Assembly: GCF_002232035.1 (NCBI RefSeq)
Contig: NZ_NKXR01000003.1
Coordinates: 1-64,000 of the forward strand
Reading direction: 5' to 3'
Length of the DNA stretch: 64,000 nt
Source of the DNA: Collinsella sp. TF06-26
Lineage (GTDB): Bacteria > Actinomycetota > Coriobacteriia > Coriobacteriales > Coriobacteriaceae
The translations under genes were made by a program, and so were the position numbers. Shown here piece by piece: positions 1 through 64,000 of this stretch (the first letter of the stretch is position 1; each line of letters starts with the position of its first letter). The notes beneath the pieces are model-generated. The model saw only the letters and a program-made list of their open reading frames with translations, did not search any database and had not been told where the DNA came from.

Positions 1-6
1 AGGGCG

Positions 7-28
7 GAGGCGGGGCATTCCCCGCCTC
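7..28 (+). terminator. GC-rich hairpin, possible terminator of a gene left of the window
   Basis: Perfect 9-bp stem GAGGCGGGG/CCCCGCCTC around a CATT loop. Only two T follow on the plus strand, so its activity as an intrinsic terminator is uncertain. Bases 29-215 hold no gene I can support. Confidence 0.4.
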
Positions 29-215
29 TTACACCACATCTCTGCGCGCCACCAGAACATCCCGGCCTTTTTATGCAATCTGTAATGTGAAGTATGCAAA
101 ACACATGAGGTTGCACTGCTGATGTCCAAATTGAACGCACGGAGCAGCAGTACCTCAACCCCGCGCCCAAATCCAACAGAGCAGTGACGCTCGTGGCGGA
201 TCCCCACCGAAACGC

Positions 216-263
216 AAACGCGGCTCGAGCGCCATCCCAAAATAGGCTGCATGAGCCGCGTTT
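216..263 (-). terminator. 11-bp inverted repeat after the amidohydrolase gene
   Basis: AAACGCGGCTC (216-226) pairs perfectly with GAGCCGCGTTT (253-263) across a 26-nt loop. It lies 18 bases past the stop codon of the amidohydrolase on the minus strand, and a T-containing tail follows on either strand, so it could act in both directions. Confidence 0.5.
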
Positions 264-281
264 AACGGTACGACATGAATA

Positions 282-1919
282 TCAGCGCTCGTAAATCAAG
301 TTGCCTGCCAGGTAGGTGGCCTGAACCTTGGTGGCTTGGAGTTCTTGGGGGTCGATGGTGAGTGGGTTTTGGTCCAGGACTACCAGGTCGGCGTATTTGC
401 CGGGTTCTAGGCTGCCGAGGTTTTGCTCGTCGCCCGCTGCATAGGCGCTGCCCAGGGTGTAGTTGCGCAGGGCTGTTGCTGCATCGATGCGCTCGCTCGG
501 CAGCCAGCCGCCCTCGGGCCAGTGGCTTTTGGGGTCTTGGCGCGTAATAGCCGTGTAGAGCACGTTCATGCTGGTAACGGGCGTGATAGGGCTGTCAGTA
601 CCGAAGGCTTGGCGAATGCCGCGCTGCTTATAGGTTGCAAACGGCCACATGATGCGGCTGCGCTCCATGCCCAAATCGCGCTCGGGGCCGCCCGGGTCGA
701 GCGTAATGTGACAGGGCTGGCTCGAGGCAATCACGTTGAGCTTGCGCAGGCGATCGATGTCCTGGGGCAGGAGATTCTCCAGATGCTCAAGCGTATTATG
801 GCCGTGCTGGGGCAGGCCGTACAGGTCGGCGGCCTCCTCGAAGATATCCAGCGCGGCATGAATCGCACCGTCGCCGATGACGTGGATACGCACAGTGTGG
901 CCGCGCTCCGCAGCCGCCAGAACCAGCTTACGCATGCGCTCGGCAGGAACTGTCAGACGGCCCTGGTCGCCCGGGAAGCGCGGACTGGTATAGGGCTCGG
1001 TGAGATATGCCGTGTGTTCGCTCGACACGCCGTCGAAGAACTGCTTAAAGCCCGGTGCCGAGAGCAGCACATTGTTCGCGTAACGTGCCTGCAGCTCTTC
1101 CAAGCGCGACTGGTCATCCAGCAGCGTGGGGAACAGATGGGCTCGGATGCCCAACTTGCCGGCTGCCTGTAGCTTGTCGTAGACATCATCGCGGATAAAA
1201 TCGCAGCCCGGCATGGGCATGAGCGACATATCGCAGATTGAGGTGATGCCTTGCTCGGCCATACGCTTCATCTGGTCGGCGTAAGCGCTTGCGATGCGGT
1301 CCTCGCCCAGCCACTCCAGGCAGCGCGGCAGCAGCTGCATAGCAGCTGCCTCGTGGGCGATACCCGTAAGCTCACCGTTTGAGTCTTTGTCGTAACTGCC
1401 ACCCGCCGGAGGCTCGCTGTCGCGCGTAACGCCGAGCGCCTCGAGCGCGCGGCTGTTGAGCCACAGCGTATGCCCGTCGCCCGAGTGCATAACACAGGGG
1501 CGATCGGGGAAGGCAGCGTCGAGGGAGGCCTTGGTAGGGTGCTCGGGCGGATCCCAGCGGTAATCGCGCCAACCCTGGGTCACAACCCAAGCGTCATCGG
1601 GCAGGTCCTTGGAAAACTCGAGCGCGTGCTGCACCAGCGCAGCCTCGGACGTGCCCATATCCATGAGCATGTACGGCGAGGAGCCGACCGAGGTATGGAA
1701 GAAGTGCAGATGAGCGTCATGGAAACCTGGGCAGACAAACTGCTCGCCGTAGTCGATAACCGGCGTAGCGGCAGGAGCGGCGGCAATCACGTCATCGGGC
1801 GCACCGACTGCGACGATACGGTCGCCTGCGATGGCAATCGCCAGCTCGCGGGCGGTATCGATGCCGTCTTGCGCGGTAAAGACGTTCTTGGAGCGGATAA
1901 TCCGATCGATATGTTGCAT
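282..1919 (-). CDS. amidohydrolase family protein (YtcJ-like)
   Basis: About 545 aa. Metal-dependent hydrolase of the amidohydrolase superfamily, acting on an unknown amide or cyclic substrate in the cytoplasm. The HDAHLH metal motif is at residues 67-72. Further on are an HVIGDGAIH segment, a GTDSP motif (the usual catalytic Asp region) and a C-terminal composite-domain ending with PGKYADLVVLD, all typical of the YtcJ-like group, whose members are usually about 540 aa. The frame is open much further upstream (to 3008), but that part is antisense to the M20 gene. The start at 1919 is preferred because a GGGGA Shine-Dalgarno lies 5 bases upstream; ATGs at 1925 and 1931 are alternatives. It is divergent from the M20 hydrolase, which hints at linked peptide or amide catabolism. 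Confidence 0.85.
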   Translation of the reverse strand: MQHIDRIIRSKNVFTAQDGIDTARELAIAIAGDRIVAVGAPDDVIAAAPAATPVIDYGEQFVCPGFHDAHLHFFHTSVGSSPYMLMDMGTSEAALVQHALEFSKDLPDDAWVVTQGWRDYRWDPPEHPTKASLDAAFPDRPCVMHSGDGHTLWLNSRALEALGVTRDSEPPAGGSYDKDSNGELTGIAHEAAAMQLLPRCLEWLGEDRIASAYADQMKRMAEQGITSICDMSLMPMPGCDFIRDDVYDKLQAAGKLGIRAHLFPTLLDDQSRLEELQARYANNVLLSAPGFKQFFDGVSSEHTAYLTEPYTSPRFPGDQGRLTVPAERMRKLVLAAAERGHTVRIHVIGDGAIHAALDIFEEAADLYGLPQHGHNTLEHLENLLPQDIDRLRKLNVIASSQPCHITLDPGGPERDLGMERSRIMWPFATYKQRGIRQAFGTDSPITPVTSMNVLYTAITRQDPKSHWPEGGWLPSERIDAATALRNYTLGSAYAAGDEQNLGSLEPGKYADLVVLDQNPLTIDPQELQATKVQATYLAGNLIYER

Positions 1920-2087
1920 GGGCATCCCCATCTCTGGCAGGAAATTCAACACCCCCGAGTGTACTCCCCCGCCCTTGTAACAAAACCCCAAGCGGCAAAC
2001 GGCAACTTTACCAGCCCTAGCGGCAGGTGGCATACTGGAGAGAGCCTGTACGATTTTGCGATCAACCCAGCAAGGAGCAAATCGACC

Positions 2088-3551
2088 ATGACGAAGACCA
2101 AGGCACAGCAGATTATGGCGGCGACCGAGGCTCGCGCGGCTGACGACGTCACCGCAGCCATCAAAGATATCGCTACCGAGTTTGAACCCTATATCATCAA
2201 GCAGCGCCGGCACTTCCATAAGCACCCGGAGCTGAGCCTTGCCGAGGAGCGCACGACCTCCGACATCGCCAACCAGCTCGACGCCATGAATATCCCCTAC
2301 GAGCGTCCCCTTAAGACGGGCCTTGTGGCGACCCTTCGCGGCACCGCGCCGGATGCCTATCGCGAGGACGGCACGCCACGCCGCCGCATCCTTCTGCGCG
2401 CCGACATCGACGCCCTGCCCGTCACCGAGCAGACCGGCGAAGAGTTCGCCAGCGTCAACGAGGGCTGCATGCACGCCTGCGGCCATGACTGCCACATCGC
2501 CATGATGCTCGGCACGCTGCAGATCCTGCGCCACATGACCGATGACATCCACGGCGAGATTCGTATCGTATTCCAGCCCAGCGAGGAAAACGGCCAGGGC
2601 GCCAAGCTCATGATCGGCACGGGCGTACTCGATGGCGTCGACGGTGCCTATGCCGCGCACATCTGGAGCGAGGTCGATGCCGGCACCGTGAGCTGCGAGC
2701 CCGGCCCGCGCATGGCCAATACCGACTGGTTCCGCATCGACGTTCGCGGCACCTCGTGCCACGGTGCCATGCCCCAGCGCGGCCACGACGCCGTTATGGT
2801 GGCGGCAGAGATTGTCAACGCCCTGCAGACCATCGTCTCGCGCGAGATTAGCCCCTACGAACCCGCCGTCATCACCGTCGGCGAACTGCACGGCGGCACC
2901 GCGCGCAACGTTATCGCCGGCACGGCGTACCTCGCCGGCACGGTGCGCACCTATGGCGACAAGACGCATGAGGAGATGCCCGAGCTTATGCGCCGCATCG
3001 TGGAGCACACCGCAGCAGCACTAGGCGCCGAGGCCGAACTCACCGACTACACCATCGCCAACTACAAGGTCGAAAACGACGCCGCCTCGAGCGAGCGCTG
3101 CCGCCAAGCTGTGCTCAAGTGCCTGGGCCCCGCAGGCGAGGGCCATTACCGCGGCACGCTTTCGGGCGAGGACTTCTCGGAGTACCTGCGCCGCGTGCCG
3201 GGCGTGCTCGCCTTTGTTGGCACGCGCAACCCCCAGATTGGCGCCACCTATGCCCAGCACTCCTGCTTCTACAAGATCGACGAGAGCGTGCTCGCCAAGG
3301 GATCCATGGTAGCCGCCCAGTATGCCATCGACTTTTTGGCCGAGCCCACGCAAGAAGAGCTCGACGGCCCCACGATCGCCGCGGTTGCCGAGACCAATCC
3401 CGACCTGGCCGCCAAGCTGCGCTCTGCCAAGGCAACGGCCGCCGAGGCCCGCGACGCCATGCACGATGCCCGCACCGCCCGACACGCCGCAATCAAGGGC
3501 ATCCACGATGCACGTGCCGCCGCTCGCCGCGAGGAGAAGCACGACGAGTAG
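2088..3551 (+). CDS. M20-family amidohydrolase/N-acyl amino acid deacylase
   Basis: 487 aa. Zinc-dependent peptidase family M20 (AbgB/hippurate-hydrolase type) that removes acyl groups from amino acids or splits small peptides. Metal motifs are RADIDALPV (about 104-112) and HACGHDCH (129-136). The substrate-domain signature GTSCHGAMPQRGHDA and the late HSCFYKIDE segment fit the family. A typical member is about 390 aa; this one has an additional N-terminal stretch of about 30 residues and an Ala/Arg-rich, probably helical C-terminal tail of about 90 residues beyond the catalytic fold, whose role is unknown. AAGGAG lies 10 bases before the ATG. TTTACC and CATACT spaced by 18 bases upstream form a weak promoter candidate. 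A strong terminator follows. Confidence 0.88.
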   Translation: MTKTKAQQIMAATEARAADDVTAAIKDIATEFEPYIIKQRRHFHKHPELSLAEERTTSDIANQLDAMNIPYERPLKTGLVATLRGTAPDAYREDGTPRRRILLRADIDALPVTEQTGEEFASVNEGCMHACGHDCHIAMMLGTLQILRHMTDDIHGEIRIVFQPSEENGQGAKLMIGTGVLDGVDGAYAAHIWSEVDAGTVSCEPGPRMANTDWFRIDVRGTSCHGAMPQRGHDAVMVAAEIVNALQTIVSREISPYEPAVITVGELHGGTARNVIAGTAYLAGTVRTYGDKTHEEMPELMRRIVEHTAAALGAEAELTDYTIANYKVENDAASSERCRQAVLKCLGPAGEGHYRGTLSGEDFSEYLRRVPGVLAFVGTRNPQIGATYAQHSCFYKIDESVLAKGSMVAAQYAIDFLAEPTQEELDGPTIAAVAETNPDLAAKLRSAKATAAEARDAMHDARTARHAAIKGIHDARAAARREEKHDE

Positions 3552-3596
3552 TCGATCCACGACCATCTCGCAGTCATAGCCGCATCGCGATATCAA

Positions 3597-3636
3597 AGCG
3601 GGGGCGGACGCTTCGGCACGTCCGTCCCCGCTTATT
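3597..3636 (+). terminator. rho-independent terminator after M20 gene
   Basis: A 14-nt arm starting AGCGGGG (3597-3610) pairs with CGTCCGTCCCCGCT (3619-3632) with a single G-T pair, followed by a short T-rich tail (TATTTGT). Confidence 0.8.
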
Positions 3637-3691
3637 TGTCAAGCGCTATTTCTACCGTTTCTACCCCGTCCCCAAATGGCAGGTGGCAGGG

Positions 3692-5041
3692 TTACTCGTC
3701 CTGCGGGTCCTCGTCGGAGCTTGGCGCAGGCTCGGGCTCAGGTGCAGGCTCGGGCTCCGGTTCCGGCATGGGCGCGGGCTCGGGCTCAGGCTCAGGCTCC
3801 GGTTCCGGCATGGGCGCGGGCTCGGGCTCAGGCACGGGCTCAGGTTCAGGCTCAGGCACGGGCTCGGGCGCGGGCTCGGGCTCGGGCTCGGGCGCAGGCG
3901 CCGCAGCGGAATCGGATACGGGCGCTGCGTCGGTGCTAAAACCAGCCGGAGCAGACTTCTTCTCAAACGGCAGCACAAAGGTCAGGACGTCATCCTTATC
4001 CTCATCAGCCCATTCAGCTGCATAACGCGCTACCCAATAGCCAACGGCACGATGCTTGAGCATCTTGCCAAAGACCGTAAGGAATACCGTGACAAACGCC
4101 GTCAGCACCAAGAACAATACGAGCGTGATGCCACCGCCGGTAACAAGCGCCTCAATAGCCGAAGGACGGTAGTAGTAGTTATACATACCGACAGAGGCAA
4201 TGGCGCCGAAGACGAGCGTCAGGATCCATGTGACAACGTTGGCGACCAGACCCGTCAAAAACTCGGGAAGGAACGAAGCGCAGAACAGCTTGGTCTTGTT
4301 GTGCTTAAACGCCGCCCAGACCTTGTCGAGCGAAAACGCGCTCTCGACACGACCGGTCACCGCAAAGTGCATCACGGCAATGTCGGCGAACATCTTAAAG
4401 AAGACCCCCAAGACCGCCGTGGCAATCATAGCCAGGACAAGCAGGCCAAGCGAGCCAAACAGCGCTGCCTCGAGTGCATAGGAGCCGTAATACGAATACG
4501 AGCCCGCGGCGCCAATTACCACGCTCTCCACCAGCGAAAGCACTACACCGATAACGGGAATGGCAGCGATAACCTCGAGCACGACCGAGATAACGCTCGA
4601 AAAGACTCCGAGGCCAAACGACGTGGAACGCATGAGTGGACGATCCATACCGCCATCAACCTTGAGCGACAGATCGCGACCCCACTCAATACCAAAGCCG
4701 GAACCACACACGCTCGCAATGCAAGCTGCCAAAAAGCCGATGGCAGCTGCAATGCCGCCAATAACGGGAATAAACAGCACGAGTACCGACACAACACAAA
4801 TCAGCGCCGGTAAAAAGGCAATCTGGCACACGCGCTGCAGCACGCCCGGAGTCTTGGTCATATCCTCAAACGCCTGAGCCACACAGCCCTTGGGCACGTT
4901 GACCACCGGCGGCTGAGGCATGGCCTGCTGAGGCTGCGGCTGTCCCTGAGGGACCGCGCCGGCCGCCGCATTAGGAGCACCACACGCACCACAGAACTTG
5001 TCGTTATCGCCCATGGGGGCGCCACACTGCGAACAGAACAT
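3692..5041 (-). CDS. zinc-ribbon polytopic membrane protein with Pro-Glu repeat tail
   Basis: 449 aa, function unknown. The N-terminus [10 protein letters not shown]...CGAC is a zinc ribbon with Cys at 3, 6, 17 and 20. A Gln/Pro-rich linker leads into roughly six to eight hydrophobic segments, an arrangement seen in DUF4013-like proteins. The last ~75 residues are almost entirely repeats of [13 protein letters not shown], encoded by a matching repetitive DNA tract (about 3715-3900) that could expand or contract by slippage. The ATG at 5041 is chosen because AAGGGA lies 8 bases upstream and the zinc ribbon begins there; the open frame continues to 5134 without a good ribosome site. Likely an envelope protein with a cytoplasmic ribbon and an extended acidic tail. 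Confidence 0.7.
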
Positions 5042-5191
5042 CGAAATCATCCCTTCGTATCTAGAGCGAATCACCTGGATCGCAAACGATGTCTTTAGCA
5101 TCATTATCGCCCAATGTGGGGACAAATACCCCAAGATGGCCGATTTGCAACGTAGCCGGCCTTATTCAATGATTCGAAGGGTGCGTCCGCG

Positions 5192-6214
5192 CTAGTTCGT
5201 GCCGCGGAAGCCCTTGCCGACGATTTCGGAGCTATCGACGATGGTGATGAAGGCGCCAGGGTCAATCTCGCGGGTATAGCGACGCAGTTGCACTGCCTCG
5301 CGACGGCTCAGCACGCTCATGATCACCGTGACGCACTTGCCCGAGAAGGCGCCGTAGCCACGGCTGATCGTTGCCGTGCGGTTGAGATGCTTGACGATAA
5401 ACTCCTCGACTTTGCGCGGTTCGGCGCAAATAATCGTGCAGACCTTGCGCAGGTGAATGCTCTCGATGGCCTTGTCGACCACAAGCGTCTTGGCAAACAG
5501 GCCAAGCACGCAGTACAGGCCGACGCGCGGGCCATACAGGAAAGCCGCGATGGTCACGATGCCGATATCGACCAGCAACAGTGCGCGGCCAATCTCGAGC
5601 GTGGTGCGGCGTTTGAGGATCATGGCAAGAATGTCCGTGCCACCCGTCGAGGCGCCAATGTCAAAGACAATAGCACTGCCGAGCGCCGGCAAGATAACGG
5701 CAAAACACAGGTCGAGCCACATATCGCCCGTCATCGAGACATCGGTCGGAATAAAGAGCTCAAACAGCGAAACATAGGCGGACAGCGCAAACGAGGCGAA
5801 GACGCTCCACAGGATTGCCTTGCGCTCCAAAAAGATAAAGCCCAAAACGACGAGAACCGCGTTGATAATCCACATAAAGACGCCGACGGGCAGAGTCGGG
5901 AACAGCGTAGAAAGAATGACCGACACACCCGAGGTACCGCCGAAGGCAAAGTGATTGGGCGTTTTGAAAGCCACGATGGCAAACGCCGTGAGGATCAGGC
6001 CCAGGTTGAGCTCGGCAAAAAAGCGCGGAAAGCCTGGTTCCTGGCTGCGCTTGCGGCCGGCACGCTCGCCTTGCTCAATAACATCGCGATCGACAACGCG
6101 CTCCATCGGCACCACCGGAGGACGATGCACCTCCTCGGCGGCACGCGACGCCGCCTCTGCCGCAGCGGCCTCAATCGCCCATGCCCTGCTTTCGGTCTCG
6201 TGTTCGTCGGCCAT
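5192..6214 (-). CDS. YitT family membrane protein (DUF161 plus DUF2179)
   Basis: 340 aa. About 60 charged N-terminal residues precede five hydrophobic segments containing the NHFAFGGTSGVSVIL and DIGASTGGTDILAMIL motifs that define YitT/DUF161 proteins. The C-terminal ~90 residues (from about VCTIICAEP) form the soluble DUF2179 domain, with GYGAFSGK and IDPGAFITIVDSSEIVGKGF. The family is widespread; its transport substrate is not established. GAGGGG is 8 bases before the ATG. The extended N-terminus is longer than usual. Confidence 0.85.
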   Translation of the reverse strand: MADEHETESRAWAIEAAAAEAASRAAEEVHRPPVVPMERVVDRDVIEQGERAGRKRSQEPGFPRFFAELNLGLILTAFAIVAFKTPNHFAFGGTSGVSVILSTLFPTLPVGVFMWIINAVLVVLGFIFLERKAILWSVFASFALSAYVSLFELFIPTDVSMTGDMWLDLCFAVILPALGSAIVFDIGASTGGTDILAMILKRRTTLEIGRALLLVDIGIVTIAAFLYGPRVGLYCVLGLFAKTLVVDKAIESIHLRKVCTIICAEPRKVEEFIVKHLNRTATISRGYGAFSGKCVTVIMSVLSRREAVQLRRYTREIDPGAFITIVDSSEIVGKGFRGTN

Positions 6215-6370
6215 TACGGCAACCCCTCGTTAACAATTTGGAAACAATGCGCCCATTAGGGTAACGCGGAACGTGGGGATTGCAACCCTTAGTTAGACGA
6301 GCGGTATGACTACATCGGGAGCGTACAAAAACGGCCGGCCACGCTTTTGCTTGCGCGGTCGGCCGTTTAA

Positions 6371-6420
6371 CGTTTTCGCAGATAAAACCTGCCAAAATAA
6401 ACATCCCTTTTTGGTAGGTT
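6371..6420 (-). repeat. palindromic repeat family A, copy 1
   Basis: About 50 bp beginning CGTTTTCGCAGATAAAACC. The core AACCTGCCAAAA pairs with TTTTTGGTAGGTT with one mismatch. Near-identical copies lie at 11242-11293 (inverted), 52930-52982 and 55202-55251. Here its end touches the stop codon of the Asp23-like gene, and read on the minus strand it is a hairpin followed by TTTTATC, so it can serve as that gene's terminator. Confidence 0.8.
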
Positions 6421-6940
6421 ACTCGTGCTGGCTGGTGCGGTGCTCGTACTCCTCGGGGGTGATGACATCCTCGATGCGCAGGTTGACGCCTGCCACCTCA
6501 AGGCCGGTCATCGCGGCAAGACGCTCGGTGACGCGCGCCTTAACGTCGTCAAAGATCGCAGGCGCATAGGCACCGTACTCGATGATGACCGAGATGTTGA
6601 CGACCACGCGATTGTCGTCGGTGACCTCGACCGTCACGCCCTTGGTCAGGTTCTCGGCACCAAACTGCTCCTGCACAAAGTGCATGAGGTTGCCCTTCAT
6701 GCCCAGGACGTGCGGCACCTCGCGGGTGGCCATGGCGACGATCTTCTCAATCACGCCGTTGGAATAGGTCAGCGAGTCCTCGGACTCGTCCGTCTCCTCG
6801 TCATCCTCGTCCGCCTCGTCTTCGGACTCTGCCTCGACGAGCGCCTCGTCCTCGAGCGTTACGTCCTCCGCCTCGGCGGCGACGGCCTCGTTCGTCTCGA
6901 GCTCGGTATCGGCCACATCGACCTTCGTGTTAAAAGCCAT
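6419..6940 (-). CDS. Asp23/Gls24 family envelope stress protein
   Basis: 173 aa. The first ~55 residues are very acidic (runs of Glu/Asp around 25-55). The rest is the Asp23/Gls24 (DUF322) fold: NGVIEKIVAMATREVPHVLGM, then a VTVEVTDDNRVVVNISVIIEYG strand pair and a C-terminal VAGVNLRIEDV segment. Family members are membrane-associated through AmaP and respond to alkaline or cell-wall stress. AAGGAGG is 4-5 bases before the ATG. The following minus-strand genes upstream (DUF2273 and AmaP-like) form the usual Asp23 module, so all three probably act together at the membrane. Confidence 0.88.
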   Translation of the reverse strand: MAFNTKVDVADTELETNEAVAAEAEDVTLEDEALVEAESEDEADEDDEETDESEDSLTYSNGVIEKIVAMATREVPHVLGMKGNLMHFVQEQFGAENLTKGVTVEVTDDNRVVVNISVIIEYGAYAPAIFDDVKARVTERLAAMTGLEVAGVNLRIEDVITPEEYEHRTSQHE

Positions 6941-6984
6941 GGTTCCTCCTTATGCCTGCCACGGATGCGACAGTCGAATACAGA

Positions 6985-7362
6985 TTAGCGGCCGCTAAAC
7001 AGACGGCCGAAGAAGTTAACGATACCGTTCTCGCCGTCGCGAATCTGGCCGATCACGGCGCCGATCAGCACAAAGAATGCGATGACAAGCGTGTCCCACA
7101 GGCCCAACGTAAGTACCAGCACGGCGAGGATAAAACCTGCCACGGCGCCGAGCGTAGTGTTGGGGTGGCGCACGGCGTAGCTCCAGATAGCAGCGCCCGT
7201 ACCTTTGATGAGACCCATGGCCTCGTCAAAGTCGTTGGCGGCGCTGTCGTGCTGCTCGCCGGCCTCGGGCTTGGTGTCGGCGGACTCGCCTGCCGGCATA
7301 GCGTTCTGATCGATCGTCAGGCGCGGCGTGCGGGCGGTCTTGTCTTGGTTGGTATCACTCAC
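6985..7362 (-). CDS. DUF2273-like small membrane protein of the Asp23 module
   Basis: 125 aa from a GTG at 7362, preceded by GGAGG with 6-7 bases spacing. A hydrophilic N-terminal half is followed by two transmembrane segments (about 60-100, including GAVAGFILAVLVLTLG and TLVIAFFVLIGAVIG) and ends with GENGIVNFFGRLF, as in DUF2273 proteins found beside asp23 and amaP. The start overlaps the end of the AmaP-like gene by 8 bases, indicating translational coupling. The open frame beyond 7362 is a shadow of the upstream gene. Confidence 0.8.
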   Translation of the reverse strand: MSDTNQDKTARTPRLTIDQNAMPAGESADTKPEAGEQHDSAANDFDEAMGLIKGTGAAIWSYAVRHPNTTLGAVAGFILAVLVLTLGLWDTLVIAFFVLIGAVIGQIRDGENGIVNFFGRLFSGR

Positions 7363-7900
7363 CGGAAACCTCCACGGTCTGGACGGTAGTCTTGGACGGC
7401 AAAAAACGGACGCGCGCGGTCGTGCCCGGCGTGCCGAGCATGGTATCGCAGGCCTCCTCGATACGCTGCTGCATCGAGGTGGCAAGAGCGGCAACGTCCC
7501 TAACATCGAGCGCGATGGCCTCGACCTTAAAACGAACGTGCGACTCGTCGGAGCCTTGAACGCGCGCCTCGATATGCTCAACCATCACGCGATCATCGCA
7601 CTCCGCCGCGGCACGGGCGCACGAGGAAAGCGCTGCGAGCGTGACCTCGATATTGCGCTCCCCCGCCGGATGCACGCAGGACGGCTCGCGACGCGCGAAC
7701 ATCAAGCGGAAAAAACCGATGAGCACGCCAAGCGCCACGATGGCGGCGCACACCGTAACGACGACGCGAGGCATGGTGTCACGCAATAGCAGCATAAAGC
7801 GATACGTATACGGTCCCCAGAACTGGCAGACAAGCGTACCCAGTGCCACGATGGCGGCGGCAAGATACACGATCGCTAGGGCTCGTTTGAGTACGCGCAC
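7355..7900 (-). CDS. amaP: AmaP-like alkaline shock membrane anchor
   Basis: 181 aa from GTG 7900, with AGGGAG 6-7 bases upstream. Two N-terminal transmembrane helices (about 7-25 and 46-66) are followed by a soluble domain with the β-α-β pattern of AmaP/Asp23 proteins (VMVEHIEARVQG, VRFKVEAIALDV, ATSMQQRIEEACDTMLG). AmaP anchors Asp23 to the membrane in staphylococci; the neighbouring Asp23 and DUF2273 genes support the same role here. The symbol is by family and context rather than by close identity. Confidence 0.72.
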   Translation of the reverse strand: MRVLKRALAIVYLAAAIVALGTLVCQFWGPYTYRFMLLLRDTMPRVVVTVCAAIVALGVLIGFFRLMFARREPSCVHPAGERNIEVTLAALSSCARAAAECDDRVMVEHIEARVQGSDESHVRFKVEAIALDVRDVAALATSMQQRIEEACDTMLGTPGTTARVRFLPSKTTVQTVEVSGE

Positions 7901-7954
7901 GCGCGCTCCCTTCAGGTTTCGGTCCACAGAATGCAAAACGATTCGCATCATTAT

Positions 7955-7996
7955 AAAAGAGCCGGGTCCGGTGCCATACGCACGCGGATCCGGCTC
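7955..7996 (-). terminator. terminator downstream of yebC
   Basis: On the minus strand GAGCCGGATCC pairs with GGACCCGGCTC and is followed by TTTTATAA. It separates yebC from the AmaP-like gene. Confidence 0.8.
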
Positions 7997-8065
7997 ATCT
8001 ATTCCACGAGGCTTGCATGCTCGCTTCATTATGCCCAGATATGCACGGCTTAACCCGTGCAGGCG

Positions 8066-8872
8066 CTACTCCTCCTCGAGGGCAGCGATGACCTCGTCGG
8101 TCATGTCCATGGTGCTGTAGACGTCCTGGACGTCGTCGAGCTCCTCGAGACGGTCGATGAGGCGCTGAACCTTCTTGGCGTCGGTACCGGAGACCTCGGT
8201 CGGGGTGGTCGGAACCATGGTGGTCTCGGAACCCTTGACCTGGACGCCCTGCTCCTCGAGCGCCTTGGAGACAGCCATGACGTCGTTAGCAGCGGTCCAG
8301 ACGATCCACTCCTCGCCGGCGTCCTCGTAGTCCTCGCCACCGGCCTCGGCGATGGCCATCATGAACTCATCCTCGTCACCGGCAGCACCGTTGGCGATCA
8401 TGGTCTCCTTCTTGGCGTTCTCGTCCAGGATCTCCTTGGCGACGACGATCTGGCCCTTGCGCTCAAACTGGAAGGCGACGGAGCCGGAGGTGCCCAGGTT
8501 GCCACCAGCGTGGGAGAAGGCGGAACGGACATCAGCGGCGGTACGGTTGCGGTTGTCGGTCAGGCAGTCGACGTAGACGGCGACACCGGCGGGACCGTAG
8601 CCCTCGTACACGATGTTCTCGTAGACGGCGGCGTCAGCACCCGAACCAAAAGCCTTGTCGATAGCGGACTTGATCTTGTCCTTAGGCATGGACTGAGCCT
8701 TGGCCTTGGCAACGGCAGCGGCGAGGCTGGCGTTGTTCTCGGGCAGCGGGTCACCGCCGAGACGGGCAGCAACGGTGATGTTGCGGCTGAGCTTGGAGAA
8801 GAGGGCGGAACGCTTGGCGTCCTGCGCGCCCTTACGATGCTTGGTTGTGGCCCACTTAGAGTGTCCGGACAT
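8066..8872 (-). CDS. YebC/PmpR family DNA-binding or translation-associated regulator
   Basis: 268 aa, slightly longer than the usual 240-250 because of a longer acidic C-terminal region. The start MSGHSKWATTKHRKGAQDAKR and the segments KIKSAIDKAFGSG and YEGYGPAGVAVYVDCLTDN are diagnostic. Members act as cytoplasmic transcriptional regulators, and some have been implicated in relieving ribosome stalling. AGGAG lies 5-6 bases before the ATG. It is transcribed alone, with its own terminator. Confidence 0.95.
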   Translation of the reverse strand: MSGHSKWATTKHRKGAQDAKRSALFSKLSRNITVAARLGGDPLPENNASLAAAVAKAKAQSMPKDKIKSAIDKAFGSGADAAVYENIVYEGYGPAGVAVYVDCLTDNRNRTAADVRSAFSHAGGNLGTSGSVAFQFERKGQIVVAKEILDENAKKETMIANGAAGDEDEFMMAIAEAGGEDYEDAGEEWIVWTAANDVMAVSKALEEQGVQVKGSETTMVPTTPTEVSGTDAKKVQRLIDRLEELDDVQDVYSTMDMTDEVIAALEEE

Positions 8873-8997
8873 ACGTGTCTCCTATCGGTTTCGACCTAAA
8901 GCCCAGCGCAGATGCTCGGGCAATATAAACAAACGTCGTTATGATATACCTACTGGCCTGCGAGATAAACCCCAAAATGAAGGCGTCGTGATGATGT

Positions 8998-9033
8998 CCC
9001 CTTTGGTGCAAAGAAACCTGACCCCAATGCACC
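8998..9033. repeat. palindrome TTGGTGCA/TGCACCAA
   Basis: An 8-bp perfect inverted repeat around a 17-nt loop beside the 3' end of the DUF6020-like gene. The GTCCCCTTTGGTGC word recalls other palindromes in the window that carry TGTCCCTTT. Confidence 0.4.
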
Positions 9034-9036
9034 AAG

Positions 9037-11220
9037 TTAGGACCAGAGGAAGTCGCTGCGGGTGACGGTGGCGCCGATGGCGAAGGGCATGCAGGCGATG
9101 ACCGGATACAGGTAGCGCATGTAGGTCGAGCCGTTGCACGGACCAATCAGGCACACGGCGAGCACGCCCAACAGCGGCACCCAGATCGCCAGCGCACGCC
9201 ATGAATGACGACGCAGCAGGTAGACCACCACGGCAATCATGATCCACACATAGGTGGCCGAGCTCATGGTGAGCGAGATAAACGGGATGCGCTGCACCGC
9301 CACGCGATACAGGTTGATCAGGTGGTCGCACCAGCGCACAACCTTGCTGTCGACCGGATGGAAGTCAAAGTACTTGAGGTTATCGGGCTTCGCCATAATC
9401 TCGGCACTGCGCGCCGTGCTGTAGACCCACGCATCGCGGGCACTCGGATAAAAGTAGCCGTAATAGTTATTGATGAGCGCCGAGATATAGCACTCGGGAT
9501 CCTTTTTGAACATCTGCGCCCAGACCTCAAAATAGGCCTTGATGTCCTCCTGCGAGGCGTACTCGTTAAAGCAGTTCTTGACGGCATCGGACTTGTCGGG
9601 GTTGTAGCGGCGGCCCAGGTTCTCGTACTTGAGCACGCGATCGATCACGACGCGCTCCTCGTCGGTCACCAAACCGTCGCAGGGTGCCTCCACGATAGTG
9701 CCGTCCTCCTTAACCGTAGGGTTGACGCCCGAGTTGAGGCCGTCGTGCTTTTGGACGAAACGAGCCGTCTGTTGGAACGGAATCGAGAGGATTTCGCGCT
9801 TGGAACCAGGCGTGATATCGTGCTCCGGCATAAAGACCTTGGTGAAGTACATATTAGAGGCAAGGCAGAGCGCGAGTACCGCGAGGACGCCAACCCAGCG
9901 GAAGCGCGGTGTGGCGCATGAGACCGCGGTGCCCGTCTGCTTAGCCGCACGACGAGCGACATGTACATCCCATGCGCAAAACGCCGCCGCGATTACGCAT
10001 GCCGCCAGGGGAAACACCAGGCCTCCATTGCGCAAAAACGTGGAACCCATGGCAGCCAGCGCAAGCAACAGCCAGTCGTGGCGCGCAAAGAGCACGGGGG
10101 CTTTCTCGCCCGCTCGCTCGACATTGGCATCACGACGGGGCAAGCCGCAGGCCACGAGCTTGACGGTCTGTACCAGCAGCACCAAAAATGCGTCGGCAAA
10201 CAGCACGTCTTTGGTAAGCAGGGCCGCGTAGTTGGAGAACATGGGCATAAACACAAAGAACAGCAAGATCACGCCGCGGACCGGCAGACTCACGCCCAGT
10301 TTGCGCAGCGACGAGATGGAATAGGCCATGCAGGCAGCCGTGATGACAAACTGAGCGCAGGTATAGATGATGAGGCCCGCGTTAGCGCTGTTGAACAGCG
10401 AAAGCCCCAGCTGAACGCACGAGCCGATAATGGCCGTGTGCACTACGGGATGATGCCCGTTGAGCAGCACGTTGGGGTTGAGTAGGCGCAGGTAGTCGCT
10501 CGTGCCGTTGGGATAGTTGAACCACTGGCGAATCTGCGCACCCGTATCACCCATAAAAAGGCCGGGCAGCGAAGCGATGAGCGTGGGCGCCCAGGCGACC
10601 ATAAGCACCAGGAAGGGCCCGGCAAAGGGATGGACCGAGAGCACGGCGTGAGCCACACGCCATACGCGGCCAAAGTGCGCCTCCGAAAACGGAATGCGCC
10701 GAGAGCTCAGCCAATCTAGACACTCAAAGGCAAGGTAGAAGGCAACGATCGCCAGGAGCATCCAGCCCGCACCGCCTATCCAGGCGCAGATGATGCGAGC
10801 CTTGTCGCCGAGTACGATCTCGGCAGAATCGGTGAGATCGTAGCTGCGACCGAACACCATGCAGATGGCGAAGAACAGCGACGGCAGAATGATCGATGGA
10901 CGCCAGGTGTCGCCACGGCCAAAGAACACGTAGCGAAACGGCAAGGTGAGCAGGCAGGCAAGCGCAAGCAGCATGACCGCGTCGGTATGGCCGGCAAACG
11001 AGAGGAGCACCTCGTAGCACACGTACAGCATGCCCGAGGCTTTGGGGTCAATCGCCAAGACTGCATTGCTCGAGACCGGCGCGGGATCGATGGAAAACGC
11101 CGTGGTCGCCAACAGCGCGAGCAGAAATGCGATGAGCGTCTGCTTGGCGGGGTAGCGCTTAAACCAGACGATGCGGGCAGCGTCGCGCGCAGCCGTTGTG
11201 GAGAGGTCGGAATCCTTCAC
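9037..11220 (-). CDS. DUF6020-like polytopic membrane protein
   Basis: 727 aa from a GTG at 11220, with a weak AAAGG ribosome site. About twelve hydrophobic segments, a large extracytoplasmic domain near 450-620, and the signature GDTGAQIRQWFN followed by NGHHPVVHTAIIG around 225-265, characteristic of DUF6020 proteins found in actinobacteria and lactobacilli. The overall plan resembles GT-C membrane glycosyltransferases (acidic motif in an early outer loop, large C-terminal domain), but no donor or acceptor can be named. It lies downstream of lgt, separated by two palindromic repeats. Confidence 0.65.
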   Translation of the reverse strand: MKDSDLSTTAARDAARIVWFKRYPAKQTLIAFLLALLATTAFSIDPAPVSSNAVLAIDPKASGMLYVCYEVLLSFAGHTDAVMLLALACLLTLPFRYVFFGRGDTWRPSIILPSLFFAICMVFGRSYDLTDSAEIVLGDKARIICAWIGGAGWMLLAIVAFYLAFECLDWLSSRRIPFSEAHFGRVWRVAHAVLSVHPFAGPFLVLMVAWAPTLIASLPGLFMGDTGAQIRQWFNYPNGTSDYLRLLNPNVLLNGHHPVVHTAIIGSCVQLGLSLFNSANAGLIIYTCAQFVITAACMAYSISSLRKLGVSLPVRGVILLFFVFMPMFSNYAALLTKDVLFADAFLVLLVQTVKLVACGLPRRDANVERAGEKAPVLFARHDWLLLALAAMGSTFLRNGGLVFPLAACVIAAAFCAWDVHVARRAAKQTGTAVSCATPRFRWVGVLAVLALCLASNMYFTKVFMPEHDITPGSKREILSIPFQQTARFVQKHDGLNSGVNPTVKEDGTIVEAPCDGLVTDEERVVIDRVLKYENLGRRYNPDKSDAVKNCFNEYASQEDIKAYFEVWAQMFKKDPECYISALINNYYGYFYPSARDAWVYSTARSAEIMAKPDNLKYFDFHPVDSKVVRWCDHLINLYRVAVQRIPFISLTMSSATYVWIMIAVVVYLLRRHSWRALAIWVPLLGVLAVCLIGPCNGSTYMRYLYPVIACMPFAIGATVTRSDFLWS

Positions 11221-11241
11221 AGTCCAAAGAGCCTTTCTAGA

Positions 11242-11293
11242 AACCCGCCAAAAAGGGACAGGCTTATTTTGGCAGGTTTTATCTGGGAAAACG
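11242..11293 (+). repeat. palindromic repeat family A, copy 2 (inverted)
   Basis: The reverse complement of family A: AACCCGCCAAAAAGGGACAG through GGCAGGTTTTATC and the flanking GGGAAAACG. It lies just upstream of the DUF6020-like start codon. Confidence 0.75.
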
Positions 11294-11320
11294 TTACGGT
11301 TCTGTCATCGTTGCCCAGCA

Positions 11321-11357
11321 AACCACCACAAAGGTGCCTGTCCCCTTTGTGGTGGTT
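11321..11357 (-). terminator. 14-bp perfect palindrome after lgt
   Basis: AACCACCACAAAGG (11321-11334) and CCTTTGTGGTGGTT (11344-11357) enclose TGCCTGTCC. It sits 4 bases after the lgt stop codon and can fold as its terminator. A decayed relative is at 39346-39381. Confidence 0.65.
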
Positions 11358-11361
11358 TTGG

Positions 11362-12183
11362 TTAGGCGTCGAGGTAGACGCGCTGGGGCTGGTTGCGGCG
11401 ACGGGCGAAGATGATGAGCGCCAGGCCGGCGATCACGAGCGGCAAACTCAGCAGCTGGCCCATGGTGATAACGCCTCCCAGCAGATAGCCCAGCTGCGCA
11501 TCGGGCACGCGCACAAACTCAATCAAAAAGCGAACGATGCCGTAGCCCATCACAAAGACGCCCATAAACGTACCCTGGGGCAGCAGCGGTTTTTTGCGAC
11601 TGAGCACCTGCAGGATGCAAAAGAGCACAATGCCCTCTAGAAACGCCTCGTAGAGCTGGGAGGGATGGCGCGGCATATCGCCCGCGGTGCCGCCAAAGAC
11701 CACACCCCAGGGCAGATCGGTCGGCTTACCCCACAGCTCGCCGTTGACGAAATTGGCGCAGCGTCCCAGGCACAGCGCCAGCGGAGCGCCGATAACGGCA
11801 AGGTCGGCGACGGTCCAGGCGTCGAGCTTATACATGCGGCACACGATGATGCCGCCCAAGATGCCGCCGACCAGGCCACCGTGGAAGCTCATGCCGCCCT
11901 CGTTGGTGGCAAAGATCTCGAGCGGGTGGGTCCAATAGTAGCCATCGCCGTAAAAGACGACGTAAAACAGGCGCGCGCCGATGATGAGGCCAAAGACCGC
12001 GCCGACCACGACGCTCGTCAGGTCATCAATCGTAATGTTGAAGCCCCAACGACGCTGCGTGCGGTACATAACGACCGCCGTGAGCAGAGCACCGACCACG
12101 TAGGCCAGGCCGTACCAGTAGATGGTGATGGGGCCCGCCGAGATCGCGACGGGATCAAGCATATGGTAGAGGTCGTTGAGCAT
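11362..12183 (-). CDS. lgt: prolipoprotein diacylglyceryl transferase
   Basis: 273 aa. Integral membrane enzyme that moves a diacylglyceryl group from phosphatidylglycerol to the lipobox Cys of prelipoproteins. Seven hydrophobic segments are visible. HGGL (101-104) corresponds to the essential His region and GRCANFVNGELWG (about 138-150) is the family signature with the essential Arg and Asn. The ATG at 12183 is chosen because AGGGGG lies 6 bases upstream; the open frame continues 27 bases further. It would modify lipoproteins such as the glutamate-binding protein at 39.5 kb. Confidence 0.96.
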   Translation of the reverse strand: MLNDLYHMLDPVAISAGPITIYWYGLAYVVGALLTAVVMYRTQRRWGFNITIDDLTSVVVGAVFGLIIGARLFYVVFYGDGYYWTHPLEIFATNEGGMSFHGGLVGGILGGIIVCRMYKLDAWTVADLAVIGAPLALCLGRCANFVNGELWGKPTDLPWGVVFGGTAGDMPRHPSQLYEAFLEGIVLFCILQVLSRKKPLLPQGTFMGVFVMGYGIVRFLIEFVRVPDAQLGYLLGGVITMGQLLSLPLVIAGLALIIFARRRNQPQRVYLDA

Positions 12184-12210
12184 ATCGATCCCCCTGCTCC
12201 CTACATACAA

Positions 12211-12243
12211 ATGCGGCCGCGGGCCTTACGCTCGCAGCCGCAT
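12211..12243 (-). terminator. GC-rich hairpin after NifU-like gene
   Basis: ATGCGGC (12211-12217) and GCCGCAT (12237-12243) form a 7-bp stem downstream of the NifU-like gene. Only a short TTTG tail follows on the minus strand. Confidence 0.4.
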
Positions 12244-12292
12244 ATTTGGGCGTAACGTCTATGCGAAGCGTACCGTCCGCAGCTTTCGCATC

Positions 12293-12571
12293 TTAGAACG
12301 GCGCGTACTCGTCGTACAGGTCCTCGGCCTCGCCGGAAGCATTGACCTGCTCAACGCGGGTAACGCCGGGCACATGCTCCTTCAGGATGCGCTCGATACC
12401 CATAGACAGGGTCAGCGAGCTCATGGGGCAGCCGGCGCAGGCGCCCTGCAGCTCCAGCTTGACAACACCCTCGTCGTCGACGCCCACATACTCCATATCG
12501 CCGCCATCGGCCTGCAGGTTGGGGCGAATCTCTTCAAGAACCTTCTTAAGCAGCTCTTCGTTAACAGCCAC
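12293..12571 (-). CDS. NifU-like C-terminal domain Fe-S scaffold
   Basis: 92 aa from a GTG, with AAAGGAG 7-8 bases upstream. It is a stand-alone NifU C-terminal (Nfu) domain: VLEEIRPNLQADGGDMEYVG followed by the CAGCP motif with Cys45 and Cys48, which in this family holds a [4Fe-4S] cluster bridged by a homodimer. It passes clusters to apo-enzymes, relevant here because the window encodes several radical SAM and Fe-S proteins. No other suf or isc gene is nearby. Confidence 0.9.
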   Translation of the reverse strand: MAVNEELLKKVLEEIRPNLQADGGDMEYVGVDDEGVVKLELQGACAGCPMSSLTLSMGIERILKEHVPGVTRVEQVNASGEAEDLYDEYAPF

Positions 12572-12748
12572 AGGGGCTCCTTTCTCACAATAACGCGGGC
12601 ACGCCCGCGGACAGGGGCTATGTTACTACAGCCATGTACCCGCTTAGGCGCCAGCCATGCGTGCGGACACGACTTTCACGAGCAGTCAATTTGGGACGGG
12701 GCTCTTTTAGTTGTTTTTGTTGCCGGCCAGCGCCGACACGCGCTGTTG

Positions 12749-13273
12749 CTACTGCTGAGCCTGTCCCCCGGTACCAATCTGGACATCGACGATGACCTGG
12801 CGGTAGCTGATGCCGCAGGAGTCGAGAATGCGGCGGCTGATACGGCCGTCATCGGTGTCGGCATACTTATTGTCCAGGTAGACGACCTCGCCCACGCCCA
12901 CCTGCGCCAGGATCTTGGCGCAGTCGTGGCACGGGAACAGCGTGACGTAAACCGTGGAACCCTCGAGGTCCTTGAGCGAGCCACGGTAGTTGAGCACGGC
13001 GTTGGCCTCGGCATGGACCACGTAGTTGTGCTTGTCCTGCAGCGGGTCATCGCTCGTTCCCCACGGGAAAAAGTCATCGTTGAGCGCCGAGGGCGTGCCG
13101 TTGTAACCCACCGAAAGGATGCGGTGGTTGGTGCTGGCGATGCACGCGCCCACCTGCGTGTTGGGATCCTTACTGCGGCGCTGCGCGGCGATGGCCACGC
13201 TCATAAAGAACTCGTCCCAGCTAATAACGTCGCGGCGCTTGCCCGACGCGGTTTGATGAAGATCGTCCGACAT
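12749..13273 (-). CDS. deoxycytidylate (dCMP) deaminase
   Basis: 174 aa. Zinc-dependent cytidine/deoxycytidylate deaminase fold: HAEANAVLN (from residue 87, zinc ligand and catalytic Glu) and PCHDCAK (114-120, zinc Cys pair). GYNGTPSALNDDFF and the WGTSDDP insertion are typical of ComEB/dCMP deaminases, which feed dUMP to thymidylate synthesis. Start at 13273 with GGAGG 8 bases upstream; the open frame extends 36 bases further without a ribosome site. Close in head-to-tail order with coaX and the NifU-like gene, though gaps suggest separate promoters. Confidence 0.9.
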   Translation of the reverse strand: MSDDLHQTASGKRRDVISWDEFFMSVAIAAQRRSKDPNTQVGACIASTNHRILSVGYNGTPSALNDDFFPWGTSDDPLQDKHNYVVHAEANAVLNYRGSLKDLEGSTVYVTLFPCHDCAKILAQVGVGEVVYLDNKYADTDDGRISRRILDSCGISYRQVIVDVQIGTGGQAQQ

Positions 13274-13355
13274 GGCAGACACCTCCGGAATCGCAATAGT
13301 TTGGCCCATTGTAGCAGGTGAAAGGTAGGGGCGCTTATCCCACCAGCCCCTCGCC

Positions 13356-14207
13356 CTACGCGCGGCGGGGCTTTTGGTTGATGCGGTAGAGCTCGGCGAG
13401 ACCCCGCAACGTCAGCGCGTCGTCTACCGTCAGGCTATGGCCGACCAGCGCCGCAAGTGCCTCGGCATCGTCGCCGGTAATGACGATGGGCACATCGCCC
13501 TCCCCCGCGGCCTTGGTCGCGCGCATCTCGGCAAGCACCATGTCGAGCATGCCGTCGATGCGGGCTACCTCGCCCAAAACCACACCCGAGCGCATGGCCT
13601 CACGCGTGTTGCGTCCGATGACGTGCGTTGGCGCCGAGGGCTCAACCTGGGGTAGGCGCGCTGCCGCCGCCGAGAGCGAACGGGCGCCGAGTGCCAGCCC
13701 CGGCGCGATAACGCCGCCGACAAAGGTACCGTGCGCGTCGATGACCTCGATATTGGTCGTCGTGCCCAGGTCAATCACGATGCACGGCGAGCCGTAGACG
13801 GCGCGGGCCGCCACGGCATCGGCGATGCGGTCGGGGCCGATCTCGGCCGGATCGTCGTAGTGCACGGGTATGCCAGTCTTGAGGCCCGGCCCCACGGTGA
13901 GCACGCGTCCCGTGCAGGTGCGGGAAAGTGCCGCCTTCCACGGGCGCTCGAGCGCCGGGACTACACAGCTCAGCACGGCCGCGGCGGGTGCAAGCACCCC
14001 GGGCACACCTGCATCGGCGGCGAGCGCGCCCATGACCTGTACAAGTCGCATGCGTGCCTCGTCGGCCGTAATGCTCGACGGCGTGGTGATCTCGCATGTC
14101 GCAAGCGGACATTCCTGCGCCGCGGCCGAATCCTCTGCAAACAGGCCAAAGCGAATGAACGTGTTGCCCACGTCGACCGTCAATATATATGCGCACCCAT
14201 TAAGCAT
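13356..14207 (-). CDS. coaX: type III pantothenate kinase
   Basis: 283 aa. First enzyme of coenzyme A synthesis (pantothenate to 4-phosphopantothenate). ASKHA fold: phosphate-1 motif DVGNTFIRFGLF near residue 11, PDRIADAVAARAVYG, phosphate-2 motif DLGTTTNIEVID, then GGVIAPGLALGARSLSAAAARLP. Slightly longer than the usual ~255 aa. AAAGGAG lies 9 bases before the ATG. The upstream spacer carries a 34-bp perfect palindrome. Confidence 0.95.
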   Translation of the reverse strand: MLNGCAYILTVDVGNTFIRFGLFAEDSAAAQECPLATCEITTPSSITADEARMRLVQVMGALAADAGVPGVLAPAAAVLSCVVPALERPWKAALSRTCTGRVLTVGPGLKTGIPVHYDDPAEIGPDRIADAVAARAVYGSPCIVIDLGTTTNIEVIDAHGTFVGGVIAPGLALGARSLSAAAARLPQVEPSAPTHVIGRNTREAMRSGVVLGEVARIDGMLDMVLAEMRATKAAGEGDVPIVITGDDAEALAALVGHSLTVDDALTLRGLAELYRINQKPRRA

Positions 14208-14244
14208 CGTCGGCGCTCCTTTCGTCTGCCCAGCAGTATATCCC

Positions 14245-14322
14245 GATGATTATTCTGGGACGGGGATTTAAAAATCATTGCGTACCTGATGATTTTTAAA
14301 TCCCCGTCCCAGAATAATCATC
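14245..14322. repeat. 34-bp perfect inverted repeat, 10-nt loop
   Basis: Arms 14245-14278 and 14289-14322 are exactly complementary over 34 bp. The left arm starts GATGATTATTCTGGGACGGG and the loop is TGCGTACCTG. It lies between the divergent coaX and OPT transporter genes, upstream of both, so it is not in a terminator position for either. Confidence 0.9.
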
Positions 14323-14496
14323 CTTCGGCTTCGCTTGGGATAGCTAAAAAAGCCCAGTCCCAAATTAACTGCCGTGCCGCTATACTGGTGCGCGGTCGTT
14401 TGCGAGCTCACGCGGCGGCCCTTGGTAACCCGACTTCCCGCGCCGTATCCGTATCGGCGCTCCCGGGGGAAGCGGATATACGCAAAGGAGTTTTAT

Positions 14497-16200
14497 ATGA
14501 GCAATCCCTCGAACCGCGCTTCGATGCGCGGGCAACTCACGCTGCGCGGCGTCGTCATCGGCGTCCTCGGCTGCGTGATCATCACGGCAAGCTCGGCCTA
14601 CACCGCCCTCAAGATGGGCGCACTCCCCTGGCCGATCGTCTTCGCTGCCGTCATCTCGCTGTTCTTCCTTAAGCTCATGGGCAACGCCAGCCTCAACGAG
14701 GCCAACGTCACCCACACCATCATGTCCGCGGGCGCCATGGTCGCCGGCGGCCTGGCGTTTACCATCCCGGGTGCCTGGATGCTGGGCTATGCCGACCAGA
14801 TCAGCTGGCTCGACATGTTTATCGTGGCGCTCGCCGGCACTATCTTGGGCCTGCTGGCCACCGCGCTCATCCACCGTCACTTTATCGTGGACGCCGCGCT
14901 TGAGTTCCCCACCGGCAACGCCGCAGCTCAGACTTTGCGCGCGACCGAGGCTGGCGGCAAAACCGGCAAGCAGCTCTTTGGTTCCATGGCCATCGCCGGC
15001 ATCTATAGCGTGCTGCGCGACGCCCTGGGCATTGTGCCCAGCATGCTGTGCACGCTCAACATTCCCGGCGTGACCTTTGGTATCTACAACTCGCCCATGC
15101 TGCTCTCCGTCGGCTTCCTCGTGGGCTTCGCCCCGGTCGCCTTCTGGTTTGCCGGCGCGCTGCTGGGCAACTTTGGCATCATCGTGGGCGGCACCGCTGC
15201 CGGTCTGTTCGACGTTGTGACTGCGCAGGGCATCGTCAAGTCCCTCGGTATGGGCCTTATGATGGGCTTTGGCGTCGCCGTCGTCCTCAAGGACATCCTG
15301 CCGCAGGTCGCCAGCATCGTCCGCGGTCTTGCCGCCGACAGCTCCACCGACACCGACGAGCAGTCGCTCATCTCGGGCTCCCTTAAGCTCGACGCCGGCA
15401 TCATCGGCCTAGGCGCTGCCGCCATCGCCGTGGTCATCGCCATCGTGCTTGACCTTGGCCCCGTTCCGGCCGTCATCGTCACGCTGTTCACCTTTGTCAC
15501 CACCATCATGAGCGCACAGAGCTGCGGCCAGACGGGCATCGACCCCATGGAAATCTTTGGCCTCATCGTTATGCTCATCGTGGCTGCCTTCGCACAGATC
15601 GCTCAGGTCAAGCTGTTCTTTATCGCCGGCATCGTAGCCGTGGCGTGCGGCCTTGCGGGCGACGTCATGAACGACTTTAAGGCCGGTGCCGTGCTGGGCA
15701 CCAACCCGCGCGCACAGTGGATCGGCCAGGCCATCGGCGGCATCGTGGGCGCCTTGGTCGCCGCAGCCGTCATGGTCGCGCTCGTCACCGCCTATGGCCC
15801 GGACGCCTTTGGCCCCGACAAGAGCTTTGTTGCCGCGCAGGCAAGCGTCGTCGCCACCATGGTCTCGGGCATCCCGAGCGTGCCGTGGTTCGCTGGCGGC
15901 TTTATCGCCGGCATCGTCATGTACTGGCTCGGCATTCCGGCCATGATGATCGGCCTGGGCGTGTATCTGCCGTTCTACATGTCACTCACGGCATTCCTGG
16001 GCTCCTGCGTCAAGCTCGCCTACGACAAGTGGTCCGCCCACCGCGACGCCACCGCTGGTCTTTCTGACGAGGAGAGGGCTGCCAAGGACGCCGCCTTCCA
16101 GGAACAGGGCCTGGTTGTCGCCAGCGGCCTGCTGGGCGGCGAGTCCATCGTCGGCGTTATCCTGGCGTTTGTCTCTGTTGGTCTGAGCCTGCTGGGGTAG
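14497..16200 (+). CDS. OPT family oligopeptide transporter
   Basis: 567 aa. Polytopic membrane transporter of the OPT/YSL superfamily, usually proton-driven uptake of short peptides or metal chelates. The early motif GNASLNEANVTHTIMSAGAM, then PGAWMLGYADQISWLDM, FPTGNAAAQTLRA and the central FGIYNSPMLLSVGFLVG are characteristic of the prokaryotic OPT branch; more than a dozen hydrophobic segments are visible. AAAGGAG lies 8 bases before the ATG. It stands alone and ends in a strong terminator. Together with M18 and M20 peptidases it fits a peptide-using lifestyle. Confidence 0.88.
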   Translation: MSNPSNRASMRGQLTLRGVVIGVLGCVIITASSAYTALKMGALPWPIVFAAVISLFFLKLMGNASLNEANVTHTIMSAGAMVAGGLAFTIPGAWMLGYADQISWLDMFIVALAGTILGLLATALIHRHFIVDAALEFPTGNAAAQTLRATEAGGKTGKQLFGSMAIAGIYSVLRDALGIVPSMLCTLNIPGVTFGIYNSPMLLSVGFLVGFAPVAFWFAGALLGNFGIIVGGTAAGLFDVVTAQGIVKSLGMGLMMGFGVAVVLKDILPQVASIVRGLAADSSTDTDEQSLISGSLKLDAGIIGLGAAAIAVVIAIVLDLGPVPAVIVTLFTFVTTIMSAQSCGQTGIDPMEIFGLIVMLIVAAFAQIAQVKLFFIAGIVAVACGLAGDVMNDFKAGAVLGTNPRAQWIGQAIGGIVGALVAAAVMVALVTAYGPDAFGPDKSFVAAQASVVATMVSGIPSVPWFAGGFIAGIVMYWLGIPAMMIGLGVYLPFYMSLTAFLGSCVKLAYDKWSAHRDATAGLSDEERAAKDAAFQEQGLVVASGLLGGESIVGVILAFVSVGLSLLG

Positions 16201-16225
16201 GCCGAACAACAACGCACCAGCGCAG

Positions 16226-16264
16226 AGCGCGGGGTCGGAATCAAACCGGCCCCGCGCTTTTTTG
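16226..16264 (+). terminator. terminator after OPT transporter
   Basis: An AGCGCGGGG arm pairs with CCCCGCGCT, extended by a CGG/CCG inner stem, followed by six T. Confidence 0.9.
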
Positions 16265-16339
16265 TCTATTTGACTCTTATGATCCTCACGGCGTTTTAGC
16301 CATGTCGATTGGCCTGACTTCCAGGTCAACAAACCTTGT

Positions 16340-16368
16340 CTGACACCTCGCCTAACGCGGTGTAGAGT
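16340..16368 (+). promoter_or_regulatory. candidate promoter for the DUF389 gene
   Basis: CTGACA (16340-16345) and TAGAGT (16363-16368) are separated by 17 bases, about 47 bases before the ATG. Confidence 0.5.
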
Positions 16369-16415
16369 AAAGACGACAGACGCAAGAAGCGGCTCAGAAG
16401 CTAAACGAGGTAAGC

Positions 16416-17555
16416 ATGCAACTCGACAAACAACAGATCAAGCGGCTGCGCGAGCGTCATCATCGTCGTCACGGTATACGCCCTGCACACAGCGAGGCCA
16501 TGGAGAATGCCACCCGTTTCCTTAAGCAGGCGTTCAACATACGCGAGGGACGCGCGCCCTATCACGTGATTCGCAAGCGCTTTGTAAACGGGGCGCGCCT
16601 GACTGGCTCGCACTTATGCATCCTGATCATTGCCATGTTGATCGCGAGCATCGGCCTCGATATCGGCTCGGATATCGCCATTGTAGGTGCCATGCTCATC
16701 TGCCCGCTCATGGGCTCGGTCCTTGCCATGGCATACGGCATCGCCACGCTCGACCGCGAGATTGCCGTCGAGGCGATTGCCGGCCTCGCGCTGCAGATGG
16801 TCTTTTGTCTAATCACGTCCACGCTGTACTTTAAGCTCTCGCCCCTTGGCACCACCACGGCCGCCATTATCGACAACTCAACGCCCACCGTGTGGGACCT
16901 CGCTGTCGCGCTCGCCGGCGGCTTTGCGGGCGGGCTGGGCAACTCACGCGACCAGGAGCCCGCAACGCTCATCGCCGGCGTGGCCGTGGCGACCGCGCTC
17001 ATGCCGCCCCTGTGCGCGGCGGGCTATGGCATCGCCATCGCAAGCGGGTCGCTGTTTCTCTCGGCCCTCTACGAGTTTGGCATCAACGTGGTCTTTATCG
17101 CACTGGCTGCCGAAGCCGTGCTGCTTCTTTTGCGCGTGCCGCTCAAGCGCGACCTCAACGGCGACGGCATTGTGACCGCCGAGGAAAATGCCGAGGTCGA
17201 TGAGCTGTCACACAAGGTGCGCCGCCGCATCATCGTGGGCACGGTGATCTTTGCCATCCCCTGCATCGTTATGACCGCGGGATCCATTGGCTCGGCGCAG
17301 GCCGGCGTGCAGGACGGCTATGGCGTCACCGAAACCACGCGCGAGCTTGCCGCGGTGCTGCCGGGCTTTAAGGATTACACCGTTGCCGTCGAGACCTCGG
17401 CCACCGAAGGCGAGGAGGAGGGCCTTGTCGAGCGCGAGGTTGTCGCCCATGTGACGACAAGCGAGGCGCTTGGGGCACACGACCGCCGTGTAGCCCGCAA
17501 GCTCATCGACCTCAATGTGCCCGAGCTCGATCGCGTGGAGTTTGATGTGCAGTAA
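16416..17555 (+). CDS. DUF389 membrane protein with an EF-hand-like insertion
   Basis: 379 aa, function not established. Residues about 60-240 contain the DUF389 core (TIGR00341-like): LIIAMLIASIGLDIGSDIAIVGAMLICPLMG, IATLDREIAVEAIAGL, and GGLGNSRDQEPATLIAGVAVATALMPPLC, with six or so transmembrane segments. Directly after the sixth helix, residues 246-257 (DLNGDGIVTAEE) match a canonical 12-residue EF-hand calcium loop at positions 1, 3, 5, 6, 8 and 12. A C-terminal acidic soluble region follows after a last hydrophobic segment. GAGG is about 6-7 bases before the ATG. Confidence 0.82.
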   Translation: MQLDKQQIKRLRERHHRRHGIRPAHSEAMENATRFLKQAFNIREGRAPYHVIRKRFVNGARLTGSHLCILIIAMLIASIGLDIGSDIAIVGAMLICPLMGSVLAMAYGIATLDREIAVEAIAGLALQMVFCLITSTLYFKLSPLGTTTAAIIDNSTPTVWDLAVALAGGFAGGLGNSRDQEPATLIAGVAVATALMPPLCAAGYGIAIASGSLFLSALYEFGINVVFIALAAEAVLLLLRVPLKRDLNGDGIVTAEENAEVDELSHKVRRRIIVGTVIFAIPCIVMTAGSIGSAQAGVQDGYGVTETTRELAAVLPGFKDYTVAVETSATEGEEEGLVEREVVAHVTTSEALGAHDRRVARKLIDLNVPELDRVEFDVQ

Positions 17556-17630
17556 TACGCGACGTGGGATGAATGCGCGCAGCCGCGAGTCACGACATGG
17601 CGCAGACGTGACGCGGGCCACGAGCAAATA

Positions 17631-17659
17631 GCGGGACGCGGTCCATGGCCGCGCTCCGC
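17631..17659. terminator. hairpin between convergent genes
   Basis: GCGGGACGCGG pairs imperfectly with CCGCGCTCCGC between the DUF389 gene and the convergent hypothetical gene. It lacks a long T run on either strand. Confidence 0.35.
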
Positions 17660-17680
17660 TCGCTGATTTATTGCCGTGAA

Positions 17681-18130
17681 TCAGCTGTCCGCATCGACAT
17701 CGCCAGACTCCACTGTAAACGCCGGACCGGTACTCACCAGATAAAAACGGGTCACCCTGGTATCTCTAAATAGGTAGAGCAAGCCCTGATCGCGTCGGCG
17801 CGAAATATACGCCACGTGGACCGTACCGAATTCTTCGCCGTTTTCCTTCTTTAATATCAGGATGTTGGGGTCATCCGTACGCTTAAACTGCCCGTCTGTG
17901 CAGATTCCGTCTTGGTCGACCAGCTGCCATCGACAGTTGTCCTCCTCAAGAAAAGCCAGGGTTTCCCGACTTGTTTCGTCATCCCGATAGTAACCGTCAA
18001 TGGCAAAGCCTTCGGAAGCACATTCCTGCATATAGGATGTTTCTCGACTTATAGCGAACTGCCCTATAGCGCCCAGGAGCACAGCTAGGCAAACCACTGC
18101 AAGGGTTATCGAGATAGTACGGCGGCCCAT
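17681..18130 (-). CDS. hypothetical membrane-anchored protein
   Basis: 149 aa, not recognised. An N-terminal MGRRTISITLAVVCLAVLLG is a signal anchor or uncleaved signal peptide; no lipobox Cys follows. The rest is a small hydrophilic domain of alternating β-like segments (CRWQLVDQDGICTDGQF, DPNILILKKENGEEFGTVHVAYI, LYLFRDTRVTRFYLVSTG) with three Cys, probably outside the membrane. The ribosome site is weak (GGGCTGG), so the start is uncertain. It lies next to the island boundary and could belong to either side. Confidence 0.55.
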   Translation of the reverse strand: MGRRTISITLAVVCLAVLLGAIGQFAISRETSYMQECASEGFAIDGYYRDDETSRETLAFLEEDNCRWQLVDQDGICTDGQFKRTDDPNILILKKENGEEFGTVHVAYISRRRDQGLLYLFRDTRVTRFYLVSTGPAFTVESGDVDADS

Positions 18131-18609
18131 ATTAACCAGCCCGATACTTGTTTAACGGAGCACGAAACATACCTGGAACCTCCGGTATCAGGGGGAATGT
18201 CGCCTACGGCCTGCCGGCAATCATATGTTTACAACATCAAACCATATGACTATAACTCGTTGGAGATAGATTCCATAAACGGACATTTATATACGGCGAA
18301 CGGCTACACTTATCAGTTAACCCAGAGTTATGGAGGCCGTTTTTCGTACTGCAAGATCGCGGTTTTCGGAAGTGCGGTGAAAAATCGAGTTCTGCCGACC
18401 AGACCGACTTTTTTAGCAACAAAACCGCAGGTCACACAAGTTCAAAGAGCAGTGTGCTCGGAGGTTCGGAGTTTTTCCCCGCACTTCCGAAATCCGAGTC
18501 CACGAAAGGCGTCGGCAAGGCCATTTACGCAACATGTATCCAGTAAAAAATGGTGGCAGCCGGTACGGCTACCACCCTTCTGTCTCATATCTAGCCCGAA
18601 GCAGGTCGG
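18131..18609. other. gene-free A+T-richer edge of the peptide island
   Basis: No gene I can support. The sequence holds one clear structure: 18364-18384 and 18472-18492 are a 21-nt inverted repeat (TTTCGGAAGTGCGG-type arms, one mismatch). From 18481 onward it matches the region just past the 3' end of the dehydratase activator gene (23871 onward) almost base for base, including a decayed form of that gene's terminator hairpin at 18545-18577. Confidence 0.6.
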
Positions 18610-18789
18610 CTACTTCTTAATGCAGCGTCCCAGACGCTTTGCGACCGATGCCACGGCCTCCTCGCTAACCGAATCGCAGGCACGCGAAGGGGCTGCGTGC
18701 AGATGATGTTGGGCGCACCGTGAGGAGCCACCCCTCGCTCATGTTGTTGCACACCGAAAGCATCGTGCGGGCCTTGTCGGCCATGGTGC
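18610..18789 (-). pseudogene. decayed duplicate of the 3' end of the dehydratase activator gene
   Basis: On the minus strand the segment ending at 18610 would translate as EEAVASVAKRLGRCIKK-stop, against EEAVASVAERLGRGIKK-stop in the intact gene at 23998. Further segments match the intact gene near 24326-24360 (CTGCGTGCAGATGATGTTGG) and 24398-24451 (ATGTTGTTGCACACCGAAAG), with the stretches between them deleted. The copy stops at about 18789. It brackets the island with the intact gene, indicating that the peptide cluster arrived by an event that duplicated this 3' end. Confidence 0.85.
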
Positions 18790-18815
18790 CAACACCTGAA
18801 GATTTTATCCGTAAC

Positions 18816-19394
18816 TCAAAGAGCTAGAATATTGATAAACTCCAAACACATCATGGCTAAAAGAGACGGGCACACTGTCCCTGTTTTTCGCACAAGCAGC
18901 GCAAAAATAAGGCCCAGGCAAAGATAGCCCCCCATCATTGCAATGATGTAATTTGTGGGTGCCCCGATTAGACACTGTTGGGTCACGAGAAGCAATGCCC
19001 ATAGCATCGACTGTATAACTGCTCTTATGTAAAACGGCCGAACTATTCCGGCGATTGTGTATTCAAATAAAAATACATACCTAAATAGCAGCTCATCCAA
19101 AACTGAAACCGAGCAGAGCAACACCCATCTGGTTATTGATTTTCCACCCATATTGAGTACAGCGGCCATAAGAATAAATACGATGCAAATGAGCTGCCAT
19201 CCCAAAAGAATCCCACCTCGCTTGGGTTTATCCCAGGAAACAGCACCCCGAGTTGCAAAAAGATAGACTACCAACGCACAAAAGAGCGCCCCTATAGAGC
19301 ACAGCCAAGCGGGGGATCCTTTTGTAATAACCCAAATAGCCCACGGCACGCTAGCAACCATCGTGCCCAGTAGATAGCGTGTCCCCAGGCGCAT
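18816..19394 (-). CDS. CPBP/CAAX-protease-like membrane protein of the peptide operon
   Basis: 192 aa, six to seven hydrophobic segments. The segment SVLDELLFRYVFLFEY matches motif 1 (E/D-E-x-x-x-R) of the CPBP/Abi family, whose members cleave leader peptides or give immunity to the producer. The expected downstream His of motifs 2 and 3 is not evident (MLWALLLVTQQ; LLAMMCLEFIN), so catalysis is doubtful. I take the ATG at 19394, right after the stop of the ABC transporter; an in-frame ATG at 19433 is an alternative that would overlap it. Last gene of the operon, so processing or immunity are the natural guesses. Confidence 0.6.
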   Translation of the reverse strand: MRLGTRYLLGTMVASVPWAIWVITKGSPAWLCSIGALFCALVVYLFATRGAVSWDKPKRGGILLGWQLICIVFILMAAVLNMGGKSITRWVLLCSVSVLDELLFRYVFLFEYTIAGIVRPFYIRAVIQSMLWALLLVTQQCLIGAPTNYIIAMMGGYLCLGLIFALLVRKTGTVCPSLLAMMCLEFINILAL

Positions 19395-19398
19395 TTTT

Positions 19399-20973
19399 TC
19401 AGTCGCTTTCCCCAAGCTCCACCACCTCATCACTAGCAGCTATTAGGTCCATATCGTGTGTAATTGCAATGACAATCTTGTGCTTTCGCATTTCCTTCAT
19501 AGCTTTTATCAGAGCTTCTTTATGAGCAATATCGAGTGATGCTGTTGGCTCATCGAATAAATAGACGTCTGCCTTCTTTTCTAAGACCCGCCTAATTTCC
19601 AGTTGCTCCAGTTCCCCGGGAGACATTCCTCCGCACCTCTTCCTTTCGATAGAAGAAAAGTTTCTATCGCAAAGAAAATCCTTTACTGATATCGGGGTTT
19701 GTTCAGCAAACGAAACTAGCTTCTGCCTAAGGAGCTCACAGTTGATTTCTTCTTGGGCCTTACCGTTGTAGGAAATAGTCCCAACGTAATCCGAATTGAA
19801 ACAACCCATCAATAAGTACGCAAGGGTCGTTTTGCCCGAGCCATTAATCCCTACAAGAGCATAGAGCTTTCCTTTTTCAAACCTGATATTCAAGTTGCTG
19901 TAGAGACACTTTCCATTTAATGTAAAGCCGAAATTACGCAGTTCGATGTAATCGATCTCCATGAGCTCCTCTCCAGCGGCAGCCAAAGACATTTTAGAGG
20001 CATTTAGACGAGATATCGATGAGAAGCAGTCTTGTACGCTACTACCTATACCGTAGATTGACCTCACGGCAGATAGCATTAAAGCCATGTAGCTCGAAAC
20101 GGCAACAAGTTGGCCTACACTCATGCTTCCATGCATTACATAGAAAGCCGAAATCAAAAGAATAGTGACTTGGGACGCAGCCGCAGCAAAGGAATCCGTT
20201 GCCTGAAATCTCGAAACAACACTTTGATAGGCAACTCCGGCGTGCAGCAAAGACGAAAAAAAGCTATCTATGGATTTCAATGCTCTTTCGAATAGCACAT
20301 TAACATACAAAAATCTCTGATGCGCAAGTACGGACTCCACTTTTCCGAAATACAGGGACTGCTCCTCCTTAAAGGTCAGACCTGAAACAAAAAGCGGTTT
20401 TCTGAATAAAGCATATGCAATTGCATACAAGATGCAAAATGTCACGGAAACCCAAAAGAGCGCTACGGAGCATCCATAGAGAAAAATAAAACTGATACCT
20501 AGCTGGACAACCGCAAGAAGTACCGTCTGGAGCATCGACAATCCGAAGGAAGCCACAGTATTGGCATCTGAACAAATTTGTTGAGTTTTTTCAGCTGACT
20601 CCTGCTCAAAATATAACTCAAAAGGCATCCGAACGAGCTCATCGATTTTACTTCGAACAATCGAGTATGCAGCCACGGTCGTTATCCGCATTGAAAGAAG
20701 GGTGCTTAAATAACTGACAACAATATCGATTAGTGCCGCAAAACCAATTAGAGCGCTGCTAATCATGATAGTATCGTAAGAAGTTTTTTTAGATATATTG
20801 TCAACCAGAGCGCTCGTAAGCAGCGGGGATATAGAAGCCATCATTCCAGATATTATTAAGCACAACGCGAAGACTATAACCAGAAGCAATTGGGAAGAAA
20901 ACCCAAGTCTGAAATATGGCAGATAATCGAAGAGCGCCGTTGAGTCCGCATCACTTCTTATGCTTGAAATCAT
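19399..20973 (-). CDS. ABC exporter (membrane plus ATPase) of the peptide operon
   Basis: 524 aa. Residues ~25-310 form a six-helix ABC exporter domain; the ATPase follows with Walker A GINGSGKT (375-382), a divergent signature MSPGE (450-454) in place of LSGGQ, Walker B VYLFDE (470-475) and H-loop His506. No N-terminal C39 peptidase domain is present, so leader removal needs another protein. The ATG at 20973 overlaps the radical SAM gene by 23 bases, with GAGGGCGG just upstream; this tight coupling points to export of the peptides matured by that enzyme. Its codon use is clearly more A/T-rich than in the flanking housekeeping genes. Confidence 0.85.
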   Translation of the reverse strand: MISSIRSDADSTALFDYLPYFRLGFSSQLLLVIVFALCLIISGMMASISPLLTSALVDNISKKTSYDTIMISSALIGFAALIDIVVSYLSTLLSMRITTVAAYSIVRSKIDELVRMPFELYFEQESAEKTQQICSDANTVASFGLSMLQTVLLAVVQLGISFIFLYGCSVALFWVSVTFCILYAIAYALFRKPLFVSGLTFKEEQSLYFGKVESVLAHQRFLYVNVLFERALKSIDSFFSSLLHAGVAYQSVVSRFQATDSFAAAASQVTILLISAFYVMHGSMSVGQLVAVSSYMALMLSAVRSIYGIGSSVQDCFSSISRLNASKMSLAAAGEELMEIDYIELRNFGFTLNGKCLYSNLNIRFEKGKLYALVGINGSGKTTLAYLLMGCFNSDYVGTISYNGKAQEEINCELLRQKLVSFAEQTPISVKDFLCDRNFSSIERKRCGGMSPGELEQLEIRRVLEKKADVYLFDEPTASLDIAHKEALIKAMKEMRKHKIVIAITHDMDLIAASDEVVELGESD

Positions 20974-22210
20974 AGGCCGCCCTCATTACTTTTATACAGT
21001 TCTTTCTTGCAGATACGCAGCTTGTCTTATTTTCATACAGCCTGGTGAAGGGACAGCCACCCATGCACATAGGAAGAAGTGCGCAGTTAAGACATTCTGA
21101 ATCTGAACAAAAGTCGTAAGCATTCCATTTGGAAACTTCGAATGCGTTACTCGCTACGCTTTCAAAAATGCTGCCATAGCTTCTGTCGGAATATCCTATT
21201 TCATTCCAGCATTTATATAAGGAACCGTCTGGTCCAATAACTTCTGAATATTTATTGACGGCTCCGCATATGGTCGGATTAAAGCCTGGAAGAAACGGAT
21301 CCATGTACCCCGTCATTTTGTAGCGAGACAAGCAGGATGCTTCAATCGAAGCAAATTCGTCCTCTGAATAGCACGGAGAGTTAGCGCATGCCCCATTTAT
21401 ATCATCTACTGCCGCTAAATACAGTTTTACTCTATTACGAAGACCTTTTTGATCAAGCGAATCAATCAAGCGATCAATCTGGTCACCGTTCGTCGGATCA
21501 ACATTAACTCTTAAGATGACATCGAAGTACGCACTAGCTCTTTTTACGTTATCGATAATACGGTTGAACGTATCGCCGCCAGAAGGAAGACATCTTCGTC
21601 GATTGTGTATTTCAGGCGGACCATCGACAGTCACCTGAACGTGCGTGACCCCATTTTTTGCAAGCAACTCCGCCGTTTTCTCATCTAAGAAATAACCATT
21701 GGTCACCATGCTGGCGTTAAATAAGATTTCATCACTTCGGATTCCGCGCGTAATCTTCTCCACCGTCTCAATCGCCAATAAAGGCTCGCCGCCATACCAG
21801 GCAATCTGCAAACTATCTGCCTGATTGTCTAAAGCCATGCCATTGATATGCTTTATTACCTGATCGACGCACTGGTCGCTCATTGAACCATAACGCTTGC
21901 CGTCCTCATAACAATACGGACACCTGAAATTACAATTCAATGTCGGAGCTATCGTAAATGAAAGTGATTTTGATTGCATGCGACAGGCCGATGATATCTC
22001 TTTTAAATGTTCGATTTCGTCAAGTCCGTCGGAAACCAACAACCCCGCGTCCATCAAATTGTCGACAATTTCCGAAGGGCCATTAGCCCCATTCGCAAAT
22101 AGTGCCTTCTCGTATTCCGCATCCAACGCAACAATTGCGCCGGAGTAAGAGTTATATACCAGCGTAGACTGATTGCCTTTATCGATTACATTAAAGCGAG
22201 ACTGTTTCAT
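20951..22210 (-). CDS. radical SAM/SPASM peptide maturase
   Basis: 419 aa. Residues 1-80 look like a peptide-recognition region (FNVIDKGNQSTLVYNSYSG). The radical SAM cluster motif is C93-x3-C97-x2-C100 (CNFRCPYC), followed by WYGGEPLL (138-145) and VTVDGPPEIHNRRR. The SPASM region carries C315, C334, C368, C373, C376, C382 and C386 for auxiliary clusters, plus C398 and C405. Such enzymes install thioether or carbon-carbon crosslinks in ribosomal peptides. GGAG lies 5-6 bases before the ATG, and the gene starts 38 bases after a Cys-rich precursor. CcpM-type maturases of Clostridium Cys-rich peptides are a reasonable comparison, but I cannot confirm the subfamily. Confidence 0.9.
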   Translation of the reverse strand: MKQSRFNVIDKGNQSTLVYNSYSGAIVALDAEYEKALFANGANGPSEIVDNLMDAGLLVSDGLDEIEHLKEISSACRMQSKSLSFTIAPTLNCNFRCPYCYEDGKRYGSMSDQCVDQVIKHINGMALDNQADSLQIAWYGGEPLLAIETVEKITRGIRSDEILFNASMVTNGYFLDEKTAELLAKNGVTHVQVTVDGPPEIHNRRRCLPSGGDTFNRIIDNVKRASAYFDVILRVNVDPTNGDQIDRLIDSLDQKGLRNRVKLYLAAVDDINGACANSPCYSEDEFASIEASCLSRYKMTGYMDPFLPGFNPTICGAVNKYSEVIGPDGSLYKCWNEIGYSDRSYGSIFESVASNAFEVSKWNAYDFCSDSECLNCALLPMCMGGCPFTRLYENKTSCVSARKNCIKVMRAAYDFKHKK

Positions 22211-22248
22211 TTCTACTCCGTTGCATATTTCAATATTTCAACCTGCCA

Positions 22249-22413
22249 TTAGGAGTAATTCCAGCCACAAAATTTGGTAATGCAGATCCTCAGGCCACAC
22301 GGTCCTCCCCCTGAATAACTCCAACAAATATGCGCTGCACAGGACACACACGTAGAAATATCTCGAGACGAAGCAGGCATCTGAGTATTCACTGGCTTTT
22401 GAATATATTCCAT
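22249..22413 (-). CDS. Cys-rich RiPP precursor peptide 2
   Basis: 54 aa, ATG at 22413 with AGGAG 6 bases upstream. Leader-like N-terminus MEYIQKPVNTQMPASSRD, then a core with six Cys at 22, 25, 30, 39, 44 and 49, a central GGGP turn and the end FCGWNYS. It starts 8 bases after the stop of precursor 1 and ends 38 bases before the radical SAM maturase. The leader resembles that of precursor 1 (aromatic-I-Q...P...T-Q...P), arguing that one enzyme recognises both. No double-Gly cleavage site is evident. Assignment as a substrate rests on size, Cys content and position; no database match was possible. Confidence 0.82.
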   Translation of the reverse strand: MEYIQKPVNTQMPASSRDISTCVSCAAHICWSYSGGGPCGLRICITKFCGWNYS

Positions 22414-22421
22414 CGAAGCTC

Positions 22422-22592
22422 CTAGCTAACGTGTATACCGCAATGTTGAAATGCGCGGCAATTCCCGCCCGTGTACACGGCACACATCCCCCAGGGATTA
22501 CAGCGCCCCTGACATTTTGCGCCCTGACAAGGACACCAACTTGATAGCAAAGCAATATCGTTAGGTGTTTGAGTTGGCTGTATCCAATCCAC
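22422..22592 (-). CDS. Cys-rich RiPP precursor peptide 1
   Basis: 56 aa from a GTG at 22592, with AAAGGAG 5-6 bases upstream. Leader MDWIQPTQTPNDIALLSS, then a core with seven Cys at 20, 22, 27, 31, 37, 45 and 51, rich in Gly, Gln and Arg (CQGAKCQGRC, CAVYTGGNC). Seven Cys in about 32 residues recalls the Clo7bot-type Cys-rich peptides known beside radical SAM maturases in clostridia, though homology is not shown. It is the first gene of the operon. A longer overlapping frame starting TTG at 22594 is a shadow. Confidence 0.82.
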   Translation of the reverse strand: MDWIQPTQTPNDIALLSSWCPCQGAKCQGRCNPWGMCAVYTGGNCRAFQHCGIHVS

Positions 22593-22619
22593 AATGGCTC
22601 CTTTCTCGTTTTAGGCCTA

Positions 22620-22658
22620 GTTATACTTTGGTCAAAAAGTCAAAAGCTGATTGATAAC
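22620..22658 (-). promoter_or_regulatory. promoter/operator region of the peptide operon
   Basis: On the minus strand TATAAC (22625-22620) is a plausible -10 element 28 bases before precursor 1. Just upstream, TTTTGAC occurs twice in tandem (TTTTGACTTTTTGACC), a possible regulator site. The divergent LysR gene begins at 22751, and the 22621-22750 gap is very A+T-rich, as expected for LysR-controlled divergent promoters. Confidence 0.45.
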
Positions 22659-22750
22659 TTTTTGTACTAGATGAAACAATTTGTTTGCCTTGTTTAACAT
22701 TTTTTAATTTACACTTAGCCTGATTAAAAATTCAACCTAAGGAAATTCTG

Positions 22751-23707
22751 GTGAATGTTGTTCAGCTGCAGTATTTCATAAAGGTATTTGATTGTCAGAA
22801 TTACTCGGATGCAGCAACTATATTAAGCGTTTCGCCGCAAGCTGTTTCAAAAGGCATTCGAGCATTGGAATCTGAACTTGGTCTGAAGCTGTTCGAAAAA
22901 AGAGGCAGTATTCTACATCTAACAAACTATGGAGAGGAAATCCTTCCTATAGCATTAGATGCACTAGCTTCAATTGAGGGAATTCAAGCGTATGCGCAAA
23001 TCACGCGTGAAAAGATAAAAATAACCCAGACACATTTGACACACGTTGCAGTCGGACTACCACCAATACTCACAAGCTGGTTCAACCAGCCCACACTAAA
23101 CCGGCTCTCGAAAAAGTACAACGGTGGTAAATTTGCTGTTTCCAGATACGACGACGGCGGAACGTGCTTATCCCTTCTACTTGACGGACAAATCGACATT
23201 GCGATTGTCGCTGGGCAAGTAGACACCAATCTTTTTGAATCGCATTTTTTATTGAACGCCGAAGTCAACCTCCTCGTTGAAAGCAATCACCCATTAGCTA
23301 GTCACGCAGCAGCGAATCTAAACGCGGTGGCTCAATATCCAATTGCAAACACCTGTGACATTCGATATTGTCGAAAAAGAATAGACTCAGCATTTAACCA
23401 TCTGGGCCTTTTCCCCCGCTACGAGAGTATTAACTTAGCAGACCAGCACAATTTGTCCGATTTTCTCATTCGTAAGCATGGGGTTATTTTGACCATAGCC
23501 TCGCAAACGTCTCAAATCAGGATAGGCTATCCAGCAAAAATCGTTTGCCTAGGCAAACAAGATAGATTATCAATCCCTTTTTACTGCGCTTCAAATTCAA
23601 ACGATGTCCAAGCGCAAACTCATCACGCGATAAGCTGCATTCAACTTGAGGCACGCCAGCTATCCCGCTGTTTAAAAAGCGCTGAAGAAGGAGACCTTTC
23701 CGGCTGA
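22751..23707 (+). CDS. LysR-family transcriptional regulator
   Basis: 318 aa from a GTG with AAGGAAA 6-7 bases upstream. Residues 1-60 are the LysR winged helix (LQYFIKVFDCQNYSDAATILSVSPQAVSKGIRALESELG), followed by the two-lobed effector domain (about 90-300). Divergent from the peptide operon across a 158-base A+T-rich gap, so it is the obvious candidate regulator of peptide production. Codon use matches the island, not the flanks. Confidence 0.88.
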   Translation: MNVVQLQYFIKVFDCQNYSDAATILSVSPQAVSKGIRALESELGLKLFEKRGSILHLTNYGEEILPIALDALASIEGIQAYAQITREKIKITQTHLTHVAVGLPPILTSWFNQPTLNRLSKKYNGGKFAVSRYDDGGTCLSLLLDGQIDIAIVAGQVDTNLFESHFLLNAEVNLLVESNHPLASHAAANLNAVAQYPIANTCDIRYCRKRIDSAFNHLGLFPRYESINLADQHNLSDFLIRKHGVILTIASQTSQIRIGYPAKIVCLGKQDRLSIPFYCASNSNDVQAQTHHAISCIQLEARQLSRCLKSAEEGDLSG

Positions 23708-23935
23708 ACATGGCGGGCGTACTAATTCTATGCAAAACAGCATCGCATTCCGCCAGAACGGAAGCGTGGGCCAGCCCCGAGTTTTTTGTAGTATTCCGAG
23801 AGAAAACAACAAGGGCCGGCAGACTCTTGGCAAGTCAGTGGCCCACTCACCACCCACAAAACTGTGCCCCACTTCCGAAATCCGAGTCCACGAAAGGCGT
23901 CGGCAAGGCCATTTACGCAACATATGTCCAGCAAA
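23708..23935. other. right-hand island edge, no gene
   Basis: No supported gene. From 23871 (CACTTCCGAAATCCGAGTCC) rightward the sequence is repeated at 18482, marking the duplicated flank. Confidence 0.55.
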
Positions 23936-23970
23936 AACGGGTGGTAGCCGGCACGGCTGCCACCCGTTTG
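23936..23970 (-). terminator. terminator of the dehydratase activator gene
   Basis: ACGGGTGG...AGCCG pairs with CGGCT...CCACCCGT; on the minus strand it is followed by TTTTTG. A mutated copy is at 18545-18577 in the duplicated flank. Confidence 0.85.
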
Positions 23971-23997
23971 TCTCATATCTAGCCCAAAGCAGGCCAG

Positions 23998-26900
23998 CTA
24001 CTTCTTAATGCCGCGTCCCAGGCGCTCGGCGACCGATGCCACGGCCTCCTCGCTGGCCGGCCCGCAGCTCACGCAGCCGTCATGAGCACGCATCTGGCCG
24101 GTGACCTCGTCCATCGCGAGCGGCGCCACCTTCTCGAGCTTAAAGCCCTTACCGGCGCGCATGTTCTCCTTGGCCACACTGATCATGAGCTTAATACGGT
24201 TGAGCTGGTTGACCTCGGATGCACCGGGGTCGTAGTCCACCGCGACGATGTTGCTCTCGGGATGCTGGCGGCGCAGCTCCTTGATCACGGCCTTGCCCAC
24301 CACGTGGTTGGGCAGGCAGGCGAAGGGCTGCGTGCAGATGATGTTGGGCGCGCCATGATCGATCAGGTCGAGCATCTCGGCCGTGAGCAGCCAGCCCTCG
24401 CCCATGTTGTTGCACACCGAAAGCACCGTGCGGGCCTTGTCGGCCATGGTGCCGATGCGCTCGGGTGCCTCGAAGCGGCGGGACTTTTCGAGCATTTCCT
24501 CCACCGGCGTACGCATCCAGTCCACGAGCTTGATGAGCGCCTGCATACCAGCGCGCGTGGTAGCAGAGCTTCCCAACTCGTCCTTCTGCAGCTCGGCGTT
24601 GCTCATGGAGTACAGGAAGAAGTCGAGCAGACCCGGCACCACGGCCTCGCAGCCCTCGCGCTCGATCACGTCGACCACGTGGTTGTTGGCCGTAGGGTGG
24701 AACTTGACCAAGATCTCGCCAACTACGCCCACGCGCGGCTTGGTGCCCTCGCCCACGAGCGGCATGGTGTCGAACGCGCGGATGGCCTCGCGGCACAGCT
24801 TGGTGTAGTTGTGGCGGTTGAACTTAGGCGCCAGCTTGCGAGCACGCGCCATGTACTCCTCGTAGAGTGCGTTCGCCGCACCGGGCGTGGCCTCGTACGG
24901 ACGGCAGCGGTAGAGCATCTGCATCATCACGTCGCCAAAGAGCACCGCGTAGACTGCCTGCTTAAGCAGCGCCGGCGTAATCTTAAAGCCGGGGTTGTCC
25001 TCGCCGAGCGCCACAGCCGAAAGCGAGATCACCGGAATCTCAGGGTGACCGCTCTCGCGCAGGGCTTTGCGAATGAGCGCGATGTAGTTGGTAGCACGGC
25101 AGCCGCCGCCGGTCTGACTGATGACCACGGCCGTCTTGGACAGGTCGTACCGACCGCTCTCGATGGCCTCCATGATCTGGCCCGTCACCAGGATCGACGG
25201 ATAGCAGATGTCATTGTTCACATAGCGCAGGCCGGCCTCGACGGCGTCGTGATCGGTCGAGGGCAGCAGCTCCAAGTTGTAGCCGGCACCGCGGAACACC
25301 TCTTTGACCAGGTCAAAGTGGATCGGCGCCATCTGCGGGCACAGAATGGTGTAGCCCTCGTCGCGCATCTGCTCGGTAAAGGGCACCTTCGGCCATGCGG
25401 TCGAAGCACTCTCGCGCTGAGCCTCAAACGTGTACTTGCGGCTCGCGAACGCGGGGGCATCCGTGGAGGGCGCCACCGGCGCGGCATCGCCCTGCTCGTA
25501 AGCCTCGCCCGCGGCCGTGGCCTCGGCCAAGCGCTCGGCCTCCTGGTCCTTGAGCGCCGCCATGAGCGAGCGGATTCGGATGCGCGCGGCGCCTAGGTTG
25601 GACACCTCGTCGATCTTGAGCACGGTGTAGATCTTACCGCTGGCTTCCAGAATCTCCTGCACCTGGTCGGTGGTCAGGGCGTCCAAGCCGCAGCCGAAGG
25701 AGTTGAGCTGGATCAGGTCCAGGTCGTTGCGCATCGTCACAAAACGAGCGACGGCGTACAGGCGGCTGTGGTACATCCACTGGTCGACGACGCGAATCGG
25801 ACGCTCGGGCTTTACCAGATGCGCGAGCGAATCCTCGGTAAAGACCGCAAAGCCAAAGCTCGAGATAAGCTCGGGCAGGGCGTGGTTGATCTCGGGGTCG
25901 TTATGGTAGGGACGACCGGCGAGCACGATGCCGTGACCGCCGTGGTCCTCGACCCACTTAAGAGCCTCCTCGCCCATGGTCTGGATGTCCTCGTGGAAAC
26001 GCGCATCGGCCTCAAAGGCGGCGTTGACGGCGGCATCGACCTCGGAGCGCGTGATCTTGGGCCCACGCACGCGACCGCGACCAGCCTCGGCATCGGCCAC
26101 ACGGTCGACGGCGAGCACCTGATACAGGCGGCGCTTGAGCTCGGTCTTGTCGTGATAGGGCACAAACGGGTATAGGAACTCGATGTTCTGCTCGCGGATC
26201 TCGTCAATATTGAGCGCCAACGCCGTGGGGTAGCTCATGACGATGGGGCAGTTGTAACAGTTGCCGGCGGTCGGATCCTCCTTGCGCTCCCAGCGCACGC
26301 ACGGCATCCAGATAAAGTCGACATCGCGGTCGATAAGGTTCATCACATGGCCGTGGCTCATCTTGGCCGGATAGCACACGCTCTCGGACGGCATGGACTC
26401 GATGCCCGCCTGGTAGGTCTTCTTGCTCGACTGGTCGGACAGCTGCACGCTAAAGCCCAGACGCGTAAAGAACGCGTGCCAGAAGGGGTAGTTCTCGTAC
26501 ATGTTGAGCGCGCGCGGAATGCCGACGGTGCCGCGCGGGGCCTCGTCGGGGCTCAGCACCTCGCGGTTAAACAGCAACTCGTTTTTCTTTTTGAAGAGGT
26601 TGGGGGCCTCGGTCTTCTGCTTTTTGTGGCCGGCGCCCTTCTCGCAGCGGTTGCCGGTGATAAAGCGCCTGCCGCCGCCAAAGTCGTTGACGGTAAGCTG
26701 GCAGTTGTTAGAGCAACGGCCGCAGCGGACATGCTTTTGCGTCACGGTGAGGTGCGCGATATCCTCGGCCGAAAGGATGGTCGAGGTGCCGTCGGCGCCG
26801 GCGCGATCGCGGGCGAGCAGGGCCGCACCGTAGGCGCCCATGCAGCCGGCGATGTCGGGGCGCACGGCATGAACGCCCGTGAGCTGCTCAAACGCGCGCA

Positions 26901-28779
26901 GCGTGGCATCGGACATAAAGGTACCGCCCTGGACGATCACCTGGCTGCCGATCTCCTTGGGATCGCGCAGCTTAATGACCTTGAACAGGGCATTCTTGAT
27001 GACGGAATAGGACAGGCCGGCCGCGATGTCGCCCACCGTGGCGCCTTCCTTTTGCGCTTGCTTGACGCGCGAGTTCATAAAGACCGTGCAGCGACTGCCC
27101 AGGTCGACCGGGGCCTTGGCATGAATGGCGGCGTCGGCGAACGCGCGCACATCCATGTTCATAGAGACGGCAAAGCTCTCGATAAAGCTGCCGCAGCCCG
27201 ACGAGCAGGCCTCGTTGAGCATGATGTGCTCGATGACGCCGTCCTTGACGCGCAGGCACTTCATGTCCTGGCCGCCAATGTCCAGAATGAACTCGACGCC
27301 GGGCAGGAACGCCTTGGCGCCGCGCAGGTGCGCGACAGTCTCGATCTCGCCGGAATCGGCCTTGAGAGCCTCGATGAGCAGCGCCTCGCCGTAACCCGTG
27401 GTGGTCACGTGACCGATGGTGCAGCCGGCGGGGATGTGGTTGTAGAAATCGGCCATGATGACCTTGGCCGTGCCCAGGATGTCGCCGTTGTTGTTGCCGT
27501 ACCAGGTGTGCAACAGCTGGCCGTCCTCGCCCACGAGCGCGGCCTTCATGGTGGTAGAACCGGCGTCGATGCCAATGAACACGCGGCCGGTGTAGCCGTC
27601 GAGCTTGCCCTTGGGGACGACTTCTTGGTCGTGGCGACCCTTGAACTCGGCAAAGTCCTCGTCGGTGGCAAAGAGCGGATCCAGGCGCTCGACCTCGGCA
27701 CCCTGTGTGTCGCCCAGGCTGTCGATAGCCTCGATGAGCTGCGGGAACGTGCTGAGCTTGTTGGACTCGTGCGCCATGGCGGCGCCGCTCGCCACAAACA
27801 GGTGGGCGTTTTGGGGCACGATACGGTGCTCCTCGTCCAGGTTGAGCGTGAGGTAGAAGCGATGGCGCAGCTCGGAGAGGTACTGCAGCGGGCCGCCCAG
27901 GAAGGCAACGTTGCCACGGATGGGGCGACCGCACGCCAGACCCGAGATGGTCTGGGTCACAACGGCCTGGAAGATGGAGGCAGCCACGTCCTCGGGGCGG
28001 GCACCTTCGTTGAGCAGCGGCTGCACGTCGGTCTTGGCAAAAACGCCGCAGCGGCTGGCGATGGGATAGATGGTGGTGGCGTTGGCCGCGAGCTTGTTGA
28101 GGCCGCTCGCGTCGGTGTGCAGCAGGGTTGCCATCTGGTCGATGAACGCGCCCGTACCGCCGGCGCAGGTACCGTTCATGCGCTGCTCGATGCCGTTATC
28201 GAAGTAGATGATCTTGGCGTCCTCGCCGCCCAGCTCGATGGCGACATCGGTGGCCGGGATGAGGGTCTCGACGGCGCGTTTGCTGGCGATGACCTCCTGG
28301 ACAAACTCCAAGTCGAGCCACTGGGACAGCAGCAGGCCGCCCGAGCCGGTAATGGCGCAGGTCATCTGGGCCGTCGGCAGCACGGTCGCAGCGCCCTCGA
28401 ACAGGTCGCGGGCGCAGGCGCGGACGTCGGTGTGGTGGCGCTGGTACTTGGCGTAAACGATCTGGTTGTCGTCGTTGAGCACGGCGAGCTTGACGGTGGT
28501 GGAGCCCACGTCGATGCCCAGGTGCAGGTTGCCACGAGCGTTCTCGGGGTTGAAGATCGCGCCTTCGGGGGCGTGGGCGGCGGCTACGGGCTCAGTAGCG
28601 GTAGCGGGCTCGCTAGTGACGGACGCCTCCCCTGCCACGTTCTTGGCATCAGCAACAGCCTCGGCAACTTTCTCGGCAGCAGCGGTCGCAGCCTTCTGCG
28701 CAGCGTCCATCACGGCGGGCGCGGCCTCGCGTGCGGCAGCGACCACACGGTCCTTAATGCCCTCGACGAGTTTACTCAT
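23998..28779 (-). CDS. fused 2-hydroxyacyl-CoA dehydratase activase (two BadF/BcrA ATPase domains plus dehydratase-like region)
   Basis: 1593 aa. An Ala-rich N-terminal helix region (1-70) precedes ATPase 1 (LHLGIDVGSTTVKLAVL near 85-101, NGTCAGGTG with C205, SRCGVF with C244) and ATPase 2 (FIGIDAGSTTMKAAL near 401-415, NEACSSGCGSF, SRCTVF); these Cys bind the bridging [4Fe-4S] cluster of activases. A CGRCSNNCQL motif and a DUF2229/CoA-dehydratase-D-like region (about 700-1590) follow. Activases drive ATP-dependent electron transfer to 2-hydroxyacyl-CoA dehydratases in amino-acid fermentation; stand-alone giants of this layout are known in anaerobes but their dehydratase partner is unclear. 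AGGAG precedes the ATG. Twelve bases separate it from the TetR gene, so they form one transcript. No separate dehydratase gene is in the window. Confidence 0.88.
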   Translation of the reverse strand: MSKLVEGIKDRVVAAAREAAPAVMDAAQKAATAAAEKVAEAVADAKNVAGEASVTSEPATATEPVAAAHAPEGAIFNPENARGNLHLGIDVGSTTVKLAVLNDDNQIVYAKYQRHHTDVRACARDLFEGAATVLPTAQMTCAITGSGGLLLSQWLDLEFVQEVIASKRAVETLIPATDVAIELGGEDAKIIYFDNGIEQRMNGTCAGGTGAFIDQMATLLHTDASGLNKLAANATTIYPIASRCGVFAKTDVQPLLNEGARPEDVAASIFQAVVTQTISGLACGRPIRGNVAFLGGPLQYLSELRHRFYLTLNLDEEHRIVPQNAHLFVASGAAMAHESNKLSTFPQLIEAIDSLGDTQGAEVERLDPLFATDEDFAEFKGRHDQEVVPKGKLDGYTGRVFIGIDAGSTTMKAALVGEDGQLLHTWYGNNNGDILGTAKVIMADFYNHIPAGCTIGHVTTTGYGEALLIEALKADSGEIETVAHLRGAKAFLPGVEFILDIGGQDMKCLRVKDGVIEHIMLNEACSSGCGSFIESFAVSMNMDVRAFADAAIHAKAPVDLGSRCTVFMNSRVKQAQKEGATVGDIAAGLSYSVIKNALFKVIKLRDPKEIGSQVIVQGGTFMSDATLRAFEQLTGVHAVRPDIAGCMGAYGAALLARDRAGADGTSTILSAEDIAHLTVTQKHVRCGRCSNNCQLTVNDFGGGRRFITGNRCEKGAGHKKQKTEAPNLFKKKNELLFNREVLSPDEAPRGTVGIPRALNMYENYPFWHAFFTRLGFSVQLSDQSSKKTYQAGIESMPSESVCYPAKMSHGHVMNLIDRDVDFIWMPCVRWERKEDPTAGNCYNCPIVMSYPTALALNIDEIREQNIEFLYPFVPYHDKTELKRRLYQVLAVDRVADAEAGRGRVRGPKITRSEVDAAVNAAFEADARFHEDIQTMGEEALKWVEDHGGHGIVLAGRPYHNDPEINHALPELISSFGFAVFTEDSLAHLVKPERPIRVVDQWMYHSRLYAVARFVTMRNDLDLIQLNSFGCGLDALTTDQVQEILEASGKIYTVLKIDEVSNLGAARIRIRSLMAALKDQEAERLAEATAAGEAYEQGDAAPVAPSTDAPAFASRKYTFEAQRESASTAWPKVPFTEQMRDEGYTILCPQMAPIHFDLVKEVFRGAGYNLELLPSTDHDAVEAGLRYVNNDICYPSILVTGQIMEAIESGRYDLSKTAVVISQTGGGCRATNYIALIRKALRESGHPEIPVISLSAVALGEDNPGFKITPALLKQAVYAVLFGDVMMQMLYRCRPYEATPGAANALYEEYMARARKLAPKFNRHNYTKLCREAIRAFDTMPLVGEGTKPRVGVVGEILVKFHPTANNHVVDVIEREGCEAVVPGLLDFFLYSMSNAELQKDELGSSATTRAGMQALIKLVDWMRTPVEEMLEKSRRFEAPERIGTMADKARTVLSVCNNMGEGWLLTAEMLDLIDHGAPNIICTQPFACLPNHVVGKAVIKELRRQHPESNIVAVDYDPGASEVNQLNRIKLMISVAKENMRAGKGFKLEKVAPLAMDEVTGQMRAHDGCVSCGPASEEAVASVAERLGRGIKK

Positions 28780-28791
28780 CTGTTTCTCCTC

Positions 28792-29502
28792 TTAGTAGTT
28801 GGACTCGACGGCTGCGGCGGTGTCGGCCGCGTCCTCGAGCTGCAAGTTCAATAGCTTCATGCCGTATTCCGGCACGTTGATATCGATGGGTTGGCCATAC
28901 AGGTCACCAGGACGAACAAAAGCGAGCACCGTCATAATGCGCGCCATGGCCTCGGGCGATTCGGTGAGCCCACGCTCAAACCAGCGCTGAATCATGCCGA
29001 CCTCGGCGCTCACGACGTAGGTGACGTAGTAGTCAAAGAACGTGCCCAGCGCCAGGCCCAAAATGCCCGTCTGCGCACGCGGCACTACAGCCTCACGCGC
29101 GGTGTCGATGATCCTTTTAATGAAGGCCTGGTCGCCGCCCGGACCCAGCAGCGCACCGATTAAGTCGCGGTTGGCCGCAAGATAACGCAGCAGCTCAACC
29201 GAACCGGGCGCCGGCTCGAGCTCATCGATGTTGTGATAGAGATCGGGCAGCTGAGCTGCGGTGATGAGCTCAATGCGCTCACGGATCTCGGCCAGCAAGC
29301 CGTCCTCGATTTGATTGATAAAGTCGGGAATATCGCGATAGTGCGAATAGAACGTGCGGCGCGTAAGGCCAGCACGCTCGGTGAGCGACGCGACATTAAT
29401 GCGCGAAAGGTCGCCGCTTTCGGCAAGCTCGCTGGCAAGTGCCTGGCGAAGGGCACGCTGCGAGCGAAGGGACCGGCGATCGCATTTCTCGAGCTGGGAC
29501 AA
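28792..29502 (-). CDS. TetR-family regulator co-transcribed with the activase
   Basis: 236 aa from a TTG at 29502, with AAGGAGG 4 bases upstream. HTH region SRINVASLTERAGLTRRTFYSHYRDIPDF (about residues 33-62) and an all-helical C-terminal domain. First gene of the operon with the activase, ending 12 bases before it. Two palindromes just upstream suggest autoregulation. A downstream-translated TTG start is unusual but is the only site with a good ribosome signal. Confidence 0.85.
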   Translation of the reverse strand: MSQLEKCDRRSLRSQRALRQALASELAESGDLSRINVASLTERAGLTRRTFYSHYRDIPDFINQIEDGLLAEIRERIELITAAQLPDLYHNIDELEPAPGSVELLRYLAANRDLIGALLGPGGDQAFIKRIIDTAREAVVPRAQTGILGLALGTFFDYYVTYVVSAEVGMIQRWFERGLTESPEAMARIMTVLAFVRPGDLYGQPIDINVPEYGMKLLNLQLEDAADTAAAVESNY

Positions 29503-29524
29503 GCGTCCTCCTTGTTACTCAGCC

Positions 29525-29568
29525 TGTGCGCTATTGCACAGTGCGAGTATTATTGCACACCGTGTGCA
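29525..29568 (-). promoter_or_regulatory. paired palindromes, probable TetR operators
   Basis: TGTGC-GCTATT-GCACA (29525-29540) and the perfect TGCACAC-C-GTGTGCA (29554-29568) lie 23-66 bases upstream of the TetR start, a typical autoregulatory position. Confidence 0.6.
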
Positions 29569-29594
29569 TCAACACGTAAAGGCAATATTTGGGT

Positions 29595-29623
29595 TGTGAC
29601 AAAGGGACAGTCCCTTTGTCACA
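29595..29623. repeat. palindrome TGTGACAAAGGGAC, copy 1
   Basis: Arms of 14 nt (29595-29608 and 29610-29623) around a single A; perfect. An identical copy, including the following TTA, is at 30325-30353. Confidence 0.9.
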
Positions 29624-29660
29624 TTAGGTTGCGCTCAGCTTTTAGAAGCGGCATTGTCGA

Positions 29661-29689
29661 TTGTCCAAAATGTCATTCGTGGGTAGAAT
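29661..29689 (+). promoter_or_regulatory. promoter reading antisense toward the small membrane peptide
   Basis: TTGTCC (29661-29666) and TAGAAT (29684-29689) are spaced by 17 bases. A transcript from about 29696 would begin with a hairpin (ACGGC-GCCCA / TGGGC-GCCGT, 29698-29735) followed by TGCTTGTTTTAG and, if it reads through, run antisense to the peptide gene. Confidence 0.5.
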
Positions 29690-29757
29690 AGTGTCGACGG
29701 CAGCCCAAGTTCTGGAAAGCTGGGCAGCGCCGTTGCTTGTTTTAGGGGGTCAACGTC

Positions 29758-29883
29758 TTAACGGCGGCGACCCCTCTTACGTTGCTTCGAACGTTGCTTG
29801 AGTGCCTCGGAAAGTCCGATAAGCGTCGTGAGGAGCGAGACCAAAGCGGTCAGGAGCTTCACGAAATCAATCAAATCGGTCAT
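29758..29883 (-). CDS. small hydrophobic peptide, possible type I toxin
   Basis: 41 aa, start ATG 29883 preceded by GGGAGGTGAT, nearly the full anti-Shine-Dalgarno complement. The N-terminal part (MTDLIDFVKLLTALVSLLTT) continues as a single amphipathic or transmembrane helix to about residue 27, and the tail is strongly basic (KQRSKQRKRGRRR). This shape is typical of type I toxin or holin-like peptides. An AGGGGTC/GACCCCC(T) hairpin overlaps the stop codon. Known families could not be matched by eye, so the toxin role is inference from form, the unusually strong ribosome site and the antisense promoter. Confidence 0.6.
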   Translation of the reverse strand: MTDLIDFVKLLTALVSLLTTLIGLSEALKQRSKQRKRGRRR

Positions 29884-30324
29884 GGGCATCACCTCCCATC
29901 AGATGGAGGGCGCTGCCCGGCACATGGAACTGCCGTCAACGATACCGATTCTATCAAAGCGCAGTTAGATATGCGAATGTTTGTTCGTATTTCAGAAGAT
30001 CGGAGCTCGGGTATGGCGAAGGAACAGTTCCTTTGCCATACCCGAGCTTGTCGCCGAACTGCCACCTACATTTTCGAGTTATTCGGCCACGCTACTGGTT
30101 CTGTATAAATGCACCGCCGGGATTATCTGAGGGTTTTTGTCCTTATTTGAGCGTATACATGCCCATTTGCGCACTTACGTCACCGAATCAAACACCATTA
30201 GAGGCATGAATGTTCCCGAGAGGGCATCTTTAGCCATTTAACGTCCTCCGACAGGCCGAATAACTCGAAATTTGTTGGTGGCGAAAGCGTAATAGTCCTA
30301 TACGCCAAAAGCCGGTATCTCCCA
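29884..30324. other. gene-poor spacer
   Basis: Contains upstream sequence of the small peptide gene and the palindrome at 30004-30048. I see no further coding region in 30049-30324. Confidence 0.5.
30004..30048. repeat. 22-bp near-perfect palindrome
   Basis: Arms 30004-30025 (AGCTCGGGTATGGCGAAGGA...) and 30027-30048 pair with one mismatch around a single A. The centre GGAACAGTTCC parallels GGGACAGTCCC of the two TGTGACAAAGGGAC palindromes. Confidence 0.85.
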
Positions 30325-30353
30325 TGTGACAAAGGGACAGTCCCTTTGTCACA
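30325..30353 (-). repeat. palindrome TGTGACAAAGGGAC, copy 2
   Basis: Identical to 29595-29623. It abuts the stop codon of the Cof-type hydrolase on the minus strand and may terminate it. Confidence 0.9.
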
Positions 30354-31211
30354 TTATTCGATGATGGTGCGGGAGTTCTGCGTGCGCATGGTGGCGAGCA
30401 TGTGTTTGGGGACGGCGTGGACCATGCAGCTGCCGATAGTTGCGCTCGCGGCGACCTTGGCTGCATCGCTGCCGTTTTTGGTCGCGTAGCTGTGGCGGAA
30501 ACGCTTGAGCATGGCGATGTCGTTGCCGCCGTCTCCATAGACCGCGACCTCGTCCTCGGCAATACCGTAGTAGCCCGCCAGCCAGGCCACGCTCTCGCCC
30601 TTGTTGCATGCCACGTCCGTGATCTCGAACATCACCGGATCGAACGGCGCGTTGACCACATGGTCCGAGCGCTCGGCAAGATATGCCTTAAGGTCACGCT
30701 CCAACTCGGGCGAGGTCACACGGCAGTTGATCTTGCACACATCGTGGCGCAGGATGTCACCAATCGACTGGTCGAAATACTGTTCCTCGTGATACCCGCC
30801 ACGCGCACGCATGCCACGCATCACGATGCGCTTGATAGGACTGTCTTTTTTAAAGCCCGCCTGATGCATCTCGAACGAACCGCTCGAGTACATGCCATCG
30901 GGCGTGGAGCAATCAAAGCAAATGTCCGGAAACGCCTTGAGCAGTTCCTCAGTGACTTGCGGATCGATGGTCCAGGTCTTGAGCACCTCACCATGGCTGT
31001 CGCGCACGATGGACCCATTGGAGCAGCAGGCGTCAAGCGCCAGGCCCGTAAAGCCATGCTCGCCGATCGGCAACGTCGAGCGTCCAGTCGCGGGAACCAC
31101 ATGCAAGCCAGCCTCGGTCAGCTCGCGAATGGCGCGGCGGATAGTCCCATCTGCCTCGTGCAGGGCGTTAAGCAGCGTTCCGTCTAAGTCGCTCGCGAAC
31201 ATCTTGATCAT
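30354..31211 (-). CDS. Cof-type HAD hydrolase (sugar-phosphatase-like)
   Basis: 285 aa. HAD superfamily, class IIB: motif I ASDLDGTLL with Asp8 and Asp10, motif II PATGRS, and motif IV VYGDGGNDIAML. The cap region between lacks a diagnostic substrate signature. These enzymes dephosphorylate sugar phosphates, FMN or PLP in the cytoplasm. Start at 31211 (MIKMFASDLDG), where AGGAGG has about 8 bases of spacing; an ATG six bases upstream is too close to the ribosome site. Apparently transcribed alone. Confidence 0.9.
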   Translation of the reverse strand: MIKMFASDLDGTLLNALHEADGTIRRAIRELTEAGLHVVPATGRSTLPIGEHGFTGLALDACCSNGSIVRDSHGEVLKTWTIDPQVTEELLKAFPDICFDCSTPDGMYSSGSFEMHQAGFKKDSPIKRIVMRGMRARGGYHEEQYFDQSIGDILRHDVCKINCRVTSPELERDLKAYLAERSDHVVNAPFDPVMFEITDVACNKGESVAWLAGYYGIAEDEVAVYGDGGNDIAMLKRFRHSYATKNGSDAAKVAASATIGSCMVHAVPKHMLATMRTQNSRTIIE

Positions 31212-31326
31212 GGGCATGCCCCTCCTTCGTCTGCCCGATATTGTAGACGAAGGAGAGGCATGTCCAAACAATGCCGTCCCGGCGCGGCGGGCCACTGCCT
31301 CCGCAGATTCACGGTGCCACTACGCG

Positions 31327-32589
31327 TTAAGACAATCGCCGCAAGCGACTTTTCAGCCGATAAAACAGCGCCATCGTCAGCGTCAGCACCGCCAGCATGG
31401 CTGCGAATACAAACGCCGGTGCCCATCGACCATATGCAACGCCGTACACCAATTGCCCAATCGGCGTTGCGCAGGAAAGGACCATGTAAACGACCGAAAG
31501 CACTTTTCCGCAGAGCTCAGTCGGCGCTGCCCGCTGAACAAACGCGGTGATTTCAACCGACGCAATGCTTGCCCACACCATGATCCATGCCGAACCAACC
31601 GCAAACACGGTGAACACGCATACATCTGCGCCGAACAGTAGCGTAACAATAATCGGTACGACTCCAAAACAGATCATCGCAACATATCGACATATGCCAT
31701 TGAAAGAAAAGCGATGCGGCCAAATGCCGACCAAGCCACTGCCAGTAAGACCACCCAAGCCCAGAGCAACCTCAACTATCCCAACGCAGGACGATTGCAT
31801 GCCGAGATGCTTTGTAACAATAATGGGAGCGCCAATCGTTAGCCCAACCAACGCAAGGTTCAAAACTGCCGCAAGCAAAATCACAGCGACCAATGATGCA
31901 TTTTGCAACAGATACCGAATCGACTCCCGAAAATCGTTTCGGCATGTCGTACGAGTCGCGCTGTCTCCCAGCGTTTCAGATGAGGCATTTTGCTTGAGTA
32001 CGCCACCAAACAACAGAGCTGAAATCGCAAACGTTACCGACGCGATTGTGCAAAGAGCATCGATGCCAAAGCACCCATAGACTGCCGTCCCGACCACAGG
32101 ACCCAAGATATTGCTCACCATGGTCACCTGCGAAACCAATGCAGTGGCCCGCTCAACCTTCTTTTCACCCGCCATGCGCACCGTCTCAATTTGGAGCATT
32201 GGCTTTAGCAGCGATTGAACACCATATTGAACACAAAGTATCGCTACTACGACGACCGCAAGAGGCAACGAGCGCTTCATGGGGATAGACAGCAGTGATG
32301 CAGTCATCAGAGCAATGCCGAGGGCCACGAGGACCTCGCGATGTCTTCCCCTATCCGCCAAGATTCCGCCAGCCGGAGTTGCAAGTACGCCGGGTATGAA
32401 CGCTATCGCCGCGACGACGCCATATAACGTTGACGATCCACTGCGATCGAACAAGTAAAGTGGATACGCAAAGCACAGCGCCGACAGCATCGAATACGTG
32501 CACAGCTGCGCAACCAGAAGTTCCGCGAGCCTGATTGACCGCACTGTTTTTGATTTCAACGAGACACCGACGTCTCTCAGCCCAGCCAT
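31327..32589 (-). CDS. MFS transporter, TetR-controlled
   Basis: 420 aa, twelve hydrophobic segments. The cytoplasmic loop after helix 2 reads TPAGGILADRGRHREVL, the MFS motif A (G-x-x-x-D-R-x-G-R). Most similar in plan to drug or small-molecule effluxers. Start at 32589 with GGGGGTGGG upstream; the longer frame to 32667 covers operator DNA and is rejected. It lies 100 bases after the TetR gene on the same strand, with two TetR-like operators in that gap, implying drug- or ligand-induced efflux. Confidence 0.85.
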   Translation of the reverse strand: MAGLRDVGVSLKSKTVRSIRLAELLVAQLCTYSMLSALCFAYPLYLFDRSGSSTLYGVVAAIAFIPGVLATPAGGILADRGRHREVLVALGIALMTASLLSIPMKRSLPLAVVVVAILCVQYGVQSLLKPMLQIETVRMAGEKKVERATALVSQVTMVSNILGPVVGTAVYGCFGIDALCTIASVTFAISALLFGGVLKQNASSETLGDSATRTTCRNDFRESIRYLLQNASLVAVILLAAVLNLALVGLTIGAPIIVTKHLGMQSSCVGIVEVALGLGGLTGSGLVGIWPHRFSFNGICRYVAMICFGVVPIIVTLLFGADVCVFTVFAVGSAWIMVWASIASVEITAFVQRAAPTELCGKVLSVVYMVLSCATPIGQLVYGVAYGRWAPAFVFAAMLAVLTLTMALFYRLKSRLRRLS

Positions 32590-32603
32590 AAGCCCACCCC
32601 CTA

Positions 32604-32622
32604 TACATACCACTAGTATGTA
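32604..32622 (-). promoter_or_regulatory. operator 1 between TetR and MFS genes
   Basis: TACATACCACTAGTATGTA is an inverted repeat (TACATAC/GTATGTA), located 15 bases before the MFS start codon, where repressor would block transcription or initiation. Confidence 0.65.
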
Positions 32623-32668
32623 TTTAATGACTTGAAAAGGGCAGCCGTGGCTACCCTCACAAATCAAT

Positions 32669-32687
32669 TACATACCGTTGGTATCTA
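32669..32687 (-). promoter_or_regulatory. operator 2 between TetR and MFS genes
   Basis: TACATACCGTTGGTATCTA matches operator 1 in length and half-site (TACATACC...GGTAT.TA). It ends 3 bases from the TetR stop codon; the two sites are 65 bases apart centre to centre. Confidence 0.6.
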
Positions 32688-32689
32688 TA

Positions 32690-33352
32690 TTACCACCCGG
32701 CGCGGTCCCATACGTCCCAAATCTGCGCCGTTGTCTGAAGCACTTCATTACCCAAATCGAGCCCCACCGCGGCAGCCATCTGCGCCAAACATTGTGCGCG
32801 AGCGAGCATTCGCTCCTTGGGCTCGAGCGGACGGAACAATGGCAGCAGCCAAAGATTCGCCAACAACGATACGGCCTCCGCCGCTTCGCGCGGGCATTCG
32901 CACGCAATGGAGCCGTCGGCGATGCCCTCCTCGATCACTGGCAAGAGACAGCCATCGGCCGACTCGTCAAATGAGCCCTGGTACTGCATCGCCAGTAGGC
33001 GCGAGCTTTTTACCGGATCTGCTGCAGGACGCATACGTGCCCATAGCTCAATTTGTGGAACAACGGACTCGGGAGCGTACAGTCGCTTGAGCTTTTGGGC
33101 TCCGGTCATATTACCGACGCCAAGCATCGAGCAGCGGCGCTCAACAATCGGAGTCATCGCCCGATCAAACGCGGCGTTGAAAATCTCTTCTTTGCTCTTG
33201 AAGTGATGATAGACAGCGCCCTTGGTCATGCCGTCGAGACGGTCAACGATATCTTGAATACTCGTCCCCTCATAACCCTGTGCGCAGAATAGCTCCAGTG
33301 CCGCGTCGAGAATCTTCGCGACCGTCTCCTCGGGATATTTATTGCGACCCAT
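32690..33352 (-). CDS. TetR-family repressor upstream of the MFS transporter
   Basis: 220 aa. N-terminal HTH typical of TetR (TVAKILDAALELFCAQGYEGTSIQDIVDRLDGMTKGAVYHHFKSKEEIF, residues about 9-57), followed by a helical ligand domain. Start at 33352 (MGRNKYPEE) with a modest GGGCGG site; the frame extends 36 bases further. With the two operators downstream it likely controls the MFS gene. No matching site was found before its own start. Confidence 0.87.
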   Translation of the reverse strand: MGRNKYPEETVAKILDAALELFCAQGYEGTSIQDIVDRLDGMTKGAVYHHFKSKEEIFNAAFDRAMTPIVERRCSMLGVGNMTGAQKLKRLYAPESVVPQIELWARMRPAADPVKSSRLLAMQYQGSFDESADGCLLPVIEEGIADGSIACECPREAAEAVSLLANLWLLPLFRPLEPKERMLARAQCLAQMAAAVGLDLGNEVLQTTAQIWDVWDRAGW

Positions 33353-33359
33353 AATCCGC

Positions 33360-33413
33360 CCATCCGCAACGCAAGTCTTGTGCCTCATTGCAGCATTTTA
33401 ACGTTGCGGATGG
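33360..33413. repeat. 12-bp inverted repeat between TetR and glnB
   Basis: CCATCCGCAACG (33360-33371) and CGTTGCGGATGG (33402-33413) enclose 30 bases. It lies after the glnB stop codon and over the TetR translation start region; it could be a weak terminator or an operator. Confidence 0.5.
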
Positions 33414-33426
33414 CAGACGGTCGATT

Positions 33427-33765
33427 CTACACCGCGGCCGGGCCGTGTTCGCCGGTGCGGATGCGGATGACTTCCTCGACCGGCTCGACCCAAATCTTGC
33501 CGTCGCCGACGGCACCGGTGCGAGCTGCGTTGCAGATGATCTCAACGATACCGTCGACATGCTCGTCGGCGCAGATGAGGGTGAACTGCACCTTGGGGAT
33601 GGTATTGACGAGCAGTTCGTTGCCGCGCACGTATTCCTTCCAGCCATGCTGTGCACCGCAGCCCTGCACCTGGTTGATAGTCATACCGCGAACATCAGCA
33701 GCAAACAGCGCGTCTTTAAGAACCTCAAGCTTCTCCTGGCGCACGATAGCCGTGATCTTTTTCAT
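33427..33765 (-). CDS. glnB: PII nitrogen regulatory protein
   Basis: 112 aa. PII fold: MKKITAIVRQEKLEVLKDAL, T-loop QGCGAQHGWKEYVRGNELLVN (34-54) and the C-terminal GAVGDGKIWVEPVEEVIRIRTGE. It senses ATP/ADP and 2-oxoglutarate and gates the neighbouring AmtB. The T-loop Tyr51 that is uridylylated or adenylylated in many bacteria is Leu51 here, and position 46 is Val, so covalent control at that site is absent. Downstream of amtB on the same strand, separated by a long palindrome. GAGAGGA precedes the ATG. The name glnK is equally justified. Confidence 0.93.
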   Translation of the reverse strand: MKKITAIVRQEKLEVLKDALFAADVRGMTINQVQGCGAQHGWKEYVRGNELLVNTIPKVQFTLICADEHVDGIVEIICNAARTGAVGDGKIWVEPVEEVIRIRTGEHGPAAV

Positions 33766-33875
33766 AATGAATTCCTCTCAAAAATCAACGTATCCCTTTA
33801 CATGAGACGCGGGTTTCCCAGGTGCCGCAAACCAACCTCAGAAATCAAAAAGTTCAACTGACTGGTCTTAGCAGG

Positions 33876-33968
33876 TTCCCCAAGTGCCGCAGATTGCCGT
33901 GAAAGAGGAGCGAAGCGTACTTAAGTACGTGAGCGACGATTGAACGGCAAGGTGCGGTGCTTGGGGAA
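33876..33968 (-). repeat. large compound palindrome after amtB
   Basis: TTCCCCAAGTGCCGCA (33876-33891) pairs with TGCGGTGCTTGGGGAA (33953-33968) with two mismatches; inside are GCCGT/ACGGC and the perfect palindrome CGTACTTAAGTACG. It lies 4 bases from the amtB stop and may terminate most amtB transcripts before glnB. Confidence 0.8.
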
Positions 33969-33972
33969 GCTG

Positions 33973-35250
33973 CTAATCGAGTCCGGAGAAAGAAGGATAG
34001 GCGCTCTCGCCGTGCTGACTCGCATCCAGGCCCAGCGCCTCGTCGGCCTCGTCCACACGCAGGCTGCCGTGGAACAGTGCCTTGACCACCGCGGCGATCA
34101 CCAAATCGAGCACCAGCACAATAACGACCGTCACCACAATGCCCAGAACCTGCGAGACAAGCAGCGACACGTCGCCCGTGTAGAACAGGCCGCCCTTACC
34201 GGTCCACGAGAGCTCCGGCACGCAGAACAGGCCCGTGAGCACACCGCCCAAGATGCCGCCGATACCGTGGCAACCGAACGCGTCGAGCGCATCGTCGTAG
34301 CCAAACTTGGTCTTAAGATGGCTGATGGCCAGGTAACAGACGGGCGAGACGATCAGGCCCATGACCAGCGCTGCCCACGGCTCGACAAAGCCCGCACCCG
34401 GCGTGACCACCACAAGGCCCGCAACCAGACCGGTGCTGGCACCCACCAGCGTGGGGCGACCGGTGTGCACGCGCTCGACGGCAAGCCACGAGACCATGCC
34501 CGCCGCGCTGGCCGTCACGGTGTTGAGGATGGCGAGCGCCGCCACGGCGTCGGCCTTAAACTCGCTGCCGCCGTTAAAGCCAAACCAGCCAAACCAAAGC
34601 AGGCCGGCGCCCAGCGCCACAAACGGCACGTTATGCGGACGGTAGCTCATCATGCCAAAGCCGCGACGACGGCCGAGCATTAAGCAGAGAATCAGGCCCG
34701 TGAGACCGGACGAAATGTGTACCACGTCGCCGCCGGCAAAGTCGAGCGCGCCGATGATGTCGCCGATAAAGGAACCATCGCCGCCCCAAACCATGTGGGC
34801 GAGCGGCGCATAGACCACGAGCAGCCAAATGCCCAGGAAGGCCGTCATGGCACCAAACTTAACGCGGCCTGCCAGACTGCCCGTAACGATAGCGGCGGTG
34901 ATCATGGCAAACGCCATCTGGAAGGCGATGTTGATGATCTGAGGGTAGACGGCACCATCCGCAGCATTGCCCTCGGCCGCCTGCAGCACCTGGTTGAGCA
35001 CCGGCAGGCACAGCAGCTGGTCAAAGCCGCCAATAAACGGGTTAGAACCGTCGCCACCGTAGGCCAGCGACCAGCCGGCAACAATCCACAGCACACCAAC
35101 CAGGCCAATGGCGCCAAAGCACATAAGCATGGTGTTGATGACATTTTTGCGCCTGGACAGGCCGCCATAGAAAAACGCCAGACCCGGTGTCATTAAAAAC
35201 ACGAGCATGGTGCAGATGAGCATAAACGTTGTCGATCCCGTATCGTACAT
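33973..35250 (-). CDS. amtB: ammonium transporter
   Basis: 425 aa, eleven transmembrane segments. The N-terminus has TPGLAFFYGGLSRRKN (21-36), and the twin pore histidines correspond to H178 (VVHISSGLTGL) and H328 (DAFGCHGIGGILGG). Moves ammonium across the cytoplasmic membrane and is blocked by PII; glnB follows on the same strand. The ATG at 35250 with AAGGGGGAG 4 bases upstream is preferred over upstream starts at 35289 or 35307. Confidence 0.95.
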   Translation of the reverse strand: MYDTGSTTFMLICTMLVFLMTPGLAFFYGGLSRRKNVINTMLMCFGAIGLVGVLWIVAGWSLAYGGDGSNPFIGGFDQLLCLPVLNQVLQAAEGNAADGAVYPQIINIAFQMAFAMITAAIVTGSLAGRVKFGAMTAFLGIWLLVVYAPLAHMVWGGDGSFIGDIIGALDFAGGDVVHISSGLTGLILCLMLGRRRGFGMMSYRPHNVPFVALGAGLLWFGWFGFNGGSEFKADAVAALAILNTVTASAAGMVSWLAVERVHTGRPTLVGASTGLVAGLVVVTPGAGFVEPWAALVMGLIVSPVCYLAISHLKTKFGYDDALDAFGCHGIGGILGGVLTGLFCVPELSWTGKGGLFYTGDVSLLVSQVLGIVVTVVIVLVLDLVIAAVVKALFHGSLRVDEADEALGLDASQHGESAYPSFSGLD

Positions 35251-35448
35251 TCGCTCCCCCTTGGTCGCATGAACGTTGTCGGCGCTCATGATGCGGCCGA
35301 GGGCCAACTGGTGTAGACCAGATACGGCGTTGTTAAACGCTGCGTTGTCGAATGGAAACGGTGCCGCAATCTTGGAAACGGCACGGCAACGGGCGCGAAA
35401 CGAACGGGAAACGTGCGAACGAGAAGGGCGCGCTTGGCTCCGCTCTGG

Positions 35449-36468
35449 CTAGCGCCGGAACAGCTCGCGGGCTCGGTCGCGGAGGTCGGTAGCTCGGATG
35501 ACGCCTTCGTAGCGATTGATGCGCAGACGCGGGAAGGCGTTAAAGAAGCGCAGGTCACGACGGCTGAGCGACACACTCGGCACCGGACGGCTCATGCGCT
35601 TGCCGGCAAGGCGACGACTGAGCGACGGACGCGGCATGCTCGGCGCGACATCGGCAACGCGGCGGGCAGCGAGCGCCAGGCCGCGAGCACCATCCGAGAT
35701 AAACGTCGGCATCGAAGCCTTCTCGCGCAGGGCATCGAGCGCCGCGTCGCCCAGCTCGGCCAGCCAAGCGTTAACGGCGCGACCGCGGATATGCGTCTGC
35801 GCCACCGAGTCGATCGCCGAATCGGGAATACGTTCGAGCATAGAGTCGGAGGCGTCGGCAAGCGACTCATTGATGCGGTCGGCAAGGTCGGCACGCACAC
35901 GCTCAAGCTGATCGGACAGGCGGCGCCAGCTGGCCAACGAGCACACCGCATCGACCATCATCGCGACCGCGACGATAAAGGCGGCCAAGCGCACGATTAG
36001 CACCGGCAGATGGCCAAGCAGCCCCAGCAATGCCGGCTCCACTAAACGGCAAATACACAACGCACCCAAGCCAAACGCGCAGGCCCAGTACAGGCAGATG
36101 CGTCCGTGCAGGTTAAACGGCAGATGCGAGTAATCCCAAAACCGGGCACCCGTCGTTTTTTCCAACAGCACGCCCACACTATATTCGATCACGCTGCATA
36201 CGAGCGCGGCAGCGACAAACTGGCTCGAGGCGTCTGGGATTCCACGCAGCAGCAACCAGCACGCGATGCCGCCCGCACCGTAGATGGGACAACACGGCCC
36301 TAGCAAAAAGCCGCTGTTGGCAAAGCGTCCGTGGTTGAGCATGGCGCAGACTGTCGACTCCCATACCCAGCCGCAAAAACCGTAGAAGGCAAACGAGAGT
36401 ACCAGCGCCGAGAGCGGACAAGCGGCAAGCGTCGCGCCGTCAAATGCCATGCCGATCGCGGTTTCCAC
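35449..36468 (-). CDS. putative ABC-type permease-like membrane protein (PF06541/CmpB-like)
   Basis: 339 aa from GTG 36468 with AGGAG 10 bases upstream inside the end of the HD gene. Residues 20-180 match the CmpB-like/DUF1113 family: FAFYGFCGWVWESTVC, GFLLGPCCPIYGAGG, EYSVGVLLEKTTGARFWDYSHLPFNLHGRICL. Five or six transmembrane segments are followed by a ~150-residue Arg-rich cytoplasmic tail. Family function is not established. Coupled with the HD gene upstream (3-base gap). An ATG at 36450 is a possible alternative start. Confidence 0.75.
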   Translation of the reverse strand: METAIGMAFDGATLAACPLSALVLSFAFYGFCGWVWESTVCAMLNHGRFANSGFLLGPCCPIYGAGGIACWLLLRGIPDASSQFVAAALVCSVIEYSVGVLLEKTTGARFWDYSHLPFNLHGRICLYWACAFGLGALCICRLVEPALLGLLGHLPVLIVRLAAFIVAVAMMVDAVCSLASWRRLSDQLERVRADLADRINESLADASDSMLERIPDSAIDSVAQTHIRGRAVNAWLAELGDAALDALREKASMPTFISDGARGLALAARRVADVAPSMPRPSLSRRLAGKRMSRPVPSVSLSRRDLRFFNAFPRLRINRYEGVIRATDLRDRARELFRR

Positions 36469-36471
36469 CGT

Positions 36472-37029
36472 CTACCCACTCCTCTTTTCGTTCGATTCTT
36501 TGCTCGAGCCGTCGCTCGAACCCTCGTTCAAATCGTTCGCGCCGCCTTTGCGCGGCAGACGGCCGGCAATCGTCTCGCGCAGCGCGCACCATTTATCCGC
36601 CAGGCACACAATCCATGCCTCACGACACGTCGGCGGCACCGGCACCAGCGGAAACATATGACGCACGATGATATTCCGCTCGCGCGACGTCAGCTCAAAA
36701 TCTTCCTCCGCACGCGCCAGGGCAAAAAACGGATGCCGAAATCCGTGCAGTCGATGGCTCGGGTCGGGGTCATGCCAATCGTAGAGAAAGTAATCGTGTA
36801 ACAGGGCCCCGCGCAGCAGCGAGGCACGGTCGACCGAAATGCCAACACGGCCCAGGTGCTCGGCAAAAGACAGGCTCGCCCGCGCCACCGAGGTCACATG
36901 CGCATAGACCGTCACGTCGCCATGCTGGATAAACTCACACGTCAGGTCCAAGCGGCCCGCCTGGGCCAGCTGACGGGCGGCATTGTCGACCTCGCGCGCG
37001 ATACTCTCGGCACGAACGGTATCGGACAT
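36472..37029 (-). CDS. HD domain phosphohydrolase
   Basis: 185 aa. HD-superfamily metal motif LLHDYFLYDWHD (about residues 76-87) with upstream HVTSVARASL and later IIVRHMFPL; compact, without additional domains. Likely a cytoplasmic nucleotidase or phosphatase of unknown substrate. GGAAGGAGG is 4-5 bases before the ATG at 37029. Overlaps functionally and physically with the CmpB-like gene downstream. Confidence 0.8.
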   Translation of the reverse strand: MSDTVRAESIAREVDNAARQLAQAGRLDLTCEFIQHGDVTVYAHVTSVARASLSFAEHLGRVGISVDRASLLRGALLHDYFLYDWHDPDPSHRLHGFRHPFFALARAEEDFELTSRERNIIVRHMFPLVPVPPTCREAWIVCLADKWCALRETIAGRLPRKGGANDLNEGSSDGSSKESNEKRSG

Positions 37030-37257
37030 GCGGCCTCCTTCCAGCGGCTCTCGGCGGCAAGTCGCAGCCTGCACGCAATGAATAAAATCATCATCGAATT
37101 TACCAGTATGGCATCGGACAAAACGTTTTGCCCCACCAGTTGGCGAATTACCGCGCCGCCGTCACATATCAAACGCCAAAATGTGCGAGACTGTCTTGTG
37201 CAATTGTGCCGGCCGAGGGAGTGCCGGCGCACGATTCGCATGGAGTAACCCACAACG

Positions 37258-39039
37258 ATGCTGCTTACGCAAACGACAACGCCCGAGGACGTCAAGGCTC
37301 TCGATCGCGCCGAGCTTCCGCTGCTCTGCGGCGAGATCCGCCACGCCATCCTCGAAAGCTCCGCCGCCGTCGGCGGGCACGTTGCCCCCAACCTGGGCGT
37401 CGTTGAGCTTACGGTTGCGCTCCATCGCGTGTTTAACTCCCCCACCGACAAAATTGTCTTTGACGTGTCGCACCAGACCTATGCCCACAAGGCGCTGACT
37501 GGGCGCGCGTACACTTATATCGACCCGGCACGCTACGGCGAGGCCTCTGGCTTTGCCAATCCCGACGAGTCCGAACACGACCTGTTCGCCATGGGCCACA
37601 CCTCTACATCGGTGAGCCTGGGCTGCGGCTTGGCGCACGCTCGTGACCTGGCGGGCGATGCGTACAACGTCATCACCATCATTGGCGACGGTTCGCTTTC
37701 GGGCGGTCTGGCGTTTGAGGGCTTTAACAATGCCGCCGAGCTCGACAGCAACTTGATCATCGTCGTCAACGATAACGACCAGTCCATTGCCGAGAACCAT
37801 GGCGGCCTGTATCGCAATCTGGCCGAGCTGCGCGCCAGTAACGGCACCTGTGAGCGCAACGTTTTCCGCGCGATGGGGCTCGACTACCGCTATCTGGACG
37901 CCGGCAACGATGTGTTGGCCCTCGTCGACGCGCTGCAGGAGCTGCGCGATATCGATCACCCCATCGTGCTGCACGTCTCCACCGCGAAGGGCAAGGGCTT
38001 TGAGCCGGCCCAGAGCGACCCCGAGCGCTGGCATCATGTAGGTCCGTTTGACATGGCGACTGGGCGCAAGCTCTGCCCGGGCCATCCGAGCGAGCCTGCG
38101 CCGCGCACCTATGCCGACATTACGGGCGAGGCCCTGAGCGCTGCCATAGAGCGCGATCCGCAGGTTGTGGGCATCACGGCCGCAACGCCCTACATCATGG
38201 GCTTTACGCCCGAGCTTCGCGCCGCGGCAGGCAAGCAGTTTGTTGACGTGGGCATTGCCGAGGAGCACGCCGTGACCTTTGCCACCGCGCTTGCGCGCTC
38301 GGGCGCCAAGCCAGTCTTTGGTGTGTACGGCACGTTTTTGCAGCGCGCCTACGACGAGCTGTGGCACGACCTGTGCCTCAACGACGCCCCCGCAACCATC
38401 CTGGTATTTGGCGCGTCGATCTTTGGCACCACATCCGAGACGCATCTCTCGTTCTTTGATATTTCCATGCTGGGCGGTCTTCCCAACATGCACTACTTGG
38501 CGCCGGCCTGCATGGAGGAATATCTGTCCATGCTGAGCTGGTCGCTCGACCATCGCGAGCATCCTGTGGCGATTCGCGTGCCCGGCATTGGCCTGGTAAG
38601 CCGCCCCGACTTGGCGCCTGCCGAGGACGCCGATTACGGTATCGCGCGCCACAACGTGGTGCGCCAGGGCCGCGACGTGGCCGTGCTCGCGCTCGGCGAT
38701 TTCTTTGAGCTGGGCGAGCGTGTGGCAAACCGCTTGGCAGCCGAATACGGTATCGAGGCCACGCTCGTCAACCCTCGCTTTGCAACCGAGCTTGACCGCG
38801 AGTTCCTCGACAGCCTTGCCGCCGAGCATCGCGTTGTCATCACCCTCGAGGACGGCATCTTGGACGGCGGTTGGGGCGAACGCGTCGCGTGCTACTTGGC
38901 CTGCACGCCCGTGCGCACGCGCACCTTCGGCATCGCCAAGGGCTTCCCCGACCGCTACGACCCCAACGAGCTGCTCGCTCAGAACGGCATGACGGTCGAG
39001 AACATGGCCGCCGAAGCGGTACGCCTACTGAACGAGTAG
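37258..39039 (+). CDS. dxs: 1-deoxy-D-xylulose-5-phosphate synthase
   Basis: 593 aa, about 30 shorter than typical DXS. Condenses pyruvate and glyceraldehyde-3-phosphate with thiamine diphosphate, the entry step of the MEP isoprenoid pathway. GGHVAPNLG (39-47, substrate His41), thiamine motif GDGSLSGGLAFEGFNN (143-158) through NDND, and GIAEEHAVTFATAL (catalytic Glu) are present. The compact form is common in Firmicutes and Coriobacteria, where some genomes carry two DXS-like genes. The ribosome site is weak (GGAGT, 12 bases upstream). A clear terminator follows. Confidence 0.93.
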   Translation: MLLTQTTTPEDVKALDRAELPLLCGEIRHAILESSAAVGGHVAPNLGVVELTVALHRVFNSPTDKIVFDVSHQTYAHKALTGRAYTYIDPARYGEASGFANPDESEHDLFAMGHTSTSVSLGCGLAHARDLAGDAYNVITIIGDGSLSGGLAFEGFNNAAELDSNLIIVVNDNDQSIAENHGGLYRNLAELRASNGTCERNVFRAMGLDYRYLDAGNDVLALVDALQELRDIDHPIVLHVSTAKGKGFEPAQSDPERWHHVGPFDMATGRKLCPGHPSEPAPRTYADITGEALSAAIERDPQVVGITAATPYIMGFTPELRAAAGKQFVDVGIAEEHAVTFATALARSGAKPVFGVYGTFLQRAYDELWHDLCLNDAPATILVFGASIFGTTSETHLSFFDISMLGGLPNMHYLAPACMEEYLSMLSWSLDHREHPVAIRVPGIGLVSRPDLAPAEDADYGIARHNVVRQGRDVAVLALGDFFELGERVANRLAAEYGIEATLVNPRFATELDREFLDSLAAEHRVVITLEDGILDGGWGERVACYLACTPVRTRTFGIAKGFPDRYDPNELLAQNGMTVENMAAEAVRLLNE

Positions 39040-39080
39040 AAAAACCTCCGCAAGGGAAGCACCCATGCGGAGGTTTTTAT
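39040..39080 (+). terminator. terminator after dxs
   Basis: AAAACCTCCGCA pairs with TGCGGAGGTTTT around a 13-nt loop, followed by a T run. Confidence 0.92.
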
Positions 39081-39095
39081 TTTCGCGACGCGATT

Positions 39096-39313
39096 ATCTC
39101 AATCTGTAACATCTATGGCCCGAATTCCCGTCTAACTGTTACAGATCTAGACAAGACGTCTTAGTCCCTGACCTTTGTCTCAATCTGTAACAGATAGAGA
39201 CCTTTTGTCCGTCCAGATGTTACAGATTGAGACATTCAAATCCCGCTGAAGAGAAAATCCAACTCTGTAACAGGTAGAGGCTATTTTCTCGTCCAACTGT
39301 TACAAATCGAGAC
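39096..39313. repeat. three tandem 57-nt palindromic repeats
   Basis: Units at 39096-39152, 39177-39233 and 39257-39313 are each 57 nt, spaced by 24 and 23 nt. Each folds on itself: unit 2 runs from GTCTCAATCTGTAACA to TGTTACAGATTGAGAC. Unit ends are well conserved while centres differ (ATGGCCC..., GAGACCTTTTG..., GAGGCTATTTT...). The intervening 23-24 nt are unrelated. Such interspersed palindromes resemble REP/BIME arrays more than CRISPR. Confidence 0.85.
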
Positions 39314-39345
39314 AAAACAGTAAGGCATGCCACCACATCTGCAAG

Positions 39346-39381
39346 AACCACTACAAAGGTGCCTGTCCCTTTTTGGTAGGT
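39346..39381. repeat. decayed palindrome related to 11321-11357
   Basis: AACCACTACAAAGGTGCCTG followed by TCCCTTTTTGGTAGGT; eleven or so paired positions remain, with the same GGTGCCTGTCCC centre as the copy after lgt. Confidence 0.6.
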
Positions 39382-39423
39382 AGAATAACCTATAAGACAA
39401 GTATGTTTCTGAGTTATTTCGTG

Positions 39424-39453
39424 TTGACCCATTTGAGCGGGATGGGGTATAAC
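39424..39453 (+). promoter_or_regulatory. promoter of the glutamate ABC operon
   Basis: TTGACC (39424-39429) and TATAAC (39448-39453), spacer 18 bases, 43 bases before the substrate-binding protein start. Confidence 0.7.
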
Positions 39454-39496
39454 TCTACTCAACCGCTAGGGATTTTATTGAGAAAGGTGTTCTCCT

Positions 39497-40492
39497 ATGA
39501 GCAAGAACCTCTCCCAGCAGGTCGTTCTCGACCGCCGCGGCTTCGTTGCCGCCACCTTCGCAACCGTCGCCGGCCTTGGTCTTGCCGGCTGCTCCGACAC
39601 CAGCGCCGAGGCCGACAAGGGTTCCGCCGCCGGTTCCTCCAAGAGCTCCGAGGGTACCGAGGCTTCCACCACGCTCGACGCCAAGGCATTCGACAAGCTC
39701 GTTAACAACGGTCCCAAGGCCGATGACGATGCCATCGCCGTCAGCACCTGGGCCACGGCCGTCAAGGACGCCGGCGTCTTTAAGATCGGTGGCGTTCAGA
39801 CCTCCACGCTCTTCTCCCTCCTCAACGAGAAAGACGGTCAGACCCGTGGCTTCGATGCCGGCATCGCGCAGCTCCTGTCCAACTACATTCTGGGCGAGAA
39901 CAAGATCGAGATCACCCAGGTGACCTCGGACACGCGCGAGTCCGTCCTACAGAACGGCCAGGTCGACGCCGTCTTTGCCACCTACACCATCACCGACGAG
40001 CGCAAGAAGCTCGTCTCCTTTGCCGGTCCCTATTACTACACGCAGCAGGCCATCCTGGTGCTTGCCGATAACGACGACATCAAGAGCGTCGACGACCTGG
40101 CCGACAAGAACGTCGCCGTCCAGTCCGGCTCCAACGGCCCCGCCATCCTGGAGGAGTTCGCCCCCAAGGCCAGCCAGCAGGAGTTCAAGACCGACGAGGA
40201 GGCACGTCAGGCACTCCAGCAGGGCCGCGTCGATGCCTACGTCATCGACAACAACATGCAGCAGAGCGCCCTGGTCCGCGAGCCCGGCAAGTACAAGATT
40301 GCCGGCAAGCCCTTCGGCAGCAAGGAGCCCTACGGCATCGGCCTGCCGCTCGATTCCGACGGTGTCGCCTTTGTCAACGACTTCCTTAAGAAGATCGAGG
40401 ATGACGGCACCTGGACCGAGCTGTGGCAGATCTGCATCGGCGACCGCACGGGCGACACCAATGTTCCCGAGCTGCCCGAGATCGGCGCCTAG
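39497..40492 (+). CDS. gluB: glutamate-type ABC transporter substrate-binding lipoprotein
   Basis: 331 aa. N-terminal signal with RRGF (possible Tat-like pair) and a lipobox LAGC with Cys32, then a Ser/Glu-rich linker. The periplasmic-binding type II fold follows: TRGFDAGIAQLLSNYILG, DAVFATYTITDERKKLVSFAGPYYYTQQAILV and GKPFGSKEPYGIGLP, as in GluB-type acidic amino acid binding proteins. Membrane-anchored on the outer face after Lgt processing. First gene of a four-gene importer; a hairpin after it may raise its expression over the permeases. The name is by family. Confidence 0.88.
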   Translation: MSKNLSQQVVLDRRGFVAATFATVAGLGLAGCSDTSAEADKGSAAGSSKSSEGTEASTTLDAKAFDKLVNNGPKADDDAIAVSTWATAVKDAGVFKIGGVQTSTLFSLLNEKDGQTRGFDAGIAQLLSNYILGENKIEITQVTSDTRESVLQNGQVDAVFATYTITDERKKLVSFAGPYYYTQQAILVLADNDDIKSVDDLADKNVAVQSGSNGPAILEEFAPKASQQEFKTDEEARQALQQGRVDAYVIDNNMQQSALVREPGKYKIAGKPFGSKEPYGIGLPLDSDGVAFVNDFLKKIEDDGTWTELWQICIGDRTGDTNVPELPEIGA

Positions 40493-40580
40493 GCAACGCG
40501 CCTAGTAACGGCCGCAACGAAACCATACGGAAACGCACGGTGCGCTTTATTGCGCTAAACTGTTTCCTTACTGAGTTGTC

Positions 40581-40611
40581 GGGGCTTCCGTACACACGGG
40601 AGCCCCTTTCC
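40581..40611 (+). terminator. intra-operon hairpin after the binding protein
   Basis: GGGGCTTCCGT and ACGGGAGCCCC pair around ACAC, followed by TTTCCTT. Partial termination here would give more binding protein than permease. Confidence 0.7.
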
Positions 40612-40630
40612 TTATCGGCGGGAGGTCCGC

Positions 40631-41290
40631 ATGAGTCTCTCCGAGCTCTGGTCGCTCTATGGCCAGAACTACATTGACGCGCTGCTAGCAACCTGGGGCA
40701 TGACGCTTGAGTCGTTTGCCATCGCCATGGTGTTGGCCGTCGCCGTCACCGTGATGCGCGTGTCGCCGCTCAAGCCGCTGCGCGTCTTTGGCGACCTGTA
40801 TGTCCAGGTCTTCCGTAACATCCCCGGCATCGCGCTGCTCATCATCGTCGTCTACGCATTGCCGCCACTCAAGGTCGTTCTGCCCTACCGTACCTGCGTT
40901 ATCGTCGCCACGGTGTTGCTGGGCTCCGCCTTTGGCTCCGAGAACTTCATGAGCGGCATCAACACCGTCGGCGTCGGCCAGGTGGAAGCCGCCCGCTCGC
41001 TGGGCATGAGCTTCAACCGCATCCTCGCCAAGATCGTGATTCCGCAGGCACTGCGCTCGAGCGTGCTGCCCATGACCAACCTCTTTATCGCCGTCATGCT
41101 CACCACCGCGCTCGGCAGTCAGGTGCCGCTTAAGCCCCAGGAGCTCACCGGCGTGGTGAGCTATATCAACACGCGCTCGCTCGGCGGCGTCGCCGCGTTC
41201 TTTATCTCGGCGCTCGGCTACCTGGGCACGGCGTTTGTGGTGAGCCACATTGGCAACTACATCGATAAGAAGGTGAGGATCCTCCGATGA
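40631..41290 (+). CDS. gluC: glutamate-type ABC permease 1
   Basis: 219 aa, five transmembrane segments. HisM-type amino acid permease with the EAA loop GVGQVEAARSLGMSFNRILAKIVIPQALR (about 117-145) that docks on the ATPase. Preceded by GGGAGG. Ends with an ATGA overlap on the second permease, so the two are made in equal amounts and form a heterodimer. Confidence 0.9.
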   Translation: MSLSELWSLYGQNYIDALLATWGMTLESFAIAMVLAVAVTVMRVSPLKPLRVFGDLYVQVFRNIPGIALLIIVVYALPPLKVVLPYRTCVIVATVLLGSAFGSENFMSGINTVGVGQVEAARSLGMSFNRILAKIVIPQALRSSVLPMTNLFIAVMLTTALGSQVPLKPQELTGVVSYINTRSLGGVAAFFISALGYLGTAFVVSHIGNYIDKKVRILR

Positions 41291-42120
41291 GCAAGCACTC
41301 CTCTCCCGCGCTCACCATGCGCGATGCGCTCTACGAGGCTCCCGGCCCCAAGATGCGCGCCAAAATTCGCATCGGCACCGTTATCTCGCTGGTTGCCGTC
41401 GCCGCGCTCGCTGCCCTCGTGCTGCAGCGCTTTTATGTGACCGGTCAGCTTTCGGTCCACTATTGGTATTTCTTTACGCACCTCACCACCTGGAAGTTCC
41501 TGCTTGCCGGCTTTGAGGGCACCGTTAAAGTCGCACTCACCGCCGGCGCCATCGCGCTGGTGCTCGGCCTTGCCCTTATGCTCGGTCGCACCAGCGACAT
41601 CAAGCCGCTGCAGCTGGTCTGCCGCGTACTCACCGATTTCTTCCGTGGCGTGCCGAGCCTGTTGTTCATCTACTTCTTCTTTTTGGTGCTGCCCCAGTAC
41701 AAGATCGCACTGCCGTCGTTTTGGATGCTCACGCTTCCCGTCGCGCTCGCTGCGGCCGGCGTACTGGCCGAGATCTTCCGTGCCGGCGTCAACGCCGTGC
41801 CGCGCGGTCAGGTCGAGGCTGCCCAGGCACTCGGTCTCTCCAAGGCCAAAATCACCTTTAAAATCGTATTGCCCCAGGCGATTCGGTTTATCATTCCGTC
41901 GTTGATTTCGCAGCTCGTGGTCGTAGTCAAAGACACCACCGTCGCCTACGTGGTGAGCTACCCCGACCTCATGCAAAATGCCCGCGTGCTCATTACCAAC
42001 TACGACGCCCTCGTGTCGGTCTACCTAGTTATCGCGGTCATCTACATCCTCATCAACGTCGCGATCAACAAGGCCGCTGTCTACGTTTCGCACAAGACCG
42101 GCGCGACCATCATTCGCTAA
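41287..42120 (+). CDS. gluD: glutamate-type ABC permease 2
   Basis: 277 aa. Same HisM family, with an additional ~65-residue N-terminal region, and EAA loop PRGQVEAAQALGLSKAKITFKIVLPQAIR (about 172-200). Partner of permease 1. The start overlaps permease 1 by 4 bases. Confidence 0.9.
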   Translation: MSKHSSPALTMRDALYEAPGPKMRAKIRIGTVISLVAVAALAALVLQRFYVTGQLSVHYWYFFTHLTTWKFLLAGFEGTVKVALTAGAIALVLGLALMLGRTSDIKPLQLVCRVLTDFFRGVPSLLFIYFFFLVLPQYKIALPSFWMLTLPVALAAAGVLAEIFRAGVNAVPRGQVEAAQALGLSKAKITFKIVLPQAIRFIIPSLISQLVVVVKDTTVAYVVSYPDLMQNARVLITNYDALVSVYLVIAVIYILINVAINKAAVYVSHKTGATIIR

Positions 42121-42156
42121 CGATTTACCATTTCGAGTCATAAGGAGCCGAGCACC

Positions 42157-42921
<765 letters not shown>

Positions 42922-42973
42922 CCCAATTGCCATATCCGCTCGCCATGACCATCCAAACTCGAAAGCAACACCT

Positions 42974-43783
42974 ATGATCGGAACTCGCACTTCATCGTCA
43001 TACACCCCGCACGTCAACGTCGACCCCGCCGACCGTCCGCTCATCCTGGTGGCGCCGCGCTGGGAAGAGGCGAAGCCGTTTTTAAGCGAAACGCTCTCCC
43101 CCAACGAGGAAATCGCAAGTGTCTTTGTCGATGCCATCCTTGCCGCCGGCGGCCTGCCGCTGCAGATGTCCATCACCGAGGACATTGAGGTCATCCGTCA
43201 TTACGTCGATATCGCCGACGGCATCGCCATTCCCGGCGGCCCCGATGTCAACCCCAAACGTTGGGGCGATGATCGACCCTACGACCCCACCCTCTGCTGC
43301 GAGATCCGCGATAGCTTTGAGTTTAAGCTGGTCGGCGAGGTACTCCGCGCCAAAAAGCCGCTCTTTACCACCTGCCGCGGCACGCAGTTGCTCAATGTCG
43401 CCACTGGCGGCACCCTGTGCATGGACGTGCCGAGCCTGGGCGCTCGCGAGGGCCGCACGCAGTGGCGCCATACCCACGTGCTCAACGACCCCGTGCATCC
43501 CGTCGAGGTCGTGCCGGGCTCGCTGTTGGAGCGCGCGCTTGGCGGGCACAGGCTGATCCAGACCAACTCCGCACACCACTGCTGCGTCGATCGTCTGGGT
43601 AAGAGCACGCGTTTGGTCGCCAAGGCAACCGACGGCGTTCCCGAGTGCATCGAGGTCGAAGGCCAGCCATTCTGCTTGGGCGTGCAATGGCACCCTGAGT
43701 ACACGTGGAAGACGCTCGAGACCGACTTTAACCTGTGGAAGTCGTTTGTCGAAGCAGCGGCCAAGGTAAAGCAGGCCCGCTAG
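42974..43783 (+). CDS. class I glutamine amidotransferase-like hydrolase (PuuD family)
   Basis: 269 aa. Gamma-glutamyl hydrolase family: DGIAIPGGPDVNP (82-94), nucleophile Cys134 in FTTCRGTQLLNV, and His240/Glu242 in GVQWHPEYTW. PuuD-type enzymes split gamma-glutamyl compounds such as gamma-glutamyl-GABA, releasing glutamate. Immediately behind the glutamate importer and before a shared terminator, so likely part of the same transcript and of glutamate/gamma-glutamyl use. The ribosome site is weak; the start is set by the first ATG outside the upstream gene. Confidence 0.88.
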   Translation: MIGTRTSSSYTPHVNVDPADRPLILVAPRWEEAKPFLSETLSPNEEIASVFVDAILAAGGLPLQMSITEDIEVIRHYVDIADGIAIPGGPDVNPKRWGDDRPYDPTLCCEIRDSFEFKLVGEVLRAKKPLFTTCRGTQLLNVATGGTLCMDVPSLGAREGRTQWRHTHVLNDPVHPVEVVPGSLLERALGGHRLIQTNSAHHCCVDRLGKSTRLVAKATDGVPECIEVEGQPFCLGVQWHPEYTWKTLETDFNLWKSFVEAAAKVKQAR

Positions 43784-43817
43784 CTCGCAAGCTACACAAG
43801 TTAAAGCCTCCTAAGCC

Positions 43818-43858
43818 AGGGGGGGCGGACACCAGCCACGGTGCCCGCCCCCCTGTAT
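43818..43858 (+). terminator. terminator of the glutamate operon
   Basis: A G7CGG arm pairs with CCGCCCCCC through an inner CACC/GGTG stem, followed by TGTATTTG. Confidence 0.85.
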
Positions 43859-43893
43859 TTGATACGCTCGGTATGTTTATCCCTCACAAACAA

Positions 43894-44712
43894 TCAAAGA
43901 AATCTCGACCGCAATCGGTCGACAGTAAAGCAAATGGTAAAAACGCTTGCTACGTTTATGAGGCAGTCAATTAAAATCGAGATGCATTGACCATTCCCCA
44001 ACGGGGTCACGCCGCAAATCCACATGAGCATCGAGGCTGGAAGCGGAAGCATGGAATTGGCCCCGATCTGTATGTAGACCGCTACGACGTTGACAAGCAA
44101 CAGCATGCCAATCGGACCGAAGCCGGATCCAAAATAGGAAACAACGATTACGCAAGAAACCACGTATGCAAGGCAGGCAGCGGCAGCAAGAACAAGTCGA
44201 TAGCAAAATACATGCAGGTTGAAATACCGCTGAGCATCCGAAACGATTGCGCAGTTAAGACAGTACAAAACGACACTCGACAGGACAAACGCGCCCAAAA
44301 GGGCAAAAGAAGATAGCACCACTCGCGCAACGATAGCGCACACACGCTTCCCTCCCCGAGCCTCCGACAACCCCCACGGTTCCTCGACAAAGCCCGAACT
44401 GACAAAGCGCGGCACAATGCAAGCCGCGATGAACGGAAAGAACAATGCATGGGCCAACGGGGCTACGTTGAACAGCAGACCGCGAAAAACCTCTGCATTG
44501 CCAAATAGAAGGACATCCTCCGCCGATAGCCGAAGCGTCGGGTCTGGGAAAAAACCCAAGAAACTGTTCTCACGGAGGCTACAGAACCACATCGGGAAAG
44601 AATTAAGCTGCAATATCACCATGTACGCATAAATTACCAGGATTAAGGCGTACGCCCATTTGCTCACATGCTTCAATTCTGACTGGAGAAGTCTTTTAAT
44701 CTGACGAGCCAT
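43894..44712 (-). CDS. ABC exporter membrane subunit 2
   Basis: 272 aa, about six transmembrane segments, no recognised catalytic motif. Follows a second permease and an ATPase with overlaps, in the order ATPase-permease-permease used by lantibiotic self-protection or ABC-2 type exporters. ATG 44712 has GGGGGTG 5-6 bases upstream; a GTG at 44721 is possible. No peptide or biosynthetic gene is adjacent, so the substrate is unknown. Confidence 0.72.
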   Translation of the reverse strand: MARQIKRLLQSELKHVSKWAYALILVIYAYMVILQLNSFPMWFCSLRENSFLGFFPDPTLRLSAEDVLLFGNAEVFRGLLFNVAPLAHALFFPFIAACIVPRFVSSGFVEEPWGLSEARGGKRVCAIVARVVLSSFALLGAFVLSSVVLYCLNCAIVSDAQRYFNLHVFCYRLVLAAAACLAYVVSCVIVVSYFGSGFGPIGMLLLVNVVAVYIQIGANSMLPLPASMLMWICGVTPLGNGQCISILIDCLINVASVFTICFTVDRLRSRFL

Positions 44713-45520
44713 TGAGCACACCCCCAGCGCGAAAGCTCAAGAGAGCGTAAATCAATACCGATAGACAGCTGGCTGCCACGCCATATCCCAGAAGCGTCAG
44801 CTGCCCCATATCGCTATACCCAAGGGCACATCCGACTCCAAGGTACGGCCCCGGAAGGAAGAAGATCCATCGCAAGGATGGTATAGGTGCCTGAAGGAAG
44901 GCTCCGTAGAGCGTCAAGCTCATGACAAATCCAACTATCACCACGGCCCCGCTCAATACAGCGCTGCCCGTTATCCGATAGATGGTCACCGTCTCCAGCG
45001 CAACCGATATCACCAATACGGCGTTGACTATCATTGCAGGCAAAAATACAGTTAGTATGTTGTGCGAGTAGTTATGCCCTCCACGTATTATGGCTATTGC
45101 AAAAAGAAGAAGGCAAAGCGCGCTATACGCTGCGCCAATTATTAAAGCAGACGAAAGTACATGTGCCAGAGCCCCGTTAAAGCGGGCAAGACCTCTTGCT
45201 GAAGAAATTCGGCATCCCTCTTCATAGCCGCGCTCCTGTAAAATCGCCAGGCAAACGATGAGTGGAACGAACAGGGAGGTACCGGCAAAAGCACTGCGCG
45301 CAAGGGACTCATCAGGCGCAGAAGGATCGATTACATTCCAGCAGAAGCCAATATCCTCCCCAAAAACGCTATTGCCAAAGGCGAGCAACGTTGTTCCGTT
45401 TTTCAGAAAGATGCCGAAGAGAAGGCCGAACGCCAGCATAAGCGCAAGACCAAACTTCGCCGGAAATATCCTGTGCAAACGCATCATATCTGCCTTTATG
45501 GGATGGATCGCCCGCCTCAT
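44696..45520 (-). CDS. ABC exporter membrane subunit 1
   Basis: 274 aa. Six or seven transmembrane segments with a large first outer loop (about 40-80). The ATG at 45520 overlaps the ATPase stop (ATGA), and its own end overlaps the second subunit by 17 bases. Weakly like ABC-2 permeases by plan only. Confidence 0.72.
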   Translation of the reverse strand: MRRAIHPIKADMMRLHRIFPAKFGLALMLAFGLLFGIFLKNGTTLLAFGNSVFGEDIGFCWNVIDPSAPDESLARSAFAGTSLFVPLIVCLAILQERGYEEGCRISSARGLARFNGALAHVLSSALIIGAAYSALCLLLFAIAIIRGGHNYSHNILTVFLPAMIVNAVLVISVALETVTIYRITGSAVLSGAVVIVGFVMSLTLYGAFLQAPIPSLRWIFFLPGPYLGVGCALGYSDMGQLTLLGYGVAASCLSVLIYALLSFRAGGVLNGSSD

Positions 45521-46242
45521 AGCGAGACCGCCTTCATCAAGCACCTGTAATACTCTTTTAGGGACGACGCCTCATCCCTTATGACGTCCATCGATTCCTT
45601 TTTCAGCAGTTCGCCGTCATGAATAAACAGGCAGCTTGTTGCAACCGATGCCAGCTCATCCAAATCATGACTAGAGATGAGCATGGTCTTACCCTGCTCT
45701 CGATTCAATCGGCCGATAAGGGTCCATATGCTCTCAATGCCCAACGGATCCAATCCATTTGCCGGCTCATCGAAAATCAGCAAGTCGGTGTCGCCCAACA
45801 AAGCCGTAGCTATATCCAATCGCCGTTTCATTCCCAGAGAAAAACTGCTCACGCTCTTTTTCTCATCGACGTCCAGCCCGACTAGGCTCAAAACGCGAGG
45901 AATCTCACGCTTCTCATCGAGCCCCCATTCCACACATCGGATTTGAAGATTCTCAGCCGCACTGAGGGATTGGTATGCTCCGCAGGAATCTGGCACATAG
46001 CCGACACGCGTCCGCATCAGGCTCAGCTCTTTTTTCGACTTGCCTCCAAAGAGCTCCACGCTCCCCGACGATGGCTCACAGAGGCCCAATACGATTTTAA
46101 TAAGCGTGCTTTTGCCCGCCCCGTTTGCACCAACAAGGGCGCAGAGCTCAGACTGATGTACCTCGAAGGAAACGTCATGCAAAACGCGGCGCCTCCCATA
46201 GTGCTTTGACACCCTTGATAGCCTTATCGTTGATACGTTCAT
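45517..46242 (-). CDS. ABC transporter ATP-binding protein
   Basis: 241 aa. CcmA/BcrA-type ATPase: Walker A GANGAGKST (38-46), signature FSLGM (134-138), Walker B LLIFDEPANGLDPLG (154-168). GGGAGG lies 3-4 bases before the ATG at 46242. Upstream are a TTGACA hexamer (minus strand, 46345-46340) and an inverted TTATCG/CGATAA pair (46296-46301, 46326-46331) that could be promoter and operator. First gene of the three-gene exporter. Confidence 0.9.
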   Translation of the reverse strand: MNVSTIRLSRVSKHYGRRRVLHDVSFEVHQSELCALVGANGAGKSTLIKIVLGLCEPSSGSVELFGGKSKKELSLMRTRVGYVPDSCGAYQSLSAAENLQIRCVEWGLDEKREIPRVLSLVGLDVDEKKSVSSFSLGMKRRLDIATALLGDTDLLIFDEPANGLDPLGIESIWTLIGRLNREQGKTMLISSHDLDELASVATSCLFIHDGELLKKESMDVIRDEASSLKEYYRCLMKAVSL

Positions 46243-46367
46243 TGGCCTCCCGTTCCGCTTGATAGCAAAACCGCTCATATCGTTCCTTCTTTACTTTATC
46301 GTTTTCCATAGTTGTTATTGTTTTTCGATAACTCATATTTGTCAAGATAATCTAAAAGAAAGAACCC

Positions 46368-46386
46368 GTGTTAGACACGGGTCCCT
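46368..46386 (-). terminator. terminator of the DUF2975/XRE pair
   Basis: On the minus strand ACCCGTGT and ACACGGGT form the stem, followed by TCTTTCTTTT. Confidence 0.8.
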
Positions 46387-46422
46387 TCACGCTGATATTT
46401 CGTTTTAGTTGTTCGCCTTAAG

Positions 46423-46752
46423 CTACTCGTCGCTCAAATCGACAGCAAAGACTGATGTCGGAAGCGACGCCTCATTGCCTCCGCCGTCCCGCATCTGCCT
46501 CACAACGTTTTTTGCACGCTCAACAATAAGCTCCTCAAGCTCTTTCTCACTCACGCGCTGAATAATATCTCCCGGTTGACAATCAAGCTCATCACAGATA
46601 TCGAGGAGCGTCTTTAGGCGAATAGCTTTTATCTTTCCGTTTCTAAGCTTTGAAATATTAGCCGGAGTATGCCCCGTCGCTCGAATCAGATCAGCACTGG
46701 TCTTTCCGGTCTTAAGCAGCTGCGTCTCAAGCTCGATGATGAGATAGCTCAT
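46423..46752 (-). CDS. XRE-family HTH regulator (YozG-like)
   Basis: 109 aa. Residues 12-70 form a Cro/CI helix-turn-helix (SADLIRATGHTPANISKLRNGKIKAIRLKTLLDICDELDCQPGDII), then a short helical tail. Preceded by AGGAGG and only 8 bases after the DUF2975 gene; such DUF2975-XRE pairs are common and the regulator usually controls its own operon. Confidence 0.85.
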   Translation of the reverse strand: MSYLIIELETQLLKTGKTSADLIRATGHTPANISKLRNGKIKAIRLKTLLDICDELDCQPGDIIQRVSEKELEELIVERAKNVVRQMRDGGGNEASLPTSVFAVDLSDE

Positions 46753-46760
46753 GTTTCCTC

Positions 46761-47321
46761 CTACACAAGCTCGTCAGACTGCTCTTGGAGCAGCGAGGCA
46801 TAACTCCAGATCGCCGAGATAAACAGACAGACAACTGCGCCGATAAACGACCCCGCATCAAAGGTAGCGCCTTGGCAAATCTCAATAACGAAGGAATGAG
46901 GCACGATGTAAAGCTCCAGTCCGCCAATGGTGAGATTGACCGATCCATAGGCACCAACAAGCGAAACCGCGGCGTTAACAGCAAAGGCAAGCGCGAGAAC
47001 ACGGATAAGCCACACATGCGTCTTGGTAAAGGGCGAGACGCCTCGCGAGATGTTACGGCTGATCCCGCACAAAACGACAAGCGAAATACCCACGACGAGT
47101 GCCAGGCACAGTCCGCTTGGGATAACGATGCACCCGCCATTGAGAAGCGTCACGACACCGAAAGAATCGACAGAAGCAACGTTTGCAACCGCATACCAGA
47201 TCACGTAAACAACCAACGCGGCAAAAGCAACGAGCATCCCTGCAAAAACGGCTGCCATGCAAAAACCAAGCTTCCTGATATTTTCGCCCGCCTTGGCCAT
47301 ACGCTGAACGCTGTTGGACAT
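46761..47321 (-). CDS. DUF2975 membrane protein
   Basis: 186 aa, four transmembrane segments (about 19-45, 65-90, 105-130, 155-178), with the family pattern SRNISRGVSPFTKTHVWLIR in the middle. Function unknown; partner of the small XRE regulator downstream. Start at 47321 with GAGGGTGAG upstream. Confidence 0.82.
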   Translation of the reverse strand: MSNSVQRMAKAGENIRKLGFCMAAVFAGMLVAFAALVVYVIWYAVANVASVDSFGVVTLLNGGCIVIPSGLCLALVVGISLVVLCGISRNISRGVSPFTKTHVWLIRVLALAFAVNAAVSLVGAYGSVNLTIGGLELYIVPHSFVIEICQGATFDAGSFIGAVVCLFISAIWSYASLLQEQSDELV

Positions 47322-47463
47322 ACACTCACCCTCATCGGTTCTATCGTTATTCGAACAGTTTATCGAACAACGATATGGATTGCATGCGGAAAGCCCCGCC
47401 AGTGCGCATAGGCCATTCACTAATCAGAAGGGGTGAGAGTGGATTTTTGGACACGTATCGAAC

Positions 47464-47527
47464 GAGCGTGGATAATCTCCCACTTTGAGGCCGCCACCGG
47501 GCCTAAAACGGGAGATTATCCACGCTC
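47464..47527. repeat. 18-bp perfect palindrome with inner stem
   Basis: GAGCGTGGATAATCTCCC (47464-47481) and its exact complement (47510-47527) enclose a loop containing AGGCC/GGCCT. It lies between the DUF2975 pair and the Hpt gene; on the minus strand no T run follows. Confidence 0.85.
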
Positions 47528-47551
47528 ATAGTCATCAAGGCTCACAGCCTC

Positions 47552-47908
47552 TTACTCGGCCGCCTCGCGCAGGGCCGACATCGTAGCCGCATATTGCTGC
47601 TGCAACGCATGCATTCCCTCGCGAGCGCCGTCAACGGCATCGGCGCCGCGCAGCGCTTCGGTCACCACGACCGCCGGCTCGTACAGATTATCGAATCCCA
47701 GGTTCTGGCTCACGCCCTTGAGCGTGTGCGCTGCCATAAACGCACCTTCGGCGTCTCCTGCCGCCATGGCGGCCTCCAGCTTGTCCATGCTCTCGTCATC
47801 CAAAAACTTGAGGGCAAAGCGGGCAAGCATTTCCCCGCCCATCAGCCGAGCGCACGCGTCATCATAATTAGCGCCGATCTTCTCATACGCCTCACGCATG
47901 GAAATCAT
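47552..47908 (-). CDS. Hpt phosphotransfer protein
   Basis: 118 aa, helical. Residues 58-70 (MAAHTLKGVSQNL) are the Hpt signature with phosphoacceptor His61. Acts as a shuttle between a histidine kinase and a response regulator. It follows the REC-HD-GYP gene by 24 bases on the same strand, so that REC domain is the natural partner. AAAGGAG is 10 bases before the ATG. Confidence 0.9.
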   Translation of the reverse strand: MISMREAYEKIGANYDDACARLMGGEMLARFALKFLDDESMDKLEAAMAAGDAEGAFMAAHTLKGVSQNLGFDNLYEPAVVVTEALRGADAVDGAREGMHALQQQYAATMSALREAAE

Positions 47909-47932
47909 GGATTAAAAACTCCTTTGTTCAAA

Positions 47933-49813
47933 CTAAATCGTGGGGAACGCAACGACGTCGGCGGGGCGTGCCAAGGTTTCGGCAATGCGGTCTTGCACCT
48001 CGAGCAGGCAGTCGAGCAGCAGCGGGTTAAAGGTGCCGCACTGACCGTCCAGGATCATCTTGATCGCTTCCTCGTGCGGGATGGCATCCTTGTACACGCG
48101 CACGCTCGTCAGCGCATCGTACACGTCGGCCACCGAAACCACCTGTGCGGCGATGGGGATATCGTCGCCCTTAAGACCGTCGGGATAACCCCTGCCGTCC
48201 CAGCGCTCGTGGTGCCAACGCGCAATCTGGTACGCATATTCCAAAAGCGCATTGCCGGCGTGATGGCTGCCCAGCTCGAGCAGCATGTTGGCGCCAATCG
48301 TGGTATGCGTCTTCATAATCTCGAATTCCTCGGGCGTGAGGCGCCCGGGCTTGTTGAGGATCGCATCGTCAATCGACATCTTGCCGATATCGTGCAGCGC
48401 CGAAGCCAGGGCGATCGTGGAGCGTTCCTCATTGTCGAGGGAGATCGTGCCGCTACGCTGGACCAGACAGCCAAGCAGCAGCTCGGTCAGCTTTTCGATG
48501 TTCGTAACGTGCCTACCGCTCTCGCCGTTGCGAAGCTCCATGACGCCGGCCATGATGTCGATGAGCATGCGACTGTTCTTGACGCGCTCGTTGTACTGTT
48601 GGGACAGCAGGTTCGTCAGGCGGCGCTGTTTGGCGTACAGGCGGATGGTGTTGCTTACGCGGCGGCGCACGACACGGGAGTCAAACGGGCGGTTGATATA
48701 GTCCGAGGCGCCCAGCTCGTACGCGCGCAGAACCGCATCATCGGAATCTTCGCTCGAAATCATGATGACAGGCAGATTATCGATACCCGATCGGCGCGAC
48801 AGATCGGCCAGCACCTCAAAGCCGCTTATGCCCGGCATCACAATGTCCAGCAGCACGAGCGACAACTCATCGCCATAGCGGTCGACCATGTCGAGCGCCG
48901 CACGACCGTTATCGGCCTCGAGGATGCAATGCTCGTCCTTGAGCATCTCGCTGAGAATGGCTCGGTTCATCTCGGAGTCATCGGCGATAAGCACCAAAGG
49001 CTTTTCGCTTTGGAAGGCCTCGATGGAATCGGCATCGGTCACGACCGTACCGGCTTTTGCCTTAGCGCGGCTCAGTAACTGAGCAGCGCGGCCAACGCCC
49101 TCATCGACCGTCTCGCCATGAATGCGAACGCCACCAACACATGCCGTCAAGCTCACGTACTCATGGCCCGGAATAATCGTGGAATGAACGGCATCGGACA
49201 CCTGATGCAGGCGACGGGTGAAGTCATCGGAGGGAATATTGGGCATGACGACCACAAACTTGTCGCAGCCATAGCGCACAAGCTCGTCAGTCGAACGAAT
49301 TCCGCTGCGTATGGCTGTCGCCACAGCACCGAGCGCAAGGTCGCCGGCATGACGGCCACACGTATCGTTGAAGGCCCTAAAATCATCAACGTCGATCATC
49401 GCAACGCCGGCATTCATGCGGGCGCTGCGAAGCTTTTCCTCGTAATATCGGCGATTGCGCACGCTCGTCAGCACGTCGGTGTAGACAAGGTCCTCTTCCG
49501 CGGCCTCTTGCTCATCAATCGGACGCACCATCAGCAAGACGTGAGGCTCGCCCTCGACCTTCAGAGGGCGTAGACGGGCGCGGTACTCAGTGCCATCATT
49601 GAGCAGCTGCTCCGACACCTCATCGGAGTCTGCCAAAGCCTCAAGACTCGACTGACGCAGACAAGGGCAGCGATCGCCGGCGAGCAAGCAGTTAGGCTCG
49701 CTCTTAATCTGATCGGCCGACAGCAAACGCACCACGGGGTAGGTCTTCGCGACGCGGGCGACCTCGACGGCAGCCTCCTCGTCGGTTAGATTGACCTCGT
49801 GATTATTGAGCAT
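47933..49813 (-). CDS. response regulator with degenerate GGDEF, REC and HD-GYP domains
   Basis: 626 aa. N-terminal ~105 residues unassigned; GGDEF-like domain (about 108-265) whose catalytic motif reads YGCDKF (181-186) in place of GGDEF/GGEEF, so cyclase activity is unlikely; REC domain (272-390) with phosphoacceptor D323 in LLDIVMPG; HD-GYP domain (410-620) with HD at 474-475 in LHDIGK and GRGYPDGL at 541-548, a cyclic-di-GMP phosphodiesterase signature. The domain order GGDEF-REC-HD-GYP is unusual. Likely degrades c-di-GMP under phosphorelay control through the Hpt protein downstream. Start 49813 with AAAGGG. Confidence 0.88.
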   Translation of the reverse strand: MLNNHEVNLTDEEAAVEVARVAKTYPVVRLLSADQIKSEPNCLLAGDRCPCLRQSSLEALADSDEVSEQLLNDGTEYRARLRPLKVEGEPHVLLMVRPIDEQEAAEEDLVYTDVLTSVRNRRYYEEKLRSARMNAGVAMIDVDDFRAFNDTCGRHAGDLALGAVATAIRSGIRSTDELVRYGCDKFVVVMPNIPSDDFTRRLHQVSDAVHSTIIPGHEYVSLTACVGGVRIHGETVDEGVGRAAQLLSRAKAKAGTVVTDADSIEAFQSEKPLVLIADDSEMNRAILSEMLKDEHCILEADNGRAALDMVDRYGDELSLVLLDIVMPGISGFEVLADLSRRSGIDNLPVIMISSEDSDDAVLRAYELGASDYINRPFDSRVVRRRVSNTIRLYAKQRRLTNLLSQQYNERVKNSRMLIDIMAGVMELRNGESGRHVTNIEKLTELLLGCLVQRSGTISLDNEERSTIALASALHDIGKMSIDDAILNKPGRLTPEEFEIMKTHTTIGANMLLELGSHHAGNALLEYAYQIARWHHERWDGRGYPDGLKGDDIPIAAQVVSVADVYDALTSVRVYKDAIPHEEAIKMILDGQCGTFNPLLLDCLLEVQDRIAETLARPADVVAFPTI

Positions 49814-50023
49814 ATGGGGCCCTTTCGATAGTTTCGCATGGAGCGGTGGGTTCCAAATGTTACAAGGGTAACACCTTGTCGATGCAGGTAAGTACGTGAA
49901 TGCTGCCACATTCTTATGAGTTGGCAGACGGCGCGATTGAAGCCGCAGACGCGAGGTTTTGAGCACGTTTGTTAATACGGCCGAAACGTTTGCGGATGAA
50001 GCCTGCTTTGGCTATTGCGGATG

Positions 50024-50821
50024 CTAGAGCCCCAGGATGCCACGGACAGCCCGGGCAGCCGCTGCCGGGCGATCGCGCAGACCGTTATGCGCGCCCGGGA
50101 TCGTCACGAGAGGGCAATCGAGATATTCGGCAGCCGCTCGCGTGCCAGCCTCGCGGGGCGTGCCAATCGAGAGCTCGCCTAGGAGCACGGCGGCCACCGT
50201 TTTCGACGCGCGAACGCTATCCCAATCGGGAACGCAGGTCATAGTAATCCCGTATTCGTTTGCCATGAAACTGCGGCCGTTGCGCAGGGCATGCTTGGCT
50301 TCTGCCTCGGTCGTTCCAGGAGCCTCGGGGTCCAAGTCGCCGAGGGCTCCCAAGAAAAGCCGGAGCGCCCTTGAAACCTTTCCAGCCGCAATCATATCGA
50401 GCAAAACCGGAGCTGCGCCCATGCCGACGCCTTCGGCCGACACAGCCGGCTCATGCAGAATCGCACGGGCGACGAGATGGGGTTCAGTGCGAAGAAGCTC
50501 CAGCGCTACCAACGTACCGGCGCTGTGCGCAAGCACACTTGTCGGAGCGCCAACGTGTTCGATCACGGCCTGCAGGTCGGCGGCCTGAGCGGCAAGATCA
50601 TAGCTGCCGTCTGCCGCTTCGCTGCTGCCACCACAGCCGCGGCGGTCGTAGGCAATTACGCGGTAGTTGCGGCTGAGCTCACAAGCGATGCCGTCGAAAA
50701 ATGTGCCGTCAACACAAGCGCCGTGCACGCACACCAAGGCAGGAGTATCAGGCGACACATCCGGGCCGGCATATTCGCGACAGGCAATCGTGGTGCCTGC
50801 ATTCTCGACCGTAAAATCCAT
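50024..50821 (-). CDS. alpha/beta hydrolase
   Basis: 265 aa. Oxyanion HGACVDGTFF (34-43), nucleophile elbow AHSAGT (Ser near 99-101) in place of GxSxG, and catalytic His in PGAHNGLRDRP near the end. Small-molecule esterase or haloperoxidase-like; substrate unknown. Transcribed alone, divergent from the radical SAM gene. Confidence 0.85.
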   Translation of the reverse strand: MDFTVENAGTTIACREYAGPDVSPDTPALVCVHGACVDGTFFDGIACELSRNYRVIAYDRRGCGGSSEAADGSYDLAAQAADLQAVIEHVGAPTSVLAHSAGTLVALELLRTEPHLVARAILHEPAVSAEGVGMGAAPVLLDMIAAGKVSRALRLFLGALGDLDPEAPGTTEAEAKHALRNGRSFMANEYGITMTCVPDWDSVRASKTVAAVLLGELSIGTPREAGTRAAAEYLDCPLVTIPGAHNGLRDRPAAAARAVRGILGL

Positions 50822-51046
50822 GTTGTGCCCCCATCATCAATGCCCATCCAATTGCACGTCAGCACGGCTGAATGGTCCCGCATTGCCTTACGACTTGTTA
50901 ACAGATTAACTGTACCCGACCCGAGGCTTTTCATGGCACGGCATCATGAGCGACGTGAAAAAACGAAACTTGTAAAGCAAGAGCCCGCACCTCGCTTTGG
51001 AGCCGATGCTATGCTTAGGCGCAATAGTCTTGAGGAGCATATGCCT

Positions 51047-51823
51047 ATGTCTACATTTTTGAATGCCAGCCCCATCTTTGGACCCGTTCGCAGCCGTCGC
51101 CTTGGTCTCTCGCTCGGCGTCAACATGATGCCGGCCAGCGGCAAAATCTGCACGTTCGACTGCATTTACTGCGAAAACGGCCTCAACGCCGAGCGCCCCT
51201 GCCACGAGCCGTATAACACGGCTGCCGTGGTGCTCGATGCACTCGAGGCAAAGCTGCGCGAGATGGCAGCCGAGGGCGAGCTCCCCGATGTGATCACCTT
51301 CGCAGGCAACGGCGAGCCCACCGCCGCACCGGAGTTTCCGCAGGCCATTGCCGGTGCCGTCGCGCTGCGCGACGAGCTTGCCCCAAACTCCAAGATCGCC
51401 GTGCTCTCCAACGGTACGCGCGCCGACCAGCCAGCCGTGCACGATGCGCTCATGATGGTTGACGACAACATCCTCAAGCTCGACACGGTCGACCCGGCAT
51501 TTATCCAGCTGCTCGACCAGCCCGTCGGTCCCTATGACGTTGAGCACCAGATCGAGACGTTCGCGAGCTTTAACGGCCACGTCATTATCCAGACGATCTT
51601 TTTGACCGGCGAGTACCAGGGCAAGCTCATCGACAACACCGGCGAGGAGTACGTTGCCCCCTGGCTCGCGGCGCTTGAGCGCATTCGCCCGCAAGAAGCG
51701 ACCATCTACACGGTGGCGCGCGAGACACCGGTCGCCGGCCTTGCTAAAGCGGCGCCCGAGGTGCTCGACGCCATTGCCGCGCGCGTCCAAGCCCTCGGTA
51801 TTCCCTGCCAGGTGAGCTACTAG
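51047..51823 (+). CDS. radical SAM protein
   Basis: 258 aa. Cluster motif C35-x3-C39-x2-C42 (ICTFDCIYCENG), GNGEPTAAPEF near 87-97 and SNGT; a short radical SAM core without an added C-terminal Cys cluster, of the COG0731-like type sometimes called MoaA-like or Fe-S oxidoreductase. Substrate unknown. ATG 51047 has GAGGAG with 9 bases spacing; an ATG at 51041 is an alternative. Confidence 0.8.
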   Translation: MSTFLNASPIFGPVRSRRLGLSLGVNMMPASGKICTFDCIYCENGLNAERPCHEPYNTAAVVLDALEAKLREMAAEGELPDVITFAGNGEPTAAPEFPQAIAGAVALRDELAPNSKIAVLSNGTRADQPAVHDALMMVDDNILKLDTVDPAFIQLLDQPVGPYDVEHQIETFASFNGHVIIQTIFLTGEYQGKLIDNTGEEYVAPWLAALERIRPQEATIYTVARETPVAGLAKAAPEVLDAIAARVQALGIPCQVSY

Positions 51824-51866
51824 CAAAACCACGCAGCAGCTAGCGCTGCCATCCCGCCCCATCAGC

Positions 51867-51927
51867 TGCGGTGATATAGTTCCTATTTGTGCTGTTAAAC
51901 CGCTTAAATCGGAACTATATCACCGCA
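51867..51927. repeat. palindrome family B, copy 1
   Basis: TGCGGTGATATAGTTCC (51867-51883) and its perfect complement (51911-51927) around a 27-nt loop. Outer half shared with 59120-59188 and 60341-60410. Confidence 0.85.
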
Positions 51928-51982
51928 ACTTTTATGGACGCGTGGGTGGGCTATACTAGCTGCGAATGAAAGGAAGTTAGCC

Positions 51983-52870
51983 ATGTATGACAAAGGACCC
52001 GTGCCCGGCCGCAACGATGCTTGCTGGTGCGGCAGCGGCAAAAAATATAAGAAATGCCACAGCACCTTCGACGAGCGCCTCGAGCGCCTGTGGGAGGAGG
52101 GCTGGGAGGTTCTGCCCCGCACGCTCTACAAGACGCCCGCCGATATCGAGGGCATCAAGCGTTCGGCAGCCATCAACGTAGGCGTGCTCGACTACGTGGG
52201 CGAGCACATCGCCGCGGGCATGACAACCAACCAGATCGACCAGATGATCTACGACTACACCATCGAGCACGGTGGCACGCCGGCCGACCTCAACTACGAA
52301 GGCTACCCCAAGAGCGTGTGCACCTCGATCAACGACGTGGTCTGCCACGGCATCCCCTGCGATACGGACGTGCTGCACGAGGGTGACATCATCAACGTGG
52401 ACTGCTCCACGATCTTGGACGGCTACTTTAGCGACTCGAGCCGCATGTTCTGCATCGGTGAGGTCTCGGCCGAGCGCCAGCGCCTGGTCGACGTCACCCG
52501 CGCCAGCGTGGAGGCGGGTCTGGCGGCCGTCAAGCCATGGCTGCCGCTATCCGTTATGGCCGAGGCCGTGCAAAAGACGGTCGAGGACGCCGGCTTTAGC
52601 GTGGTGCGCGAGTACGGCGGACACGGCATCGGTAAGGAGTTCCACGAGGACCCGTTTGTGGGCTTTACCACCGAGGCGCCCGATGTGGACACCATCATGG
52701 CTCCGGGCATGGTCTTTACCATCGAGCCCATGGTCAATGCCGGAGCGCCCGACATCAAGATTAGCAAGGGCGATGGCTGGTGCGTGCGCACCAAGGACGG
52801 CAGCGATTCGGCCCAGTGCGAGGTACAGCTCGTGGTGACCGAGGATGGTTACGAGCTGCTGAGCTGGTAG
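51983..52870 (+). CDS. map: methionine aminopeptidase with N-terminal SEC-C zinc finger
   Basis: 295 aa. Removes the initiator Met from nascent proteins. The first 30 residues form a SEC-C finger (C14, C16, C25, H26) as in clostridial and actinobacterial MetAP. Metal ligands correspond to D140, D151, H214, E248 and E280; H122 (CHGIP) is the substrate-side His. AAAGGAAG precedes the ATG. A terminator follows directly. Confidence 0.95.
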   Translation: MYDKGPVPGRNDACWCGSGKKYKKCHSTFDERLERLWEEGWEVLPRTLYKTPADIEGIKRSAAINVGVLDYVGEHIAAGMTTNQIDQMIYDYTIEHGGTPADLNYEGYPKSVCTSINDVVCHGIPCDTDVLHEGDIINVDCSTILDGYFSDSSRMFCIGEVSAERQRLVDVTRASVEAGLAAVKPWLPLSVMAEAVQKTVEDAGFSVVREYGGHGIGKEFHEDPFVGFTTEAPDVDTIMAPGMVFTIEPMVNAGAPDIKISKGDGWCVRTKDGSDSAQCEVQLVVTEDGYELLSW

Positions 52871-52879
52871 CCGTGGATG

Positions 52880-52926
52880 CGCCGGATGCTGACGGGCACG
52901 CTCGTCTTGCATCCGGCGTTTTGTTT
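52880..52926 (+). terminator. terminator after map
   Basis: CGCCGGATGC (52880-52889) and GCATCCGGCG (52909-52918) form a 10-bp stem, followed by TTTTGTTTG. Confidence 0.88.
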
Positions 52927-52929
52927 GAA

Positions 52930-52982
52930 CGTTTTGCCTGATAAAACCTGCCAAAATAAACTTGTCCCTTTTTTGGTAGGTT
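52930..52982 (+). repeat. palindromic repeat family A, copy 3
   Basis: CGTTTTGCCTGATAAAACC then CCAAAATAAACTTGTCCC and TTTTTTGGTAGGTT; lies between map and the dehydrogenase, ending 18 bases before the next start codon, so it is transcribed as leader DNA, not as a 3' terminator of the gene ahead. Confidence 0.8.
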
Positions 52983-53000
52983 GAGCGGAGAGGACTGCTT

Positions 53001-53936
53001 GTGAACATCCTGGTTTTGTTGCCCGTCAACGACCGTCATCACGCAATTCTTGAGTCGAGCGCTCCGGGCGAGGACTTTATCTACACGAGCTCCGACGCCA
53101 TCACGCGCGAGCAGGTCGCCGATGCCGACGTGATCCTGGGCAACATAGACCCTGCCCTGCTTACCGTATGCGAGCACCTCCAGCTGCTGCAACTGCAGAC
53201 CGCCGGCTATGACGATTACTTGGCCGCCGGCACCGTGCCAGCCGACGCTAAGCTTTCCTGCTCGGTGGGCGCCTACGGCCAGGCCGTGAGCGAGCACATG
53301 TTTGCTATGGTGCTATCAATGATGAAGCGCCTGCCCGGCTACCAGGACCTGCAGCGCGAGCATCGCTGGGAAGACCTGGGTCCAGTCACCTCGCTCAAAA
53401 ACGCCAACGTGCTGGTATTGGGCGCGGGCGATATCGGCGGCCACTTTGCCACGCTCTGCCGCAGCATGGGCGCGCACGTCCGCGGCATCAAGCGCCATCC
53501 GCTCGTCTACCCCATTGTGTTTGAGGACATGGACGGCATGGACGCCCTGCCCGAGCGCCTGGCCGAGGCCGACGTCGTCGCATCCTTTATGCCCAGCACA
53601 CCCGAGACCCGCGGCCTGGCGAACGCCGAGTTCTTCGCCGCGATGAAGCCGGGCACCTTCTTTGCCAACGGCGGCCGCGGCGATCTTGTGGTCGCCGACG
53701 ACTTGGTTGCCGCCCTGGAGTCGGGACATCTTGCCGGCGCTGCGGTCGACGTCACCGACCCCGAGCCCCTGCCTGCGACAAGCCCCCTGTGGGATGCGCC
53801 CAACATGCTCATCACGCCGCACGTCTCCGGCTGGTTCCACCTGGGAGCCACGCTCAACAACGTGGTCGACATCGCCGCGGAGAATCTGCGTCACCCGCAG
53901 GCCGGCGAGACCCTGCGCTGCTGGATCGAGCACTAA
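53001..53936 (+). CDS. D-2-hydroxyacid dehydrogenase
   Basis: 311 aa from a GTG with GAGAGGA upstream. NAD-binding motif VLGAGDIGGHFA (about 136-147), catalytic region with SFMPSTPETRGLANAEFFAAMKPGTFFANGGRGDLV, and VTDPEPLPATSPLWDAPNMLITPHVSGW carrying the catalytic His. Oxidises or reduces 2-hydroxy acids in the cytoplasm; substrate cannot be read from sequence. It may supply 2-hydroxyacids to CoA-dehydratase fermentation, but that is inference. Confidence 0.9.
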   Translation: MNILVLLPVNDRHHAILESSAPGEDFIYTSSDAITREQVADADVILGNIDPALLTVCEHLQLLQLQTAGYDDYLAAGTVPADAKLSCSVGAYGQAVSEHMFAMVLSMMKRLPGYQDLQREHRWEDLGPVTSLKNANVLVLGAGDIGGHFATLCRSMGAHVRGIKRHPLVYPIVFEDMDGMDALPERLAEADVVASFMPSTPETRGLANAEFFAAMKPGTFFANGGRGDLVVADDLVAALESGHLAGAAVDVTDPEPLPATSPLWDAPNMLITPHVSGWFHLGATLNNVVDIAAENLRHPQAGETLRCWIEH

Positions 53937-53938
53937 GA

Positions 53939-53965
53939 ATTACGCCGTTTTACAAACGGCGTAAT
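53939..53965 (+). terminator. hairpin after the dehydrogenase
   Basis: ATTACGCCGTTT and AAACGGCGTAAT, 12-bp perfect stem around TAC, right behind the stop codon. No T run follows, so termination is unsure. Confidence 0.6.
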
Positions 53966-53978
53966 GAGCCGACGCTGC

Positions 53979-54077
53979 GAGCCCGTCTGGGCGGCAATCT
54001 GCCTTTCAACTTCGGCGGCATGACCAGAAGGTCAATGCCGCCTTGTTTCAAGGCACCTTGCTCGCCCAGACGGGCTC
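53979..54077. repeat. 99-nt compound palindrome
   Basis: GAGCCCGTCTGGGCG (53979-53993) pairs exactly with 54063-54077. Inside, GCAA...TGCCTTTC pairs with GTTTCAAGGCA...TTGC, and GGCGGCATGACC-AGAA-GGTCAATGCCGCC closes the centre. The whole 99 nt folds almost end to end. Flanked by two imperfect direct copies of TCGCTGACT(C/T)TT(G/A)TTC(A/G)ACCTG at 54078-54105 and 54135-54161. Confidence 0.85.
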
Positions 54078-54172
54078 TCGCTGACTCTTGTTCAACCTGT
54101 AGGGACTGGCTGGCGCGGCCCTGCCTGGGGGCATTCGCTGACTTTTATTCGACCTGCGGGATCTTCAAATTG

Positions 54173-54664
54173 CTAGAGCGTTGCTAAGTAATTCTTTGCG
54201 TCTTCTACGCTCATTGCTGCAACGGGTGCGTGTGAACAGAGTTTGGCATCGTTGGTGACCAGGAGATCTGCCTTTGCGCGCATTGCCGCAGCGATGATTA
54301 AATCGTCTTCGTAATCGCTATGGAGATTACGCTGCTTGCTCGCCATCCATATGTCGCTCAGGTCACAGGGCACTGGCGTGGCAAGCTGCGACAGCACGCT
54401 AAGACAATCCCATGCAAGCGAAGTCGCTACCGTAGCGGCATACTGGGAAAGCGAACCGTGCTCGCGCCGATACCATGCCTTATGTTCGCTTGAAATCAAA
54501 TAGAACAGGTCTTTGGACGATGTCACCGCATACAGCAAATCCACCTGCGCCGTGCATGCATCGCGTAAAAACTCAATCGCCACCGAACGACCACGTCGTG
54601 AGGGAATGAAGTAATCGAGCCACACGTTGGTGTCAACCAAGATGCGCTTTGGAGCCTCACTCAT
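54173..54664 (-). CDS. PIN-domain toxin (VapC-like)
   Basis: 163 aa. PIN fold: ILVDTNVWLDYF with Asp11, DYEDDLIIAAA with Asp120/Asp121, and VTNDAKL with Asp139, the acidic residues that bind Mg for RNA cleavage. The start overlaps the antitoxin stop by 8 bases. Role by family: translation arrest through tRNA or mRNA cutting when the antitoxin is lost. Confidence 0.85.
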   Translation of the reverse strand: MSEAPKRILVDTNVWLDYFIPSRRGRSVAIEFLRDACTAQVDLLYAVTSSKDLFYLISSEHKAWYRREHGSLSQYAATVATSLAWDCLSVLSQLATPVPCDLSDIWMASKQRNLHSDYEDDLIIAAAMRAKADLLVTNDAKLCSHAPVAAMSVEDAKNYLATL

Positions 54665-55037
54665 TAAGCCAGCTCATCTCCTCGCCATAGCGATCCGCAT
54701 AGGCATTCCGTTTGAGCTCTTCGTCGTCCGATGGCTGAGCCTTGACCATATCGATTCCCGACTCACGGCAAGCAGCAGCGAACAGCTTCGATCCTTGATC
54801 GATGAGTTCGAGTTTGCGTTTGGCGGCCTTTTCGCGCTCGCGCTGTTCCGCCCGGGCACGACTGGGCAGCAGGATATCCTCGAGCGCACCGGGGCGATCG
54901 GCCAGCGACGCCGCAAGCTGCCAGAGCGCTCGCACCGCTTGGCTCGGCGTCATACCGGCCCTGGAGAGGGCAGCGTCGCCGCTCCTTTTAAGATCGGCAT
55001 CGAGACGTACGTTGATCTGAGCGGCTGTTGTGGTCAT
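54657..55037 (-). CDS. RelB/DinJ-type antitoxin
   Basis: 126 aa. The N-terminus has a ribbon-helix-helix (AAQINVRLDADLKRSGDAALSRAGMTPSQAVRALWQLAAS, residues 5-44) of the RelB/DinJ class, then a Lys/Glu-rich helical tail that would neutralise the toxin. First gene of the pair, with AAGGAGGGG before the ATG. Pairing with a PIN toxin instead of RelE/YafQ is a less usual combination. Confidence 0.82.
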   Translation of the reverse strand: MTTTAAQINVRLDADLKRSGDAALSRAGMTPSQAVRALWQLAASLADRPGALEDILLPSRARAEQREREKAAKRKLELIDQGSKLFAAACRESGIDMVKAQPSDDEELKRNAYADRYGEEMSWLNE

Positions 55038-55064
55038 GACCCCTCCTTAATACTTTATAATTAT

Positions 55065-55078
55065 CATAGAACTCTATG
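55065..55078 (-). promoter_or_regulatory. operator of the toxin-antitoxin operon
   Basis: CATAGA-AC-TCTATG, a perfect 6-bp inverted repeat 28 bases before the antitoxin start, beside A+T-rich sequence holding a TATGAT-type -10. The usual site for antitoxin autorepression. Confidence 0.6.
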
Positions 55079-55132
55079 GTAGATACGTAAAGCATGTATA
55101 GCATTTATAAGCATTAGCCGTACTCTGCACAC

Positions 55133-55166
55133 AAAAAGCCGCCGAGGCACACTGCGCCTCGGCGGC
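55133..55166 (-). terminator. strong hairpin upstream of the TA operon, terminator on the minus strand
   Basis: GCCGCCGAGGC (55138-55148) and GCCTCGGCGGC (55156-55166); on the minus strand followed by TTTTTGTG. It lies between the TA promoter region and the M18 gene's 3' end, so it would terminate transcripts entering from the TA side or the plus-strand reverse; its gene is not obvious. Confidence 0.65.
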
Positions 55167-55201
55167 CACGTATCACCGATCTAGTTCGGTTTCACCCTTT
55201 G

Positions 55202-55251
55202 CATTCGCCCAGATAAAACCTACCAAAATTAACATCCCCTTTTGGTAGGTT
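55202..55251 (-). repeat. palindromic repeat family A, copy 4
   Basis: Starts CATTCGCCCAGATAAAACC and ends TTTTGGTAGGTT; abuts the M18 aminopeptidase stop codon, so, as with copy 1, it can work as that gene's terminator. Confidence 0.8.
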
Positions 55252-56637
55252 TTAGAGCTCCACGCTTTCGGCGCCGTTGATGGTTAGGTTGCGCTCGTAG
55301 AAAGCCGTGAGGGCGCGGATGGCGTACATCACGTCGCGCACGCCGCCGGTCTCGTAGCTCGAGTGCATGGCAAGCTGCGGCAGGCCCACGTCCACGGCAT
55401 GCATGCTCGCCTGCATATTGGACAGATTGCCGAGCGTGGAGCCGCCCGCCATATCGCTCTTGTTGGCGAAGGCCTGCGTGGGCATGTCGGCGTCGTCGCA
55501 AATAGCCTGGAACACCGCGCGGCTAAAGGCATCGGTGCAGTAGTGCTGGTTGGCGGCTTCCTTGATGACGATGCCGCCGTTGAGCACCACCTGGTTGCGG
55601 GCATCGCACTTCTCGGCGTGGTTGGGGTGCACGGCATGCGCGTTGTCGCAGCTCACGAGCATCGATGCGGCAAGGGCGCGATGATACGACTCGTCATCAA
55701 AGCCCAGCGATCCGTTGATGCGGCGCAGCGCGTCGGCCAAGAACGTCGACATGGCGCCCTGCTTGGTCTCGGAGCCAACCTCCTCGTTATCAAAGCAGCA
55801 AAAGACCGAAACGTCATGCACGTTCTCGGCACCCAAAAATGCCTGCAGCGAGGTATAGGCGCATGCCAGGTCATCGAGCTTGGGCGTCGAGATAAACTCG
55901 TCGGCCCAGCCCCAAATGCGCGCATCCTGGCGGTTGACCAGGAACAAATCGCGGCCCAGAATCTGCTCGGGCTCAACATCCAGCTCGTCGGCGATCAGGG
56001 CGTCAAAGTCGCCCTGCTTAAGGTCACCAGCGCTGATGAGAGGGCACAGGTCAACGGCTCGGTTGGGCGCAAAGCCCTCGTTAACGCCGCGGTTCATATG
56101 GATGGCAAGGCTCGGGATGATGGCGACTTCGCGCTCGGTAGCGAGCAAACGACTCTCGATACGGTCGCCCTCGCGTACCAGCACGCGGCCCGCGAGTGCC
56201 AGCGGACGGTCGAACCAGGTGTAGTCGATCATGCCGCCGTAGGCCTCGGTGTTCAGGCGCAGCGTCTCGCCCGCGCCGTCGAGCTCGGGCACAGCCTTGA
56301 CCTTAAACGTCGGCGAATCGCTGTGTGACGCCGTGAGCTGAAAATGATAGTCACCGACAACGCCGTCCTCGCCCCACGTCGCGGCCAGGTCCTCGCCCAC
56401 CTTAAAGGCAACAACGCTCGAAGTGTTGCGCTGCGTGTAATAACGCCCGCCCGGCTCGATGTCCCACGCCGCATTCTCGGGCAGGTAGGTAAAGCCCGCC
56501 TCGTCGAGCTCGGCCATAATAGTCGCCGCCGCATGGAACATGCTGGGGCATGCCTCGATAAAGTCGATAAGGTCGTTGGCGGCCTCGATATCGTCGGCCG
56601 TCACATGCGCGCGCTCGGGCGTTTCCTGATCCGTCAT
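55252..56637 (-). CDS. M18 family aminopeptidase
   Basis: 461 aa. Zinc aminopeptidase of the aspartyl/lysyl type: ASHSDSPTFKVK with His105/Asp107, CCFDNEEVGS with the Glu pair, and a C-terminal MHSSYETGGVRD. Cytoplasmic, forms large tetrahedral complexes, and trims peptides. Start at 56637 with GGGGAG 3-4 bases upstream; the frame extends further over sequence without a site. Divergent from the choloylglycine hydrolase relative. Confidence 0.93.
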   Translation of the reverse strand: MTDQETPERAHVTADDIEAANDLIDFIEACPSMFHAAATIMAELDEAGFTYLPENAAWDIEPGGRYYTQRNTSSVVAFKVGEDLAATWGEDGVVGDYHFQLTASHSDSPTFKVKAVPELDGAGETLRLNTEAYGGMIDYTWFDRPLALAGRVLVREGDRIESRLLATEREVAIIPSLAIHMNRGVNEGFAPNRAVDLCPLISAGDLKQGDFDALIADELDVEPEQILGRDLFLVNRQDARIWGWADEFISTPKLDDLACAYTSLQAFLGAENVHDVSVFCCFDNEEVGSETKQGAMSTFLADALRRINGSLGFDDESYHRALAASMLVSCDNAHAVHPNHAEKCDARNQVVLNGGIVIKEAANQHYCTDAFSRAVFQAICDDADMPTQAFANKSDMAGGSTLGNLSNMQASMHAVDVGLPQLAMHSSYETGGVRDVMYAIRALTAFYERNLTINGAESVEL

Positions 56638-56798
56638 GCTCTCCCCTTTCACTGGGTTGATGGTCTCCTCCAGCATACCCCGCCACGCCAATGTCGTACC
56701 TTTCATTCCATGTTTAATCCCGCGCCGCTCGCCAAGTTGTGCCATCATGTCCGCACTCCTTTTGCGACAATTACGCTAACAGGACGAAAGGAGCCGTC

Positions 56799-57884
56799 AT
56801 GAAGCCACGCAACATTGCCATCGCCTGCGGTGTCGCGGGAGTCGCCGTCGGCCTTGCTGCTGCCACCGGTATCGTTTATCACAAACAAATCAAGTCCGCC
56901 GCGTCACTCAAACGCTTGACCGGCAACGCGGATGGCTATGACCTGTACGCAATCGACATCGCCTACGACTACGATCTTGATCGCATCATCGCCGCTGGCG
57001 TGCGCGATGACCAGGCATACATCGATGCCGTGGTGGCACAGGTGCTGCCCGGTGTGCCGGCACATGTCCAGGCACCCCAGTTTGCCTGCAGCGCTTTTGT
57101 CGCCGTAGATGCCGAAGGCCGCGTGCGCACCGGTCGCAATTACGACTTTAAGGACGACACCTCGGCGCTGCTGGTGCGCAATCACCCACGCGGCAGCTAT
57201 GCCTCCATCGGGTTTGCCGCCCTTAACAACCTGGGCGATAACACTCCGCTTGACTCCGTCGGCGGACGCGCTGCGGCGTTGATGGGCCCGTTTGCCCAGC
57301 TCGACGGCGTCAACGAATGTGGCGTGTCCATTGCCGTGCTCACCCTGGATTCCAAACCCTGTGACCAGGACACGCAGCGCCCCGTCATCAACACTTCGCT
57401 CGCCATCCGCCTGGTGCTCGACCGCGCGGCCACCACGCAGGAGGCTGTCGACCTGCTTTCTGCCTACGACATGCACGCCATGGCCGGACGCGACTACCAC
57501 TTCTTTATCAACGACGCCGCCGGTGACGCGCGCGTAGTAGAGTGGGATCCGCGCGATCCGGACCGCGCTTTCAAAGCGACTCCTGTACGCCAGGTTACGA
57601 ACTTCTACGCCTGCTATGGCGACGAAGTGCTGCCCAACCAAAAGAATGGCGAGCTGGGCCATGGTAAAGAGCGCGCCGTCGCAATCGCCGATGTCCTCGA
57701 CGCCCATGCCGGCGCCCAAGACGAGGCAGTCGCTTGGAAGGCCCTACGCGCTGCAGCGCAAGAGCCCAATCCGGAAGACATCACCAGCAACACGCAGTGG
57801 TCGGTTGTCTTCGACAACACTGAGCCCGCTGCCGCCATCACGCTGCGCCGCCACTGGGGCGACGTCGACGCCTTTGCGCTGTAA
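56799..57884 (+). CDS. choloylglycine hydrolase-family (linear amide C-N hydrolase)
   Basis: 361 aa. An N-terminal hydrophobic anchor (4-26) precedes the Ntn-hydrolase domain. The likely nucleophile is Cys97 in FACSAF; RNYDF (113-117), GVNECGVSIAVL, and NTQWSVVFDN with the late Arg-Arg match the C59 family of bile salt and penicillin V acylases. Unlike secreted or cytosolic bile salt hydrolases, which begin with the catalytic Cys after removal of Met, Cys97 is internal, so activity would need N-terminal processing. Whether it acts on bile salts or another linear amide cannot be told. AAAGGAG is 6 bases before the ATG. Confidence 0.85.
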   Translation: MKPRNIAIACGVAGVAVGLAAATGIVYHKQIKSAASLKRLTGNADGYDLYAIDIAYDYDLDRIIAAGVRDDQAYIDAVVAQVLPGVPAHVQAPQFACSAFVAVDAEGRVRTGRNYDFKDDTSALLVRNHPRGSYASIGFAALNNLGDNTPLDSVGGRAAALMGPFAQLDGVNECGVSIAVLTLDSKPCDQDTQRPVINTSLAIRLVLDRAATTQEAVDLLSAYDMHAMAGRDYHFFINDAAGDARVVEWDPRDPDRAFKATPVRQVTNFYACYGDEVLPNQKNGELGHGKERAVAIADVLDAHAGAQDEAVAWKALRAAAQEPNPEDITSNTQWSVVFDNTEPAAAITLRRHWGDVDAFAL

Positions 57885-58025
57885 GGAGCCAGGCCCGTTG
57901 ACCTTACGCTCGCCTGACGCTGCTTACATTTCTATACATTTGAGCTAACACGTTTTACCCCTGTATCAACAGTGTGCGGGGGGTAAACTTATGCGCATGT
58001 TATAACTTGCCCGGAAGGATTCATC

Positions 58026-59105
58026 ATGCTCAGGATCGGTCTTCTTACCAGTGGCGGCGACTGCCAGGCGCTCAACGCCACCATGCGCGGCATCGTCAAA
58101 ACACTCATGACCAATAGCGAAGAGCCTATCGAGATCTACGGTTTTGAGGACGGCTACCAGGGCCTTATCTACAGCAGGTTCCGCGTCATGACGCCCGCCG
58201 ATTTTAGCGGTATCCTCACCCGCGGCGGCACCATCCTGGGCACGAGCCGTACGCCGTTCAAGCGCCTGGATACTCCCGAGGCCGACGGCGTCGAGAAGGT
58301 GCCCGCGATGGTCCACACCTATCACAAGTTGCAGCTCGACTGCCTGTTTATGCTGGGCGGCAACGGCTCCACCAAGACCGCCAACCGCCTGCGCGAAGAG
58401 GGCCTCAACGTTATCGCCCTGCCCAAGACCATCGATAACGACACCTGGGGCACCGAGTTGACGTTTGGCTTTACGAGCGCCATCGACGTCGCCACCAAGT
58501 GCATCGACGACATCCACACCACCGCTTCGAGCCACGGTCGCGTGTTTGTCATCGAAATCATGGGCCACAAGGTTGGCTGGATTCCGCTGTATGCCGGCGT
58601 CGCGGGCGGCGCGGACGTCATCCTGATTCCCGAGATCCCCTACGACATGGATAACGTCATCAAGACCATCGAGCATCGCATGGAGACCGGCAGCCGCTTT
58701 ACCATCGTAGCCGTCGCCGAGGGTGCTATCTCCAAGGAGGACGCGGCGCTGTCCAAGAAGGAGTACAAGAAGAAGCTCGCCGAGCGTACGAGCCCGTCAA
58801 TCGTGTACGACATCGCCAAGGAGATCGAGGCCAAGACCGGTCGCGAGACCCGCGTCGCCATCCCCGGCCACACGCAGCGCGGCGGCCAGCCCGACGCCCA
58901 GGACCGCATCTTTGCGACCCAGTGCGGCGTCGAGGCAGCGCTTGGCTGCCTACGCGGCGAGTTTGGCTACATGATTGCCCTGCGTGACGGCAAGATGTGC
59001 CACATGCCGCTCGAGGAGGTCGCCGGCAAGCTCAAATATGTCGACCCCCAGAGCGATCTGGTGCGCGAGGCCAAGGCGTTGGGCATCAGCTTCGGCGACG
59101 AATAA
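58026..59105 (+). CDS. pfkA: 6-phosphofructokinase, mixed-residue (group III-like)
   Basis: 359 aa. Phosphorylates fructose-6-phosphate in glycolysis. Motifs LLTSGGDCQALNATMRG (6-22), GGNGSTKT (111-118) and PKTIDND (133-139). By E. coli numbering the phosphoryl-donor residues are Gly104 (here G114) and Lys124 (here K134); Gly104 favours ATP, Lys124 is the PPi-type residue, a pairing found in actinobacterial ATP-dependent enzymes. GGAAGGA precedes the ATG. Confidence 0.9.
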   Translation: MLRIGLLTSGGDCQALNATMRGIVKTLMTNSEEPIEIYGFEDGYQGLIYSRFRVMTPADFSGILTRGGTILGTSRTPFKRLDTPEADGVEKVPAMVHTYHKLQLDCLFMLGGNGSTKTANRLREEGLNVIALPKTIDNDTWGTELTFGFTSAIDVATKCIDDIHTTASSHGRVFVIEIMGHKVGWIPLYAGVAGGADVILIPEIPYDMDNVIKTIEHRMETGSRFTIVAVAEGAISKEDAALSKKEYKKKLAERTSPSIVYDIAKEIEAKTGRETRVAIPGHTQRGGQPDAQDRIFATQCGVEAALGCLRGEFGYMIALRDGKMCHMPLEEVAGKLKYVDPQSDLVREAKALGISFGDE

Positions 59106-59119
59106 CCTCGGCCGAAATT

Positions 59120-59188
59120 AAGTTGCGGCGAAATAGTTCCTGCTTAGCCCGCAAATGGCTGAATTTAGGAACTATTCCACCGCAACTT
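59120..59188. repeat. palindrome family B, copy 2
   Basis: 22-nt arms 59120-59141 and 59167-59188 with two G-T-type mismatches. Ends AAGTTGCGG/CCGCAACTT as in the other copies; centre AATAGTTCCT. Confidence 0.82.
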
Positions 59189-59254
59189 TTGAGCCGGGCT
59201 CTTAGCTGTTGCGCGCACTGACATTTGTCACATAATTGCTGGTCATGATGGTTG

Positions 59255-59317
59255 CTACCGGTAGTTGCGGTAGGGTTGGGGCAGATTCTAACTAGAAATG
59301 GTGGTCGCTACCGGTTG
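59255..59317. promoter_or_regulatory. repeated CTACCGGTAG-type sites before the XRE membrane regulator
   Basis: CTACCGGTAG (59255-59264, perfect palindrome) and CTACCGGTTG (59308-59317), both within GGT.GCTACCGGT.GTT, 53 bases apart and 54-116 bases before the XRE start. Possible autoregulatory operators. Confidence 0.5.
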
Positions 59318-59370
59318 TTCTCGGCATACTCGCCTCATTCGATTATGGTCACCACACGAAAGGAACCACC

Positions 59371-60291
59371 ATGGATCTTGCGATGGCGCAGCGACTCGTC
59401 GATCGCCGCAAGGCTGCCGGGCTTTCTCAGGAGGCGCTTGCTGTCCAGCTGGGCGTAAGCCGCCAGGCTGTGAGCAAATGGGAGCGCAGCGAGTCCTCAC
59501 CCGATACCGATAACCTCATTGCGCTCGCCGCGCTGTATGACGTGTCGTTGGACGAGCTGCTATATGGGGAGGCGGCCAACGATGCCGTCGACCTGAAGGA
59601 CGGTAGCGCCGACACCGAGACGGCGGATGTGGCTGACGAGGCTGAGGATTCTGCCGAGCACGCCGATTGCGGCGACAAACCACTTATCGATATTTCCCTC
59701 GCGCGCGGTATCCACGTCATTGATCCCAATAAAGGCGAGGAAGTCCATGTTGGTTGGAGCGGCATCCATGTGACCAACAAGCGCAAGGGCGAAGAGGTGC
59801 ATGTGGGGCCGGGCGGCGTGCATATCGATACGCTTGAGGACGATGGACATAGCGTGCGTACCAATGACGACGGCACCGTCACCATCGACGGCGAGACGTT
59901 CTCCAGCTGGAAGGAAGCACACGACAAGCTCGACCATCATGGCAAGTATTTCCACACCAAGGTCGGACGTGCATGGAACAAGTTTCCCTTCCCCGCACTT
60001 GTCACTCTCGCCTATCTGGCGCTCGGCATTGTCTACGGCACATGGGGCATGGGGCTTTTCCTCGTCTTTTTGGTTCCCGTCTACTACGCAATTGGTGACT
60101 TTATCGATCGACGCCATTTGTCAAAGCTCATTGAATGCGTCTATCCAGCAGCCGCCATTGCATGGTTTCTCTATATGTGGCTTTGCCTGGGGCAGCCCCA
60201 TCCCGCATGGGCCATCCTCATCACGATTCCCATCGTAAAGGCGCTCATGCGCTGGTGTCGCAAACAATGGAAGTGCCGCAAACAGGCCTAA
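59371..60291 (+). CDS. XRE-family transcriptional regulator with membrane domain and internal repeats
   Basis: 306 aa. HTH 9-62 (SQEALAVQLGVSRQAVSKWERSESSPDTDNLIALAALYDVSLDELLY). Acidic linker, then three imperfect repeats around 110-155 built on GIHVxx..KGEEVHVGxxG(I/V)HV, probably a β-repeat fold. Residues ~205-295 hold four transmembrane segments, and the end is basic. A membrane-bound one-component regulator, probably of envelope state. Two CTACCGGT sites upstream are candidate operators. Confidence 0.85.
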   Translation: MDLAMAQRLVDRRKAAGLSQEALAVQLGVSRQAVSKWERSESSPDTDNLIALAALYDVSLDELLYGEAANDAVDLKDGSADTETADVADEAEDSAEHADCGDKPLIDISLARGIHVIDPNKGEEVHVGWSGIHVTNKRKGEEVHVGPGGVHIDTLEDDGHSVRTNDDGTVTIDGETFSSWKEAHDKLDHHGKYFHTKVGRAWNKFPFPALVTLAYLALGIVYGTWGMGLFLVFLVPVYYAIGDFIDRRHLSKLIECVYPAAAIAWFLYMWLCLGQPHPAWAILITIPIVKALMRWCRKQWKCRKQA

Positions 60292-60739
60292 ACCACCCCA
60301 ACCAGCCAGCGCCACTCATCCGACACCGCCCGCCCCTTTCAAGTTGCGGTGATATAGGGACTGTTTTGAGGCTCCAAAGCGCCAAAACAGTCCGTATATC
60401 ACCGCAACTTACAAACAACTGGGTCAGTTCCGGCACGGAGATTAGCATTGAGCTGACCGCGCGCCAAGAAAAGGGCCTATTTACTACGTTTAACTCGAGA
60501 GGGCCGACCATACCCGCTTTTTTGAAAATTGACAAGCCCTCTACCTGCGGTTTTAATTTCATAATCTTTGTCATGGTCGAGGGTGTGGTAGCAAACGTAG
60601 TAGATAGGCCCATTTTGTGGCATACCACCCATTCAAGCCCAATCTCGAAGGCTAAAGGGAGCCTCTCATCCACGCCTGCGAGCGAAAACCAAATAGAATG
60701 AAAGGCAACTGGAAAGCCCGTTTGACGAGCGGAGGACAT
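60292..60739. other. structured gene-free spacer
   Basis: Holds palindrome family B copy 3 (60341-60410), a 19-bp inverted repeat with one mismatch starting GGGCCTAT (60473-60491 with 60593-60611) separated by 101 nt, and a promoter candidate TTGACA (60529-60534)/TTTAAT (60552-60557), spacer 17. No supported gene. Confidence 0.6.
60341..60410. repeat. palindrome family B, copy 3
   Basis: 28-nt arms (60341-60368; 60383-60410), starting AAGTTGCGGTGATATA, with one mismatch and a 14-nt loop. The outer 16 nt are shared with other copies; the inner part (GGGACTGTTTTG) is not. Confidence 0.88.
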
Positions 60740-61060
60740 ATGCGCGACGTAGCCGAAAGCGACTGGAAGCTGTTTAAGAAAATGCTTCCTCAATGGCAAG
60801 AACGTTATATGGAAAAGCTCATCGGCCAGTACGTTGAGATGCTGAACGGCGACAGCGAAGCGTCCAGTAGATTTTGGGCACTAGAAGAGCGCCTCAATAG
60901 AGACAAGCTGTCCTCAGGCGTAATTGCAAACGACATTCGCCGCAGCACAATGCACCGCGAGATAGCCAATTTGCTTATCGACAGTGTGATCACCCCTGAT
61001 GACCTTGACGGTTTTACCGAGGACATTAAGAGCTATGCGCAACACTGGATTGGCCAGTAA
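60740..61060 (+). CDS. hypothetical protein, helical
   Basis: 106 aa, not recognised. ATG 60740 with GGAGG 4 bases upstream; a longer frame from 60698 has no ribosome site. MRDVAESDWKLFKKMLPQWQERYMEKLI and a middle RFWALEERLNRDK suggest an all-helical soluble protein of a type seen in Firmicutes genomes, with short acidic loops. Next to the mobile-element junction at ~61112, but its composition is closer to the host than to the element. Confidence 0.7.
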   Translation: MRDVAESDWKLFKKMLPQWQERYMEKLIGQYVEMLNGDSEASSRFWALEERLNRDKLSSGVIANDIRRSTMHREIANLLIDSVITPDDLDGFTEDIKSYAQHWIGQ

Positions 61061-61111
61061 GAGCACTGAACGACAGACATCCCCAGCAAAACGGGGCAAA
61101 CGCCGGGCCAC

Positions 61112-61630
61112 CTAACTTGTGCCCGTCTTTTCTGCTTGGTACTCTGCATAACTCTTTCCCTTGCTGCCCTTGCCGGGAACGACGACGGACAAGCCATTCT
61201 CCCGGCACAACTTGTCGCTCATGTTCCGTATGCCGTAATAGCTCCTTTTGTTGGAATTGTATTTGTGGTGGTCTACGAAGTTTACGGCGCAGAAAAAAAT
61301 GTGATTGTGGACGTGTCCTTTGTCAATGTGCGTCGTGAGTACATACTCATGCTGCCCCTTTGTTACCGCGTCGGCAAGCTGCTTCCCGATTTCGTGGGCT
61401 TTCTGATAATCGACTTCCCCCGGCTCAAAGGACTGTATCAGATGAAAGGCTAAATTGTTCCCCTTTTGGAGTGCTTGCGACAGGGTATATTCAAACTCAA
61501 TATCTGCCGTTTCATAGGAGCAGCCGAAAGATGACACAAGCATTTTCCCGTCCGTCTTGTCCGGGTTTTCGATATAGTCAAGGGCTTTGCTTAGAGTGCT
61601 TTTAATAGGCTTAATCTTTGTAACCGCCAT
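61112..61630 (-). pseudogene. relaxase (MOBP type), C-terminally truncated
   Basis: 172 aa of N-terminal relaxase domain: LDYIENPDKTDGK with candidate nicking Tyr19, and HIDKGHVHNHIFF with H101, H106, H108 and H110, the metal-binding triad of MobA/relaxase (PF03432). Normal relaxases of this type are 400-600 aa; the frame stops after AEYQAEKTGTS with TAG formed at the junction with GC-rich host sequence. The DNA-transfer enzyme is thus probably dead, and the element can no longer mobilise itself. It begins inside mobC with a 40-base overlap. Confidence 0.85.
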
Positions 61631-61920
61631 ATCTCCGCAAGCACCCCCTTTATTTCCTCTATGTCCTCTTGGTATGCGTTCCCCGTCGCGTTTACGCGGC
61701 GTGCTATCTGGTTGACGTTGACACCGATTTTCTGTATCTCTGCGGTCATTGCCTTTATGTCGGCGTGGTCTATCTGAATGATATACCCGTCAATGGCAAT
61801 CTTCCGCAGATATGCCGCCATGTTCCGGGTGGGTACGAGCTTCATTTTTTCCAGTATTAAATCCCGTTCCGCTTCCGTCACTCTGAATTTGATTTGCACC
61901 GTCCTTTTGCGTCCGTCCAT
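61591..61920 (-). CDS. mobC: MobC-like mobilization protein
   Basis: 109 aa. RHH-type relaxosome accessory: RTVQIKFRVTEAERDLILEKMKLV, then the MobC (PF05713) segment EIQKIGVNVNQIARRVNATGNAYQEDIEEIKGVLAEIWRL. Binds oriT beside the relaxase. ATG 61920 has AAAGGAG 7 bases upstream; 17 further residues upstream are not needed. Confidence 0.88.
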   Translation of the reverse strand: MDGRKRTVQIKFRVTEAERDLILEKMKLVPTRNMAAYLRKIAIDGYIIQIDHADIKAMTAEIQKIGVNVNQIARRVNATGNAYQEDIEEIKGVLAEIWRLQRLSLLKAL

Positions 61921-61971
61921 GTGTTCGCTCCTTTCCTTTCCGTTCCGAGGGTTTGGGACACTTCCCAACAA

Positions 61972-62189
61972 GCAATTTTCAACCGACGCGCCGCAGCGCG
62001 GGAGGGCGAAAATACGGAAGTGGGTACCCGCTTCCTATGCTTGCTACGAATGTTTTTATCTTTTAGGCTCTTATCCCTTACTACGGAGAAAAAGCGATTT
62101 TGCCAAACTTCCGCAAAAGAAAAACGCTGCAATCTCAAAAAAAGATTACAACGCTTTCTAAATCCTGTTCAGTTTTAAGCCGGACATTC
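61972..62189. other. spacer between mobC and the XRE regulator
   Basis: Possible oriT region (it lies upstream of mobC), and a hairpin at 62128-62162 that on the minus strand is followed by a T run after AGATTGCAGCG, the likely terminator of the XRE gene. No gene seen. Confidence 0.5.
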
Positions 62190-62543
62190 CTATTCGCCCT
62201 CTTTTTCGACTTCGGAAATCTCTTTTGCCGTTGCGGTCACAATCCGTATGCCCGTATCGCTCATATCGTCAAGGAGCGCGTCAAGCTGCCGCCGCTGCGT
62301 GTCCTTTGCGGCGGGCGTGTCTAACAGGAATTGGTCTACGGATATATGGTAACGCTGTATCAGCTCAAAGAATATCTGTAAACTTGGGTGCTGCCCCTTG
62401 TTCTCAATGTTCGCAAGGTAACGCGGCGAGATAAACATTTCGTCGCCTACTTTCTTGCGGCTCTCTTTGCGTCCTTCACGCGCTGCCTTTATCGCTGCCC
62501 CAAAAGCCTTGAAGTCGTATCGTGGTACTGGTCTTTTTGCCAT
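62190..62543 (-). CDS. XRE-family regulator of the mobile element
   Basis: 117 aa. HTH near 12-65 (FGAAIKAAREGRKESRKKVGDEMFISPRYLANIENKGQHPSLQIFFELIQRY), typical of small element-borne regulators in Firmicutes integrative elements. GAGGGTGA is 5-7 bases before the ATG. Divergent from the resistance-type operon at 62638. Confidence 0.85.
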   Translation of the reverse strand: MAKRPVPRYDFKAFGAAIKAAREGRKESRKKVGDEMFISPRYLANIENKGQHPSLQIFFELIQRYHISVDQFLLDTPAAKDTQRRQLDALLDDMSDTGIRIVTATAKEISEVEKEGE

Positions 62544-62637
62544 AGTTATTCACCCTCTTACATTTTACTGTTCCCCTTTCTTCTTGGATATGTCTACACA
62601 ATTCAATCAGTTAGCCAAAATAATTCATATGTATATG

Positions 62638-62666
62638 TTGACAATTAGCCGCTTTTTTTGTATAGT
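62638..62666 (+). promoter_or_regulatory. consensus promoter of the leader/KTR/methyltransferase operon
   Basis: TTGACA (62638-62643), 17-base spacer, TATAGT (62661-62666). Confidence 0.85.
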
Positions 62667-62689
62667 ATTATTAAAAGGGGGAAATGTTT

Positions 62690-62716
62690 ATGTTACATAG
62701 CATGCGTATTCGATAA
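62690..62716 (+). CDS. leader peptide MLHSMRIR
   Basis: Eight codons ATG TTA CAT AGC ATG CGT ATT CGA then TAA; AAGGGGG lies about 8 bases upstream (an in-frame ATG at 62684 would add MF). The C-terminal RIR fits the +X+ motif of macrolide/ketolide arrest peptides, and the SMR(I/L)R ending matches the ErmDL (MTHSMRLR...) and MefA leader (MTASMRL+) types. Stalling here would free downstream hairpins. Confidence 0.8.
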   Translation: MLHSMRIR

Positions 62717-62784
62717 GCATTGAAATCAAAAAAGATTTTTCCCATTTTCAATATGGGCTTTTTTGTCATGCTTATTTTGCGTAT
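62698..62784 (+). promoter_or_regulatory. attenuator fold over the leader peptide
   Basis: AGCATGCG...ATAAGCAT (62699-62720) can pair with ATGCTTATTTTGCGTATGCT (62768-62787). Within, CCCAT (62741-62745) and ATGGG (62753-62757) form a stem followed by CTTTTTT (62758-62764), an intrinsic terminator. Ribosome stalling on MLHSMRIR covers the first arm, so the balance of these folds would depend on the drug. Confidence 0.65.
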
Positions 62785-62865
62785 GCTATACAACAAAACT
62801 AACGATGTATAGACATAGTATAAAAACTATGCCTTAATTTTGTTGTAGTGTTATATGTATAAATG

Positions 62866-62906
62866 CAGGTCAATGCTCATGTTGAGAATTGACCTGTATT
62901 TTTTTG
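62866..62906 (+). terminator. second terminator hairpin ahead of the KTR gene
   Basis: CAGGTCAAT (62866-62874) and ATTGACCTG (62888-62896), 9-bp perfect stem, followed by TATTTTTTTTG. It ends about 5 bases before the ribosome site of the KTR gene and would block transcription unless antiterminated. Confidence 0.85.
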
Positions 62907-62924
62907 CACAAAAGGAGAAATAAT

Positions 62925-63110
62925 ATGCTTGAAAAATATTGGATAAAATGTCCAATTTGTAACGGAAAGACGAGGGTTCAAGTATTTTATAATACGGTAT
63001 TAAGAAATTTTCCTCTTTTCTGCCCTAAATGTAAATTAACACATATCATTGATGTTGAAAAATTAGAAATCATAATCAAAAACTCTGAAAAACAAAAGGA
63101 AGGATATTAA
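62925..63110 (+). CDS. cysteine-rich KTR domain protein
   Basis: 61 aa. Short zinc-ribbon-like protein of the Cys_rich_KTR family: CPICNGKTR (residues 8-16) and CPKC (about 33-36), common beside resistance genes in Firmicutes integrative elements. AAAGGAG lies 6-7 bases before ATG 62925; the 12-codon upstream extension has no such signal. Stop TAA is directly followed by the ATG of the methyltransferase, so the two are translated together. Function unknown. Confidence 0.85.
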   Translation: MLEKYWIKCPICNGKTRVQVFYNTVLRNFPLFCPKCKLTHIIDVEKLEIIIKNSEKQKEGY

Positions 63111-64000
63111 ATGAAACACTTACCTAAAAGTACACCTACGGAAATATTGAATGACCCATACGGATTTACTTACAAAGAAATGTCGGAAGTAATTGGAGAG
63201 GATAAAGCAAGAGCCTTATATGCGGAATTGTATAAACAGCCATTTCACAAAAAAAATCTATCAATATCAACAAAAAAAGTCTATAAAAGTAGCGATACTG
63301 AAAAGTATGTTTATGAATTGAAAGACAACAGGTATATCGAAACGGTTTTTATTAAACGGCGAGATGGTGGGACTGTTTGCGTAAGTACGCAAGTTGGTTG
63401 TTCTGTTGGTTGTATTTTTTGTGAGTCCGGACGCAATGGTTTCGTTCGTAATCTAACACCATCTGAAATTGTGCAGCAGGTCATATTGATACGTCAAAAA
63501 GTAAATCGTATCGTTTTTATGGGAATGGGAGAACCTTTATTCAATTACGACAACTTGATTGCAGCAATCCATATTCTTCGAGATAGAAATGGACTTAACT
63601 TTCCAACCGACGGCATTACCGTATCAACAGTTGGTCCAGTTAATCAATTAAAAAAATTGCGCGAAGAACATCTAAAAATTCAGTTGACAATATCTTTACA
63701 TGCAGCAACACAGGCTGCGAGAAACTGCATCATTCCTCATATGCACATGTACGCTATTGAAGATGTTGTTAAGCAAGCATTGTCCTATTCACAAAGGCAT
63801 AATCGAAAAGTGGTATTTGCGTATTTGCTTTTACCAGGTATAAATGACCGTTCCTCAGATATAAGGCAACTTGCAAAATGGTTTAAGGGCAAAAATGTTA
63901 TGATTAACGTGCTGCAATACAACCCGACGAGTAATTCAAAAATTAGAGCACCACAAAAACAAGAAATGGTTGCGTTCAAACATCAATTAGAGCAAACAGG
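63111..64000 (+). CDS. RlmN/Cfr-family radical SAM 23S rRNA methyltransferase, incomplete at window end
   Basis: 296 codons visible, no stop. Radical SAM motif C97-x3-C101-x2-C104 (GCSVGCIFC), preceded by Cys90, which aligns with E. coli RlmN Cys118, then GFVRNLTPSEIVQQV and MGMGEP (137-142); ISLHAATQAARN and LLPGINDR fit the family. The methyl-carrying C-terminal Cys would lie past the edge. The signature GF.RNLT.SEIV is nearer to RlmN than to Cfr, so C2 methylation of A2503 is more likely than C8, but only an accessory gene in an element with a drug leader would make C8 or a resistance role natural. A+T-rich, unlike host genes. Confidence 0.85.
   Translation, partial: MKHLPKSTPTEILNDPYGFTYKEMSEVIGEDKARALYAELYKQPFHKKNLSISTKKVYKSSDTEKYVYELKDNRYIETVFIKRRDGGTVCVSTQVGCSVGCIFCESGRNGFVRNLTPSEIVQQVILIRQKVNRIVFMGMGEPLFNYDNLIAAIHILRDRNGLNFPTDGITVSTVGPVNQLKKLREEHLKIQLTISLHAATQAARNCIIPHMHMYAIEDVVKQALSYSQRHNRKVVFAYLLLPGINDRSSDIRQLAKWFKGKNVMINVLQYNPTSNSKIRAPQKQEMVAFKHQLEQT

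Follow-up and report, generated by a model that had tools for sequence, protein, structure and literature searches.

Two short open reading frames (ORFs) that begin alike and differ afterwards, both rich in cysteine, lie beside a radical-SAM gene in Collinsella sp. TF06-26. The question that they raise is whether one maturase acts on both and, if so, whether they give a two-peptide product, as an earlier note on this DNA had proposed. We analysed the locus within the window, by which we mean the whole 64,000 nt stretch (positions 1 to 64,000 of contig NZ_NKXR01000003.1). The ORFs, the common leader, the class of the maturase, its cluster cysteines, the RRE fold, the operon layout and the island that are described below were obtained from the sequence or by prediction.

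The Collinsella cluster is an undescribed radical-SAM RiPP operon with two precursors, and it is a divergent but recognisable Clo7bot-like relative, no new kind of system. We consider it probable that a common leader guides two unrelated Cys-rich cores to one maturase, most simply giving two products. The Clo7bot-like logic (one maturase, a common short leader and diverse Cys-rich cores) would in this way be extended to Collinsella, a genus of actinobacteria abundant in the human gut, from which a literature search of incomplete coverage found no characterised radical-SAM RiPP.

Precursor genes and operon layout

Both ORFs are on the minus strand. P1 (22422..22592) has a GTG start and encodes 56 aa with seven cysteines in the core (MDWIQPTQTPNDIALLSSWCPCQGAKCQGRCNPWGMCAVYTGGNCRAFQHCGIHVS, leader MDWIQPTQTPND), and P2 (22249..22413) has an ATG start and encodes 54 aa with six cysteines in the core (MEYIQKPVNTQMPASSRDISTCVSCAAHICWSYSGGGPCGLRICITKFCGWNYS, leader MEYIQKPVNTQMP). 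The Shine-Dalgarno sequence (SD) of P1, AGGAG, is 5 nt ahead of the start, and that of P2 overlaps the P1 stop, the gap between the two genes being 8 nt. The positions and the Cys spacings given in the earlier note (C.C....C...C.....C.......C.....C versus C..C....C........C....C....C) were accurate, and so was its description of unlike cores behind similar N-termini: P1 and P2 compared by BLASTP gave an E value of 0.63, which is not significant, hence their likeness is limited to the leader, i.e. the N-terminal dozen residues. No NCBIfam or Pfam family matched P1 or P2 above threshold, and the Clo7bot precursor model TIGR04333 did not match either of them at E values up to 1.

The order on the minus strand is P1, P2, maturase, ABC exporter and Rce1/CPBP-like gene, with overlaps or gaps of at most 38 nt, and a LysR gene diverges from the operon. 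The general pattern of radical-SAM/SPASM RiPP clusters, i.e. short precursor ORFs beside a maturase, with a leader common to homologous loci, is found here. Between P2 and the maturase gene the RNA structure is weak (z -1.3).

This exact cluster was found in two genomes only, that of the window and that of C. aerofaciens 1001095H_141210_H8 (L024/L015), where the maturase, exporter and LysR genes have 94-95% DNA identity to those of the window, the P1 protein is identical and P2 differs in one residue. In the precursor region (22211-22750) 8 of the 540 bases differ between the two copies, intergenic bases included, against 5-6% in the flanking operon genes. Such a low divergence could reflect recent exchange or regulatory constraint, and it is not peptide-specific, because it spans the intergenic bases too. 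For this reason, and because only three codons differ, we do not claim purifying selection on the precursors. A P2-like match in another genome (G039, E value 5e-4) was dismissed, since the ORF is not precursor-like.

The maturase

The gene downstream from P2 (20951..22210, minus strand) encodes an RRE-radical-SAM-SPASM maturase of 419 aa, identified by NCBIfam, Pfam (PF04055), alignment and an AF2 model. The radical-SAM motif CxxxCxxC (C93/C97/C100) and the SPASM cysteines (C315, C334, C373, C376, C382, C386 and C398) are all present, and they are invariant in the maturase alignment. The best-scoring family, TIGR04463 (rSAM_vs_C_rich), matched nearly the full length with 278 bits, below its cut-off of 525, and the Clo7bot family TIGR04334 scored 265 bits, below its cut-off of 600. 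The lineage is therefore one that lies under the current family cut-offs, with precursors that are missed by every family model. The families nearest to the maturase (TIGR04463, Clo7bot and CefB) act on Cys-rich peptide substrates. The whole genome contains one TIGR04463-type match.

Residues 1-82 (21965..22210, minus strand) were modelled with a pLDDT of 88.7 as three strands followed by three helices, which is the RRE topology. The nearest structures to this model were the RREs of TigE and of lasso B1 proteins with leaders bound, and those of MccB, McbB, PbtF and CteB; the matches were modest (Z from 7.7 to 3.5), with the top of the list consisting almost purely of RREs, several of them solved with leaders. 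By this predicted fold, the maturase carries an RRE, a leader-binding domain. For the AF2 model of the whole maturase (pLDDT 79.6) the best match was CteB (Z 26.2 over 376 residues, 4.8 Å).

A tree of 18 maturases places the window enzyme together with the 94% identical one of C. aerofaciens on a branch of their own (support 100/100), which belongs neither to the main Collinsella clade (96/98) nor to the pair of Clo7bot enzymes (100/100). The deeper branching of this tree is without resolution, and several of its branches are long.

The leader and the related loci

The leaders of P1 and P2 have the consensus M-[D/E]-[W/Y]-I-x-(x)-P. The earlier note had written them as aromatic-I-Q-(x)-P-x(1-2)-T-Q-x-P, and the first part of this formula is right; the spacer should instead be x(0-2), because in P1 TQ comes directly after the proline (WIQ-P-TQ-T-P). 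Aligned across homologous loci, as the note had asked, the aromatic residue at position 3, I or V at position 4 and proline at position 6 or 7 recur in most precursors, but Q5 and TQxP do not: these are found only at the window locus and its 94% copy. We therefore rejected TQxP as a family leader motif, as it is missing from all the other precursors.

Of 45 Collinsella genomes, that of the window included, nine have a related maturase at E values below 1e-30. The precursors beside related Collinsella maturases and those of the Paraclostridium Clo7bot cluster start with M-x-[W/Y/F]-[I/V]-x-x-P. Precisely, the start is MSWIVKP in L025, MDWINEP and MEWITEP in L026/L028 and MNWVIDP in L027, and nine tandem precursors starting with M[K/R][F/Y]I lie on a Paraclostridium plasmid (L094) whose maturase is annotated as Clo7bot, plasmid records being the source of our clostridial comparison. 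Relatives thus carry one precursor (L025, L027), two that are 59% identical (L026, L028) or nine (L094), so that precursor number varies freely. A leader-filter search for precursors at the Sarcina loci L092 and L095, and at L031 and L066, found none.

Another type of precursor, and a very short one, accompanies this maturase group at two loci in different families of the order, where 28-aa ORFs lie directly upstream of related maturases (L064:5648-5734, plus strand, MEWIIKPVEDEDVLGRCHVMSPCKRGLD; L029:5436-5522, plus strand, MEIVVKAAADVVEVACNVMHPCKRGLDK). Their leaders are MEWIIKPV and MEIVVKAA, and they have in common the core C-x-V-M-x-P-C-K-R-G-L-D.

We searched the window for the pattern M-x-[WYF]-[IV]-x(1,2)-P among 2,262 combinations of start and ORF (25-100 aa), and the only two matches were P1 and P2, each correctly spaced from its SD. 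Shuffled windows contained the bare pattern from 0 to 6 times each, though in no instance together with six or more cysteines and an SD. Since the pattern was partly drawn from P1 and P2 themselves, we made a second test using a position matrix trained without them. In this case, among 4,089 ORF starts in the window, that of P2 ranked first (score 15.2) and that of P1 fourth (9.1). The training set consisted of twelve leaders: those of Clo7bot had been annotated by others, the L025-L028 precursors had first been chosen by Cys content alone, and two (L064 and L029) had been accepted partly for their leader and position, hence this test is not fully independent. P2 matches the Clo7bot leader start M-x-[F/Y]-I-x-K-P exactly (MEYIQKP as against MKYIVKP), while in P1, with its score well below that of P2, the proline comes one position early (WIQP, not xIxKP), i.e. 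the leader is one residue short.

Comparison with described systems

The Clo7bot cluster (TIGR04333/TIGR04334; ctpM, Paraclostridium bifermentans NZ_CP094934) resembles that of the window: Cys-rich precursors stand in tandem, an RRE-radical-SAM-SPASM maturase follows them directly, the exporter comes downstream, the leader start is alike, and the cores differ within one cluster. It differs in that the window maturase is about 32% identical to ctpM, in that the window precursors have neither a TIGR04333 match nor the leader end G-[F/Y]-C, and in the separate clade of the Clo7bot maturases. A literature search for Clo7bot returned no paper. The annotated example of TIGR04463, e.g. in Methylomagnum, is unlike the window cluster, having a precursor gene, CefA, of about 680 codons as well as a gene for a C-methyltransferase.

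Nearer in taxonomy, the uncharacterised Collinsella clusters L025, L026/L028 and L027 have maturases 37-40% identical to that of the window, the same leader start and an ABC exporter after the maturase. Unlike the window cluster, however, they carry, between precursor and maturase, an ABC-type ATPase as well as other membrane proteins, their precursors are shorter (36-42 aa), we saw no CPBP or LysR gene in them, and their maturases form a separate clade with good support. CteB, the enzyme of the SCIFF ranthipeptide CteA, is the closest solved full-length structure (RRE, radical SAM and SPASM); it was solved with its leader and documents leader binding by the RRE and ranthipeptide chemistry (PMC8326336). 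Its identity to the window maturase is about 18%, and CteA is a single conserved precursor of the six-Cys-in-45 type.

Exporter, membrane protein and regulator

The ABC exporter (19399..20973, minus strand, 524 aa) consists of a membrane domain and an ATPase, and its gene overlaps that of the maturase by 23 nt. Pfam revealed no C39 peptidase domain in it, and we identified no leader peptidase. The Rce1/CPBP-like membrane protein (18816..19433, minus strand, 205 aa; PF02517, E value 7e-5) barely exceeds the gathering score of the family (23.4 versus 22.4 bits). The CPBP family includes bacteriocin immunity proteins. The catalytic motifs are unconserved, the first residue being D in the window and H in the C. 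aerofaciens copy (L024), with the later His residues missing. This difference between the copies at catalytic positions favours an immunity role or one without catalysis: by its sequence, this degenerate protein is more likely to confer immunity than to be the leader peptidase, a candidate that we set aside for the same reason. The LysR-type regulator (22751..23707, plus strand, 318 aa; PF00126 and PF03466) is kept in the C. aerofaciens copy, and it probably controls the operon from which it diverges. LysR proteins usually bind small ligands.

The variable island

The whole cluster lies on a variable island (18260..23870), in an insertion hotspot (17556-24000) between the genes of a 379-aa membrane protein and of a 1593-aa CoA-dehydratase-activase-like protein. 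The interval between these flanking genes is 6.45 kb in the window and 6.54 kb in genome G013, as against about 1.08 kb in nine sister species; elsewhere it is 2-4 kb with other cargo, e.g. a 319-aa dehydrogenase-like gene. Since the size of the interval varies among genomes and pieces of the flank are duplicated, we consider the cluster a sporadic island. Two segments that flank it (18479-18679 and 18718-18790) duplicate, with 89% and 95% identity, the 3′ end of the neighbouring gene at 23867-24067 and 24381-24453, and they may mark the mode of insertion. A phage- or plasmid-borne mobile element was rejected, because phage records contained no similar DNA and plasmids only distant maturases; a scan of viral contigs likewise gave distant enzymes only.

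Proposed mechanism and alternative explanations

That one maturase recognises a common leader and acts on diverged cores, as the earlier note suggested, appears well supported by the comparison of sequences: there is a single such enzyme in the genome, it has a predicted RRE, and the leader start is common to independent loci with unrelated cores. What we say of leader binding, cross-linking, leader cleavage, export, immunity, regulation and function is inferred. The single radical-SAM/SPASM enzyme would bind the common leader with its N-terminal RRE, recognition that is most likely on comparative grounds, and the RRE would thereby bring both Cys-rich cores, unrelated as they are, to the same active site. 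There the core cysteines would be cross-linked, most likely as thioethers of the sactipeptide or ranthipeptide kind, judging by enzyme class only. The ABC protein would export the products, the CPBP-like protein would give immunity and the divergent LysR gene would control the operon. P1 and P2 would most simply be separate products of a single maturase, like those of Clo7bot clusters, and no obligate two-component toxin. With two natural substrates of unrelated core behind a common leader, the locus would offer a compact test of how much the leader-RRE contact contributes to the specificity of a radical-SAM maturase.

The two-peptide product proposed in the earlier note was not supported. In this reading P1 and P2 would both be modified and act together, like trn-alpha/trn-beta of thuricin CD; the precursors number exactly two, their genes are translationally coupled and stay together in both known copies, the cores are clearly different, and the membrane protein belongs to a family with bacteriocin immunity proteins. 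Thuricin CD (TrnA/TrnB with TrnC/TrnD), the best-studied two-component sactipeptide, likewise has two different Cys-containing precursors in one cluster, but it needs two radical-SAM enzymes acting as a complex (PMC12093266), while the window operon has one, and its leaders are Glu/Asp-rich with a GG-type cleavage site (PMC3132745). Moreover, the relatives carry one, two similar or nine precursors, and clusters in which two precursors go with a single radical-SAM gene, as noted in C. cellulolyticum, are known without any shown synergy (PMC4289311). We think joint action unlikely: apart from there being two genes, and coupled ones, nothing speaks for a two-peptide product. Slightly less likely still is its strongest form, a single-maturase two-component RiPP with two cross-link patterns, whose products work only together, in a subfamily apart from Clo7bot and TIGR04463; if true, it would found that subfamily from a gut actinobacterium.

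Some chance, though a minor one, is left to mature peptides that are not antibiotics but signals, acting on the producer or its kin through LysR or otherwise. A dedicated divergent LysR gene adjoins the precursors in both copies, but small ligands are the usual ones for such proteins, a sporadic cluster on a variable island is more usual for bacteriocins than for core signalling, and the operon has a membrane protein that may confer immunity. SCIFF-derived ranthipeptides are known in clostridial quorum sensing (Chen 2020, as cited in PMC8102284). It is also doubtful that P2 is the only substrate, P1 being decayed or used for another purpose and its leader likeness partly accidental: the shorter leader, the GTG start and the lower matrix score of P1 agree with this, but its good SD, its seven cysteines, the identical protein in C. 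aerofaciens and the 8 nt gap to P2 argue against it. Very improbable, finally, is that the small ORFs encode disulfide-rich peptides without modification, or are no genes at all, and that the maturase acts on something else, since against the missing family matches stand their position, SDs, leader match and the like layout of independent loci.

Membrane proteins near related clusters

Near the related Collinsella clusters (L026:10423-10962, minus strand; L028:1324-1863; L027:1283-1888; L031:3430-3999) a conserved membrane protein recurs that is 179-201 aa long and has a start like M-x-N-S-A-Q-x-I. We did not see it at the window cluster, and it is a candidate immunity protein.
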